Under the pieces are notes generated by a model that did not search any database, had not been told where the DNA came from, and saw only the letters and a list, made by a program, of their open reading frames with translations. This document shows, one piece after another, positions 1 through 64,000 of a DNA stretch of 64,000 bases. The stretch lies in NCBI GenBank assembly GCA_015179125.1, contig WHVA01000488.1, forward strand, positions 19,300-83,299, in the 5' to 3' direction. A program made the position numbers and the translations under genes. Source of the DNA: Gautieria morchelliformis (taxonomy: Eukaryota; Basidiomycota; Agaricomycetes; Gomphales; Gomphaceae). Each line of letters opens with the position of its first letter. Positions within the stretch are counted from its first letter, which is position 1.

Positions 1-383
1 GCCTTTGTTTTGACGAAGGCATCAGAGCATACACGCGACAGACGATGGCAAAGAACACAAGGGTGATAAACCAAACGAAAGTCCTCATCAGCCGCCAAGA
101 AGTTTAGTGATACAAAATATGGAGGGAGATAACTGCCTGTACATGTACAATAGATAAAGATGGTCAACTGCATGCATATTTGCCAATGGGATTTATTCAA
201 TTAACTTGCCTATAGTCTGTACTTGAACGTGAGTCCGTGTGCAGTCACGTGTTATTTCGAATGATGGCCGATCCGTCGGGAAGGTCCCACGTCACGTGCT
301 CGTTGCTTTACATAAATAATGCGTAGAGTTTCTCACCTCCCTTGTTTTCTACTCCCTAAGTGATAAGTACTTAGGTATATACC
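1..383 (+). promoter_or_regulatory. Upstream region of the amidohydrolase gene
   Basis: No gene is seen here. CACGTG-type motifs occur near 246 (tcacgtgtt) and 291-296 (gtcacgtgct). An AT-rich TATA-like stretch (cataaataat) lies about 70 bases before the ATG at 384. The start context accATGg is favourable. That this is a promoter is inferred from position only. Confidence 0.4.
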
Positions 384-3300
384 ATGGGAGAGCTGCCAAG
401 GCATCAGCCTGGTACCGAGTCCATTGTCTGTAATAGACATCGTGGCCAAAAGCGCCAGAGATTTCAAACCCTGGCTCTTTCTGCGCTGTTGCTGATCGTA
501 CTCTTCTATCTACCCTCTTTCTGGGCTCTGTTTCCAAGCGACGGCATTGCAGAACAGCTTCCTGTCGATGCTGCTCGTATCCTGTCCCGCTGCGCAGAAC
601 TCAAAGCCACACCTGGTCCTCCAGTCGGTTTCTACAGTCGATCCCAGTCGAATCGATTTGAGCCAGGAACTAAATCTGTTCTAATTCAGAATGCCACAAT
701 CTGGACTGGGTCGGATTCGGGGAAAGAGCAATTTAAAGGTGACATTTTACTTGACGGAGGTATTATCAAGTGGATTGGCGGCAATGGTCTCGACCAAGCC
801 TCAAAGTATGATGGGCAAATGATTACCACTGTGGATGCACAAGGTGCATGGGTAACACCAGGGTAGAATTCCGATGCATCACCTATTCTGAGAGATTATT
901 CTCACAGAGACACAGGATTGTCGACATGCACTCACACCTTGGCGTTGACTCAGTCCCTAATCTCAGTGGAGCGAGCGATACCAACTCTGTTCTGGGAATA
1001 ACCCAGCCGTGGTTACGGTCTCTAGATGGCTTCAATACCCATGATGAGGCATATACTCTATCCATATCAGGAGGCGTCACCAGTGCAAACATTTTACCAG
1101 GTAGTGCGAATGCCATAGGTATAGCCTTATATTTTGTCGTGACTTCCAATGAATTGCATTCATCATTGCATTTTGTTCTCTCTGCAACAGGCGGACAAGC
1201 TTTCCTTGTAAAGCTTCGTTCCACATCTGAGCGTTCCCCGTCTTCGATGCTCATTGAACAACCCGGATCGCCAAATTCCACTGGCTGGAGACAGATGAAG
1301 TAAGGCCGAAGGCGATGTTATTCCTCTCATTAGCTTACTATGATTGTATAGACATGCTTGTGGTGAAAACCCCAGTTAGTGTCATCATCTTTGCGCCACC
1401 TCATATACTCAAATGCGTGCCCATAGGCCGTGTTTACCGTGGCACTCGTCTAGATACCATGTGGGCTTTCCGAGCAGCGTGAGTGCTGTTTTGACGACCA
1501 GTTCTTATTGATTATATCGTGCTATTTTATCCAGGTACAACGAAGCGCGTCAGCTGGTAGAACAGCAGGATGTCTATTGTGCCGCTGCTGAAGCTGGACG
1601 TTGGTCTGGCCTCAAAGAGTTTCCTGACAATCTTAAATGGGAAGCACTGGCTGATGTTATCCGAGGCAAGGTTAAGGTAGATTATATTGACACAGCGTGC
1701 TTATCAAGGTCCCTTCTCACCGGCTCCATTGTATTCAGGTCCACAATCATTGTTATGAAGCAGTCGACTTCGATGGCATGGTTAGAGTAAGTAGATACAG
1801 TTCTAGAGTTTCTAGGTGCCCAAATTTACGCTGAGCGTAGCTGACCAACGAGTTCAAATTCCCGATTGCTGCGTTCCACCATGCACATGAGGCATATTTG
1901 GTGCCCGATCTTATCAAGAAAGCTTGGGGCACCACCCCAGCCATCGCCGTGTTCGCAACTAACTCAAGGTCGAGTATCATAGATTCCACAAAATCATTAT
2001 ATTTACGCGCCGGACATTAGGTATAAGAGAGAGGCATACCGAGGTTCCGAGTTCGCGCCACGTGTAATGGCAGATAATGGGCTTCGCGTCGTGATGAAGG
2101 TCATTTGCCTTGTTTATTGCATCCACAGTTTATTGACCATGACTCTGCGTCGCAAGAGTGATCATCCAGGTGAGTCACATTTTTTTAAGGCTTACCACAA
2201 TACAGACCTGTCTTGAAGTGCTGGACTCCCGCTTCCTTCTCTACGAGGCACAACAAGCCCATTTCTATGGTTTGCCGGCCAATCTCGCTCTTGCAAGCGT
2301 TACTACTACCCCCGCAACCGTGCTTGGGTTGGACCACCGCATAGGCTTTTTGAAGCAAGGTGAGCTGAGTTGAATGTGATTGAGTTGGCATATAATCCCT
2401 TTACCTCAAAACAGGTTACGACGCTGGTATGGCTAATATATTTCTAGATGTTCGAAGACAGCTGAGCCCACCTGTTTCCAGATGTAGTTATATGGGATAG
2501 CCATCCCCTCTCTCTGGGCGCCACCCCAAAGCAGGTCTATATTGATGGTATCCCCCAAATTGACACCCCGCACGTTCATGAGAAGCCTGCTGCGTTCCAG
2601 GAGGCACCTGTGACTCCCAATTTTGATAAGGAAGCCGCAGAAGCTGTCAAATATGAGGGAGTACCTCCTCTGCGACCATCTCGACAGGTCAAAAACGTGG
2701 TATTTGTCAACGTGCGCAGCGTATGGTCTCGCGTGGACGATGGTATTGGTGTCGAACAGACTTTCTGTGCCAGCACCTTCGACAAATCATCCCACAATGA
2801 GCTTACGACAGTAGTTGTTGAAAACGGAAATGTCAAGTGTACAGGCACAGTAGTCACATGCGCTGTCAAGAATTTGGTGGGTTATGAAACGATCGACCTT
2901 GAGGGTGGTTCCCTTGTCCCGGGCATGACGTCCTTTGGTGCACCTCTTGGGCTTGGTGAAATCGATGGCGAAGCATCCACTAAGGATGGAACAGTTTTCG
3001 ATCCTTTGAGTGGCACAGTTCCTAGTATCGTGGGTGGTGATAGCGCCGTGATCAGGGCTGCGGATGGCCTGCAGTTTGCAACGCGAGATGCCTTGTGAGG
3101 TCACATTTAGTGAAAGGGATGAAACTGATTTCCATTACTGCCAGGCTCGCTTATCGGTCAGGAGTGACTGCTGGGATCAGCGCGCCGGACCATTCAGGTG
3201 TTTTCTCTGGCCTTGGTACTTTCTTTTCGTTAGGAACAAGCAATAAGTTAGAGCGTGTAGGTTTTGGTCTGTCTTCTGGCTTCCATTACTTGGCTGATTG

Positions 3301-4161
3301 GGCGACAAGGGTGCACTCCTGCAGGAGGCCACTGCACTCCACGTGTCCATAGGACACAATGGCTCTCCAAGTGTTAGCACTCAAGTTGCTACCCTGAGAA
3401 GACTACTCCTAGGTCGTGGCGACGGGGAACAGCAAGAAGTATTTACTAGAGCTGCCAATGTGAGGCCCATTTGTTTAAAGTCTACCATTCTGGCTTATGA
3501 TGGGATAGGGCAAGCTCACCCTCGTTGTTAACGCGGAAAGCGCAGACATTATTGCAACCCTGGTGGAGCTCAAGAAGGAAGTAGACGGGATAACTGGTCA
3601 GAGTCTCAAATTGACTCTGGTTGGAGCAGCCGAAGGACACATGCTTGCCCATGAGCTTGGCCAAGCTGGCATTGGCGTAATCTTAGTTCCTTCTCGATCC
3701 TTCCCTAACCAGTGGGAACAGAAGCAGATGTGCGTGCTGACTGGTTTATATGAGTGGAAGGTCCTCATTCGATTGCTTTAGTCTCCCTGGGCCTCCGCTT
3801 ACGGAGCAAAGCGCAATCGCGACATTGATTTCCCATAACGTCACCGTTGGAATTGGTATTACTGAAAAATGGAGTGCCCGGAACACGCGCTTTGACGCCG
3901 CTTGGGTGCGTTCGCAATAACTTATCGTTGGGAGTAACAAAAGCCTATGTGCATTGATAGGCGGCCTTGGATAACCCTGCACACGTGTCAAAAAAGCAGG
4001 CTCTTGCGCTCGTGACTACGAATTTGGAGAAACTTTTGGGGGCAACAGTTCGTGCAAAGGATGCCGATATGGTTGCATATCTGGGTGGCGATGTGTTTGA
4101 CTTGAGCAGTAAAGTCACAGCAGTTGTGTCACCTCGCCGCAGTTCAGTGGACCTACTGTGA
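384..4161 (+). CDS. Membrane-anchored amidohydrolase-superfamily protein, many short introns
   Basis: The start is ATG 384. Exon 1 (384-862) encodes a short basic N-terminus and one hydrophobic helix at about residues 31-52 (LALSALLLIVLFYLPSFWAL), which suggests a type II membrane anchor or uncleaved signal. The intron at 863-915 (GT..AG) joins TPG to IVDMHSHLG, giving the metal-binding HxH of the amidohydrolase fold. A second intron is at 1119-1190. Later exons carry HHAHEAYLVPD (about 1875-1905), KSDHP (about 2150-2170) and GLPANLALASVTTTPA (about 2262-2310), all typical of fungal dipeptidase or imidazolonepropionase-like amidohydrolases. A second, less conserved half runs from about 2590 to the stop at 4161 (YLGGDVFDLSSKV). 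In this family the enzyme hydrolyses C-N or ester bonds with bound metal; the substrate cannot be read from the sequence. Fungal annotations sometimes call it CE9-like. The frame stays open across predicted introns, so it looks intact. Exact downstream exon ends are not resolved. Confidence 0.8.
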
Positions 4162-4218
4162 CCGAATTGAAAGCACGTCGTGCCATTGCCGTAATAAGTG
4201 ATCATCGTAGCAAACGAA

Positions 4219-7112
4219 TTAGACAGGATAATCAACTTTTACTGGTGTCGAGCTCTGTATCGGTAGACTAGATGTAGCAGCTTTGATCTGCTCAGTGACA
4301 AACGTCTGTATCTGGGACATGGCCCCACTCAACAGACGCACTGAACTGTCAACGTCTTACGACATAAAGGCGTGAGAAAGGAAGTGGTCCGTGGAACAAA
4401 AGCATCATCACTCACCGAGTGAACGTACATTACCATAGCGTTTACGCCACTTAGTCTCGTCTTCAATTACATGGCTATTAGATGTTACAAAGACAAGCGA
4501 CCGCTATCATCTTGATGAGAATATTACGTAACATGAGCAAACGAATAACTACACACCTGACGGTACCATTGTTGCAGTTCATCTTGAGGCATCCGTGGCG
4601 GAATACCTGTAGCTACGATATGTATTACTCCTCGAACTTTCCTCTTCACCTCTGATGGAAGGTCAGAACGGCTACGACTTGAGCCATTGGCAATAATATA
4701 CCCCTGGCCTTGAGAAGATCCATCACAGCCTGAGAGCCAGGACCATGGCAGATCATGATAACATGTTGAGCTTCAGAAAGCCTAAGATGATGTAAGCCGT
4801 GTTGTCCAATGGGCTAGACCCGAGTCAGACATACTCAACGTAGTTGTCCCAGATATAAACCACTACATCGCGTATGTCTTGGTCAGCTGTGTTATTCTGC
4901 TTGGGTATTAGTACAAGTAAATCTGGATTAAGAAACGAACTGACGCTTTGGTGGAGCCGGGGTTGAACGAGTGGACGAGGATTGAGGTTCAAATCAATGA
5001 AGCTGAATTCGTCGGTGCTAGTTACCCAATCTATGAGTTGTTTCGATGTGTCTTCCTGCATTCCATCCCAGCATTAACATCTTTATGGCGTAGCTGGCCA
5101 ACACTGAGTTACCAGGTAAGATTTTTCGAGCTGAATATTGCAGTGCGGTTTCCCATCCAGCTCCACGCGGAGGTTACAGCTGTGGTTCCTTAGTTAACAA
5201 TATTGCGGCAGGGTGGCTTCTCACAGATCGTGCATGAAAACCACCAGGGTGCCAGTGCCTGCGTACACATTCTTCCTATCAAAGAGTACGTTAAGTCAAG
5301 TTCGGGATGATAAGCGTGACAAACACTAACGTGCAAACCATTTGGCCATCGAACCTCAAGCTAAGACGCTCGTCAACAAATGGCACCTGATACATCTGGT
5401 GAGCGTTGAAGAGGGAGTTGGCTCGATACAATTTGAGTATCTCTATAAGGACGGTTAGCCATGATAGATACAGCGTTGTTTCAACTCAAGATGTTTACCG
5501 GGAATGGAAGAAGTGTATGCTTGTAATTCTACATAATGGCAGTGAGATGGTAGCATATCACAAAGTAAAGAAAAAAAGCAGACCTTCCCGAGGTTCGACA
5601 GCTTTGGGATGGATGCACTTCCAATATTTGCTTTGCTGCATGGCAACCTGCCAGACAGTCTCCGTGGCCTCCTCGCTAGCGACCATAGGGGGCAACTCCG
5701 GTGGTGCCTCACCTAATAGAACTCGTGTGACCGCGAGGGCTGACATTGCGGTCGAATCTAGGTTATAGCCGCCCTGTTGGTGACTTTCAACACAAGGTTT
5801 AATTTCAAGCGTCACCAGTAACCTACTTCTAGAGCCACGGCCAATTTGCCCCCAGCGAGGCAAGATAACATATGCGTCATGTGAGCAAACCCACTAGGAG
5901 AAACGCGACATTCGCCAAGGACGTCCCCATCTGCTGAATCGAAGCCAGCAGAAACTGGGACGAGTGTCAGACACTTATTCTTCCAGCTCTCCCAATGGTG
6001 CCAGATACTAACTTATGACAAGTTCCGGTGCAAATTCATATGCTATTGGTAGCACGATCTTCTCAAAAGCATACAGATAGTCTGCGTCGCCCATGCCTTT
6101 TGTTGGCCATGGTATATTGACAGATCTTCATCCTTTATGAGCATCTGGAAAGAAAAAAACGACCTCCCGACGTACTTGCCAAGTCCTTTACCCTCCCCAC
6201 AGGACTCCATACTACCGAATGGACCACTGGGATAGAACGTGCCTTGCTCATATCGATGAAGGGATATAAAAAGCACGGAATCGTCTGTCCAAAAAGCTCT
6301 CTGTGTACCATTACCTGCAGGATGGTATTAACAGGAGCTGATTGATTAGTTAAAACAAACACACCATGATGCACATCCCTGAATACTCATGTCAGTTAAT
6401 CGAATGAGGCGTCCAAAAGACTTACCAATCTAAAATTAGGATACGTTTTAATGGAGTCATCTCCTGAACCACCCGAGCAGCGACAGCTACATTGTTGAAG
6501 AAGCAAAATCCCATGTGCTCCTCAGGTTCGGCATGGTGTCCAGGTGGTCGAACAATGGCAAATGCGTTGCGAACATCACCACGAGCAACCGCAAGGCAGG
6601 TTTCGATGACGCCGCCGGCACTGAGCTTAGCTACATGAGGCGTGTGCTTGTGCACATATAGCGATAGTCGTTCATAGTACTCCTCAGAGTTTCGTATCGC
6701 CTCCTCATCCATCACTACAAAGTCAACGTGATTAGTACGTGGCAGGTTAGCGCCAGATATCAGAACGCCACGTGTTCAAGAAATATCAACCCAGAAAAAT
6801 GAACAACGGGGGAGCTGTAAAGGATTGCTGCTTCATAGAGTCGCGACAAGTTATTCACTCACTCGCAATGGCTTCAACTTTGTCCCAATGGTCTTCGCTG
6901 TGTACCAACATGGCTTCGTGCTTTTCTAGAAACCGGGTGGATATTTTGTGCATTTTCTCGAAACACATGGCTGTGCGCAGAGCCAAATAAATCTTCGAAA
7001 TCCGAGCAGGCTGTTCAGGATGGGGGTATTCGTTCTCGTCTGGTTCGATGGTAGGCCAGTGATCCAGCATTCGGGTGTCATAGACATATCCTGTGGTAGC
7101 GGTGGGATCCAT
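4219..7112 (-). CDS. HDA1: Class II histone deacetylase (HDA1/Clr3-like) with C-terminal Arb2-like domain
   Basis: The first ATG after an in-frame TAG is at 7112, giving [19 protein letters not shown]. The deacetylase domain follows through short introns: HPEQPARI (about 7020), [20 protein letters not shown] (about 6490-6550), ILILDW, then after an intron DVHHGNGTQ (about 6290-6370), FYPSGPFG (about 6220), [11 protein letters not shown] (about 5930) and [12 protein letters not shown] (about 5755-5850). These supply the His-His pair, the metal-binding Asp/His residues and a Gly-Gly-Tyr near the pocket. The C-terminal half (about 4219-5300) matches the Arb2-like region of HDA1 enzymes: [27 protein letters not shown] and a HGPGSQ turn. 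The last exon ends at TAA 4219-4221. HDA1/Clr3 proteins remove acetyl groups from histone tails in the nucleus and support silencing. The gene converges with the amidohydrolase and the stops are 57 bases apart. No disabling change was seen. An additional upstream exon cannot be excluded. Confidence 0.88.
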
Positions 7113-7851
7113 AGGATCCAGCAGAACTTCCGAGCTACCGGGAAAAGGTCTATGGACCTCGGTCTATAGACTAGACCCACACCATATGCACCCACAGCAA
7201 TCACTCGCCATATCCACATCTGGAATAAGTATAAATAACAAAATAACCAAAGTAAAGAAACTAAACAAAATAACGGTAAATAATAATGGAACTACTGTAT
7301 AGTTCTGCCACAAAAAGAAAATTTTCTTGTCCCTTCGCAACAGCATGCAGCCTATCCCATCGCTGCCACCGCCACCCACCGTTGCCTCAGTTGGTGAAAG
7401 TCACATATTGCGAGGCATGTCGCCACCAGTATGGTGACTACCAGGCATGCAAAGGCTCTGCAGTCCTTGAGAATCGGGGTAGAATCATCCAAATGTTGAG
7501 TGGCCAAGTCTTCAATTATTGCGACTTCTCATGTGTATCACACTGTCCATAGTGCACCAACCGCACATGCCATGGCACTGTTTTTCATACGACTACATAC
7601 CCATTTGCTGTTGCTGAACAGCTTGCGAATCAGCTGAACATTCTAAACCGAACTTCATATAACTATGCTCCACGGCTACCAGCTCCGGCTCTTGCCCACA
7701 CAGCCCTTTCACAACCACATGCACTGGGACCTACAGGTTCTTTCCCTGCTCTAACATCTTCTGCTTCAAATGACTCTCGGTCTATCCACTCTCGAGCAAT
7801 ATTATATGGGGTGGTACCTTGGCGCTGGAACTCATGACATCAAGAGTTATT
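7113..7851. other. Intergenic stretch with coding-like remnants of unknown origin
   Basis: This lies between the HDAC start and the KDZ remnant. The first 200 bases would hold the HDAC promoter. A plus-strand open stretch at 7286-7552 has a CEACRHQYGDYQACKG cysteine cluster, and 7560-7850 stays open in another plus frame (an ALAHTALSQPHALGP-like segment). This could be a retroelement or gene remnant. No family was recognised. Confidence 0.25.
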
Positions 7852-8040
7852 TCACCTCATGATCATTTCATTGAGAAAGAAATTATACCTTTCCACCTGC
7901 ATGTCCCTAACAATGGCCTGGAAGCCATCAAACCAAACATTGGTTTGTTCCGCTGCTGAAGAATTGAACACCCACCAACCCTCATCGTCAACCAAGTCCA
8001 TCCAGAGATAGGGATTACAATACCTTGCACAGAAGGTATC

Positions 8041-9782
8041 TGTCACGACCGGTTTATTTCTCCTACCGCGCTACCTCCATGTTCCCCCTCGTCACTCCCT
8101 AGCATCTTCGCCAGAGTTCGCCGCACCTACCGACCACTTCCCCTCTACGTCCACTCTACCCGCTGTTCGCCCCATTCTCCGAACCGCTATTCGCTGCTCG
8201 CACATTTCATCAGCAGGCACGCCATTGAATATGATCGATACCATTCACCCGGCATGATGGTTCATCATTAACCCCATCATCTTCTTAATCCAACCCCATT
8301 GGGTGTTCGTATGGCCAAGGTGTGATCGCAGGACGTCCCTTCCATAGGTCGTGCGGGATCAACCCAGTAAACGAAGAGCCCATGCAGGGTAGCATGTATG
8401 CGGGTCCCAAGACATGGTTTTGTCCATAAATGCCTTCGCTCCCTTTATTCTCCGTCGTTTCATGTTCGCATTCTCCCCCCACTCTATTGTATGTTTATTC
8501 CATCTACCTAGTATCATGACCGCGCACCCCTATCCAACCCTGACTCACAACGGCCTCTTTCCTATTCGTTGATACCTTATGAGCATTCGATATAAGTAGT
8601 TTACATTCACATGTATATTCCCCAGTTCAATTATCATACGTCGTTCATCTTGTGCAACTGTTACGACCGTTCATTTCCGACTTCCGACCCTCAGTTCCGC
8701 CACTCCTTCGGCCCCTCCAATAGTTCCGCACAACGTTCCGCCCCTCCGACATTTCCGACATTCCGCCCCTTGTACACTTCCCTTGTTCTTTCGACCCTAT
8801 TACTCGGACCCACCGGACCCACCGGACCCACCTCGCCATCCATCAAAACCATATATCCGGTCACCCTTGTAGTTCGTTGTCAGATATGTTTTCCCGACCC
8901 CTTGTTCTTTGCCATTGTTCTACCCTACCCTGAACCCCCCTTGTAGTCCCATTGTTCCCAATTAGTTAGTTCCCACACATTGTACTCGACTTCCGCTTCC
9001 TCCGGAATTTGCTTAGTACAACACCATTACTTGTTGCTCTGCGCTTTGTATAAAACCCCCTCATGTATGTCTGTTATTCTGCAATCAGATAATCACCTTC
9101 GATACTTGATTTCCTTCGCTCCATCTCCTGTTCTTAGCACAGCGAGTCTAGCAAGATCTCAGTCTCTCTCTCAGCCTTCCGTCTTCCGTCTTCCGCCTTC
9201 CGCCTTCCGCCTCAGTTCCGACTCAAGTTCCGACCAAACCTCTGGTCCAGTACTTTCCGACTTCCAGCTCATTTCCGAAATACCTAGGACGATAGTTCAT
9301 TGGGGGCGCAACCTATAAGTTGAAGCCGCTGTCCTTTCCAGTTCCGACTTAGTGGAAATCCCGATACGTAACAGCAACTTTGACCTCGCCGTGGTCATTG
9401 TCTTAAGCCTTCTCTTGGAGATTTCCATCTTTGACTAGCAGAGGACTTAGGCATCACTGGTGAGTTCCCACACTTCATCTTCCCTTCGAACTATTTTCTG
9501 TGCCGTTGGCGAAGGGCTCAGAAGGAGCACCTTCGCCAGCGAAGGGATTGTCGAGACTTAGACAGCCCTTCCGTGAAACCTTGTACGTTACATCGTCAAG
9601 AGTCACGGGCTATTTCGCTACGACTGTAGATAGGGTGAGCCCCGTTTAGGCAAACCCTCTTATCTTGTGAACATTCATTGGTACACCTATTTGCCGAACG
9701 GCATACTTATTTGCACAAGTTATTCGGGCATTCGCTGTGTTCACTAATACACGATATTAACGCCTAAAAACCAATCTTGACA
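8041..9782 (+). mobile_element. Solo LTR A1 (gypsy A family) in the KDZ gene
   Basis: It begins TGTCACGACC and ends CAATCTTGACA, with the 5-base target duplication GTATC at 8036-8040 and 9783-9787. Without the nested LTR B1 and its duplication it is about 1,022 bases. The same LTR is found at 59075-60106 next to gypsy gag-protease-RT sequence, which fixes family and orientation. It contains a strong palindrome around 9509-9540 (ggcgaaggg with a facing ccttcgcc). It is flanked on both sides by KDZ coding sequence, hence a solo LTR left by LTR-LTR recombination. Confidence 0.88.
8659..9373 (+). mobile_element. Solo LTR B1 nested in LTR A1
   Basis: A 715-bp LTR running TGTTACGACC to GATACGTAACA with TSD GCAAC at 8654-8658 and 9374-9378. 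It has many repeats of a TTCCG word. The uninterrupted site is visible in other A-family LTRs (cttgtgcaaacttgacctc near 20810-20830), which confirms the insertion point. Sister solo LTRs lie at 32056-32744 and 47720-48432. No internal region of this family is in the window. Confidence 0.9.
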
Positions 9783-10869
9783 GTATCCTGTACCTTGTGC
9801 TTTGACTTGAAATGAAACACATCCACCAGTAGGGCACATTTATCAAAATAGTGATCCTTGTCAGCCAGAGGCATAGCTTGCATGCCACAATTGTTATCGT
9901 ACCACAGGACTTGTGGAAGTGACGTGGGTGTTGGAAATAAGCCTTTCCAGAATAGCTTCATCCATCCAGATTTGAATGATTACATACTATAAAGTATCAT
10001 TGAAATGCACCTGAACACCATTGAGTCCCTCTGCACCATAGAAAGTAGCACATCCGAGAATGATTCCACATGATGCTACATGCAGTTGCTCGTTGTGAGT
10101 ACAACACCATCCAAATCGTGCCTTGAGCTTCCTATTACCCTCTTCCGATTTATTATCACAACGAGCATTGCTGACAATCTCAGTGTCGCCATCATCACCA
10201 AGCCCTTCACACAACTCTTGAGGGCCTCGGATGTGTTCCAGATGTTGTTTGAGCTGGAACATTGCTTTGCCTTGCTCCATATAGTGCTCTTCAAGGGCAC
10301 AGTGGTCAGACTTTTCACATGTTTGAAAACCTGTCTCTGTGGCATCCAAACATCCCTCAACTGAACACTGAGTTTGAAGGGACTGATGTTTACTACAGAA
10401 CAAATGCAGGTGGTTGGGTAGCGGCTCTTGGCAATTGTGGATAGCACAGCATGGATGACCCAATGTTACACTGTCAGTTACTGTAGAATGCATGGTGGCT
10501 GTTCACCATGTTCAATGCTACTACAATTGACCATTATGAATCCACTCACCAAGGTTACCATCTTTACCTGAAAATACCTTTGTGCACAGCTCACATGCAT
10601 GGTTCCATTCTGGCTGACCGGTACCAGCCATACGAAGGTTCCGCTCCTCAAGAGCGGGTCGCAAACGATCTGTGTTGTTGAAGGCATGATGTGGCAGCCC
10701 CAGAATCTTGCAGCAATTGTGGTGATCCAGTAGCAATGAATACAAGTAAAAAGTGTCTGATATGCAATCAGCGTCGAGAGTGAAGCTGAGAGCCCAGTTC
10801 AACGGCAAACTTGGAAAACTGTCGGTATTTTCATTTTCTGAATTGTATATCTGCACACAGTTATTCGAA

Positions 10870-12350
10870 GAGGTCCTGGAAAAATGGTAAGTATGCAGGG
10901 GAACTGATCACGTCACCGTCGAAAACTGTTGCTGCGATGTCATCATCGCAGGAACGCCTCGCGACAGGCCGCGAGGAGAGCCGGCAACGGCTCTGTAGGT
11001 TCAGAGCGTTGGAGGACACGATGGCTGAGTTGTGCCGCTACTTACGCAACCTACGGCACAACTCACCCAACGACGACGACCTGGCCAAACCGCCGTGGAG
11101 CATGCTCACGCCAGCACCCATGTGAGTCAAACTGAATGGGGACACGCCCTCGCTGAGGGATGGCGTGGAACCAGTCGCGCAGCCGGCCAGCCCAACGCCA
11201 TGGCCTGGCCGCAATGAGGTTCCCCCATGGCGCATCCACGCCCCACGACGTCCCCAGGCTCCCCAGGCTCCCCAGGGACAGGCCGGTCACACTGGGCGTG
11301 ACACGCCTGTCGACGCCGCCTCCACCGTCCCCATCGCGCATCCGCGCTCCAGGCCGCCCCAGACGGCTGCAGACGACGGCACACACCACCTGGTGTGTGC
11401 ATCCACCCTGTGGAATGCCCAGGAGCCCCCCAGGATCGCTGGGAACCCGTGTAAGCCGCCGTCAGCGCGCAGCGTCATCGGCGCATCCCAGCTGCCACCC
11501 CGGCCGCCCTGCTCGGTCCCAGCCAGTGGGACCGGTGGTGCACGCTCTAAGGAGCGTGCATCCACCTCTGGGGACCCTCCAGAGGTCCCCAGAGCTGGCC
11601 AGAAGTTGTGCACGCCGCACCTGGCGCGCAACGACATCTGCGCGCCCCAGGTACCGCCCCGGCCGCCCCAATCGCTCCCAGCGAGTGGGAACGGTGGTGC
11701 ACGCTCCTTAGAGCGTGCATCCACCTCTGGGGGCCCTCCAGAGGCCCCCAGAGTCGGCCAGACATCGCGCACGCCGCGCCCGGCGCGTGGTGTCATCCGC
11801 GATCGCGCGCGGCCCCAGGCGCCGTCCCTCAAAAGGCCCCCAGAGCGCTCCAGGCGCCACGCACGCCGTGCAGGCCCCTCTGCCCGCGCTTGCCGCCACC
11901 TGCGGACCCGCCCCCATCCAAGGCGGGTCCCGCGCGGTGCCCCATGTCCCCAGCACATACGCATGGTGCTGGGGCACCTCCGCGCGCGACAGGACCGGCC
12001 CGCCGCCGCGTCCACACTCGCGGGCGGCCTCTGGAGCCTCCCTGTCCATCCCGCTCGTTCCCAGCGAGCGGGAATGGTGCGGCATGTCCTGTGGGACGTG
12101 CCCCCACTGCTGGGGGCCCTCAGGGATCCCCCAGAGGCCGTCGGGCGCCACGAAAGCCGCGCCCGCAGCGCTGCTCCCCCCGCCCCCGCTCGCAGCCCCC
12201 GTCAGCGGCGGGTGCCACGTGGTGCACCGGGTCCGCTGCTGGGGCTCCGTGGCGCATGCCAGGGCCGACCCACCGCAGCGTCCGCGTTCGCGCGCGGGCC
12301 CAGAGGCAGTCCTGGCCACCATGCTCTCTCCTGTCAAGGGGGGAGGGTGC
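10870..12350. repeat. Serial-hairpin DNA, GC-rich (element H1)
   Basis: From about 10935 the sequence is a run of adjacent inverted repeats with short loops. Examples are cctcgcgacaggccgcgagg (about 10957), gctctgtaggttcagagc (about 10990), a stem agttgtgccg/cggcacaact (about 11030-11066), ggtcccagccagtgggacc (11515-11533), long stems at 11534-11566 and 11693-11725, 27-base palindromes starting 11567 and 11726, ggacccgcc/ggcgggtcc (about 11903-11930), a stem gcggtgcccc/ggggcac near 11930-11980, tcccgctcg/cgagcggga (about 12050-12073) and gcccccactgctgggggc (about 12100). It includes a two-copy unit with a 159-base period (11534 and 11693). No convincing protein is encoded; the long open frames follow from GC richness. 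It ends in a purine tract (caaggggggagggtgc, 12335-12350) that abuts the next LTR as a polypurine tract would. Confidence 0.7.
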
Positions 12351-12818
12351 TGTAAGGGCAACCCTGGCTAGTCGTGGAGATCACACTACCACACAACTGA
12401 CAAGGGGAAATCCAAAGTATGTATAAATGAACAGAGCATACAAGAGAGGGGGTTCTCACCTGACAAGGGGAAATCCAAAGAGAAAAGTCTAAGGACCCCC
12501 AATGTCAGCGAGCCCGTATTATACTACGCTGCGCAACCAGGGACAACGCTTGGCACCCGCCATCAACCCTGCATCCCCCTGACCCTTGATCGACCCTTGA
12601 TGCCACCTATTATGCGAGTCGCTTGATTTCCGACACTGTTCCGGGGCGGAAGTCGGAAATCGGAGTGGAACTGGCAAGGCGAACGGAACTGGTGGAAGTT
12701 CTCCCAGAAGCGGAATCGTTCCCGAAAGCGGATGCGGAGATGGAATCGGAACCGGAAGCGGAGTCGGAACTGGGTGTGGTGTCGGAACTGGAAATGGAAA
12801 ACAGGGTGTCCCCTGACA
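12351..12818 (-). mobile_element. 3' LTR of chromovirus C1
   Basis: A 468-bp LTR. Read on the minus strand it runs TGTCAGGGGACACC to GGTTGCCCTTACA. It differs from the 5' LTR (18093-18560) at a single base (aaag versus aacg). It is preceded on the minus strand by a purine tract, gctagagggggggtgatg (12819 onward), the element's polypurine tract. The stop codon of pol lies inside this LTR. Confidence 0.92.
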
Positions 12819-15800
12819 TCACCCCCCCTCTAGCGTGCTGCGTCCTCGAAGCGCGGGACACAAGGGATTGAAATGCCAGCGAGCGGATTCGGCGAGGGGC
12901 ACCTGGATGTGTCCTGTAGAACTCCCGGAGTTTGTCAGGAGCGGAAACATCTTGCTCTGGGACCCACGAATTCTCCTCGTACCCATACCCTTCCCATTTC
13001 ACGAGGAATTGGAGTCGTCCTCGCACAAACCGGCTGTCCAGGATCCGTTCTACCACGTAGTGCTCTTCCCCATCTACAATTTCTGGCGGAGGTGGCGGAT
13101 GAGCCTTCCGACGTGGAATTGGGTCCTCAAGCATAGGGAGTAACTTCACCACGTTGAAGACGGGGTGGAGGCGGGACATGGACATCGGAAGTCGGAGGCG
13201 GTATGCATTCCGTCCAACCCTCCGCGTCACTGTGAAGGGCCCAAGGTAGTGGTGGGCAAGCTTCTGCGAAGGGCGTGTGGTGCGGATGTCACTTGCATCT
13301 AGGTACACCTTGTCTCCAACTTGGTACTCTGGGGCAGGAACCCGGCGTCGGTTGTAGTACCTTGCCATGTCATCCTTGGCCTTCGCAAGGGCCGACTTGG
13401 CTTCCGAAAGGGTGGAGTCCATGCGGTCTCGGAACTCATTGACCGTCTCGAGTCGGGAGTCAGCCTGGCGTGGTTCGAAGCCCATCCGCGGGTGTCGTCC
13501 GGAGTCAAGCATGAAGGGAGTCTGTTGCGTGGCGGAATGGACATGGTTGTTGTATTGGAATTCCACCAGCGGAAGTAACTCATCCCAGTCATCCTGCCTC
13601 TCATTGACAAAGAGGCGGAGATATTGCTCCAACTCCTGATTGACCCGTTCCGTCTGTCCGTCGCCCTGCGGATGGTACGCTGTGGTGGTAGCCAGCTTTA
13701 TGCCGAGCAGGCGGTAGAGCTCCCGAGTCAGTTCCGCGACAAACTGCGGACCTCGGTCGGAAACGACTTGCTTCGGGAGCCCATGCAACTTCCAGACATG
13801 TGCAAGGAACAGGCGGGCCGCTCCGAGGGCTGTGATCGTCGTGTGCGTCGGAATGAAGTGGGACACCTTGCTCACCGAATCCACGACGTTCATGATCGCG
13901 TCGTAGCCATGAGACTCTGGGAGTTCAACGATGAAGTCGACACTGATGGTGTCCCAGCGGGATTCGGGAATCGGGAGCGGAACAAGTTCTCCGACGGGCG
14001 GACGTCGTTGCGCTTTGGTTCGGAGACAAAGGTCACACGTCTTCATGTACTGTCCGATGTAGCGGGACATCTGAGGCCACCAGTAATTCCGAGCCACTAA
14101 CTCCAGCGTCTTCCACCTGCCAGCATGCCCAGCGACCCGTGTGTCATGGTGCTGGGACACGATGCGACGGCGGAGGTCCGCCCCACCCGGAACATAGACC
14201 TTGCCTCTGAAGTGGAGCAGTCCATCACGTTCCGACCATTCCGCTGCCCGTACAGACCGTGAGTGCCCCTTCCGGAGTTCCTCCACTGCCTTCACCACCG
14301 ACTCCTCCTTCTCTCCATTCCGGTACTGCCTCCGGATATCCCGGAGCATTTCCGCTTCCGCCCCAACTGCAGTTACTCCTTCTAGGGCACGGATTGCAAA
14401 GAGACTTGGGCGGAGCAGTGTCATATCCGCGTTGTCTCCACTTCCGCTTCCGTGATCCGCGCGGCGGGATAGGGCATCGGGCTTGCCCATGGTGCGGCCG
14501 GGGCGGTGGTGGAGCATGAAGTCAAACCGGGACAGGTGTAGGGACCACCGTGCTTGTCGTCGGTTCAGCTTCTTAGCCATGCGGAAATACTCGAGGTTCT
14601 TGTGGTCTGTCCAGATCTCAAAAGGGCATAGAGCACCCTCGAGGAAGTGTTGCCACTCCTCCAGCGCTCGGATGATTGCCAGCATCTCCTTGTCATGGAT
14701 CTCATAGTTCCGCTCGACCGGACTAAGGCTCTTAGAGAAGAAGGCAATCGGATGCCACCCCCCACCATCTTCCGATGACTGCTGTGACAAGACCGCTCCG
14801 GTAGCTGCGTCGGAAGAATCCGCCTCGACTCGATAAGGGCGAGAGTCGTCGGGAAAGATCAGGACCGGGGCGGAAGTGATCAGCTCCTTGAGTTTGTCAA
14901 AGGAAGTCTGTTCCGGCTCTCCCCACCGCCATCCAACCTCCTTCTTGGTGAGGTCGAAGAGGGCACGGGCGTGGCAGGAGAAGTCCTTGATGAACCGCCG
15001 GTAGAAATTGACAAACCCAATGAAGGACTGGACCTCCTTCTTGTTTCGCGGCGCGGGCCAATCCGATACACCGGAAACTTTGACTGGGTCCATTTCCACC
15101 TTTCCTTCCGACACAATCACCCCAAGATACTCTATCCGCGTCCGCTCAAATTCGCACTTTTCCGGCTTGAGACACAGGTTGTACTCCCGGAGCCGTTCCA
15201 GCACTCTCCGCACGACTTCCCGATGTTCGGACATTGTTTTCGTGAAAATGAGGATGTCATCGAGGTAGACGCAGACAACCCCTTCTGCTATCATGTCACG
15301 GAAAATGTCATTCATCATCGTCTGGAATGTGGCGGGACTGTTGGTGAGGCCAAAGAACATGACCTGTGGCTCAAAGAGTCCTCGATTGGTGCGGAATGCG
15401 GCCTTCCACTCGTCTCCCTCCCGGATCCGGACATTGTTGAAGCCCCAGCGGACATCCAGCTTAGTGAAGTACCTCGCCCCGCGGAGTTGTGTGATCAGTT
15501 CGGAAATGAGTGGAATGGGGTACCGGTTCTTGATCGTGATCGCATTCAAGGTCCGGTAGTCCTGCACAAGTCTGAGCGAGCCATCCTTCTTCTTGATGAA
15601 GAACACCGGAGATGCCATGGGTGACTTGGAGGGGCGGATCCTCCCTGTACGGAGGTTTTCCGCAAGGAACGCATCGAGCTCTACCTGCTCCTTGGGTGAC
15701 AGCGGGTAGACCTTGCAGTTGGTGGGCTTTGACCCAGGCTCCAACTCGATGGCGTGGTCCCACAGCTTCCGTGGAGGCAGGGTATCAAACGACTCCTTGG

Positions 15801-16512
15801 AAAAGACGTCCTCGAACTCTCGCAGGTACTCCGGAATTTCCGCCTCTACTCTATCATGCCTCTTGGAGGCTTCAGCAAGGCGTTGCGAAATATTTCCGGT
15901 GGCGCGGATGTGTTCCGCTTCCGGCGGAAGGTTTACGTACAGCAAGCGCTCCCCTTCCGCCAGAATGTCTTCCGGGCCGAGTCGGATGACGTCGGAATCG
16001 GAATCGGAATCGGAAGTGGGATCCGGTTCAAATTCCGCTTCCGAGTCTTCTTCTGCAAGCAGTGGATGGGGGCCAGAACGACATGTCTGTATGAGCCGTT
16101 CAGTCTTCCGCTGCTCCTGGCGCTCCTTCCGCAGTTCCGACCTGCACACGTGACACTTGGCTGGACATCGACTCATCAGTACCTTCCGAGTCTGCCAATT
16201 GATCTCCGGGTTGTGCTCCTGAAGCCAGGTAAACCCGAGGATGATGTCCTGCTTCCCCAGGCTGGTGACTGCAAAGGAAGTGCGTTCTGAGTGTCCATCG
16301 TAGCGGAGAATTGTGTCTACTATCTCCGTGATGGACCCTGCCTCATTGGGGCTTCCATCCACATTGAACACCGGGATTGCACGTTGCAACTTCCGCGTGG
16401 TCAGTCGGTTCCGTTCCACATAGTCCCGGTCCATAAACTGACCAGTGGCCCCGCAATCGACAAGGGCGGGTCCGGATTTGACTTCCGCCGTATCTGTCGT
16501 CTGGATCTCCAC
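12610..16512 (-). CDS. Gypsy (chromovirus) pol: protease, RT, RNase H, integrase, chromodomain
   Basis: One uninterrupted frame of about 1,300 codons from the first in-frame GTG (16512); no ATG is near, so translation probably depends on recoding from upstream gag. Domains in order: retropepsin with DCGATG in place of the usual DSGAT (about residues 19-24); RT with palm motif YLDDIL (about residue 415); RNase H (VEADSSDAATGAVLSQ, DKEMLAI); integrase with an HHCC zinc finger (HHDTRVAGHAGRW, CDLCLR, about 790-825) and DD35E core (SVDFIVELPESHGYD, SDRGPQF, HPQGDGQTERVNQEL); then a chromodomain (YVVERILDS, FLVKWEGYG, NSWVP, about 1145-1190). The chromodomain places it in the chromoviruses, whose integrases use it to target chromatin. 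The last ~70 codons run through the polypurine tract into the LTR. No frameshift was seen, so pol may be functional. Confidence 0.93.
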   Translation of the reverse strand: MEIQTTDTAEVKSGPALVDCGATGQFMDRDYVERNRLTTRKLQRAIPVFNVDGSPNEAGSITEIVDTILRYDGHSERTSFAVTSLGKQDIILGFTWLQEHNPEINWQTRKVLMSRCPAKCHVCRSELRKERQEQRKTERLIQTCRSGPHPLLAEEDSEAEFEPDPTSDSDSDSDVIRLGPEDILAEGERLLYVNLPPEAEHIRATGNISQRLAEASKRHDRVEAEIPEYLREFEDVFSKESFDTLPPRKLWDHAIELEPGSKPTNCKVYPLSPKEQVELDAFLAENLRTGRIRPSKSPMASPVFFIKKKDGSLRLVQDYRTLNAITIKNRYPIPLISELITQLRGARYFTKLDVRWGFNNVRIREGDEWKAAFRTNRGLFEPQVMFFGLTNSPATFQTMMNDIFRDMIAEGVVCVYLDDILIFTKTMSEHREVVRRVLERLREYNLCLKPEKCEFERTRIEYLGVIVSEGKVEMDPVKVSGVSDWPAPRNKKEVQSFIGFVNFYRRFIKDFSCHARALFDLTKKEVGWRWGEPEQTSFDKLKELITSAPVLIFPDDSRPYRVEADSSDAATGAVLSQQSSEDGGGWHPIAFFSKSLSPVERNYEIHDKEMLAIIRALEEWQHFLEGALCPFEIWTDHKNLEYFRMAKKLNRRQARWSLHLSRFDFMLHHRPGRTMGKPDALSRRADHGSGSGDNADMTLLRPSLFAIRALEGVTAVGAEAEMLRDIRRQYRNGEKEESVVKAVEELRKGHSRSVRAAEWSERDGLLHFRGKVYVPGGADLRRRIVSQHHDTRVAGHAGRWKTLELVARNYWWPQMSRYIGQYMKTCDLCLRTKAQRRPPVGELVPLPIPESRWDTISVDFIVELPESHGYDAIMNVVDSVSKVSHFIPTHTTITALGAARLFLAHVWKLHGLPKQVVSDRGPQFVAELTRELYRLLGIKLATTTAYHPQGDGQTERVNQELEQYLRLFVNERQDDWDELLPLVEFQYNNHVHSATQQTPFMLDSGRHPRMGFEPRQADSRLETVNEFRDRMDSTLSEAKSALAKAKDDMARYYNRRRVPAPEYQVGDKVYLDASDIRTTRPSQKLAHHYLGPFTVTRRVGRNAYRLRLPMSMSRLHPVFNVVKLLPMLEDPIPRRKAHPPPPPEIVDGEEHYVVERILDSRFVRGRLQFLVKWEGYGYEENSWVPEQDVSAPDKLREFYRTHPGAPRRIRSLAFQSLVSRASRTQHARGGVMSGDTLFSISSSDTTPSSDSASGSDSISASAFGNDSASGRTSTSSVRLASSTPISDFRPGTVSEIKRLA

Positions 16513-16729
16513 CTTAATGACTAGTCACTTGGGGCCAGGGTGGCAGCAACAACATAGCGCTTCGGAAGGCGTCTCTCCCAAGGGCGGATGCGGGATGGAT
16601 GGGGTGTCAGATTTGGTTTTTGTGTGACTTTATCCGGTGGGTCTGTACGAAGTGAGGGGAGTGGGGGCTTTTCATTCTCTACTTCAAGACAGGCAAACCG
16701 GTTATGTACAGGCAGCAGGGGCACACATC

Positions 16730-17905
16730 TCACCCGCTGCGTGTCACAAAATCCGATGCATCTTCCGCTTCCGGTAGACCATGTTCCGCATTTTCGGAAA
16801 GCTCTTCCGCAGTGGGCACTCCGTTTATGTCTGCAAGCGCGAGGAACTCTGGAAGGATCTCGAGTTTCTCCTCTGTGGTCATAAGCCGGATATCAAAGGC
16901 TTGGGGGCACTCGCGAGCGTAGTGGCCTGGTTGTCGGCAGCGGAAGCAGGTGATAGTTCCGTGGCCTTTTCCGCGCATGCGGTCAACATCCATCGGGGCA
17001 GGGCCACTCTTCGAGGGAGGAGGGCTATGGTTCCTAATAGGAGCAGGCGGAGCAAGCATCGGAAATAATTTCCGTGTGGGAATGAATGCGCTTCCGGGTT
17101 TTGGCACAGGTTGAGTAGGACGAGCGGAACTGCGTGTCGTGTTCCGACTCGTCTCCACGAAGGCCTCATTTGCCTCCCTGTTCCGAGAAACCTTCTGCGC
17201 AGCTTGGTACCACCCTTCCGGATCATCAAAATCCGGAGCTCCATCCCCAAGCAGCGCAACTTGGTTCTGGAGCGTCGGATCAAGTCCTCGTCGGAATTTG
17301 ATGACGATCGTCTTGTCGTCGTCATATTCCGCAAGGTCGATGAGCTCCTGGAAGCGATCGATGTAGTCATCGACCGGATCTTTGGCCTGGTACCAGCTCG
17401 TCCCCTCGAGCTTTGTAAGGGCTGTGAGCTGCTCATTTTTCGGGCAGAACTGGTCGGAAAATGTTTTCTCGAACGCGTCCCAGTCCCGGAAGTAGTTCCC
17501 CTTGCCCTTTGCTTCATGTCGGATCACCTTGTTTGCAAAACGGGCTGCGCGGTCCGATTTGAAAAAGGACAATGTCCAGTGAATCCGAGCCTGGTCGTTC
17601 GGAAAGAGGTCTCCGACAATTGCGAAGTAGATGCTGCATGTGTTGAAGAATGCGCGTCCCTTCTCCCGATCTCCGTCAAAGTCCGCCGGAGTTGCGGGTT
17701 TGACCTTTGCTAACTTCGCGGACATCCTCTTTTCCGCTAGTTCCGCTTTTCCGAAATCCGGATCATCCAGCATTTCATTTCCACCACCTTGTGGAATATC
17801 TAACTTAGCCAAAATCGCTTGTAAGGCTGTTTCAATCGCGTCGGTCTTCATCCGGTTCCGCGTCAATTCCTCCTCCATATTCCGAAGACGATCGTCCGGA
17901 TCCAT
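16730..17905 (-). CDS. Gypsy C1 gag with CCHC zinc knuckle
   Basis: The frame is open from 18103, but that start codon is TTG in the LTR. The first ATG is at 17905 (MDPDDRLRN), giving about 391 residues. The middle shows the typical gag capsid-like helical region (DGDREKGRAFFNTCSIYF, WTLSFFKSDRAARFANKV, WDAFEKTFSDQF, DDYIDRFQELIDLAEY). The C-terminal knuckle is CFRCRQPGHYAREC (C-x2-C-x4-H-x4-C). The frame stops at 16730 (FVTRSG then TGA). Between gag and pol (16521-16730) a different frame encodes a conserved linker (ERRLPKRYVVAAT) that belongs to the pol N-terminus, so Gag-Pol needs a frame change. Gag packages element RNA in virus-like particles. Confidence 0.88.
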   Translation of the reverse strand: MDPDDRLRNMEEELTRNRMKTDAIETALQAILAKLDIPQGGGNEMLDDPDFGKAELAEKRMSAKLAKVKPATPADFDGDREKGRAFFNTCSIYFAIVGDLFPNDQARIHWTLSFFKSDRAARFANKVIRHEAKGKGNYFRDWDAFEKTFSDQFCPKNEQLTALTKLEGTSWYQAKDPVDDYIDRFQELIDLAEYDDDKTIVIKFRRGLDPTLQNQVALLGDGAPDFDDPEGWYQAAQKVSRNREANEAFVETSRNTTRSSARPTQPVPKPGSAFIPTRKLFPMLAPPAPIRNHSPPPSKSGPAPMDVDRMRGKGHGTITCFRCRQPGHYARECPQAFDIRLMTTEEKLEILPEFLALADINGVPTAEELSENAEHGLPEAEDASDFVTRSG

Positions 17906-18092
17906 GTTGGAAGGAGAAATATGGGACGGGATTTCCGGGGTTGGGAGCTCGACGTAAGAAGAGGGGCTGTCGTACGCTGTATGTGCGGAAGAGGTTGCGA
18001 TCTCCGAGTCGCTGTCTCCGATTCCGAACGCACCTATGGCGAATGCAACGCACAGTACGACCGCCGGTCCTCTAGGGGAGAGACTTTTCTGC

Positions 18093-18560
18093 TGTAAGGG
18101 CAACCCTGGCTAGTCGTGGAGATCACACTACCACACAACTGACAAGGGGAAATCCAAAGTATGTATAAATGAACAGAGCATACAAGAGAGGGGGTTCTCA
18201 CCTGACAAGGGGAAATCCAACGAGAAAAGTCTAAGGACCCCCAATGTCAGCGAGCCCGTATTATACTACGCTGCGCAACCAGGGACAACGCTTGGCACCC
18301 GCCATCAACCCTGCATCCCCCTGACCCTTGATCGACCCTTGATGCCACCTATTATGCGAGTCGCTTGATTTCCGACACTGTTCCGGGGCGGAAGTCGGAA
18401 ATCGGAGTGGAACTGGCAAGGCGAACGGAACTGGTGGAAGTTCTCCCAGAAGCGGAATCGTTCCCGAAAGCGGATGCGGAGATGGAATCGGAACCGGAAG
18501 CGGAGTCGGAACTGGGTGTGGTGTCGGAACTGGAAATGGAAAACAGGGTGTCCCCTGACA
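18093..18560 (-). mobile_element. 5' LTR of chromovirus C1
   Basis: 468 bp and 467/468 identical to 12351-12818 by eye. On the minus strand it ends GGTTGCCCTTACA and is followed by gcagaaaagtctctcccc, the candidate primer-binding region; no tRNA match was identified. The outer flank here (aaggc) does not equal the flank of the other LTR (ggtgc), so no target duplication is visible. Confidence 0.92.
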
Positions 18561-19499
18561 AAGGCAGCGGAGGAACTCTGGAAGGGGCACTCCAGCTCAG
18601 TAGGAAGAGCCAAGTGGTTGGAGAAGGATGGGCTGTTGCAGTTCTGGGGAAAAATCTAGGTTCTGGATGTGCATGACCTTCAGCACCAAATCGTGTCCCA
18701 GCACCATGACGCTCGGGTAGCTGGGCATGCCGGGAGGTGGAAGACATTGGAACTGGTGGCCTGGAACTATTGATGGCCACAGATGTTGAGGTACATTGGC
18801 CAGTATGTGAGATCCTGCAACCTCTGCCTACGCATGAAAGACCAACACCGCCCCCCAATGGGTGAGCTAATCTCACTCCCAGTTCCCGAATCCTGGTTGG
18901 ATATGGTTAGTGTAGACTTCATCGTTGAACTACCAGAATCCCATGGGTACAATATGGTCATGTGTGTAGTGGACCTAGTAAGCAAAGGGTCCCACTTCAT
19001 CCTGACAATGACCATGGTAACAGCCCTTGGAGCGGCTGTACTGTTCCTCAGGAATGTGTGGAAACTGCATGGGTTCCCATTAGTTTCCGATTGAGGCCCC
19101 CAGTTCATGGCCGAGCTCACCCAAGAACTGTACAGTATGCTCGGGATTGGGCTGGCCACGACCACGCATATCACCCGCAGGCAGACGGCCAGATGGAACG
19201 TGTCAACAAGAGCTTGAACAGTACCTTCAGCTCTTTGTGAATGAGAGGCAGGATGACTGGGATGAACTCCTCCCACTCACGGAGTTCCAGTACAATAACC
19301 ATGACCACTCCTCGATCCAAGAAACCCCGTTCATGCTCAACACTGGCCGGCACCCTTGGATGGGCTTTGAACCCAGCCAGCCAAACTCTTGGATGGAAGC
19401 TGTGAATGAATTCTTGGACGGTATGGAAGCCTGACTTGTGGAAGCACATGCAGCACTGGTCAAGGCGAAAGATGACGTGGCTCAGTATTACAACCAATG
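18561..19499 (+). pseudogene. Older gypsy integrase fragment, plus strand
   Basis: Plus-strand pieces resemble the C1 integrase but carry stops and frameshifts: a KAAEELWKGHSSSVG segment at the left edge, HHDARVAGHAGRWKTLELVA (about 18695-18760), CNLCLRMKDQHRPPMGEL (about 18818-18870), SVDFIVELPESHGYN (about 18908-18955), GPQFMAELTQELY (about 19095-19135) and NERQDDWDELLPL (about 19240). The fragment starts exactly at the end of LTR C1 and ends exactly where LTR A2 starts. Its protease and RT part is not present on the far side of C1. Confidence 0.85.
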
Positions 19500-21785
19500 T
19501 GTCAAGATTGGTTTTTAGGCGTTAATATTGTGTATTAGTGAACACAGCGAATGCCTGAATAACTTGTGCGAAGAGGTATGCCGTTTGGTGAATAGAGTGA
19601 ACCAACAAATGTTCAGAAGATAAGAGGGCTACCCGATTGGGGTTTGCCCTATCTACAGTCGTAGCGAAATAGCCCATGGCACTTGACGACGTAACGTGCA
19701 AGGTGTCACGGAAAGGTTGTTTAAGTAGCAACAATCCTTTCCCCAGCGAAGGCGCTCCTTTGGAGCCCTTCGCCGACAGCACAGATAATAGTTCGAAGGT
19801 TAAGGTAATGAAGATGAAGTATGAGAACTCACCAGTGATGCATAAGCCTTCCTCTGGTCGAAGATAGAAATCTAACAGGAGAGGGCTCAAGACGATAGTC
19901 ACAGCGAGGTCAAGTTTTGCACAAGATGGACGTATGATAATTGAACTGGGGAATTGTCATGATGCGTTTATTTCCTATACTCAGATGCCCTGTTCTCCCA
20001 TTTCTCACTCCACCTCTGTGTTCATTCCGATCGCCCTCGCCGTGTTCGGCAACCGATCTTCGCTGTTCACGCCATTTACCATAGCCATGCCGTCAAAGCA
20101 CGATCGACGTCTTTGGACTGACTTGGCAGTCATCGCTGGCCCTATCACCTCCTCTGCTCAACCCTCTTTTGATGATGTTCCTATGATCGGATTGTCATGA
20201 CTTGTGTATTTCCTGCACCTTGTTATCCCCATTTCCCCTTTCGCCACTCCTCCCCCGTGTTCGCTCAGCTTCGCCCTCCACCTCGACCACTCCTGCCCTA
20301 TGTCCTCTCCGTTAGCCCTTCCTCGCATTTCGCTGAACAGCCATTTGCTGCTTGCATCATTCGCCAGCAGGCACACCATCAAATCACGATCGATATCCCT
20401 ACCTGGCATGATGGCTTGTCAGTAGCTCCATCAGCTTCTCGGTCCAACCCCCTTTTGGTGTTCATATGAGCAGGGTGCGTTCATGGGACGTCCTACCCGT
20501 AGGTCATGTGGGATCAACCCAGCAGATGAAGAACCCGTGCAGGGCGGTGTATATGTGGACCCCAAGACATGATTTCCTACATAGGTGCCTTCGCCACCTT
20601 TACTCTCCGTCGTTTCATGTTCGCACTCTTCCCTCACTCTATTGTATGTTTATTCCATCTACTTAGTATCATGACTGCGCACCCCTATCCAACCCTGACT
20701 CACGACGGCCTCTTTCCTATTCGCTGATACCTTACGAGCATTCGATATAAGTAGTTCACATTCGCATGTATATTCTCCAGTTCAATTATCATATGTCGTC
20801 CATCTTGTGCAAACTTGACCTCGCTGTGATCATCGTTTTGAGCCTTCTCCTGGAGATTTCTATCTTCAACCAGAAGAGGACTTAGGCATCACTGGTGAGT
20901 TCTCATACTTCATCTTCGTTACCTTAGCCTTCGAACTATTTTCTATGCTGACGGCGAAGGGCTCTGAAGGAGCACCTTCGCTGGCGAAGGGATTGTCGCT
21001 ACTTAGACAACCCTTCCGTGACACCTTGTACGTTACATCGTCAAGTGCCACGGGCTATTTCGCTACGACTGTAGATAGGGTGAGCTCCGCTTGGGCAGCC
21101 CTCTTATTTTGTGAACATTTATCGGTTCACCTATTCGCCGAACAGCATACCTATTCGCACAAGTTATTCGGGCATTCACTGTGTTCACTAATACACGATA
21201 TTAACGCCTAAAAACCAATCTTGACAGGAATGTACATGCAAATGTAAACTACTTATATCGAATGCTCGTATGTTAACAGCGAATGGGAAAGAGGCCATCA
21301 TGAGTCAGGGTTGGATAGGGGTGCGCAGTCATGATACAAAATAGATGAAATAAACATACAATAGAATGAAAGAGGGGTGCGAACATGAAACGACGGAGAG
21401 GAAAGAGGGTGAAGGAACCTATGTATGAAAACATGCCTTGGGACCTGCATATACACCACCCTGCATGGACTCTTCGTCTGCTGGGTTGATCCCACACGAC
21501 CTACGGGTAGGACATCCTGCGAATGCACCCCGGCCATATGAACACCTAAAGGGGTTGGATTGAGAAGATGATGGGGCCAGTGATGAACCATCATGCCGGG
21601 TAAAGGGTGTCGATCGTGTTTGATGATGTGCCTGCTGGCGAATGATGCAAGCAGTGAATGGTCATTCGGCGAATGGGGCGAAGGGCGAATGAAGCGAACA
21701 TAGAGGAGGAGTGGTCAGGGTGTAGGGCGAACTCAGGCGAAGATGCAGGAGGGATGATGAGAGGGGACAGAGAGACAGGGCGTGC
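19500..21785 (-). mobile_element. LTR A2 (gypsy A family), interrupted by LTR A3, right end not defined
   Basis: It starts TGTCAAGATTGG (the U5 end in minus orientation) at 19500 and matches the LTR at 59075-60106 base by base, with small differences, up to 19954. Similarity resumes after the nested LTR at 21232 and continues to about 21785, where it fades next to the LINE. No matching target duplication was found, so this end is probably truncated. Confidence 0.75.
19955..21226 (+). mobile_element. Solo LTR A3 nested in LTR A2, with a repeated 5' end
   Basis: It runs TGTCATGATG to AATCTTGACA with TSD GGAAT at 19950-19954 and 21227-21231. It lies in opposite orientation to A2 and is the same family, so an A element jumped into an A LTR. 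At 1,272 bp it is about 240 bases longer than its relatives because the 5' start is present twice: tgtcatgatgcgtttatttc at 19955 and tgtcatgacttgtgtatttc at 20197, each followed by a diverged but similar C-rich stretch. Confidence 0.85.
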
Positions 21786-22033
21786 TTTGGACTGGACTGG
21801 GGCAGGGCACGGGAGGGAAAGTGGGTACAAGATGGGAGGCGTGCGAGTGGGAAGACGGTCGGGTGGTCAGGAGGGCAAGCGGGTGGCAAGGCAAACTGGG
21901 TGGTTGTGGGGAGTGTGGCATGTGTTTGTGCTGGGAATGCAGGGTGCGGGGCTGGCGTGCGGGGCGAGCTGACCTGTGTGAGAAAAGGGAAGGGGGAGGG
22001 GGATGTGGTCAGTATCATACACGGCAGGGAACA

Positions 22034-24029
22034 CTAACTAAAGTGATTGAGAGGAGGAGTGGTAAGGGGAAGGAGGGGGAAAGGTGGGGGGGGAGAGGGT
22101 GAGGAAGTGGGGGCGGGGGGTGACTGTGGGTGGAAACATTTCGTCGTGCTCGCATAATCGAGCATGTAGTCCACACATGCAGTGTCAGAGGGTAACTTGT
22201 GTATGTTGAGCGCATCTCTTCTTAGGACATTTAGCATCGGCTGACGGTGACGAGCATGCGCTGTACATGTTAGTATAAAGTGGCGAACGGTTTCCTCCTG
22301 TTGGTTGCAACATGGGCAAATTGGGATGTCGCTGGACCCTATTCTGTGCAAGTGGCGCTTGAGCTGGGTGTGGCCTGTTCGAAGCTGTATGAGTAGGCTG
22401 GATTCCCGCCATGGGAGTTGACATGCTATCTTGTGATAGCTGTCCGATGGGGTGATAGGGTCGATCACATGGAATCGCTGATACCTTGGGGATTTGGAGA
22501 AGAGGAATTTCGCTGTCCATTGGATGTGCTTGTTGTGCGCCATCTTGAGGGCAGATTTGCTGCTAGGAAGGGGCTTGCGCAGTTTTCTGGGGAGGGTTCG
22601 AGGTGAGCTGCTTTGTCCCTTCGCTGCTTCTTTGGCCAGCTCGTCGGCCTTTTCATTTCCCTCAACTCCTCTGTGCCCTGGCACCCATCTTACCTTGAAG
22701 GGTACACCTTGATGTTGTTCTGCTAGCTGTGACATCTGTTTTAGGGAGTAATCGACCAAGTGCTGTCCTGGGCCGCTCCTACGGCCAGCGAGCACCTTGA
22801 TTGCTGCCTGATTATCTACGGCGATGGTCGCTCCATCCAAAAAGTCATGCTTCTTCAACATAGTGGTGGCTAAGATCATTCCAACGATCTCCGCTTCGTA
22901 TACTGTATGAGTCTGGTCAGTGCCTAGATGGTATTGCATGACTTCCCTTTGTGTGCCATTGATGTAAAGCATGGCTGCTGCTCCTATACCCCCTTCATAC
23001 GCTGAGCCATCTGCGTAAATATGGCTGGTGGATGAGTCCATTCTATTGTGAATGATTGCCTCCTTCTCATCTTTTGCAATCTTTGTGCGCTCAGGTATTT
23101 CCCACGTCGGCCCGTGCCTTATCGCGTGCACTATCTCAACTGACCCTGCTGTCAGGCTGTGGGCCTGCATAAGTTCATGTAGAGGGGAGTGGTGCCGTCC
23201 TGTTTGCTGTGACACCTTGTGCATGCGCATGTGAAGCGGATGTGTGGATGGGAGCGACAGCATCCACAAGGCAGCGTTGTATGTGTGCCTATCAAGCGCT
23301 AGCTGAATAGGTAGTAAGTCAGCATGCGCTTCAAGCAGGTCCATAGGTGTGGAGCGCAGTTCCCCTGCTATGTATATGGTTGCCTATAAGGGCAACCTAG
23401 GCAGACGCTCTACACTCAAGCAGCGAACTGGCGAAGGGGGATCCAAAGTAAGATAGAGAACTACATACAGGACATAGACATACCTGGCAAAGGGGGATCC
23501 AAGGAGAAAACTCTAAGGAACCCCTTCACCACCTAACTATAACTCAGGCATGCTAGCCCAATCACCGAATGCCTGAGTTACATAAGCAATCGTACCGGCG
23601 ATAACAGGGCTGGACAGATAAGGGAGGAATGATGTCGGAAGGGGCCGAAACAGGAAGGGAAATAAACGGAACACAAGACAGAAGGATGCTAAAGGCTAGG
23701 AGAAGCTCAGGGGCCACCAACAACACGCTGCGATCATGCACAGTGCGATAAAGCATGCGATAATGCGCAGTGTGTGATTGGTGTTCCCCTGACACTGCCG
23801 CTCATTGAACTCTAGTTAGCTTTGCCGCAAATCCAACCATTCCTCGGGCTTTCTTGGCCCTGCCGTCCCTGCGCACTGGCGTGTACCACAGATCTGCTGC
23901 ATAAAACATCTTGGGGATGGCGATGCTCAGATACAACTTCCTCATGTTGCGGTAAGACATTCCTTTCGTCGGCTTTGCCAGCCGTCTGAATTGCAAAACC
24001 CAGTCTGTCCCTTTAGCTACCGCGTACAC
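22034..24029 (-). pseudogene. LINE RT C-terminus plus RNase H, broken
   Basis: The RNase H catalytic residues are readable: YADGSAYEGGIGAAA (first Asp), TVYEAEIVGM (Glu), VDNQAA (Asp) and VPGHRGVEGNEKAD (His and last Asp). The upstream part ends LTRVQ then TGA (23802-23804), where relatives have an arginine codon; a CGA to TGA change is likely. The frame continues beyond it as far as LTR D1. RNase H degrades the RNA strand during LINE reverse transcription. The nonsense codon, 5' truncation and LTR insertion make it non-functional. Confidence 0.8.
23385..23794 (-). mobile_element. Solo LTR D1 in the LINE
   Basis: 410 bp, TATAAGGGCAACC to GTTCCCCTGACA on the plus strand, flanked by ttgcc (23380-23384) and ctgcc (23795-23799), a target duplication with one mismatch. 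Its layout matches LTR C, with two copies of a ggggga-tccaaag word and the same ends, so D is a distant sister of the C family. By comparison with C the element orientation is minus. Confidence 0.8.
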
Positions 24030-24209
24030 CGCATGATCACACGTTTACATTTACATTCTGTGAAACCCATATATATTCTTAACCCTGTATACAATATTAC
24101 AAGAGAATTAACAATGATTTATACTGTGTAGCCATCACACTTTGTTCGGCACTCCTGCACTGACACAAGAACAGAACACAACACATAAGTGCTTATAGAT
24201 TTCGCACCC

Positions 24210-26832
24210 TCAATATTCCTCCGGGGACAAGTCCACCGTCGTCTCTTTGAAAAATCTTTCACGCATGTTGAGGAGTAGGCGACTTCCCAGTACACAGGGC
24301 ATGGCACAGGCCAAGCTGTGGAACATGGTGTCGTCTGGATTTCAATTCAGACTCTGATTGGGTTGCGACTCGCCTTGGAAGAATATCAGCACTGAGATGT
24401 CGTCTGGTGGACAAAGCCCAAATACAGCAGTTTGCCACGAGAGTCATGACCATGCTGATAAACTTGGTAAGCACAGGACATATGACAGCATTCAAAGCCT
24501 TACGCCAGATAATATACTAAGCTTTATGTAACATCAGCTAGAATTAATCGAGGGGAGTACAACGGTCCAAACCTGTCTCTAATGATCAAATGCAATAGCT
24601 TGGCGCTTCGGCCGCTCTTGTATATCCCCCAGCCTTTTCTCAACATGAGAAACATGAGAAATGTTTCGAAGAGAATCGCAGGGATCCAACTGATAAAGGC
24701 CCGTGATGACAGTGTATAGTTTGGACAGCCCGTCGAGCTTGTCACAATTATATGAGGAGAGCCTGGGATAGTGTGAGTACTTTCCAAGGTGTCCAACATG
24801 GGCCACATTCTCACTCTGGGCTCCCTGCAGCGTCGGAGCCGAAAGTACAACAGCGATGATTACTTCCACCAGTAACAGCGCGACCATTAAGATTAGCAGT
24901 TTTTTATTACAATCATAAACTGCGTGTATCTAAAACGACAAGTGTGAGACTGTTAACACTTTAGAATAGGGGAGAGAAAGAAGCACACACTCTCATTATG
25001 AGGATGACTAGATTCCAAGTCAATCAGTCATATATACCATTAATCGTAGAGCTGCTACACCTTCTGCGGTAATGATGGAAACGAGCGTTCTAGGACAAAT
25101 TAGTCCATTAGTATGATAATTGTGAGAAATAAAAAGTAGACTCGAGACTGGCTATGTCAGTCAGGAGGGTCGAGGGTGCCCATGATTTGAAGATGTTCAG
25201 ACCTACGATGTGATCTGCCACCATATGTAATTTTGACAACTTATGTTACAAACGCAGCATTAGAATAGCGACACAACACGCTGAACTACTGATACATACG
25301 ACTACGGAAATTCGGTGAACTCTGGTAAGGACATTGTAATATGAACGTACCTGGAGTGACAGGGAACTTGACACAAATCCTGAGTTAGAGTGAATGTATA
25401 GATTGTTAGCTTAGAAATCAGAGATAGAGGACGCTCTAATAGGGCACCTTTACATAATCTACTTTAGCCTAATATTTTGAGCTCAATAGATGTTCACACA
25501 GTCACTTTTTCACAACTTTGCATCCTACAATCCATGTAGATAACCTCTAGAAATGAGTCCTAGGAAATGGAATATTATTTGAATAAAAATTGAGCTGTAT
25601 ATAGACAAAAAACTTGAATTTTACAAAAGTGCAGGAAATCACTTGTATGATGCCAGGACATGCTCAGAAATTTTTTTGGAAAGGACAACAAAAGACATTT
25701 GGCTGCTTATGTAATCAATCACGTGACCTCAGCGGAGCGTGAAATTTGAACAAAAGTTGGCTGAACCAACCACATCTCTATACTTAGAGCATCCAGCACG
25801 GGCTGGAAGTCTAAAGCATGATTAGCATGCCTCAAAAACCTGAGAAAAGGTGCCCTGAATGACTTTTATCCAAAATTTCATTGTGAGCTCAACTTTATTG
25901 AGCAATACTGGGGTGCAGTCAAGTTCTGATACAGGTCAAGTGCACAAACAACAGATATGGATGCCATTGAGTGCAATGTGATTGCTTGCCTTGATGATAT
26001 CCCATTGATACAAATTCAGTGGTCAGTATATGGATTACCCATTGTTTTTTTTTTTTTTTTCTTTTTTTTGGAGTAGCCATGCAAATCAATCTGCAAGATT
26101 CATTTCAGCGTGCTTTCTGGCTCAATGGCTGCCTGGGCAAACCAAAACCGAAGGTATCATAGACACCAGACTTTACCCCCTTGGATGGCTGAGAAAGCAA
26201 AGGCTGCCTATGCATATCACTTCATTATTGATCTGGAGGTACTTAATAGATTACAATACATGGACTATGAGTGGGGAGGCATCCTTGATGTGAAATCTGA
26301 TGAGTAGTTTTTTTTTTCAAACTCGACTTCAGGATTTTGGCCACTTTTAGGGTTAGGGTTAGAGATTACATAAGGGTGCCCTATTAGAGCGTCCTCTATT
26401 TTAGAAAAATACCGAATACAAGGGAAAGAAGCGCCGATAGACCAAAGTAGCAATTCTAGAAAGCACACCGTCAATATTGACATGTGATTTGCTAAGTATA
26501 CTTGCAAACAGGAATATGGCCTTTCCGAAACCCCAGGTGCGCATCCATACAAACTCAACCTGTTGACAAAATATCTAAGATGTTCAGTCACTCAAGGAAA
26601 AACGTGCCTCCATATCAAATGTAATGGCTATTGGGCTGGTGTTAGATGTCAAATGGCTTGGACCACAGTGGCGGGAAAAATCACCATAGTCATACACTAA
26701 CATGGCCAGCGCTGAGACTGCGGCATACCTCGCAGGGGCATCTGTAGTCAAGAGTAGTCAGGACATCAGAAAGCTGACCCTGATTTGTATTAGCGTACAG
26801 ACGGTGATGACAGTTTCAGGATCAGTGTTCAT
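24210..26832 (-). pseudogene. DUF6533-type seven-helix membrane protein gene carrying a DNA transposon
   Basis: Start ATG 26832 (MNTDPETVITVCTLIQIR), then an intron ending ctacag, then DAPARYAAVSALAMLVYDY, then an intron, then VEFVWMRTWGFGKAIFLF. This is the usual opening of Agaricomycete DUF6533 membrane proteins. Transposon 25427-26396 follows. The gene resumes with TLVSIITAEGVAALRLM (about 25100), then after an intron IHAVYDCNKKLLILMVALLL (about 24930), then FISWIPAILFETFLMFLMLR (about 24700), VANCCIWAL, ACAMPCVLGSRLLLNMRERF and the stop at 24210-24212. The function of the family is unknown; it is an integral membrane protein. A TATA-like ttatactttatg lies ~70 bases upstream. If the transposon sits wholly in an intron the gene could still work. 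The exon expected around it was not recovered, so pseudogene is the cautious call. Confidence 0.72.
25427..26396 (+). mobile_element. 970-bp TA-flanked DNA transposon with transposase C-terminal remnant
   Basis: Terminal inverted repeats start GAGGACGCTCTAATAGGGCA at both ends, 22 bases perfect and then imperfect to about 36. Each end is flanked by TA (25425-25426 and 26397-26398), the Tc1/mariner signature. Inside on the plus strand (about 25860-26260) is the end of a DDE transposase: a [18 protein letters not shown] block containing the catalytic Glu, then NQSARFISACF, broken by stops and a poly-T run (26045-26070). The element is an internally deleted, non-autonomous copy. Confidence 0.85.
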
Positions 26833-27382
26833 TCGAGATGTCAGAGGAAGCGGGAGGTGGGTTGTGATGTTTCCAAGTTGGAGGAGCGATAGGTCCTACA
26901 TAAAGTATAAGTACATCTGCGCCTGTGTTTACTATGCCTGTCGCTTCTGAATGATTTTCCGATCCACCTACCATCAGCTACAACTGAGATGAGTTACATG
27001 CGTCGACCGGGCCGGCATCCGGCGCTGCAACTTTTTTTTTTGGAGCGACCTCGAGAGGACATATTCATAGCTCACAGTAGCACCCTAGCATTACTTACCC
27101 GACTGTTTCATGGGCTTCTGGCTTGTGGTCTTTAACAGCTTGCCGCTGAAAGGGGCTCCATCAGTGAGGTGTATCACATTGGTGACGCTGACGGCTATGC
27201 TTATAACCGGACAGTGATATTCCAGGTATCAATCACCTGAGTCTCCTGCCTGCGCTTTGACCCGCCCATATCTCTGTTGGAGTTAAGAAGGACACCAGGA
27301 ACCAGCACCCTTTACATAAGCGAGCAGGAGTAGCAGCTGCCTTCTGAAATCCTCAATTCCACCACATACATTACACCCGTTT
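26833..27382. other. Intergenic DNA between the DUF6533 gene and a MITE
   Basis: It holds the presumed promoter of the DUF6533 gene (cataaagtataag at about 26898). No open frame of interest, RNA gene or repeat was recognised in the rest, apart from short homopolymers (t-run near 27032). Confidence 0.3.
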
Positions 27383-27964
27383 CACTGGAGACATGGCAAA
27401 ATTTCCTGACTTTGGAAATCTACCGGAAATCCTAAGGATATTCCACATTTCTTCAAAATTTCCCAGTTTAGGAAATTGGATGAAAATTTCTGTAATGAAA
27501 CTAAATTTTTATTAAACTTTCCTCAGTTTTGGAAATTCTATGAAAATGTTGGTTTCCTAAACATTTGACAGGGAAACCTTGTGGAAATCGGTGTTTCTAT
27601 AGAATTTCCTAACTGGGGAAATTTTACTAAAACTTTAGTTTCATGAAAGAGGAAATTCAATGTTTCCTGAGTATTTCTTGAATATTTGTTGGTGCTAATT
27701 TTGCAATTTCTGCAGGATTTCCAGGAGCCAAAAAACTCTGACAAAACATTTACAGATGAAATTCAATGTTTCCTGAGAGTTTCTTGAAGATTTTGAGGTG
27801 ATAATCTTACAATTTTTGAAGGATTTCCTGAAGTCAAAAAAACTCTGATAAAACATTAAATTTTCATCCAATTTCCTGAACTGGGAAATTTTGAAGAAAT
27901 GTAGAATATCCTTAGGATTTCCAGTAGATTTCTAAAGTCAGGAAATTTAGCCATGTCTCCAGTG
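27383..27964. mobile_element. AT-rich MITE with long terminal inverted repeats, TTT target duplication
   Basis: Inverted repeats of about 110 bases begin CACTGGAGACATGGC at the left and end CCATGTCTCCAGTG at the right. TTT flanks both ends (27380-27382, 27965-27967). The paralogous segment at 37560-37575 reads gtactgcaaacggg without the element and with a single AAA, so the TTT is a true 3-base duplication. The interior repeats gaaattt-type words and encodes nothing. It shares its terminal words with the MITE at 41563-47539. Confidence 0.85.
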
Positions 27965-28079
27965 TTTGCAGTACCTAAGGCGCGTGTCGGATTTGCTTCC
28001 GTTTTAGCACACAAACCTTGAACAATGATATCTTGCTTGATATCACTCCGATTCGCTTGAAATTTCATATCTGAAGCTA

Positions 28080-28412
28080 CTGTAGCCGCACGACCGATGG
28101 CTCAATAAGGCGTCATGGCGCCATTTGAGCCGAGCCATTTTGGGTGCTTGTAATGCGTCATGGTAAGATATATAGGGTGTACTTATTAGCTGCTTTACAG
28201 TGGCTTTTATGTGATGCTCCATCCAGAACAAATTGCTGTAAAGCTGATTAGGTTGTCTTTTGTACATCCCCTTGCCTCCCGGCCCATCTTTGGCCTCGGT
28301 CTATCTGAGCCATTTTGGGTGTGTCACGCATCACATGGACCCTTGAGCCATTGTCTCGGTGGAAGTTCCGTATCACGCAAAATATCGTTGAGCATTGGTC
28401 GTGCGGCTACAG
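28080..28412. mobile_element. TA-MITE copy 1
   Basis: 333 bp, starting CTGTAGCCGCACGACC and ending GGTCGTGCGGCTACAG, with TA on each side (28078-28079, 28413-28414). The empty site in the duplicate (37451-37462) has a single TA (ctgaagctatgtggacc when reversed). A second copy sits at 39083-39453. It encodes no protein. TIR style and TA duplication point to the Tc1/mariner superfamily. Confidence 0.88.
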
Positions 28413-28420
28413 TATGTGGA

Positions 28421-28855
28421 TAGTGTTTTCCCGGCCTGGCTTGGGCTCAAAAGCCCCGGTCATGGCTCGGCCTGAGACGGCTTGGGCTTCACAAAAACCA
28501 GGCCGAGCTTTTCTTTCAGGCTCAGGCCCAGCTCCAGCTTGGCTTGGCTTTAGCCCCAGCTCGCTGGAGCATGGCTGCAGGGTGAAAAACACCCTTTTCG
28601 TCCCTCATTTGAATGTTAAGCACCTTATCTAAGTTTCCCATGCGTGGTGCTGGCGCGCTGTGCCTGTGTGCTGTCGAGCATCTTAGGGTGGCTTCACCCA
28701 TACCATCTAGGTGCTCAAGAGCCGCGGCTTCACGGCTCAGCTCAGGCTTGTCAAATCCTGAGCTGGGCTTTTTGGGATGGCCTGGAGACGGCTACGGCCT
28801 GTCAGGGCTCAGCTCCGGCTTTGTCGTGGCCTAAGCCGCGCCTGGGAAAACACTA
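28421..28855. mobile_element. hAT-like MITE with 8-bp target duplication
   Basis: 435 bp with ends TAGTGTTTTCCC and GGGAAAACACTA. The 8-base duplication tatgtgga is at 28413-28420 and 28856-28863, and the same 8 bases occur once in the empty paralogous site near 37451-37458. Eight-base duplications and short TIRs are typical of hAT elements. The interior is rich in gctcggc/ggctcagg words. It inserted after TA-MITE copy 1, whose right-hand TA lies inside its target. Confidence 0.85.
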
Positions 28856-29131
28856 TATGTGGACCATAGCTAGGGCATAGAACTAAAAAATCCAAATAAA
28901 ACAAGCATATTTTATTTTGCATTTTGGGTGCTGAGGGGGGAACAATGTCAGGCTTAGCTTACTGTATGTAGTTCAATGCAGGTTTTAATTTTGTTTGCTA
29001 CTTTGTACTAATGGTGAGAACCCACTACAGGAGAATCTCCAGAAGAGGGTGTCGTAGGATTGGAGAGGAAGGGCTTAGCTTCTTCTGACATTGGATCAAT
29101 GAGATCTGGCAGTAGGCATTCATTCTCGATG

Positions 29132-29822
29132 TCAGGTTTCCTCCTGTGTAGCATAAGCCCCGAAAATCTGAGGGATCATATAACATGGAACATATGCATC
29201 ATCAAAGTTCGTAATAGCATCTTTGATCCCTTCCACACCAAGTGCCAATGCACCATAAGGCAACTTCACCGATCCTGACACATTCTTGAGCTTGGAAACC
29301 ACGGGGGCGCATGCGTATGTGGCGGGGTGAGGGGCGCAGAGGTGTTGGGGTGGGCGAGCTGGTGTAGGAGGATGGGGTGGTGGGGGAGCGGGCGGCGGCG
29401 GGTGCAGGTGTGGGTGCAGTTGCAGGTGCAGGGACAGGTATGGGTGCAGGTGCGGGTGCAAGTGTGGGTGCGGGTGCAAGGATGGGTTGGGCGACAACAT
29501 GAAGGACGCAGGGGCACACGCGTATACGGTGGGGTGAGGGGCACGGAGGTGCTGGGGTGGGTGAGCTGGTGTAGGAGGACAGGGTGGTGGGGGAGCGGGT
29601 GGGGGCAGGTGTGGGTGCTGGTGGAGCATCATATGGGGGCAGTGGGGATGTGCGGGGCGTGGTCGACATGGCGGTGGTGGGAGTGGCGTGTGGGGTGCGG
29701 CGGGCATGCTGCTGCGGGGGTGATTGCAGCACGGATGACACGGAGCTCATCGTGAGGAGACTGGGCATACGGTTAGCAGGGTGTGGGGGCGTCGACACAC
29801 CTTGACACCCGGGGGACTCCAC
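29132..29822 (-). CDS. Low-complexity Pro/His-rich ORF of unknown origin (copy 1)
   Basis: An open frame composed of repeats of PAPTPAP and SPTTPSSYTSSP-like units, with a period of roughly 150 bases (each unit ends near a HAPP/RVCPCVLHV-like segment), then a unique tail SGSVKLPYGALALG. Three frames are open because of the repeats, so which is used is unclear. The same tail occurs in copy 2 at 37040-37182 with few changes, which favours the frame that contains it. No known domain was recognised. Lineage-specific mobile-element ORF and minisatellite artefact are both possible. Confidence 0.3.
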
Positions 29823-30371
29823 ACAGGGGACATGGGGGATACCGGCCCAAACGGCAGCCGGTAGAGGGATGGGAGTGCAGATGTGACATGACTGGGGTGG
29901 CAGCCCTTGAGGCGTGCAAGGGCATCACCGCGGTTGGTGTTGCGGTAGCGCGTGGAGGTGCGGGACATGGCGGTGGTCATCGCGAGGGTGTTGATGGTAG
30001 GAGTAATGGAGCCGCAGTCAGTTGGGGTGTGGGTGGACGACAGGAAGGAACTGCTTGTGCTTGTACGAGTAGAAGGGGTGCTTCAAGTCACAATGGTGGA
30101 CTTGTAGTTGGGACACGTGACAGCCCTTTCAGTGAGGATGTAAAGTAAGGATAAGTAGCAAACACGCCAATAAAAATGGGATAGTGGCCATTCGACACCT
30201 CAAAATTACACTTGAGCTGGGGCTCAGCATTGGGAGTAAGGGTGGTCCAGAGCTGGCACAGAATGTCTTTACAAATGCTGTCACATGATTCATGTCATAG
30301 AATTATTGGTCAGGGTGTGTGTTTTGGGAACTTCCGTTCTCTTTGTATGTACTACCCACACCACTGCTCAT
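29823..30371. other. Spacer before the transposase gene
   Basis: GC-rich to about 30130, then AT-richer. Short overlapping open frames on both strands lack recognisable motifs. It should contain the left end of the Tc1-like element that begins coding at 30372, but no terminal inverted repeat could be matched to the right side. Confidence 0.25.
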
Positions 30372-31576
30372 ATGCCTCGCCCTCACAACCCTAAACCTGT
30401 TCGTCACATGTACAGCAAGGATCTGCGGGATTGCGTTAACACCAAAAATTCAAGCTCAACAAGAAATCAACCAATATTGCAATTGACCTCGATATGTCAC
30501 TATGTGTAGTTCAACGCACAATAAAGCTCTGGCGGGATGTTGGAGATGTCGTGGCAGATCCAAAGCGGCTATCTCATGGGTCAAAAATGACCTCAGGTCA
30601 GAGTGAAGTAAGTAATTCATGTCTGTGTTTAGCTGTAGCTTATTTTATTTTATAACAGTTTCTTCTTGCGCTTCTTGAACGCTCGCCCGATCTTTACCTC
30701 AATGAGCTTGTCGAAGAGCTAGAGGTGCAGCATGGTATTTTAGTAAGTATATCAACTGTCTGGAGGACGCTTCGACATCTTGGCTTGCAAAGAAAGAAAG
30801 TGAGTCGTTAAATCCTCAAAGAATGACAACCTTTATATTTGTCTCCAATCCAGCTTTCACCGGCAGCTGCAGAGCGCTGTGAAGCCTCGCGGACTGCTTT
30901 CCAGTTTCGTATTGGTAGTGAACCACCGGACTGTTTGGTTTTCACAGATGAAAGCACAATTGACCTTCGCACAATGTATAGACTAATGGGATGGGCTTAC
31001 AAGGAATGTAGGCCTCGAGTGCGAGCATGTTTCCAAAGGGGCAAAAGGTAACGATTTGTGCACGGGCCTCCATTATTGTATCGCTAATATCCAGTCAGAT
31101 TTTCAATCCTTCCGGCGCTCTCACAAGATGGAATCATCTATAGCCATGTCAAATTAGGGGCATATGACAGTCCAGAGTTCCTTGGGTTTCTGCAGGGCCT
31201 TTTAGAGGTAATGAACCCTTACCCAGAACCACAGAGTGTTCTTGTTATGGATAACTGCACCATTCACCACATACCTGAGGTCTCACTCTTATGTGCCCAA
31301 ATATTTTTACCATTATAAACTGTTTTCACTAGTGTCTAATCTTGCATTTGCAGAGGAATCAAACTGATGTATCTTCCGCCATACTTGCCCGATCTCAACC
31401 CGATCGAAGAATCATTCTCCTTCATCAAAGCTCACCTCAGACATCATGGTGCCGAGTTCCGTGCATGTGTTGCAAGTAAGGAGAGGGCTGAGCTATTCAT
31501 GTTTCTCTATGAGGCACTGGATCAGATTACATGCAGACATGCGCGAGGGTGGATGAAGGACTGTGGCTATCTGTAG
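30372..31576 (+). CDS. Tc1/mariner (IS630-like) DDE transposase gene with introns
   Basis: Start ATG 30372 (MPRPHNPKPVRHMYSKDL). The N-terminal half has helix-turn-helix-like segments (MSLCVVQRTIKLWRDVGDVV; LLERSPDLYLNELVEEL; HGILVSISTVWRTLRHLGLQ). The catalytic half shows VFTDESTID (first Asp, about 30940), VLVMDNCTIHH (second Asp, about 31240) and YLPPYLPDLNPIEESFSFIK (Glu, about 31370-31430). Introns with good signals are inferred at about 30610-30657, 30800-30853 (gtgagt..ccag) and 31049-31095. Stop at 31576. Such transposases cut and paste at TA sites. One region near 30440-30490 needs a frame change or intron, so intactness is uncertain. It could be the source enzyme for the TA-flanked MITEs in the window (inference). 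Confidence 0.78.
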
Positions 31577-31783
31577 TGCGGTTGTACTACTGCAATGTAA
31601 TCTTTTTGTTGTCAGAATGTTGAAAATTATCTGTAATGTGATGATATTGGTAAACAAAACTTAGTAGTGCAAAAAGTACTCATTTTAAGTGCCCGCTCTT
31701 CCTACAGTGGCAACAGAATCTCATAATATTATATGTCATGTGCTACATGCGGTCTTTCCCAGCTCATCCTCTCTCTTCACCTG

Positions 31784-34184
31784 TCATTTCCCCTCCTTGA
31801 TATACTCCCAAATCTCTGGCATGTTTGAAAGAGATTCAAGCCCAATCGTTACATACTGCTTGTATATCTTGGTGGCCTGTAAATCATACTCATCGACGTC
31901 CGAAGGAAAGTTTGGTTTCAGCCAATGCCAAGCAGTCTTCTGAGCAAGTGTTAACCATTGAATCAAGAGCTTGGAGAATGGTTTCAAACCCATGGAGAAA
32001 ACAGCCCAAAATGCCCTGTCAATCACCATTATAGGTAAATCATGTCTGATGCCCTTGTTACGTATCGAGATTTCCGCTAAGTCGGAACTGGAAAGGACAG
32101 CAGCTTCAACTTGTAGGTTGCGCCCCCAATGAACTATCATCCTAAGTATTTCGGAACTGAGTCAGAAGCCGGAAAGTACTGAACCAAAGGTTTGGTTGGA
32201 ACTTGAGCCGGAACTGAGGCGGAAGGCAGAAGACGGAAGGCGGAAAGACTGAGATCTTGCTAGACTCGCTGTGCTAAGAACAGGAGATGGAGCGAAGGAA
32301 ATCAAGTATCAAAGGCGATTATCTGATTGCAGAATAAGAGACATACATGACAGGCTTTTATACAAAGAGCTGAGGCAACAGGTAATGATATGGTACTAAG
32401 CAAATTCCGGAGGAAGCGGAAGTCGAGTAGACAATGCGTGGGAACTAACTATTGGGAACAATGGGACTACAAGGGGGTTCAGGGTAGGGTAGAACAATGG
32501 CAAAGAACAAGGGGTCGGGAAAACATATCTGACAATGAAACACAAGGAGGGTCGGACATATGGTCTTGATGAACGGTAAGGTGGGTCCGGTGGGTCCGAG
32601 TAATAGAGTCGAAAGAACAAGGGAAATGTACAAGGGGCAGAATGTCGGAAATATCGGAGGGGTGGAATGTGTTGCGGAAATATCGTAGGGGCGGAAGGTA
32701 TTGCGGAACTGAGGCTCGGAAGTCGGAAATGAATGGTCGTAACAGCCCTCCTCATTCACATACCCAACATGGCATGCACTATACAACTCACGAGCAATCG
32801 AGGACTTTGTGCAGCTCACAGTGAAGTCCCTTTGGTTGCAAAAACAGATCGCATATGTATTCGTTCATCAGGCCTAACCTTGGCGTATGGCTCTGGCATA
32901 AACACGGGCCAATACATTGCGTCATCAGGCATGAACTTATCCATTCCGTCCTTGACAGGGTATGAGTAAAGGATGTCTGGCAGTCCAAATGCGCCAGATA
33001 ATGCTCCAAACATTGTGCCTTCTTCGTTATGGGTTTTCAATGGCCAAGAATCTTTCAGAATGACAGTGTCCGGCAAGGGAGAAGATATGTCTCCCTCCCA
33101 CTTCAGGCGTTCTTGACTGTCAGTCTCTTTTCCAGGCTGAGAACGCGGGTGTTGGTGACTTCGTAAGTTATACCAGTGAGTGGACGGAGGTTGAGCAGGA
33201 GAACCATCGGTGGTGGTTGCACCTTCAAACCCAATTGTTAACTACTGGCCCGGATCTCTAAATGTCAAAACACACCCTTCTTGACCAAAAGATACACACA
33301 CATTGCTCGTCCACAAACGCAATGTCAGTCACAAAGTGTTTTCGAAATCTTGAATATACCCATCTCAGGAATCGCAAGGTCTGTGATGGTACGAGTAGTA
33401 TCGATTCCAGCGTGGTTTCGTCGGTCCAAGAATTAATCCCAACTACGCCACGGACAAATCCTTTAAAGCCTGCCTCCTGCAAGAGGTCAAGTTCCAGCAT
33501 AACAACCAGACCCTTGCAAGAATAAAATCTGAAGCACACCCCCATTGTTGCATGGTTGAAATGGATAACAGTGATGAAGAGTCTATCCAATCGGTGTGCG
33601 AACATACAGTGCGTGTACGTGCTTGACTGCACGATCAAACGAGGCCAGTTATTCTTCACCTCTACACAAATTTCAGCCTCATTCCATGAGAGCCTCAGCT
33701 TCGAGCCTTGGCTCTTATCAAGAGACTGACAGCCAACAATGTCTGGTTTTAGGGGTGAGTCTTTGTCAAGTCTTTCAGCCATTTCCCGACCATACACGTA
33801 AAAATGAAGACCTCAGTGGATATTGTGTTTTGGCAGCTTTTCGGAGGAGATGGACAGAATCTGGTTGAGTAACCACTCCAACGGCACATAATGAGCACTT
33901 TCTGGACCAGTGCAGCTGGGCCATTCCTTGAAAGTGTTGGTTGGGCTGTTGCAGAACACGCCAGGTTTCAGTTCGGATAGGACAGTGTTGACTATTTTTT
34001 GATCCACCCCACAGCATTCTTCAAGCAGAGTCTCAAATGTCGCACCATGGAACTCGCCCTTCATCAGCTTTTTCAGGTCATCCTGGGTCCAAGTGTGTGA
34101 TTCATGAGATTTATTGGAACTGACGCTATATGGTGTGCTCATCACCAACGGAAGCTTGAGAGATTGGGGCAGTGTTGATGGCAT
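31784..34184 (-). pseudogene. Fungal protein with PD-(D/E)XK-like region (FunK1-associated type), split by solo LTR
   Basis: ATG 34184 follows a splice-acceptor-like ttattccag, so an upstream exon is possible. The N-terminus has WTQDDLKKLMKGEFHGATFE and PLEWLLNQILSISSEKLPKH. After an intron comes YVYGREMAERLDKDSPLKPD, with PDIVG followed by EICVEVKNNWPRLIVQSSTY, resembling the Asp..Glu-x-Lys core seen N-terminal in fungal FunK1-like and Crinkler-type proteins. A later segment, FGALSGAFGLPDILYSYPVK, runs to YSACHVGYVNEEG, where solo LTR B2 interrupts. Removing it and one GCCCT copy rejoins NEEG to IRHDLPIMVIDRAFWAVF in frame, ending EYIKEGK at 31784. The kinase HRD and DFG motifs were not found, so calling it a kinase would be unsafe. 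The biological role is unknown. Confidence 0.6.
32056..32744 (-). mobile_element. Solo LTR B2
   Basis: 689 bp, TGTTACGTATCG to GGTCGTAACA on the plus strand (minus orientation relative to B1). TSD GCCCT at 32051-32055 and 32745-32749. The host coding frame closes perfectly when it is removed, so the insertion is young relative to decay of the host gene. Confidence 0.92.
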
Positions 34185-34492
34185 CTGGAATAACAAATAC
34201 CAAGAATTAGAGGCAGACAACAAATAAAGAACTATGTCATGCGAGTCTGAGAGGCAGAGCTGTCGTCAACATGCAGACAAGTCACGTGACAAGTGAACCA
34301 TCTACATTCTTGCAGTGTATTGGTGGTAGCGGCCTCAAGCTTAAATACCAATAATGTGCCATGCACTGCCTCAGATGGTACTAAGGCGGCCGATCTCAAA
34401 TATGCATAATTCTCTAAATTATTCTTTTTGATGTATGTAGTAAATCTAATTATTGTGTCCTACTGGCATAATTCTGCTTCCCTCCCTCCCTC

Positions 34493-36170
34493 TCACACCT
34501 TCTTAGCAAGCTTCCTTATAGCCTTCCTAACCGCTCCTTTGATGAAATTCGCGTCACCCCATGACATCCCAATGTTGGCCATGAGGACATCAGCCGTCAC
34601 CTCCTTCAGTTCATTTAGGATGTAAACGTTGTTTGCTTCAAATTTACCTTTGAATTCATCAATGTTCCACCCCCTAGCCTCAGGCCAATTACGGACATGG
34701 TAAAGAAACTCTTTGATGCTTGGGTAAGCAATGTCACCGGGAGTCACAGGGGTCAACTGTTCTGGTCTCTTGTCAGGATTGACTGGAGTAACAGGGCGGT
34801 TGAGGACCATGTTCTGAGCAAACATTCAATAGTCAATTGGTGGGAACATCATCATAGGAAATGATCCTTGAAGACCCAATGCAGCGCCGGGCAGGTTCGG
34901 CATTGACCCTTCATCAGTCTTCTCTTTTTGAATAGAGTCTTTGTGATAATGGAAATCTTCGAAGTGAGCATTGTTTGGAGGGACTTTCAGAGTGACCCCG
35001 TGAATGTTAGAAACCTAAATTCGCATTATTAGCAGCGAGTAATACATATAAATGCAAAGGTTGTACTCACCAAGGCTGTTACCCAGGACTGGAGTTGGCA
35101 CCATGATAAATGCATGTGCTCTCCATTCTTATTCAGTTTGCAGACTTTTGAAGCACATGCCAGTTTGCCACAGTTTGAATACTCTGCCTTCAACGCCTCC
35201 ATGAAATCCCTTTCCTGTTTTGTCGGTAGGCCATGCTCTTCGATCTCAGATCCTTCAGTGTCAGAATCGGCGTTCAAGTCCTGAATGTGAGCTTTCTTCT
35301 TTTTGCCCCTGCCAGCTGCATTTGTCACAGTTTTTTTCCCTTTTCCTGGAAAGTGTATGCTGAAGTGATGCAATGTACTATAATTCTTATAATAGCAGAT
35401 GCGGCTGCCATGTGAAGTCACACGCACACATACACTTTCATCCAGAACAATGTCTACTTCCACGCCACTGGCATCGCCCTTTTTCTTCCTTGCCTGAGTG
35501 CTCTTCACATCATCCTTGAGGTTGTCCCAGTCCTCTTCTTTTGCCAGTTTCGAAAGATGTTTATCTCGCACACCTTTGAGCCGGTAAGCTAGGTGTGGCA
35601 TCTTTTTCACTGTTTCATAGCACCCTATCACTTTGAATATACATTCCTCAACCTTCTTGTAACTGACATTGGCAGGAAGCTTCATGTGCTCAACAAACCC
35701 TTCGGCTTCAGTGCCGTCGGGGACACGCAAGATAATTACTAGGCCGTGAAATGAGCATCAAATTATAAATGAAAAATATGATGGCATACCAGGTTCATCA
35801 ATATCCTTTACCTGTTTGGGAAACATCTACTAACTCTTCAGACTCTGAGTCTCAATTAGGGTCATTGGGCTCGGCTTTGGACTCGGATGCACTTTGAGCC
35901 AGCTGGGTCTCTTCCTCATATGAAGACCCTGACTCAGATTCTAAGTCTTCAAAAGTTACTTTTTTGCCACCTGATGTTTCAGTCGAGAAGTGCTAGTAGT
36001 TTGAACAGATTATAAATAACTGGTGAGCTTGAAATAGCATCATTATATATAAACTTACCTTTGCCCTGAATTCCCACTAGGTCAGGTAACAGTTCCTCTG
36101 GAGGTTCTTTCACTGTTTTCGTTGCTCATGTTGACTTGGTGGGCTGTCTTTTATTTTTGTGATTTCCCAT
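34493..36170 (-). pseudogene. Hypothetical fungal gene with early nonsense codon
   Basis: ATG 36170 gives MGNHKNKRQPTKST, then TGA (36126-36128), then ATKTVKEPPEELLPDLVG in the same frame; one C-to-T change of an Arg codon would explain it. Further exons have a Ser/Glu/Asp-rich stretch (about 35820-35960), then YKKVEECIFKVIGCYETVKK and LAYRLKGVRDKHLSKLAKEE (about 35530-35680), a Lys-rich patch (about 35290-35350) and a C-terminal part, YPSIKEFLYHVRNWPEARG to AVRKAIRKLAKKV, ending at 34493. The C-terminal part resembles a helical module common in Agaricomycete hypothetical proteins; no function is known. A nuclear or DNA-binding role is only suggested by the basic and acidic patches. Confidence 0.55.
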
Positions 36171-36498
36171 TGTTGGTAAGGCAAGTCGAACTTGGTCGGG
36201 TTATGCCGATTCATAATAGGCGGCTTGCCGTGCTGCACCATGGACAACACCACGCGCCACAGACACTTCAGCCTCTCTTGGTTCGGCACTCGTCTTCCAA
36301 ATGAACTTGCCCCGGGATTCGAAGCATCCGCCGACCCTGTTCTTCAATCGCACCTCTTCGCTTAGCCCACAGGCTCGCCGTCAAGTACCAGCAGCTCCCT
36401 GTCAACTCCCCCATAACCCCAGTGGCCAACTTCCGTGAGTATCCCAGCCCATATTCCTCATACCAGGGTGTCTGACCACTCAACTCCCACAGAGCGCC

Positions 36499-37182
36499 AT
36501 GGCCCAGGCACATTCGTGTCCCAGGGCACCCGTACCTGCACCCGCACCTGCACCTGCACCCACACCTGCACTCACACCTGCACCCACACCTGCACCCGCA
36601 CCCACCGCCACCCATTCCCCCACCACCCCATCCTCCTACACCAGCTCGCCCCAGCACCTCCATGCCCCTCACCCCACCGCATATGCATGCGCCCCCCGCG
36701 TCCTTCGTGTCGTCGCCCAACCTTTCCCCACACCCACACCCACACCCACACCTGCACCTGCACCCGCACCCCCCACTACCCCATCCTCCTACACCAGCTC
36801 GCCCACCCCAGCACCTCCATGCCCCTCACCCCTGCCGCATGTGTGCACCCCTGCGTCCTTCACGTCATCACCCAACCTGTCCCTGCACCTGCACCCACAC
36901 CCGCACCTGCACCTGCCACCGCCCGCTCCCCCACCACCCTGTCCTCCTACACCAGCTCACCCACCCCAGCACCTCCGCGCCCCTCACCCCGCCGCATACG
37001 CGTGCACCCCCGCGGCTTCCAAGCTCAAGAACGTGTCAGGATCGGCAAAGTTGCCTTATGGTGCATTGGCACTTGGTGCGGAAGGGATCAAAGATGCTAT
37101 TACAAACTTTGATGACGTGTATGTTCCATGTTATATGATCCCTCAGATTTTCGGGGCTTATGCTACACAGGAGGAAACCTGA
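36499..37182 (+). CDS. Low-complexity Pro/His-rich ORF of unknown origin (copy 2)
   Basis: Plus-strand counterpart of the ORF at 29132-29822. ATG 36499 (MAQAHSCPRAPVPAPAPAP), three degenerate repeats with TTPSSYTSSP, then the unique tail ASKLKNVSGSAKLPYGALAL to FGAYATQEET and stop at 37182. The tail is preserved in both copies while the repeat number differs. No family was recognised. Neighbouring 36171-36498 is open in places but shows nothing identifiable. Confidence 0.3.
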   Translation: MAQAHSCPRAPVPAPAPAPAPTPALTPAPTPAPAPTATHSPTTPSSYTSSPQHLHAPHPTAYACAPRVLRVVAQPFPTPTPTPTPAPAPAPPTTPSSYTSSPTPAPPCPSPLPHVCTPASFTSSPNLSLHLHPHPHLHLPPPAPPPPCPPTPAHPPQHLRAPHPAAYACTPAASKLKNVSGSAKLPYGALALGAEGIKDAITNFDDVYVPCYMIPQIFGAYATQEET

Positions 37183-37575
37183 CATCAAGAATGAATGCCT
37201 ACTGCCAGATCTCATTGATCCAATGTCAGAAGAAGCTAAGCCCTTCCTCTCCAATCCTACGACACCCTCTTCTGGAGATTCTCCTGTAGTGGGTTCTCAC
37301 CATTAGTACAAAGTAGCAAACAAAATTAAAACCTGCATTGAACTACATACAGTAAGCTAAGCCTGACATTGTTCCCCCCTCAGCACCCAAAATGCACAAT
37401 AAAAAATGCTTGTTTTATTTGGATTTTTTAGTTCTATGCCCTAGCTATGGTCCACATAGCTTCAGATATGAAATTTCAAGCGAATAGGAGCGATATCAAG
37501 CAAGATATCATTGTTCGAGGTTTGCGCGCTAAAACGGAAGCAAATCCGACGCGTGCCTTAGGTACTGCAAACGGG
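36600..37575 (+). repeat. Copy 2 of the inverted duplicated segment, without MITEs
   Basis: Partner of 27968-29600. It keeps the empty sites of three elements: tccacata at 37451-37458 (hAT-like MITE and TA-MITE) and aaacggg at about 37569 (AT-rich MITE). Homology ends near 37580, just after acgggtgtaa. Confidence 0.78.
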
Positions 37576-37580
37576 TGTAA

Positions 37581-38879
37581 GTTCTGTTATGATAGACGCA
37601 ACTATTCTATTTCAAGTTATCTATGTACAAAAGAAACTAATAAAAGAAAACAAAGAAAAAGAGTAAAAAGAAATAGGAACGACACTTACGACGGACATCG
37701 GCACAGACGACATACACACACGACATCATGAATAGCTATCTTATCTACAGATTAGATAAGATACAGGGATACGGGCATCGACCACGTGCGGCCAAGCAGA
37801 GACAGCGCACCTATCGACTGATGGCATCGGCCATGACGTCAACAGGCGCCAGGCCACAGGCACCGAGGCGGTGCAGGCACCAAACGCCACAGAGAGATAT
37901 AGACTGCGCAGGAGCACCGGATATTGTGGAGTGACTTGAGAATGTCATCCACAATACATGTACTCAATTAGCTGCCCCACAGAAAAGGCACAGAGACAGT
38001 GGCCCCATCACCAAGCCTAGCATTTATGCTAGGCAGGGCAGATTTGATTTCCATTCTCTATTGGACTCCATGACACAACCAGCTGATTATTATCTTGACA
38101 CCATGTGGACAGGGGCTTTGTATGCTAAGTACAAGACTCTATTCCAAAGTTTAAATAATCCTGACACTATCTCCATCACCCCATGATTTTATGACTATAA
38201 TTAGTCACCCCTTTAGTTACAAGTAGTTTTTCGACCCATCTGCTCACTATCTCGAACACCAGTAGTTACCACTAATATAGTATAAATAGCTACTACAAAT
38301 GTATGAACGAAATCATCCAGACTCAATTGTTTCACCCCCTGAAATCACTGTAGTCTTGTTTGATAGCTACAGAACTTAAATCTCGATAGTTTACTCCAAT
38401 TCTTTGTTGAGAGTACACTATTACTGTTTACTCTATACTACCTCAAAAGTGAACGCCTTTGACTTGGTTATCCCTTAGATTGACATCTTCTTCCTGTCAA
38501 CACGGTCACGTGACTTTCATCCATCAGTGCCGGTCTCAAGTGGCTTAGTCAGCACACTGAGGAGGGACGAACATAGCGGTCCCAACCGCTAAGCAATAAA
38601 ATTTGTTTACTAAAGGCATCATATAGCATCTTAATCCAAAAGGTTCTGACTTATTTGAGTCCTAAGAGTTTCTCTCAATATGTCTAGTTTGAATTTGTAG
38701 GAAAGGGTTTAGCTAAATAACCCAGGGTAGCTGAGTTATATACTCTTGAAGTGCAGACTAAGAATTTTTTTGCAAATACTTTATTCTGTGTTTTGGAACC
38801 ATTTGGGACACATTTTGTATTTTCCAACCGCAACATTTGGCGCGTCACGTGACATGATTTGTCAGCTTTCTCAGCGCTC
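37581..38879. other. Spacer with a coding-like remnant and an LTR-like AT-rich stretch
   Basis: 37938-38186 is open on the plus strand and reads like protein (KPSIYARQGRFDFHSLLD, YYLDTMWTGALYAKYKTLFQ); the family is unknown. From about 38160 to 38500 the sequence looks like an LTR or promoter (tatagtataaatagc at about 38277), but no terminal repeat pair or target duplication could be found. 38600-38879 shows nothing identifiable. Confidence 0.25.
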
Positions 38880-41479
38880 TTTCAAGGCAGCATGAAGCTG
38901 GTCAAGGTCAACTGCGAAGTCTTGGCCTGAGAGGAAGTGAGGTCCCATTTGGGGGGAACTGTGATGTTCGGGTTGTAGCCCTGATTGGCAAAGAAGGGCG
39001 AGGTGCCAGTAGTGGCATTTAGGGCGTTGTTGTATGCAAACTTGGCGAGTGGTAGCAACTTGGACCAATTGTCCTGCTGATACTGTAGCTGCACGACCAA
39101 TGGCTCAACGATATTTTGCGTGACACGGAACTTCCACCGGGACAATGGCTCAAGGGTCCATGTGATGCGTGACACACCCAAAATGGCTCAGAGAGACCGA
39201 GGCCAAAGATGGGCCAGGAGGCAAGGGGATGTACAAAAGACAACCTAATCAGCTCTACAGCAATTTGTTCTGGATGGAGCATCACATAAAAGCCACTGTA
39301 AAGCAGCTATTAAGTACACCCTACATATATTACCATGACGCAACCGACTGGATGAAAGCTCAGAAGCCACCGTGACATGTTACAAGCGCCCAAAATGGCA
39401 TGGCTCAAAGGGCACCGTGATGCGTTAATGAGCCATTGGTCATGCGGCTACAGTAGTTGCAATACACACGAAGATACTGTTCCAGAGTTTGGTTTACACA
39501 TTCAGTTTGACTGTCGCCTTCGGGATGATAACCCGAGGTGAAATGCAGTTTCATATCAAGAGCTTTGCCTAGGGAACAGAAAAAGTGCACGACAAATTCC
39601 GATCCTCAGTCTGATGTCATATGACTGGGGACACCATGCTTCAAGAATATGTGCAAGACGAACAAGCGGGTGAGGTCTGTGGAAGTGATCGTGTCATATA
39701 TCACTCTGCTTGATCAAGCGGCATATATCACAAGGATTGCAGTGAATCCCAAGGACACCGGCAGCTGCTCTATGAAATCCATTGAGATGGAATTCCAAGG
39801 CTGTTCGGGTATCGGAAGCTGCTTGAGGGAGCCGTAAGGCTGATGATGCTGAGACTTCAAACACAACCAAGTGGTACATGACTTGCAGAATTTGATGACA
39901 AAACACCAAAGTGCAGGCCATGTATATTCCCATCGGATTAATGCTAAGGTCTTATTTTGGCCAAAATGTCCCAAGAGTACATGGTCATGTTTGTACTGGA
40001 GTAGTCAGAGCTGGAGATCGTCAGCATGGCCATCGAGGTGGAGGAAGCCATCCTCAGTTTGCATCCATCTCGGGTCAGAACTACCACCGAGATGCCGAGA
40101 GGCTATGGGGTCAGATGCCATATTGGCTAAGATGTCGGCATGAAGCTTCTCGGAGCCCATCACAATGCTTGCTCGGAGAAAGGGTGCAAGCAAGTCAGTT
40201 GCCCGGAGGGATTCCAACAGTTGTTGATTTGTAAAAATTGGTTGGAAGTTCTGCCAGTTGACTGCACCGTAGTCATTACCTCCCTCTTGAGGGTAGACGT
40301 TGAGTTAGAGCATTGGGTTTTGTACCAAGCTTTCAGGGACGGAACCGAATCACAAGGTTAAACTGTGAGAGGAACTCAGACCGGCAGGCTTGTCGTCAGG
40401 TTAGCAACTTTGTGGTGGCAAAATACTCCAAGTTTTTGTGGTCAGTGACAATGTCAATAGGGGAGCCTTGGCCCTCCAAATAGTGTCTCCAATGTTGGAA
40501 TGCTTCAAAGATTGCTGGTAGCTCTTTACCATGGACATCGTAATTGAGTTCAGCACCGGAAAACATCCAAGCGTGGAAAGCGACCGGGTGCAGGATGCCT
40601 TCATCATTGAACTGGGACAGAATTGCACTGAAGGCATAAACCAAAGCGTCGGTTTCCATGACCATAAGCCAGTCAGGAGCCCAAGGTGACAGAATCGGAG
40701 CCAAAGTAAAATCCTCATTGAGGTAATTGAAGGACTTTCAGCATTCTTCGGTAAACGCTCACGGGGTGCCTTTACAAGTGAGCTGAGTAAGGGGAGCTAT
40801 GATGTCAGAATAGTTGTAGATGAAGCGGCGACAAAAAATTGGCGAAGCCAAGGAAGGACTGAACGTCTTTCACCTTCCAAGGCTCAGGCCAATCACGGAT
40901 GGTCTGGACTTTATCTTCAGACATGGTGAAGCCATTGGTTGTAAGCATGTAACCAAGGAATTCCACAGAGTCTCAATGCCATTCACATTTGTCGGCTTTG
41001 GCAAAGAGGCTATGTTTCCAAAGATGCTGCAAAACTTCACATATGTTTTCCCTATGTTTGACTGGGTCATCGGAGTAGAGTATGTCATCAACGTACATGA
41101 TGATGCATACATCAAGCATATCTCCAAAAATGTCATTCATGAACCGTTGAAAGACCGCGGACCATTTGTCAAACCAAATGGCATGACTAGCCATTCCAAT
41201 GAGCCATATCGGGTCCGGAAGGCTGTTTTCCACTTGTCACCCTTGATGACTCGGATGAGGTCGAAGGTTGATCTTGGTATAGATTCGAGCCTTCCAAGGC
41301 GCATCCAGCAGGTCGGTGAGTAACGGGAGCAGATAGCGATCTTTCTTCCTGATCTTATTGAGTGCTTGGAAGTCCACGCACAGCCAAAGTTCACCACTCT
41401 TCTTTTTGACAAAGAGGATCGGGGCTCCATGGGAGGACAAAGTGAGCTGAATGTAACCCAGATTCAAGAACTGGTACAT
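38880..41479 (-). pseudogene. Decayed gypsy pol (RT to integrase), family G
   Basis: Minus-strand blocks with several frameshifts. [22 protein letters not shown] (about 41400) and MYVDDILYSDDP (about 41080). RNase H: ETDALVYAFSAILSQFNDEG (about 40630) and YDVHGKELPAIFEAFQHWRH. Integrase: a MGHFGQNKTLALI region (about 39970) and FTSGYHPEGDSQTECVNQTL (about 39480-39550). Integrase end: QDNWSKLLPLAKFAYNNALN (about 39010-39070), ending near 38880. It lacks gag, protease, chromodomain and left LTR. It is split by TA-MITE copy 2. At the right it abuts an LTR D fragment. Confidence 0.85.
39083..39453. mobile_element. TA-MITE copy 2, inserted in gypsy integrase
   Basis: 371 bp, CTGTAGCTGCACGACC to GGTCATGCGGCTACAG, flanked by TA (39081-39082, 39454-39455). 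Excising the element and one TA rejoins VYCNY to QQDNW, the standard gypsy sequence, in frame. It shares internal blocks with copy 1 (gatgctccatccagaacaaa when reversed), in opposite order of sense. Confidence 0.9.
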
Positions 41480-41484
41480 AACAG

Positions 41485-41560
41485 TTTTCTATCTTACTTT
41501 GGATCCCCCTTCACCAGTTCACTGCTTGAGTGTAGAGCATCTGCCTAGGTTGCCCTTATA
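41485..41560 (+). mobile_element. LTR D end fragment
   Basis: About 76 bases ending ctaggttgcccttata, the reverse complement of the first 75 bases of solo LTR D1 (gggggatccaaagtaagat...). It ends where the AT-rich MITE begins. It may be what is left of an LTR belonging to gypsy G or to a separate insertion. Confidence 0.6.
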
Positions 41561-43099
41561 AACACTGGAGGCATAGTAAGGGCTTTTTGGTCTGAAAAAC
41601 TGTTCAAAAAACTGTAAAGATTTTCCAAAAAATTTTAGTGTTTTTTATGTAAAAAAAACTTCAATAAAATTTCAGGTTTTTTAAAGCTTTCTCATTGTGG
41701 AAAAAAGAAACTGATAAAAAACCCATACAAAACCTCAATTTTCAGAGAGTTTCTTGATCCATAAAATTCTGAAAAGACTTTGAATTTTTCTGTGTTTCTT
41801 TAAAGTTTTTTTTTTTTTTTACAATTTTATCACACTTTTTTGGGATTGAGAAAGCTTTAAAAAACCTGATATTTTATTTTGAAGTTTTTTTACATAAAAA
41901 ACACTAAGGGCACGTTTGGTAACCAGACCACGAAAATGGATTTTGGTGATCTCTCACCAAAAAGTGAAGAAACCACGATTTCGCAATCTTGCGAAATCTT
42001 TTTCAATTTTGGGGTGTTTGTTTTGGAACCTGTTGAACTAAACGTAAAACTGTGGTGTTAAACACAATTCTAAAGTTCAATCAGAGATTTGACTTTACAA
42101 GCACACGCAAGCTTCGAGACTATTTTAACGGAGAACCCAATTAAGAAATTATACTCCAGTGAACAATCAGAATCGATATTGGTACAGAAGTGTAGCAATA
42201 GAGATTTAACTGAACACGTGTAGTTCTCAGATTGTGCAATACTTTGTGAGGTCAAAGAATGTTATTAGGCATCCAAGGGTCCAGATACTTTAAGGGGGAA
42301 AGCTACTTAGAGTCTTAGGACCGCAGGTCGAGTGAATTAAAGACAACAATAATCCCCAAGACGTGAAAAGATAGTTCTGCGCTTGAACTGTTCCTCAGTT
42401 CAAGTATTTCACTATTCTCATGGCTTTTCTGGTTTTTCCAACTCAACAAACGTAGGATATTAACTCACTTACCCTGAGTTAGGTTAATATCTGCAGTGCG
42501 TTGATTGATCAAGAAAGATCAATTACTCAAAAGGCTATTAACCCACTTAACTCAGAGTTAAGTTAATAATCTATTGCATGAATTGAATAACTAATAACCA
42601 AGTCTATTAGATCACTGCTCAGAGTGGCGTCTAATCGTACAGGATTACTAATCAGTTACTCTTAGTAATGTTGCTGTTCGCAGCGCGGTTATTCAGAGCC
42701 TGCTGCAATTAAAATAGAGCACTCTTGTACTTCTCAGAGCCAATCAAAGTTGCTGCAATCTTAGACTGTAGCCAAGTCAGTGAGCCAGTACTTCGGTACA
42801 AAGCTGTGTTGAAGTCACACTTCAGTTACTCAAGGTATGAGTGGTTTGGGTGAAAGATGATTGATTGCTTCACTGCTAAAACTGCAGGCTATTTATACTG
42901 CATCTATCTAGCTTATGTAACTACTGCTAGGAACCTTGTAGAGGCTTCTACTACTGTGAAGAACCTTGTGGAAGCTTAGAGAAGCTTCAGGAAAGGTTTG
43001 GAAACTATTGGAAGGCTGTGGAAGGTTCTATTGCTATATTGGGTTAAAGTCACAGCTCTGTGACAGTAAAGCTAAGAGTACTAGAGGCCGGTGAACCGG

Positions 43100-43700
43100 C
43101 GTGGCCCTTGTCGAAGATGTTCGAGATACTTGGCCAGGCTCTGTTTTATTTTATTTTTTTAAATCAATTATGTACACCAACGACCAAGGGCCGCGCCAGC
43201 GCCCTTGGTCGAGGACATTGGAATAGAATGGTTTATTTTGTCATCGGTATTCCCCTGATGAGAGCTTTCATTGGCTCAAAACAGCTGCACATCCGCCTCC
43301 CCTAGCAACCCTCTTCCCTAGGTAACAGAGCCTAGTCTTCGGAGACGGGAACAGAGGAGCTCCAGAGCAAGGGCCACGCCGGTTCGTCGAAGATGTTCGA
43401 GATACTTGGCCAGGCTCTGTTTTATTTTATTTTTTTAAATCAATTATGTACAATGACCAAGGGTCACGCCGGCTTTGCCGGCATGGCCCTTGGTCGAGGA
43501 CATTGGAATAGAATGGTTTATTTTGTTGTCGGTACTCCCCTGATGAGAGCTTTCATCAGCTCAGAACAGCTGCACATCCGCCTCCCCTAGCAACCCTCTT
43601 CCCTAGGTAACAGAGCCTAATCTTCAGAGACGGGAACAGAGGAGCTCCAAACCAAGGGCCACGCTGGCTTCGCCAGCACGGCCCTTGGTCGAGGACATCA
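43100..43700. repeat. Two-copy tandem duplication with GC hairpins inside Harbinger
   Basis: A unit of about 270 bases (gaagatgttcgagatacttg ... agaggagctcca) occurs at about 43105 and about 43388. Between and beside the units are hairpins with the stem ccaagggc/gcccttgg and changing inner words: gcgccagc near 43190, a ccggctttgccgg core near 43468 and a gctggcttcgccagc core near 43665. Short frames within the unit (KMFEILGQALFYFIFLNQLC) are not convincing genes. Confidence 0.75.
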
Positions 43701-44160
43701 GAATAGATGGCTTTACTTTGAGATACTTTGTCGTAGTTTCAAATACACACGTTGTAGGCGATGAAGTACGACGCACCCAGAAAAAGATATATCATTTAAT
43801 GGGAGAAAGGGATTGATTGAAGAAGTGCGAAGCGTATCGTACCATGGGAAGGTGCCCCTGTGCTGCCCCTCTAGCACACGACGTCACCGCGTGAACATTA
43901 GAGCAGTACGCGTACTGTATAGAGGTCGAGATAAGATAGACGCCATAAAACAGGTCCAAAGTTTACTAATCAGCTTACAATTTTGTGAAGATATACCTTT
44001 TTCAGCAAGGAAAGGATTATGAAATACATCAATATATCTTTATACGGCGCAGAAAACTCCCATCCACGACATCAAATACAAAGAAACATCATGTCGGATC
44101 TATATCTTCAGCCCTTAGAGAGCCCTTGTCTTCGACAAGGGAATGTAAGAAACTCCCACG

Positions 44161-44372
44161 CTCATGTGATTATCATGTGATGAAGGAAAGTCATGTGACT
44201 TCAAGCTGGATTGATGTCATGTGACTGTGTCATGTGATTGTCAGGTGACTGTAGATAATCAGGTGATTTTGAGGTCAGGTGATTGTCAGGTGGCTGTGGA
44301 TGATCAGGTGACTTTGAGCTGTTTTTGAGGTCATGTGATAGTCATGTGACCGTGGGTGATTCTTAGCTAAAC
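44161..44372 (+). promoter_or_regulatory. Array of TCA(T/G)GTGA motifs upstream of the SANT gene
   Basis: Eleven exact TCATGTGA or TCAGGTGA words plus one variant (tcaggtgg) in about 210 bases, all on the plus strand. They are E-box-like (CATGTG, CAGGTG). The array lies about 350 bases before the Myb/SANT start. Binding by the element's own SANT protein or transposase, or by a host bHLH factor, is inference. Confidence 0.5.
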
Positions 44373-44720
44373 TATCCAGAGATTGTTGTATCTTGTGGAC
44401 CCAATGTGAGTGTAGCATAGGAATATTAATACAACCTTTCTTGAGGACATTTGAAACTAATTAACTACCTAGTAAATGTTCATAAATAGGTAGCTACTTT
44501 GTGGATGATCCCTAACAGTGTTCGGCACACAAAATCTCAATCTAAAAAGATTTTGACCACGTGTGATCTCCCTATACTTTTGAGATACAGCTCAAAGCTG
44601 TATCTCGAGGACAACTGTGAATGTGGACTCTGGACTTCTCTTTCGCAGGTCGAAACCAAAGTCACGCTCCGTAATGTTTGTGACCAACCTCAATGCTATA
44701 GCTGGCTGCCATCCTTCATC

Positions 44721-45932
44721 ATGTCCAGCATCGATGTCCGGGATGTCATCCCAGCGCAAACCAAAAGGCAAGGGAAGTCAAAGGCAAAGGCTGACAATGC
44801 CCAGTGGTGTGCAGCTGAGGAAGCTGAACTGGTGCTGACTCTCACTGATCAAAAGGCCATGGGGAACACATTGGAAAATGGGTTCAAGAGAGCTGTCTGG
44901 CAAATTGTCGTTGACCAGCTCAAGATCATGGATGCAACACATTGCAAAGGGCCTTTGAAGACAGCTTCACAGGTGAAGTCAAGGTTTCATCAGGTAAGCT
45001 TCTTCGCCGCCTTTGCCACAATGCCTGGTTTGCGGTTCGCTGATGGGTTACAATTATAGCTCAAAAAGCAGTACAAGATATTGAAAGCTCTTCATCCGCA
45101 GTCTGGTTTTGGATGGGATGAAGGGTGACAGATGGTGACAGCACCGGAGGAAGTATGGGAAGTGTATATTAAGGTATGGCATATGATGACTGTACGATAT
45201 CATACTGTGACTATGGGAATATAGACCCACTATGCAGCAGCTCCTTTCAAAAAGAAACCCTTTCCGTTGTTTGATGACCTGGCACACTTGTGTGACAATG
45301 TGCTCACGACCGGTGCTGGTGTGCTTCGACCTAGAGTCCAGCCAGCTGAAGTCGAAGGGTCTCCTGATTCCTATGTGTCTGATGTTGATGGAGAATCGAA
45401 ATATGGTGAGGTCATTGAGGAAGAGGATGCTGAGCATGAGGAGGATCTGGGATCAGTCCAGGTTCGTTGATTATTCATCTCTTTCGCAGTCAATGAAACT
45501 CATGAAGGTTAGGCTGCCACCTTTTTGAGTAGTGACCTACCGGAAGCCCCCTCTACCTCCATGTTAGGGAAGCGTAAGGCTCAGGATACAGGACATGATA
45601 GCAAGTGTCTCCCAGACAAACACACTCGGAAGTCTGGTGCAGATGGCCTCTTCACCATATCGAAAGCGCTTGGAGATGTAGCAAGTGGACTCGAAGTAGG
45701 GAACTGTGATGCATGGACGTCTCCAGAGAGACTGTCAAGGGCTATTGAAGTCCTACAAGATGAGGAGTCCGATGATGAAGCCATACTGTCAGCGGTAAGG
45801 TTGTTTTCACAGGATCCAAAGGCACCGATTACCGATTTGGCAATCAAGCGTAAGGGGCTCAGGGTGAAGTGGCTTCATCAAAAGCAGGCTGATGCTGATC
45901 TCCTCAACTTCCAGATGTTCCCAAATATGTAG
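44721..45932 (+). pseudogene. Harbinger Myb/SANT-like DNA-binding protein
   Basis: ATG 44721 (MSSIDVRDVIPAQTKRQGKS). The trihelix-like domain follows: AQWCAAEEAELVLTLTDQKA, FKRAVWQIVVDQL, TASQVKSRFHQ, intron 44995-45058, LKKQYKILKALHPQSGFGW, TAPEEVWEVYIKAHP-like, then PFKKKPFPLFDDLAHLCD. After a Ser/Glu-rich stretch another exon runs from about 45525 (APSTSMLGKRKAQDTGHD) to NFQMFPNM at 45932. In PIF/Harbinger elements this partner binds DNA and helps import the transposase. One in-frame TGA near 45127 (after GFGWDEG) breaks the predicted exon, so this copy is probably dead unless a splice site removes it. Confidence 0.78.
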
Positions 45933-45958
45933 TATCGAGTACGAGCTATGAGAGTGAT

Positions 45959-47254
45959 CTACCTATGTTGACGTAGCTCTTGCTGATACCCTGTCCACAT
46001 TGCCTGCGCAATTCTCTCCCTCTTTGCTGTAGCCCTCCATGTCTCTGCAGGGTGTACACTCCCTCCAACAGCCATAACACTCATGGCTCCAATCCCGTTC
46101 ATTGACTCATGTAATTCCCCAGCTTCAGGCTCCTCGTCTGGATCATATGTCTGAATGAAGCTATGAATGACACAAGCAGCCTGGAATAATCTTTGCTTGT
46201 GTTGACATTGGATATTCATTCGTCTCACGAAGGATACCAAATCGTTTCTTTGCGACTCCAAAGACTCTCTCAATAACATTACGTGCCTGAGAATGTCGCA
46301 AATTGTAGAGTTCCTTGTAGGTTTTGGGCCTGAAGACTACCGGTTAAGTAAGTTATTTGGTGAGAGCTTCGTACATACCTGAGCCCACTAGCTTCCCACT
46401 CTTGAAGATGGTATTGAACGCCTCGAAATGGGATGAGCAAGGCATCACATATAGGATATCCAGCATCCGCCAGATAGTACTTTCCATGTGGAATGGCCAG
46501 ATCATGGACGCGTGCATCCTGATAGACCTATCCATCGCTGGCACTACGTTCCCAACCACTCAAAACATAGCAGAAATGTATATCAAAGGTAGTGCATGCT
46601 AAGACGTTCTGCGTGAGGGTCCCTTTCTGGTTGCGGTAATGGGACCTGTCCTCTGTTGAAGGGCATGCTATAATATGTGTCCCATCAACTGCTCCAAGGG
46701 CATCTTCAAAGTAGGGAAAGAATTTTGGGTTATCAGCAATATCCGTCAAGTTGTGTTTCCAAATTTGGTAGCTTGACATAGGTATTGTATAAGGCCAGGA
46801 ATGTTACTGCATCTAGGATGCAGTGGAAACATCTGGATAAATTGACATGAATAGAAGCTCTTCAAGTGGAGGAGGAGTAAGAATACATTGAAATTGTATC
46901 CCCACTCCGTTGGAATCGCTCGCCAAGCTTCCTATTTGATAAATTGGTCACAAGGGAATATGCAAAAATAGCCACCTGCTCATCAAGGTCCATGTAACAA
47001 GTGTGGTTGCCAGCTGTGCGTCTGAACAGTTCCTGGACCAGTTTTCTAAAAACGTGCTTTTTCATTCCGAGTTGATCCTGGATACGGCGTGGGTTTCCAT
47101 GAAGTAGCTCTCGGACCCATTGCCGACCAGATAGGATGGAGGTGTGGTAGAGCTGCTTAAAAGATAGTGCTTTCCATACTGTAACACTACCTCTCCGACA
47201 GTCTTGATCATGAGCAAGGCCACCATCCGCCTTCTCTTCCTGTAGCGTACCCAA
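45959..47254 (-). pseudogene. Harbinger DDE transposase, decayed
   Basis: From the right: LSGRQWVRELLHGNPRRIQD, LGMKKHVFRKLVQEL and NRKLGERFQRSGDTIS (about 46880-47130), then FFPYFEDALGAVDGTHI with the first Asp (about 46690), YRNQKGTLTQNVLA, YYLADAGYPICDALLIPFRG with the second Asp (about 46440), NVIERVFGVAKKRFG with the Glu (about 46240) and a C-terminus IHSFIQTYDPDEEPEAG ending at 45959. A TAG replaces a codon just after the GWERSASDG segment (about 46525), and a frame shift is needed near 46210. Gene order and motifs match PIF/Harbinger transposases, which cut at TWA targets. Confidence 0.82.
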
Positions 47255-47542
47255 GCTTCTATCAGGCCTTGCTCACGATTCATGACATGTCAGTCGCACC
47301 CACATACACACACTTTGTCAGCAAAGGAAATTTCAAGTCAAGGTTACAGTGCATTCAGCTCGATTCAATATTGATCACATGCAGAAAAGATCAAGGTTAC
47401 GAGTGAGTTGTAGATTTTATGATTTCTTCAGATCAGATTATCATGGTCTGGTTACCAAACGCACCCTAAAAATTTTTGGAAAGTCTTTACAGTTTTTTGA
47501 ACAGTTTTTCAGACCAAAAACCTTACTATGCCTCCAGTGAAA

Positions 47543-47719
47543 TGTGCAATTGGGGATAATGCACCTCCCGTGATTGGGGTTCCCTGACAGTTTGATCTAA
47601 CCCGCATGCAAAGCATGGGTCAAAGCATGGGTACCCACCTAGTCCAAAGAGAAAGGGGTTAGGATTCCCTTACCTAAGCGGCTAACTACACAGTAGCTAC
47701 CAATTATAGCATAAGCAAT
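47543..47719. other. LTR D end fragment and spacer
   Basis: 47543-47588 (tgtgcaattgggg ... gttccctgaca) matches the right end of solo LTR D1, in the orientation opposite to the D fragment at 41485-41560. The rest, to 47719, shows nothing identifiable. Confidence 0.45.
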
Positions 47720-48432
47720 TGTTATGCCACTCAACCATCTCTGCAATCCCCACACCACTTCCGCACCACCTCCAACGCTATTCCGCAACATCTGCAACAT
47801 CCGCAACCCTTGACCCTCAACCCCTTGTTCTTTCTACACCCCTTACAACTCCATTCATCAACCCTCCATACTCAACCCTTAGCGCAGCAAGATACCAGTT
47901 CTGATCCATCAGGAGTTCCATTTGTTCCACTGTCTATTAGACTTACATGCCCCTTGTTCTTTTGCCTATTGTTCTTGACACTACCCTGCACCCCATTGTA
48001 GTTCCCTTGTTCCACATTAGTTATGTACTCCATTTTATAGTCACTTCCACTCCCACCAGAATTGCTTAGTCCTGCCCCATTACTTGTTGTTCCAGCTCTT
48101 TGTATAAAACCCACTCATGTATGCTCTCCGATTCTGCAATCAGATAATTAACTTCAATATGTGACTCCCTTCACATTACCTCCTGTTCTCAGCACAGCAA
48201 GTTTGCAAGACCTCTGTTCCTCTGTCTTACGAAATACTGTCTTCTGCCTCTTCTGACTTCCGACCTCTGACGTTCGACTTGGCTCAACCTTTGAATCCTC
48301 CTCTTCCTCTGCCTCTTCCAACCTCCAATGTCAGTTCCAAAATACCTAGGACGATGGTTCATTGGGGGCACAACACATAAGTTGAAGCCACTGTCCTTTA
48401 GTTCCAACTTCTGGGATTCTTGATACATAACA
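47720..48432 (+). mobile_element. Solo LTR B3
   Basis: 713 bp, TGTTATGCCAC to GATACATAACA, TSD GCAAT at 47715-47719 and 48433-48437. It is more diverged from B1 and B2 than they are from each other but has the same landmarks (cctaggacgat, ttcattgggggc, cataagttgaagcc). It inserted in sequence of unknown type. Confidence 0.88.
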
Positions 48433-48437
48433 GCAAT

Positions 48438-48660
48438 CCAAGGGGCAAAGGTGAAGTCAGATAGGAACATGCATACTAAGGAGGAGGATTCGGTGGTATG
48501 GAAGGGAGAGGATAGCAGAGGGAAGAGTGACATAATGACAGAGAAGGGGAGAGGGAGAAAGGGGGAAAACAGGAGGTCATACCTGGACACTGACTGGCAT
48601 GGATCTGTGGCTGAAATTCAGGTTTGAGCCATATTCAGCAGCATGACACCATAAAGCTAC
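48438..48660. other. Spacer between LTR B3 and LTR E1
   Basis: Purine-rich on the plus strand (gagaggggagagggagaaaggg near 48540). No gene or repeat was recognised. Confidence 0.3.
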
Positions 48661-48849
48661 TGTAAAGGAGTAAACTTAGAGCCTTGTGGGTATCACAAGA
48701 GCAGCAGAGATCGACCAAGCTGTGGGATTCTGATGCTACGTAGTGACGGTTTACAAGGTGAGTTAAGCTGGGGAACCGCCGGCGGTTCCCACGCACTACT
48801 ATACAGTGGGGTCTTGTGGACCCCCCCCCTCTGAATCCACTTCTTTACA
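48661..48849 (-). mobile_element. LTR E1
   Basis: A 189-bp LTR with plus-strand ends TGTAAAGGAG and TTCTTTACA. It contains a hairpin ggaaccgccggcggttcc. The twin at 54704-54916 shares atgctacgtagtgac and actatacagtggg. It is followed by ccctccccttct, whose complement is a purine tract, so on the minus strand this is a 3' LTR preceded by its polypurine tract. Confidence 0.75.
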
Positions 48850-49847
48850 CCCTCCCCTTCTAGAAGGAACCCACCGGGTGAGCCAAAAGAAGCACCCCTT
48901 TGACCTCGAGAAAGGGATGGGTGTGTGGACCAGGTCATTCTGATGTACCTCAGAATAACCCCAGATCTGATGCCTCAGATATGACATGAATGCCATGATG
49001 CCATGACATGGCATCATGGCAGATGTGTTGGCATAGTGCCAACACATCTGTTCTGGTGTTCATCATTCTGAACACCAGTGGTTGTGCCGGCTTTGCCGGC
49101 ACTCCCCAGTTGTAGTGGGTGGTTGGTTGGTTTGGGGGCATGGTTCTTCCCCCTCTGAACCGAAACCCACGGTTGAGAACAACTTGAATGCTCTCAAACC
49201 CACAGACAGGTGATGTCTGTGGGGAACTGAAAAGCCAATGATCTAGGCATCATTGGTGCCTAACTGCGAAGGATAGCAGTTATGCAGCCATAGGACCTGG
49301 CAGGGCCCTATGCAAGGAATAACCAAGCGGTCAATAATTGACTGCTTTGTGACATGATGTCACCCGTAGGACTTGGAGGAGCCCTACGCAATGAAATTAC
49401 CGAAGCGGTCAATACTTGACCACTTCATGGCCAAACAGGCCAGCGGCTGCATACAGCCACTGGGCATTGTGTCCATGGACCTGGACACAACGGATGTGCA
49501 TTTGTGTGCACGCCAGGCATGTGATGCAGGCAGAGGCACACTTTCTGACGATCTGTTGGATCATCTTGCAGCTGTCCATGGGGGCAGCCGGTTGCTCTTG
49601 GGGTTCATTTCTGAACCTCACGTCCTGTTTGACCAGGACGGCTGGCAGTGGCATTCACTGCTTGTCCCGCTCCTTTTGTCACAGGTCTTCCACGTCGTGA
49701 CCACATTCATTAGCTGCGGACTGTCATGCATGAATGGCGGTGGCTCCGCAGGGGGCCGGCAATGCGGCGGTTGCAAGATATGCCACAACCAGGAGCTTCT
49801 GGGGACCTTTGGTGGGTCCCCAGGTGCAGATGCACACCCCTTGGGGC
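48850..49847. repeat. Serial-hairpin DNA, interior of LTR element E1
   Basis: Nearly every base belongs to a short inverted repeat with a small loop, one after another: atctgatgcctcagat (about 48964), cagatgtgt/acacatctg (49020-49050), ctggtgttc/gaacaccag (49053-49078), gtgccggctttgccggcac (49084-49102), cccacagac/gtctgtggg (49199-49223), ccaatgat/atcattgg (49235-49256), taactgc/gcagtta (49261-49282), catagg/ccctatg (49289-49312), aagcggtcaa/ttgactgctt (49325-49347), tgacatgatgtca, cgtagg/ccctacg (49365-49388), aagcggtcaa/ttgaccactt (49403-49425), tggccaaacaggcca, gtgtcca/tggacac, gtcctgtttgaccaggac and ctggggacc/gggtccccag. It is AT-neutral here, unlike 10935-12345. The plus-strand open frame 49373-49850 overlaps it but resembles no protein. 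Confidence 0.75.
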
Positions 49848-50336
49848 TGTCAGGGGACACCCTGTTTTCCATTTCCAGTTCCGAGACCACACCCAGTTCC
49901 GACTCCATTTCCGACTCCGCTTCCAGTTCCGATTCCATCTCCGCCTCCGCTTTCGGAAATGATTCCGCTTCTGGGAGAACTTCCACCAGTTCTGTTCGCC
50001 TTGCCAGTTCCACTCCAATTTCCGACTTCCATCCTCGGAACAGTGGCGGAAATCAAGCAACTCACGTAATAGGTGGAATCAAGGGTCAATCAAGGGTCAG
50101 GAGGTCATGAGGATGCAGGGTTGATGGCGGGTGCCAAGTGTTGTCCCTGGCTGGGCAGCGTAGTATAATACGGGCTCGCTGACATTGGGGGTCCTTAGAC
50201 TTTTCTCTTTGGATTTCCCCTTGTCAGGTGAGAATCCCCCCTCTTGTATACTCTGTTCATTTATACATACTTTGGATTTCCCCTTGTCAGCTGTGTGGTA
50301 GTGTGATGTCCACAACCAGCCAGGGTTGCCCTTACA
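49848..50336 (+). mobile_element. 5' LTR of gypsy C2
   Basis: 489 bp, TGTCAGGGGACACC to GGTTGCCCTTACA, the same family as LTR C1 in the opposite genomic orientation, with extra TTCC(A/G)ATTCCG repeats. It is followed by gcagaaaagtctctcccc exactly as in C1. The 3' LTR of this copy is absent. Confidence 0.88.
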
Positions 50337-50523
50337 GCAGAAAAGTCTCTCCCCTAGAGGACCGGCAGTCATACTGCGCGTTGCACTCGCCATAGGTGCA
50401 TTCGGAATCGGAGACAGCGACTCGGAGATCGCGACCTCTTCCGCACACACAGCGCACGACAGCCCCTCTTCTTACGTCGAGCTCCCAACCCCAGAAATCC
50501 CGTCCCATATTTCTCCTTCCGAC

Positions 50524-51697
50524 ATGGATCCGGACGATCGTCTTCGGAATATGGAGGAGGAATTGACGCGGAACCGGATGAAGACCGACGCGATGGAAAC
50601 AGCCTTACAAGCGATTTTGGCTAAGTTAGATATTACACAAGTGGTGGAAATGAAATGCTGGATGATCCGGATTTCGGAAAAGCAGGAGCAGCGGAAGAGA
50701 GGATGTCAGCGAAGTTAGCAAAGGTCAAACCCGCAACTCCGGCGGACTTTGACGGAGATCGGGAGAAAGGACGCGCATTCTTCAACACATGCAGCATCTA
50801 CTTCACAATTGTTGGAGACCTCTTTCCGAATGACCAGGCTCGGATCCACTGGCATTGTCCTTTTTCAAGTCGGACTGCGCAGCCCGTTTTGCAAACAAGG
50901 TGATCCGACATGAAGCAAAGGGCAAGGGGAACTACTTCCGGGACTGGGATGCCTTTGAGAAAACATTTTCCGACCAGTTCTGCCCAAAAAACGAGCTGCT
51001 CACAGCCCTTACAAAGCTTGAGGGGACAAGCTGGTACCAGGCCAAGGATCCGGTCGATGACTACATTGATCGCTTCCAGGAGCTCATTGACCTTGCAGAG
51101 TATGACGACGACAAGACGATCGTCATTAAATTCCGACGAGGACTTGATCTGACACTCCAGAACCAAGTCGCGCTGCTTGGGGATGGAGCTCCGGATTTTG
51201 ATGACCCAGAAGGGTGGTACCAAGCTGCGCAGAGGGTGTCCCGGAACAGGGAAGCAAATGAGGCCTTCGTGGAGACAAACCAGAACATGACATGCAGTTC
51301 CACTCATCCTACTCCACCTATGCCAAAACTCAGAAGTGCATTCACTCCCACACGGAAAGTATTTCCGACGGTTGCTCCGCCTGCTCCTATTAGGAACCAT
51401 AGCCCTCCTCCTTCAAAGAGTGGCCCTGCCCCAATGGATGTTGACCGCATGCGCGGAAAAGACCACGGAACTATCACCTGCTTCCGATGCCGACAACCAG
51501 CTCACTATGCTCGCGAGTGCCCCCAAGCCTTTGACATCCGGCTTATGACCACGGAGGAAAAACTCGAGCTCCTTCCAGAGTTCTTCGCACTCGTGGACAT
51601 AGGCGGAGTGCCCACTCCGGAAGTAATTTCCGAAAATGCGGAACATGGTGCATCGGGAGCGGAAGATGCGTCGGATTTTGTGACACGCAGCGGGTGA
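50524..51697 (+). pseudogene. Gypsy C2 gag, frameshifted
   Basis: ATG 50524 (MDPDDRLRNMEEELTRNRMK). It aligns with C1 gag throughout but loses frame near 50640 (ctagttagatattacacaag, a small deletion) and again near 50850. It recovers at 50855 to 51697, including the knuckle CFRCRQPAHYAREC and the same stop after FVTRSG. Gag cannot be made as one product from this copy. Confidence 0.85.
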
Positions 51698-51915
51698 GAT
51701 GTGTGCCCCTGCTGCCTGTACATAACCGGTTTGCCTGTCTTGAAGTAGAGAATGAAAAGCCCCCACTCCCCTCACTTCATACAGACCCACCGGATAAAGT
51801 CACACAAAAACCAAATCCGACACCACGTCCATCCCGCGTCCGCCCTTGGGAGAGACGCCTCCCGAAGCGCTATGTTGTTGCTTCCACCCCTGGCCCCAAG
51901 TGACTAGTCATTAAG

Positions 51916-54703
51916 GTGGAGATCCAGACGACAGATACTGCGGAAGTCAAATCCGGACCCGCCCTTGTCGATTGCGGGGCCACTGGTCAGTTTATAGACC
52001 GGGACTATATGGAACGGAACCGACTGACCACGCGGAAGTTGCAACGTGCAATCCCGGTGTTCAATGTGGATGGAAGCCCCAATGAGGCAGGGTCCATCAC
52101 GGAGATAGTAGACACGATTCTCCGCTATGATGGGCACACAGAACACACTTCCTTTGCAGTGACCAGCCTGGGGAAGCAAGACATCATCCTTGGGTTTACC
52201 TGGCTCCAGGAGCACAACCCGGAGATCAATTGGCAGACTCGGAAGGTGCTGATGAGTCGGTGCCCAGCCAAGTGTCACATGTGCTGGTCGGAAATGCGGA
52301 AGGAGCGCCAGGAGCAGCGGAAGACCGAACGGCTCATACAGACATGTCGTTCTGGCCCCATCCACTGCTTGCAGAAGAAGACTCGGAAGCAGAATTTGAT
52401 CCGGATCCCACTTCCAATTCCGATTCCGATTCCGATCCCGATGTCATCCGACTCAGCCCGGAAGAGACTCTGGTGGAGGGGGAATGCTTGCTGTATGTAA
52501 ACCTTCCACCGGAAGTGGAACACATCCACGCCACTGGAAACATTTCGCAACGCCTTGCTGAAGCCTCCAAGAAGCATGATAAAGCGGAGGTGGAAATTCC
52601 GGAGTACCTGCGGGAGTTCGAGGATGTCTTTGCCAAGGAGTCATTTGATGCCCTGCCTCCACGAAAGCTGTGGGACCATGCCATCGAGTTGGAGCCCGGG
52701 TCAAAGCCCACCAACTGCAAGGTCTACCCGCTGTCACCCAAGGAGCAGGTAGAGCTCGATGCATTCCTTGCGGAAAACCTCCGTACAGGGAGGATCCGCC
52801 CCTCTAAGTCACCCATGGCATCTCCGGTGTTCTTCATCAAGAAGAAGGACGGCTCGCTCAGGCTTGTGCAGGACTACCGGGCCTTGAATGCGATCACGAT
52901 CAAGAACCGATACCCCATCCCACTCATTTCCGAACTAATCACACAACTCCGCGGGGCAAGGTACTTCACTAAGCTAGATGTCGCTGGGGCTTCAATAATG
53001 TTCGGATCCAGGAGGGAGACGAGTGGAAGGCCGCATTCCGCACCAACCGAGGACTCTTTGAGCCACAGGTCATGTTCTTTGGCCTCACCAACAGTCCGCC
53101 ACATTCCAGATGATGATGAATGACATTTTCCGTGACATGATAGCAGAAGGGGTTGTCTGCGTCTACCTCGATGACATCCTCATCTTCACAAAAACAATGT
53201 CCGAACATCGGGAAGTCGTGTGGAGAGTGCTGGAACGGCTCCGGCTACAACCTGTGTCTCAAGCCGGAAAAGTGCGAATTTGAGCGGATGCGGATGGAGT
53301 ATCTTGGGGTGATTGTGTCGGAGGGAAAGGTGAAATGGACCCAGTCAAAGTTTCCGGTGTATCGGATTGGCCTGTGCGCGGAACAAGAAGGAGGTCCAGT
53401 CCTTCATTGGGTTTGTCAATTTCTACCGGTGGTTCATCAAGGACTTCTCCTGCCACGCCGTGCCCTCTTCGACCTCACCAAGAAGGAGGTTGGGTGGCGG
53501 TGGGGAGAGCGGAACAGGCCTCCTTTGACAAACTCAAGGAGCTGATCACTTCTGCCCGGTCCTGATCTTTCCCGACGACTCTCGCCCTTATCGAGTCGAG
53601 GCGGATTCTTCCGACACAGCTACCGGAGCGGTCTTGTTGCAACAGTCATCGGAAGATGATGGGGGGTGGCATCCGATTGCCTTCTTCTCTAAAAGCCTTA
53701 GTCCGGTCGAGCGGAACTATGAGATCCATGACAAGGAGATGCTGGCAATCATCCGAGCGCTGGAGGAGTGGTGACACTTCCTCAAGGTGCTCTATGCCCA
53801 TTTGAGATCTGGACAGACCACAAGAACCTCGAGTACTTCCGCACGTCTAAGAAGTTGAACCGATGACAAGCACAGTGGTCCCTACACCTGTCCCGGTTGA
53901 CTTCATGCTCCACCACTGCCCCGGCCGCACCATGGGCAAGCCCGATGCCCTATCCCGCCATGTGGATCATGGAAGCAGAAGCGGAGACAACTCTGATATG
54001 ACACTTCTCCACCCAAGTCTCTTTGCAATCCGCACCCTCGAAGGAGTGACTGCGGTTGGGGCGGAAGCGGAAATGCTACGGGACATCCGGAGGCAGTACC
54101 GGAATGGAGAGAAGGAGGAGTCGGTGGTGAAGGCGGTGGAGGAACTTCGGAAAGGGAGCTCACGGTCTGTACGGGCGGCGGAATGGTTGGAACGTGATGG
54201 GCTGCTCCACTTCAGAGGCAAGGTCTATGTTCCAGGTGGGGCGGACCTCCGCCGCCGCATTGTGTCCCAGCACCATGACACATGGGTCGCTGGGCATGCT
54301 GGCAGGTGGAAGACACTGGAGTTAGTGGCTCGGAACTACTGGTGGCCTCAGATGTCCCGCTACATTGGACAGTACGTGAAGACATGTGACCTTTGTCTCC
54401 GAACCAAAGCACAACGACATCCGCCCATCGGAGAACTTGTTCCACTCCTGATTCCAGAATCCCGCTGGGACACCATCAGTGTTGACTTCATTGTTGAACT
54501 CCCAGAGTCTCATGGCTACGACGTGATCATGAACGTTGTGGACTCGGTAAGCAAGGTGTCCCACTTCATTCCGACGCACACGACGATCACAGCCCTCGGA
54601 GCGGCCCGCCTGTTCCTTGCACATGTCTGGAAGTTGCATGGGCTCCTGAAGCAAGTTGTTTCCGACCGAGGTCCGCAGTTTGTCGCGAAACTGACTCGGG
54701 AGC
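51916..54703 (+). pseudogene. Gypsy C2 pol, frameshifted and cut off in the integrase
   Basis: Protease with DCGATG near 51975, RT with YLDDIL (about 53163), RNase H remnants near 53600-53750 and integrase (HHDTWVAGHAGRWKTLELVA, CDLCLRTKAQRHPP, SVDFIVELPESHGYD) to LTREL at 54703. Frame breaks occur near 52400, 53000, 53100, 53290, 53540 and 53780. The last integrase part, chromodomain and 3' LTR are missing because LTR E2 begins at 54704. The copy is much older than C1. Confidence 0.88.
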
Positions 54704-54916
54704 TGTAAAGATGACGATCTTTGACCTTGTATCACAAGGGCACTGCAGACCTTGACCAAATAGTGGTATTCTGAATGCTACGTAGTGACAGTGTAAGGTT
54801 AAGATGCGATGGGAACCGCTGGCTGGTTCCCATGCATAAACTATACAGTGGGTCCCTAAGGGGCCCACTGGGATTATGTAATAACTAGAGTACATGTATG
54901 GTATCTAGGTTATTTA
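54704..54916 (-). mobile_element. LTR E2
   Basis: About 213 bp beginning TGTAAAGATGACG on the plus strand. The far end is near ggttattta at 54916, with the terminal CA changed to CC. It contains hairpins gggaaccgctggctggttccc (one base mismatched) and cagtgggtc/ggcccactg. It is followed by ccccctccccct, the complement of a polypurine tract, so it is a minus-strand 3' LTR. Its twin is at 48661-48849. Confidence 0.7.
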
Positions 54917-54951
54917 CCCCCTCCCCCTCTATAGACAACTATAGGGGCCAA

Positions 54952-55983
54952 CTATGACTCATAGAGGTCATCCATGATGGAATCCTCTAGAGTGGCCGAT
55001 ACAATGATGTCGTCGTCATACGGGGCCAGTGGAGCATGTGACTCCTCCAGGGGCACCTCCGTGTCCACGGTGGTGATTGGGTGAGGCTGTTCTGCCTCGC
55101 CACTAGCGGTGGGTTCCACGTGCTCAATGGGGCCAGCATCCTCGTGGAGCATGGCCTCAACGGCTGGATCCTCAGCCTGAGGAGGGGGCCCGAAGCGCGC
55201 CAGCTCCTGGTCGAGCTGAGCGTGAGTGAGAGGTCGTGGCACCGTGGCTCTCACGTGGCTGGTCTCAAGGACCTTTTGTTGGCCCTCACGGGCAGCGGCA
55301 CTGAATGCTGCACCAGTGATGCTGCGTTGAACATAATGTTCAATGCGTGCCACTCGCTTGCAAGTGACACCCACGTAGCGGGCCAACCATCTCGCGATCT
55401 CGGCGAGCGGGATGTCGGGGCCAGATCGGCCCCCCATGGGGTATGGGCCCGTGATGGACAGCCGCAAGCTGGTGCTCTGCGGCGTCAGGACTTCCCTGGC
55501 ATCGACAAGGCCCGACCATTGGTCGGTCGAGCCGAACAGGTCGAGCAGCCTCGCCCTGAGAGGTGATGTGACCCCTTTGACCCGGGGCGCCAGGGGCTTC
55601 AACCACATCCAGACGTCCATGTCGTCTAGGTTGAAGGTGCCATCCGCGTTGTCGTGGATGGCTGATGGGATTCCTTTGGGGTTGTGTATCCAGCCCCTTA
55701 GGATGGCAGTGATGTCGTGCAGGGTGCCACCCGCTATCACTAGACAATCCCTTTTTGGATTGCGAGCGCGTTGTTCGCGCTCGATGCATTTGAATATGCC
55801 GATCATCTCGCACGTGCGCGTGAGTTGTGGCGTTTCTTTTGCCCGCACTAGGAGTTTGACAAAACGTGGGTCGTCAAGCGGGCAGATGTCGTACCATTGA
55901 GTATGACGTTGTTGGGCCTTCCCTACTGGTCGTGGTAGGAGGCCCGTCTCGGAGATTGGTGGATCTCCGAGTGGGATGATCAT
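54952..55983 (-). CDS. E2 element ORF3, unknown function
   Basis: 343 codons from ATG 55983 (MIIPLGDPPISETGLLPRPV). Conserved-looking blocks are WYDICPLDDPRFVKLLVRA, EMIGIFKCIEREQRARNPKR, DCLVIAGGTLHDITAILRGW and DVWMWLKPLAPRVKG. The C-terminal third is Glu/Pro/His-rich. It resembles proteins that I believe recur in high copy in mushroom genomes beside LTR-type repeats; no catalytic domain is apparent. It is the last ORF before the polypurine tract of E2. Its start overlaps the ORF2 stop in an ATGA. No disabling change is seen. A gag-like or nucleic-acid-binding role is only a guess. Confidence 0.55.
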   Translation of the reverse strand: MIIPLGDPPISETGLLPRPVGKAQQRHTQWYDICPLDDPRFVKLLVRAKETPQLTRTCEMIGIFKCIEREQRARNPKRDCLVIAGGTLHDITAILRGWIHNPKGIPSAIHDNADGTFNLDDMDVWMWLKPLAPRVKGVTSPLRARLLDLFGSTDQWSGLVDAREVLTPQSTSLRLSITGPYPMGGRSGPDIPLAEIARWLARYVGVTCKRVARIEHYVQRSITGAAFSAAAREGQQKVLETSHVRATVPRPLTHAQLDQELARFGPPPQAEDPAVEAMLHEDAGPIEHVEPTASGEAEQPHPITTVDTEVPLEESHAPLAPYDDDIIVSATLEDSIMDDLYES

Positions 55984-56080
55984 TCCCTCCCCGGGTAGGG
56001 AGGGTGAACTGTCCCCGCCGGTGGAGGCAGGGCCACGCCAGGCCCAATGTACTGGGCCTCGACCTGTGCTATCCGCCGTT
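55905..56080. repeat. Hairpin cluster at the ORF2/ORF3 junction of E2
   Basis: Adjacent stems: gggccttccc with ggaggccc (about 55915-55946), ctcggagat/atctccgag (about 55948-55971), gggatgatcattccc (55972-55986), a stem ccctcccc/gggaggg (about 55985-56005) and aggcccaatgtactgggcct (about 56039). The ORF3 start codon lies in the loop or stem of the gggatgatcattccc hairpin. Confidence 0.6.
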
Positions 56081-56330
56081 GAAGGGTGGGGTCGTTGATT
56101 GTGTGCGACGGTGACGCCGCCAGGTATGCGCTGATCGTGCTTTCCTTCTCAATGGCTAGCCCATTGATGGTGTTGGGGGTGCCGTGCAATTTCTTGTGCT
56201 TTTTCTTCGGCTGCTCTGCCAGCCGTTGTGCCCTCCCCGGGTCGTACGTCTTCCAGACGGACGAGTCGGACTCCCATCCATCCAGGACGCCGTACGCAGT
56301 GTCGGAAGGTGCGCTCTGCCCTTCCGTCAT
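55980..56330 (-). CDS. E2 element ORF2, unknown function
   Basis: About 116 codons from ATG 56330 (MTEGQSAPSDTAYGVLDGWE); the frame is open back to the ORF1 stop. It has a SSVWKTYDPGRAQRL block, a Lys-rich patch (PKKKHKKLHG) that could be a nuclear-localisation or RNA-binding signal, a helical stretch (TLQRRIAQVEAQYIG) and a Pro-rich end. The stop overlaps ORF3 in an ATGA arrangement. The three ORFs could also be one gene in which introns or frameshifting join the frames. Confidence 0.45.
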   Translation of the reverse strand: MTEGQSAPSDTAYGVLDGWESDSSVWKTYDPGRAQRLAEQPKKKHKKLHGTPNTINGLAIEKESTISAYLAASPSHTINDPTLQRRIAQVEAQYIGPGVALPPPAGTVHPPYPGRE

Positions 56331-56357
56331 TGTCGTTGTCGGGGTCGGCGCTGACAA

Positions 56358-56807
56358 TCAGGACGCTAGCCCCGATGTTGCGCGCGCCGGCAGGGGCGCC
56401 ATCGCACGAGGTGATGATGGCCTGGCCACTGGGTCCATGGTCGGGTCATGTCGTGGCCTTTTTGAGGCTGCGTGGACGAGGGTAACCTGGAGTTGGGCTG
56501 CGCTCAGCTGCTGCTCCAGTTCCCTTATTTTGGCGCGCTCGGTTTCGAGCACGTCGTCGTGGTCTTCAACCGTGCGTTCCAACTCCTTGACCTCTTTTTT
56601 GAGGTCATGGATGTCCCGGAGGAGCTCCTTGCGCGCGTCACGCGCGATGCCCCTTGGGAGCCATCCCCAGGCCGCATCGATGGTGTCGCCGATGTCTTCG
56701 TCCCGCAATTTGACCTTGCGGGTGCCTGTCGCAGGCCTTAGGTGCGCGGCGTAGTCTGTGCACGTTGCGCAATCGTCCAGGTGGATGATTGCGAGGGCAT
56801 CCTCCAT
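56358..56807 (-). CDS. E2 element ORF1 with coiled coil
   Basis: About 149 codons beginning MEDALAIIHLDDCATCTDYA. A CATC..Y segment is followed by TRKVKLRDEDIGDTIDAAWG and a long heptad-rich coiled coil (DARKELLRDIHDLKKEVKEL, LETERAKIRELEQQLSAAQL, about residues 60-110), suggesting oligomerisation as in gag-type proteins. A basic SKRPRHDP follows. The frame ends at 56358. It is the first ORF after the hairpin-rich leader (56765-56958). Confidence 0.5.
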   Translation of the reverse strand: MEDALAIIHLDDCATCTDYAAHLRPATGTRKVKLRDEDIGDTIDAAWGWLPRGIARDARKELLRDIHDLKKEVKELERTVEDHDDVLETERAKIRELEQQLSAAQLQVTLVHAASKRPRHDPTMDPVARPSSPRAMAPLPARATSGLAS

Positions 56808-56958
56808 CCCACGATCATCCAGTGCTCCTGGTCTACTGGAGCACGTAGGATATCTGCAGCCCCCTGTCTCGGGGCCGTTGTTCGTGTTGTGGACGTTGAC
56901 GGATCAACGTCCATCCCACCTTTGGGGGGCATCATCTTTGTGGGGATGATGGTGGTAA
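56765..56958. repeat. Hairpin cluster in the 5' leader of E2
   Basis: Stems gcaatcgtcc/ggatgattgc (about 56768-56791), gtgctcc/ggagcac (about 56822-56844), ggacgttg/caacgtcc (about 56891-56912) and catcatc/gatgatg (about 56930-56951) follow each other. The element's upstream LTR is missing, and the next bases belong to gypsy A. Confidence 0.6.
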
Positions 56959-56964
56959 CGGCAT

Positions 56965-57534
56965 AACGAGATATTTGAAGGACCCATATCGAGTTCGGAA
57001 GGCTGTCTTCCACTCTTGGCCGGAGGCGATCTGAACATTATTGAACCCGGCGTGAAGGTCGAATTTGGTATAGACGTTCGCACTTTTAAGTTGGTCAATA
57101 AGGCTCGGAATCAGTGGGATGGGGTACTTGTTCTTTCGGGTGATACGATTCAACCCTCGATAGTCCACACACATTCGCAGTGTACCATCCTTCTTCTTCG
57201 CGAACACAACAGGGGTGCCACCTGGTGATTGGGAGGAGCGGATAAATCCCTTGCCAAGCATGTCTTCGAGGTATTCGCAGAGTGCTTCTAATTCGCTGTT
57301 TGAGAGTGGGTATATGGGACCGTGAGGTGGTGTGCCATCGTTCTCGATCTCGATGGTGTGGTCATAAGGGCGATGTGGGGGCAGGTCTTTGGCTTTAGCA
57401 CGCGAGAAGATATTGAAGAAGTCATGGTACTCCTCTGGTACCACAGCCCTGAACATCTCTAACTTGTCCTTCGGTAGAGGGTTTTCGTGGAGGAGTGTGG
57501 TCGGGGCTGGTGCGTTGCCGACAGCGCGAAGCAA
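56965..57534 (-). pseudogene. Gypsy A reverse transcriptase fragment
   Basis: Minus-strand RT N-terminal half: FNIFSRAKAKDLPPHRPYDH, YPLSNSELEALCEYLEDMLG, DGTLRMCVDYRGLNRITRKN and [20 protein letters not shown], ending at FKYLVMP where E2 sequence takes over, just before the expected FGLTN. The upstream frame has a stop near 57540. The YxDD motif and everything after it are lost. Confidence 0.88.
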
Positions 57535-57629
57535 AGTCGGTTACGGGATGGATGGGTGCATGTTTAACATGAAGGTTTCTTCTTCGCCGAGTTTCATGAT
57601 TAGCTCGAAGACGACCGCACTGATTAGGC

Positions 57630-58892
57630 TTATATGCGGCGTTTCTCTCCTCGTCTGAGGTGGATCAGGGGTGAAGAATGGAATGGGAGGTGGTCGTCGA
57701 TCAGCGATTCTGTACATGGTGTACAGGGGCGAGAATGACTCGGAATGGGCTCTGTTTTTGGTCGAATAGGTTCGGTTTCTATTATGCGTTCTTTCATGAC
57801 TGAAAATGGACGAATGAGATTGTTAGGAAGCGATATAGAGGACTCAGAGGAGTGATTCTCGATCGGCTTGGTTGAGAGGAGTAAGGGTTCGGCGTCCACG
57901 TCGAATGTCTGTTCATAACCAGAAAGATTCAGAATAGGAGTGGGCGAAGAAGCGACGTCCGGTGGAAGGACCAGGACGTAGGAGAGTGGTCCAATCGCCG
58001 CGTTCGGGACGTAACCCAAGGATGGTGGGGACGAATGCGAACCAGGAACTGGCGGTGGCGATGTCATTGACGCAGTGTGGAGTTCGGGGATACTGTCGAA
58101 GATAGCCGGCGGGGAAATCATCGTACAGGCCATAGCGACCGTCATATGTGGGAGCATGGAATCGGTGCTGGAAGGAAAGGTGATTGAGAGGGAGCCCCAA
58201 TCGATAGTGGGTTTCGTAGAGCGAAGCCACGGACGCCCAAGAACAATCGCGGCCAAGGGGTGTAACTTTGTGACAAGTAGTGAAATGTCCTGCGAAGAGG
58301 AGTCGCTGAAAGTGAGACTAGTATCTAGATATTCATGAATGAAACCAGCAGTGGCTGGCTTCCCGTCGAAAAGGGAGAGAGCGATCGGCGAACGGAGCGA
58401 TGTACATACGAAACCAGGACGAGAGGAAAAAGAGCTATCAATGAAATTGGAAGTAGCACCAGAGTCGATGAGAGTAGGGATTGAGTTAGAGAGACCGGGA
58501 AGGTGTACATGGATGATGAAGGACGAATCGGAATGGGAGCTAATAGAGGCGAATAAACACGCCGGTGGTACAGAGTTGATAGGGTTGTTATTCAGAGGGG
58601 TAAGATAGTTATCGGCAAGAGTTGCGGAAAATGAGTCAGAGTCTAGTGGGAGAGAAGGTCCAGGTCCGCCAAGTAGGGCAGAAAGCTGTGCGAAGGATTG
58701 GTACGGGGAAGGGCGACCCATGAAGGGGTAAGGCTGTCCCGCAAATGAATAAGGCTCAGGCCCGCCATGTGAGGCAGGAATCTGTAGAGAGGAGTGTTGG
58801 AAGAGAGGTTGTCCCATGAAGGGGAATAGGGCAGGCCCGCCAAGTGGGGCAGGAGTCTGTCGAGAGGGGTGTTGAAAGGGGGGTTGTCCCAT
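57630..58892 (-). pseudogene. Gypsy A gag-like region and aspartic protease
   Basis: A long open frame starting near a 75-base tandem repeat (58756-58935) that encodes PHLAGLPYSPSW-like or GQPPFQHPSRQTPAPLGG-like units. It then holds the protease: LSNSIPTLIDSGATSNFIDS, with the DSGAT active site, and later AAIVLGRPWLRSTKPTIDWG, typical of retropepsins of this type. The frame stops at 57630 and RT continues in another frame after 57540 with a TAA between, so the copy is not active. Confidence 0.82.
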
Positions 58893-58935
58893 GAAGGAGA
58901 ATAGGGCAGGCCTGCCAAGTGGGGCAGGAGTCTAA
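58756..58935 (-). repeat. 75-bp tandem repeat in gypsy A gag
   Basis: Copies begin at about 58756, 58831 and 58906 (the last partial), each with caggccygccaagtggggca-like sequence. The period of exactly 75 keeps the frame (25 residues). Confidence 0.8.
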
Positions 58936-59074
58936 GAAATGTTCGGTGTGGGGAGAGGCGACCTTCGAAACGGTGAGGCTGTCCCGCGAATAGATGTGGC
59001 GTAGAGTGCATGTGAAAAAAGGTGATGAATGGATGTAATGAATGCTCTGACTGTAGCTGTTAGTTCAATTATAC

Positions 59075-60106
59075 TGTCAAGATTGGTTTTTAGGCGTTAA
59101 TATCGTGTATTAGTGAACACAGCGAATGCCCGAATAACTTGTGCGAATAAGTATGCCGTTCGGCGAATAGGTGAACCAACAAATGTTCACAAGATAAGAG
59201 GGTTGCCCGAACAGAGCTTGCCCTATCTACAGTCGTAGCGAAATGGCCCGTGGCACTTGACGATGTAATGTGCAAGGTGTCACGGAAGGGCTGTCTAAGT
59301 AGCGACAATCCCTTCGCCGGCGAAGGTGCCCCTTTGGAGCCCTTCGCCGACAGCACAGAAAATGGTTCAAAGGCTTAAGGTAACGAAGATGAAGTATGAG
59401 AACTCACCAGTGATGCCTAAGTCCTCTGCTGGTCGAAGATAGAAATCTCCAAGAGAAGGCTCAAGATGATGATCACAGTGAGGTCAAGTTTGCACAAGAT
59501 GGATGACGTATGATAATTGAACTGGGGAATATACATGCGAATGTAAACTACTTATATCGAATGCTCGTAAGGTATCAGCAAATAGGAAAGAGGCCGTCAT
59601 GAGTCAGGGATGGATAGGGGTGCGCAGTCATGATACTAAGTAGATGGAGTAAACATACAATAGAGTGAGGGAAGAGTGCGAACATGAAACGATGGAGAGT
59701 AAAGGTGGCGAAGGCACTTATGTACGAAACCATGTCTTGGGACCTGCATACATGCCACCCTGCACGGACTCTTCGTCCACTGGGTTGATCCCACATGACC
59801 TATGGAAGGAACACCCTGCGAACACACTTTGGCCATATGAACACCCAAAGGGGTTGGATTAAGAAGATGATGGGGTTAGTGATGAACCATCACGCCGGGT
59901 AAATGGTATTGATTGTATTTTGATGGCGTGCCTGCTGGCGAAATGTGCGAGCAGCGAATAGCGGTTCAGAGGATGGGGCGAACAGTGAATAGAGTGGACG
60001 TAGAGAGGAGTGGTCTGCGGATGAGGCGAACTCTGGCGAAGATGCTAGGGAGTGACGAGGGGGCACATAGAGGCAGCGGGGTAAGAGAAATAGACAGGTC
60101 ATGACA
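59075..60106 (-). mobile_element. 5' LTR of gypsy A (A4)
   Basis: 1,032 bp, plus-strand ends TGTCAAGATT and GGTCATGACA. Its inner side (59074 and left) leads straight into gypsy A coding sequence. The flanks TATAC and GTTTG differ, as expected for a true element LTR rather than a solo LTR. It is the reference copy for solo LTRs A1, A2 and A3. Confidence 0.85.
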
Positions 60107-60238
60107 GTTTGTTGAGCTGCGTTATCATTCAGGACTGATGTGGGGATGGAAGGCAAAGGGTCAGCTAGCTCAGTGGAAGTGGCTGAGGGGAAGACTGCTA
60201 CAGGATGTGAGGACCAAAGAAACCCATGAGACAGACCA

Positions 60239-61470
60239 TCAGGGGTGTTCCCATTTCAAGTTCGTCATTTCACTTTGCGGATTCCCCTTTCTTGGCGCTG
60301 GAGCAATCTCTGGAGGGGTGTTTTCCAGAGCAGGTTGAGCAGATGTGGCACTACTTGCAGGACTTGCTTGTGCATCGCTTCTCATTGAATCACCTGCAAA
60401 TAGGTGGGATACCTTCAATGGCGGGTCCGACATGTCTGATGTGTCATGAATAGGAGCTTTGCTGCGAAATGAAATGTCTGGTGGAGAGGTCTGCGAATTT
60501 GTCAAAGGATGCAAGGGAAAGTTTGTTGTCTTGGGCGACTGGAATGCGGATGGCTTTATCCAGGTCGAGTACCTTGTGTTGCTCCCCAGGGTGGTGCATC
60601 ATGGCAAATTGCCCAAGGATGTACTCCTCGTATTGCATGAACTTGTCCACTCGGTGTGGATAGACATAGAGGACAGCCTTCTTAGCAACTGCAAAAGCAA
60701 TTGACCAATCTCCATGGGATTTGACCCTCCTGGTTGTATTAGCTGCGCCACTTCCTTATGACAGCATGATGTTGATGTTTCCCACTGACTCGGTGAGTTG
60801 GTGACTGGACTGGAGGGAGTAGTATCTGGAGTAGATCTTGTCCAAGTTGATATATTGATCGGCAAGGACATCAAGCCATAAGGACTCAGGGAGGTTTGGG
60901 CAATTGAGTCTGGCAAGGAGATTGTTTTTTGCTGCTTAAGGTTGATGAGGTGATTGGCTTTGAGAGACAGTGTTTTCGCAATGCATGGGTTGACGAACAG
61001 AATGGGTTGACGAGCAGCATGGATTCGGGAAACCGGTTCCATGTGAGTTCAAAGATATCTAGTTTCTTTTGTCCTCTTCCTGCATTATTTTCACCTTCAG
61101 GCTCCGGATGTCAGTGTTGAGCCTTTTTAGGCGGTTCGTATGGTTGGAGTCTGAATCCAAAGGGTTTCATCCAGGGTGTTTCTGCAGGTTTCTTCCCACT
61201 GCAAGATTGCTTGGGTTGGCGTGTATTAATCGTGAAAGATGATCGAATTCCTCCTTGTGCAGTGGCAATGGCATGCTCTCGGTCAATTTCTGCACATAGA
61301 TTGAGGTATCGCTTATATGCAGATTCTCCTGGTTCATCACCAGGAAGGAGCTTGAATAAGAGCAGGGAAGGCGGTGGTGATCTCTCCAGCTCACCTGCGT
61401 TTGATGATCTGGAGGCATTCAGCGGCGATTCTGGTTGCATTGGATGCAGAGGAAGAGGATGGTTAAACAT
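60239..61470 (-). pseudogene. Gag-like retroelement remnant with CCCH-type cysteine cluster
   Basis: Starts near 61470 (MFNHPLPLHPMQPESPLNAS; LLPGDEPGESAYKRYLNLCA). Then follow SLWLDVLADQYINLDKIYSR-like (about 60850), WSIAFAVAKKAVLYVYPHR (about 60690), FMQYEEYILGQFAMMHHPGE and KRCTSKSCKCRHICSTCSGK (about 60340-60400), with regularly spaced Cys and His as in gag-type proteins of basidiomycete retroelements. Several stops and shifts are present. LTR A4 lies immediately to its left, so the continuation may be lost. DIRS-like or gypsy origin cannot be decided. Confidence 0.6.
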
Positions 61471-61853
61471 TGCTGGTCATGAGAAGCTAGATGTAAATGC
61501 ATGTAAAGTAGAAGTGAAGCAATAGTGAAAAACTGGGTGAATGTTAGCTAGAGCACCGCAAGTGAGCCTAGCATGGGACTACCTGTGTGATGGGGAGCAC
61601 TGCAAGTGGATGGAGCACAGGGGCGATTGGTGAGAAAGCTAAATAAGCGGGTGTGGTTCTCCCACTGAGGCATGCATAACGGCCCATGACATGGATGCTG
61701 ACGTGTCTAGTGGGACTCGAGCCTACGCATGCGGTGAAGTTCAGCGGGAACTTCAGCATGAGTGAGGAAACATGGTAGTGTACCATTGACATAGAAATAA
61801 AGGGTGAGGGATGAAGAGAAGAAGAGTGAGAGTTAGAATCTCAATGAGGACTG
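61471..61853. other. Spacer between gag-like remnant and LTR F
   Basis: It holds a short minus-strand frame at 61568-61792 without known motifs. Nothing else was recognised. Confidence 0.25.
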
Positions 61854-62410
61854 TGTTACGATACGATCCGTCGTAAGGTTGACCGAGGTCGGGGGCGAAA
61901 CCTGAGGTAAGGTCTGAGGTTACGGGGCGAGGTTTGGATGGGGAAGTCGGAGAGGGACTAGGCTTCAGCTTATGTGTGCGCGCGACCCTACGCACGAGTC
62001 CCAACTTTGGAGGCAAACGAATAAGAGGCGAGGTTGCTTAAGAGGCGAGGCTTAGAAACTAACTAGGGATCGAAGTTATACGATAGTTGATTTTCAGACT
62101 GAGGAGTAGGAATGCATACAGGGGGTTTATATACGAGTGAGGGTACGAGTCAGGGGTGAACATATTAGTGGAGGTCAGGGCGAGGTCAGGGGAGCGAGGT
62201 CAGGGTGAGGTAATATATGAATGATGCGTGATGGAGCGGAATCAGTAACTAAGGGATACGGGCATGGGATCAAGGTCGGATATGAGCTCTAGCTCGGGCT
62301 CGGGCTCAGGCGCAGGATAAGAATCTATGTACTCGGGCACGAGTATCACAAGGCTTGGGCTTGGAAGAAAGTTATACCGGTAAGTAACCGCCAAAGGCCG
62401 GGTTCTTACA
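61854..62410 (-). mobile_element. 3' LTR F of a gypsy element
   Basis: 557 bp, TGTTACGATACG to GGTTCTTACA on the plus strand, rich in cgaggtc repeats with a TATA-like tttatatac at about 62125. It is followed by gtatcccctcctt, whose complement is a purine-rich tract ending gatac before the LTR, so the element runs on the minus strand and continues right. The left flank is gactg; the other end lies outside the window. Confidence 0.72.
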
Positions 62411-62844
62411 GTATCCCCTCCTTATGGCCGAGACCCTCGAGGCCGTAATATGAACAAGGTTCGCCTATCCTCGAATCTAGATCCCGGCCCGATGTTAAGT
62501 CGCTGGAAAGGCGAAGCTTAATCGTAGCCGAGGTTAGATAAAAAGGGTGGGTAGGAGGCAGCAAACCCAAGTGCCAACGAATATGGTGCGCCCTCAGCCT
62601 CTCTTTAATTCTGCTATCGACGAAAACAGCGCAAGCAACGTGTTCGACCAGACCTTGCTGTCTGAGGAGAACGGTCCCTCCGGCGAGGTTATGCCCGAGG
62701 TTTGACCCGAGGTGGGCACATGGCCCATGATGAGGCGGGGGCCATAGATATGCGGGAGCCGTGGCAGGAGGGGCCGAACGGCAAGAAGGTAAGTCGTGTG
62801 GTAGTCTCATTTTGTGCTCGATGCTGATTTGAGTAGTACAGCGA

Positions 62845-63715
62845 ATGCTTTTCGCTTACCACCCGACAGACTTGACCCTATACGGGTACAAGCTCGCCGA
62901 TGGAGGGCCTCGTAACTGGCTGCTCGGGGTGAAGGCCGAGGCGAGGTGGCGCCGCTGCGAAGAGCGCGACTACACCTGCCTCCGCACGGTGAGCCTCGAC
63001 TTCGGCGTCACCGACCAGGGCGCCTGTGTATGGTGCAGGACGCGGTCCTTGGGCTGTAGTATAGCCCTTGGTCGTCGCAGCAAGGCGAACCCAGGAAAGG
63101 GTCAGGTGAGCGCCGTGGGCAAGAATGGGCGAGGAGCGAGAACAGCGAGGATGGACCGAGGCTGAGCAAAGAGGCCAAGGTTCGGACGAGGTTGAGGATG
63201 AGGACGACTCAAGCGACTGGGTCGAGCGGAATCTCGAGACGAGGGTGGAGAGGATGGAAGCGAGGATGAGCGAGGAGAAGGGTAAGGGGACAGAGGGAGC
63301 GAGGCAGAGTGAGGGGAGAGAAGCTGAGGTAGAGGAAGCTGAGGTGGAGGAAACCAGGTGGAAGGTCGGAGGGCGAAGAAGGACAAGAAGACGAAAAGGT
63401 CGGAGCGAAGTGCGGAGATGAGGGAGTTGATAGCGGCGGTGAGGGATGTGGGACAGAAGGTTGGCGAGGTTGGTGAGAAAGTGTGCGAATTGTTGGGGAG
63501 TTTAGGGCAGCGAACGACAGGATGAATCGGGCGGACGTAGAGTTCATGAGGATAAGGAGGCGGAGGAATTATTTGAAACGTATGCAGGGTGCGAGAGATC
63601 TGGCGGAGTATGGGGGACATGGGGTCTGGTAGAGCGAAGTAGTAGTAGCAATGAGGAGGAGTCAGACGAGGATAGTGAGGAGAGCGAGGAAGAGGATGCG
63701 AGGATGTTGGAGTAA
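62845..63715 (+). pseudogene. Antisense accessory ORF in element F (Cys cluster, coiled coil, acidic tail)
   Basis: Plus strand, opposite to the element. ATG 62845 (MLFAYHPTDLTLYGYKLADG). A cysteine cluster follows (RRCEERDYTCLR, then GACVWCRTRSLGCS, about 62953-63060). Another frame from 63125 gives an acidic-basic helical stretch (WVERNLETRVERMEARMSEE). Then comes a coiled-coil-like segment (DVGQKVGEVGEKVCELLGSL, about 63450-63505) and a very acidic end (SNEEESDEDSEESEEEDAR) at TAA 63713-63715. Frame changes near 63110, 63420 and 63525 may be introns or decay. A Cys cluster plus coiled coil plus acid tail suggests a DNA- or RNA-binding accessory protein. No family was named with confidence. 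Confidence 0.45.
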
Positions 63716-63827
63716 TCTAGTAATGGAATAATGGAATCTTTTCTTGGGTTTTATTGATTTTGTTGTTCGATTGCGAGGGAATTTTGTTACCTAACTACTG
63801 GGGTCATGGGGTTAAACAAGGAAACGA
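63716..63827. other. Short spacer between convergent ends of the antisense ORF and pol
   Basis: About 110 AT-rich bases (tggaataatggaatcttttc). It could hold 3' processing signals for both strands. Confidence 0.3.
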
Positions 63828-64000
63828 TCATAGAGCAGTCAAAGGCCCCGGCTTGCCCGGGTAAGATTCGTGGAAGTCAGTGACCAGCTCCGAGGCATGA
63901 TCAAGCTCGGAAGCGAGGATCCACGAGGTTTCTTCGTCGGTACCTTCGTAACCAGTCCACCTACAAGATAGAGCAGCTTGCAGCTCTTTCGTCTATTATC
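63828..64000 (-). CDS. C-terminal end of gypsy pol with chromodomain (partial)
   Basis: Minus-strand frame entering from beyond the right edge: WTGYEGTDEETSWILASELD, then ASELVTDFHESYPGKPGPL and TGA at 63828-63830. This is the second half of a chromodomain (aromatic WxGY..E..W) as found at the end of chromovirus integrases. It is the probable pol end of element F, whose 3' LTR is 61854-62410. The rest lies outside the window. Confidence 0.8.

Follow-up and report, generated by a model that had tools for sequence, protein, structure and literature searches.

In the basidiomycete Gautieria morchelliformis, two LTR retrotransposon groups with related ends, the non-coding element E and the coding Ty3/gypsy lineage F, are built as dense chains of short hairpins, coding parts included, which suggests that sequence is shaped by how the whole element folds or is copied. 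Hairpins are in excess both in the interior of E and in the synonymous codon choices of F, and their pairing has been kept up as the copies propagated. The reading we prefer, with a probability of roughly one half, is that LARD-like E and its relative F have been shaped into hairpin chains by useful folding together with template-switch events that re-perfect the stems. The window, which is the whole stretch of DNA analysed here, comprises 64,000 nucleotides of contig WHVA01000488.1, and its relevant features are collected in Table 1.

Table 1. Features of the E and F elements in the window (positions on the forward strand).
Feature	Position	Strand	Remarks
Second partial E copy, GC-rich middle of tandem hairpin modules	10913..12350	+ (sense = + here)	500-nt fold z down to -8.5
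3' LTR of E1	48660..48849	-	190 bp, ends TGTAAAG..TTTACA, matches both LTRs of copy L013
Polypurine tract of E1	48850..48861	-	sense AGAAGGGGAGGG, immediately upstream of the 3' LTR
Non-coding interior of E1, 3' part, hairpin chain	48850..49847	-	
Longest strictly perfect hairpin counted in E1	49020..49050	-	14-bp stem, 3-nt loop
Hairpin unit, copy 1	49289..49347	-	
Hairpin unit, copy 2	49365..49425	-	one A:T pair of the stem replaced by G:C, both sides changed
3' LTR of the F fragment	54704..54918	-	about 78% like the E LTR over 126 aligned positions; end placed by eye
F ORF3 region in hairpins	54952..56956	-	open frame 55983-54952

The copy E1 has the anatomy given by the initial annotation, namely an LTR with an adjoining purine tract and an interior truncated at 49847 by the start of a C-family LTR. 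The LTR reads TGTAAAGG..CTTTACA, and CCCTCCCCTTCT follows the LTR likewise in most of the copies listed. The orientation that the annotation had implied is reversed: the sense strand of E1 is the minus strand of the window, and the LTR is the 3' LTR, not the 5' one.

Perfect hairpins (stem of at least 6, loop of 3-12) number 19 between 48850 and 49847, while 200 dinucleotide shuffles yield 2.8 on average and never more than 7; at a stem length of at least 7 there are 11, the shuffles yielding 0.7 on average and at most 5. Stems of at least 7 cover 0.21 of this region; in 100 shuffles, the coverage averages 0.011 and does not exceed 0.058. The fold z is -10.8 on the plus strand and -13.6 on the minus strand, values reached by none of the 20 shuffles made for each. 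More than 25 hairpins had been announced, and the first 695 bases of the interior indeed form 26 helices when mismatches and G-U pairs are permitted; the statement that almost all bases fall into inverted repeats was too strong, as strict Watson-Crick stems cover 35% of the E1 copy (mean of 36% over 26 copies). Most stems measure 6-10 bp and the longest 14-15 bp, including a 15-bp inverted repeat at 48991-49021 whose arms lie 1 nt apart. The recurrence of one hairpin unit, in which CATAGG..CCTATG becomes CGTAGG..CCTACG, was confirmed.

An artefact of composition or low complexity could be suspected from the GC content of 0.66-0.77 in the middle of E, but dinucleotide shuffles and synonymous permutations hold composition and lose the hairpins, and the 3' part of E has an ordinary GC content (0.51 over 48001-50000), as originally described, so that this explanation is practically negligible. 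When the whole window was scanned in steps of 500 nt, the lowest z values all fell in the E and F regions, down to -12.7 at 48751-49750, -8.5 at 11251-12000 in the second E copy and -8.5 at 54501-57000 in F; the minimum elsewhere was -6.0 at 17001-17500. Stem coverage was 0.18-0.35 in E and F; elsewhere, in five stretches of the window and one LINE-containing locus, it was 0.03-0.09. Several isolated palindromes, partly AT-rich and not arranged in chains, occur at 41500-43750, together with a repeated motif with GC-rich hairpins that is possibly MITE-like.

The hairpin design had been taken for a family property on the strength of two independent regions. It is a family property, but the independence did not hold, since 10913-12350, which we assume to be the second region meant, is another copy of the E family; the independent case is F at 54704-56956, absent from the initial annotation. 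The E fragments at these two sites complement each other almost exactly: one covers element positions 1-1191, the other about 1197-2865. At this break each abuts a C-family LTR, in identical relative orientation (49847-49848 and 12350-12362, minus strand). They look as if one E copy had been split by a C insertion and later parted by an inversion, but the 5-bp duplication expected at the C insertion does not match.

In the genome (122 Mb in 1113 contigs), the 998 bp of the E1 interior match at least 81 stretches, with 40 of 819 candidates scored; by these matches the E family is large. Relatives with paired LTRs exist: nine two-LTR copies (L012, L013, L014, L018, L019, L023, L027, L047, and L049) of 2985-3601 bp were checked, all with TGTAAAG..TTTACA termini on their LTRs. 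Target duplications of 5 bp flank all nine (read off the flanking bases in L012 and L014) and all three solo LTRs checked (L038, L041, and L044), a count that leaves out the second subfamily (L010, L016, and L024). Because the two LTRs of each of the nine copies are 0.943-0.995 identical, these insertions are fairly recent; in the second subfamily, the identity is 0.87-0.89 over the alignable part. With one mismatch allowed, the pattern TTTACACCCTCCCC, which spans LTR and polypurine tract, occurs 981 times genome-wide and its reversed control 618 times, a difference suggesting that the E-type LTR group may have several hundred such junctions.

On the minus strand of the window, the order of the element is 5' LTR, leader, an interior of ~2.8 kb, AGAAGGGGAGGG and 3' LTR. 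The sense sequence downstream of the 5' LTR is CTTTTTTGAGATTCC, whose first letters are not TGG, the sole feature by which the primer-binding site was judged. The 2764-bp interior of L013 contains 36 perfect hairpins, compared with 7.5 after shuffling; the median distance between hairpin centres is 58.5 nt, and the GC-rich middle of this interior holds tandem repeats of roughly 160 bp each. The fold z is -8.2 for the leader, -0.8 for the LTR and +5.3 to -1.9 for flanking DNA outside the elements. None of the six longer interior ORFs of L013, the one copy searched, matched Pfam at E<=0.01; by the features tested, E is a non-coding LTR retrotransposon derivative of the LARD type. The E copy of L013 lies inside a long ORF (L013 2293-3948) that is LINE-like by eye, so E elements insert into other repeats. 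In the E copy of L028 (3959-4867), matches overlap internally (element interior 498/508), as a short tandem duplication within the hairpin chain would produce.

Alternatively, the hairpins might give rise to small RNAs or serve as decoys in RNA interference, a reading for which only the hairpin shape speaks. Two Rfam models, one of them a microRNA model, match in window 48600-49900, both far under the gathering score. The stems, mostly of 6-10 bp, are below the length of usual Dicer substrates, no Rfam family reached its gathering score, and positions 3600-7100 of L013 had no Rfam match at E<=1, the hammerhead of retrozymes included. We consider this reading very unlikely, and from the anatomy, processing of the hairpins to small RNAs is unlikely.

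The second bearer of the design, at 54704-56956, is 88% identical to L050, which together with the adjoining L051 is part of a Ty3/gypsy element with reverse transcriptase, RNase H, an integrase zinc finger and a Tf2-1-type SH3 domain (Pfam RVT_1, RT_RNaseH, and Integrase_H2C2 in L051; SH3_Tf2-1 in L050). Downstream of pol follow ORF3 of 678 aa (L050 548-2584, minus strand; window 54952-56900, minus strand), the purine tract and the 3' LTR. ORF3 found nothing above the cut-off in Pfam, and its predicted structure has a mean pLDDT of 41.9. At least 118 copies of it exist (118 of 1762 candidates scored). A protein search gave eight relatives, five from Gautieria morchelliformis (63-77% identity) and three JGI metagenome proteins (P0005-P0007, 43-44% identity), and no relatives of P0005 were found among viral contigs. 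Among the matches listed in the genome for the protein P0002, none is identical. The dN/dS of ORF3 is 0.21-0.49 in all six copy pairs; by this comparison of sequences, the coding DNA of F is under purifying selection. The LTR of the F fragment starts (54704-54708) at the end of the C2 gypsy ORF (53863-54708, by eye integrase-like), so the C2 and F elements are broken into each other.

The ends of E and F are related: the LTR middles of E and of four F-type LTRs are 75-81% alike, the purine tracts are of the same type, and the leader of L013 is 67% like that of F over 90 nt. Apart from the leader, no nucleotide similarity was found between L013 and the F pieces tested, so the same hairpin design stands on different sequences with related ends.

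In F, the hairpins lie within synonymous codon choices. All 11 pieces tested (ORF3 from three copies, pol from one) fold better than their synonymous-codon permutations, with z from -4.1 to -10.3 and none of the 40 permutations per piece reaching the real value. Eleven control pieces, taken from other elements and ORFs and including two that overlap, have z from -2.5 to +1.7; the one at -2.5, from C2 gag, also folds better than all of its 40 permutations. The permutation z varies with the draw, being -5.4 and then -3.8 for the RNase H/integrase piece. Permutation lowers the number of perfect hairpins in the coding DNA of F from 93 to 21.6; the real stems are mostly 6-7 bp long. They prefer the codon registers that set a free third position opposite a constrained one, with 44 and 31 hairpins against 18 in the remaining register (permuted 6.2, 8.5, and 6.9). 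The 5' region of F in L017 has fold z values of -7.0 and -6.4. Folding in excess of the codon and composition controls is present, as in genome-scale ordered RNA structure.

Pairing is maintained among the copies. In the 3' part of E, aligned over 27 copies, 97.6% of the cells of 226 pairs are paired, and nine of these pairs have changed on both sides, against 0-3 in slid structures, for example CCCACAGACA..TGTCTGTGGG vs CCCACAACCA..TGGTTGTGGG in L047 and L048. Among the variants of E, 59 shared and 181 private ones break pairs in stems, against 238 shared and 380 private ones in unpaired columns; shared pair-breaking variants are depleted in stems (odds ratio 0.52, p=1.2e-4), a contrast in which the helices come from a single copy per alignment piece, which favours conservation, and the counts are not independent because the copies are related. 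RNAalifold helices were set aside for this contrast, as they favour invariant columns. Private variants are probably for the most part post-insertion decay, and constraint or repair therefore seems to precede insertion. In F, synonymous differences number 60/493 in stems vs 157/826 outside, the helices again being drawn from one copy and favouring conservation.

Under selection on the folding strand, G.U mismatches are expected to be tolerated above A.C. Among shared variants, however, there are 26 G.U against 30 A.C; distinct mismatches within stems number 83 against 82, or 25 against 22 when present in at least two copies, and alignment-wide helices give 21 against 22 shared variants. An earlier version of this test, on fold helices of the plus strand, had 23 shared G.U against 12 A.C and was discarded as biased, since the fold admits G-U and omits A-C. 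Because G.U equals A.C in the symmetric tests, simple selection on one RNA strand fits poorly. Classical selection on the sense genomic RNA, giving genome-scale ordered RNA structure with no special mutation process, would account for the depletion of shared pair-breaking variants and for the strand lean of F, where 9 of 11 pieces have their lower permutation z on the sense strand and an energy test of sense against antisense leans to sense. This lean is partly explained by saturation, though, and the RNase H/integrase piece leaned to the opposite strand in a second run; with wobble unpreferred as well, such selection by itself is improbable.

Loops add a second kind of evidence. Of 60 distinct loop centres that differ between copies, five are exact in-place inversions (CTTA/TAAG, CCC/GGG twice, and AA/TT twice), of which CTTA/TAAG alone is unambiguous and the other four also equal the plain complement; none of the 60 is a plain reversal or a complement-only loop. 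Beyond this strict count, GT/AC is inverted in E and AAAGGC/GCCTTT in ORF3 of F. Counted per copy pair, inversions number 429, 35, and 2 in three alignments against 65, 3, and 0 in controls, figures overstated by nested centres and relatedness, for which reason the distinct count is preferred. The alignment of the E 3' part has no exact loop inversion in 5776 copy-pair comparisons (control 0). Inverted loops have been reported as a mark of template switching in yeast genes (PMC8604942) and RNA genes (PMC8794818). Alleles with two or more broken pairs differ in one arm vs both arms in 117 vs 96 cases at two differences, 20 vs 57 at three and 2 vs 106 at four or more, so that this test for template switching is overall at about chance level; the exception is the middle of E in subfamily A, with 49 vs 20 at two differences.

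A pure copying bias, in which functionless hairpins arise and are mended through template switching during reverse transcription (or replication), would explain mismatches without strand preference, two-sided pair changes, the inverted loops, and one design on the unrelated sequences of E and F. It agrees less well with the chance-level arm differences, with the E 3' part where inverted loops are missing, and with hairpins in coding DNA that is under purifying selection and has few synonymous differences in its stems; on balance it is possible, though we doubt it. In a bolder and still more tentative reading, the reverse-transcription machinery of the lineage may rewrite any sequence that it carries, coding or not, to perfect short hairpins by frequent template switching. 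If so, a retroelement genome would owe its form to its own copying enzyme.

The mixed explanation, folding plus template switching, is preferred because pairing is kept, wobble is unpreferred and loops are inverted, yet the one-arm test is at chance. According to it, E (full copies of 3.0-3.6 kb) would be mobilised in trans by lineage F, and the similar LTR, purine tract and leader indicate that F probably moves E. Both would have been shaped into short-hairpin chains, about one hairpin per 58 nt. Local folding of the packaged RNA or the single-stranded cDNA may help the element through compact packaging, protection and orderly reverse transcription, while template switching between hairpin arms in copying may re-perfect the stems. 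Strand-symmetric repair of this kind probably contributes, whether alongside selection on the folding of RNA or cDNA or in its place.

Several known systems share part of this design. Genome-scale ordered RNA structure in RNA viruses is pervasive folding, and E and F likewise fold pervasively beyond coding and composition; in contrast to the viral structures, they consist of perfect Watson-Crick hairpins, wobble is unpreferred, and a non-coding relative has the design too. LARDs and TRIMs such as Sukkula and Cassandra likewise have LTRs, a non-coding interior and assumed mobilisation in trans, and conserved RNA structure has been ascribed to those of plants (PMC7215508). The predicted fold of Cassandra is one super-hairpin of the two LTRs, whereas in E short local hairpins follow one another in series, and unlike the LARDs and TRIMs named, E has a fungal host and shares its design with a coding relative. 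Like Ty3/gypsy elements that carry an additional ORF downstream of pol, F has reverse transcriptase, RNase H, integrase, a Tf2-1-like SH3 domain and ORF3 before the 3' LTR; it differs from them by hairpins in synonymous codons and by an ORF3 without a Pfam family above the cut-off. Mitochondrial genes of nematomorphs contain coding palindromes that are perfect inverted repeats of up to 284 bp (PMC6649704); like the hairpins of F, these lie inside conserved coding sequence, whereas the stems of E and F are many, measure 6-11 bp and belong to a retrotransposon. Mutations by template switching are described as giving compensated stems and inverted loops in rRNA, microRNA and yeast coding genes (PMC8794818, PMC8604942), whereas in E and F they would concern the design of a whole element. 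Among titles and opening lines of abstracts, mostly from outside subscription journals, nothing of this design was found, and no LTR element whose coding region is threaded by such a chain. New here are the arrangement of the hairpins in series, the extension of this chain into the synonymous codons of a Ty3/gypsy relative and the lack of wobble preference. Within a single replication lineage, two sequences unrelated to each other, the one non-coding and the other constrained by its protein, have the same design, and because E and F share it, selection for folding and template-switch mutation become separable as causes of compensated stems.
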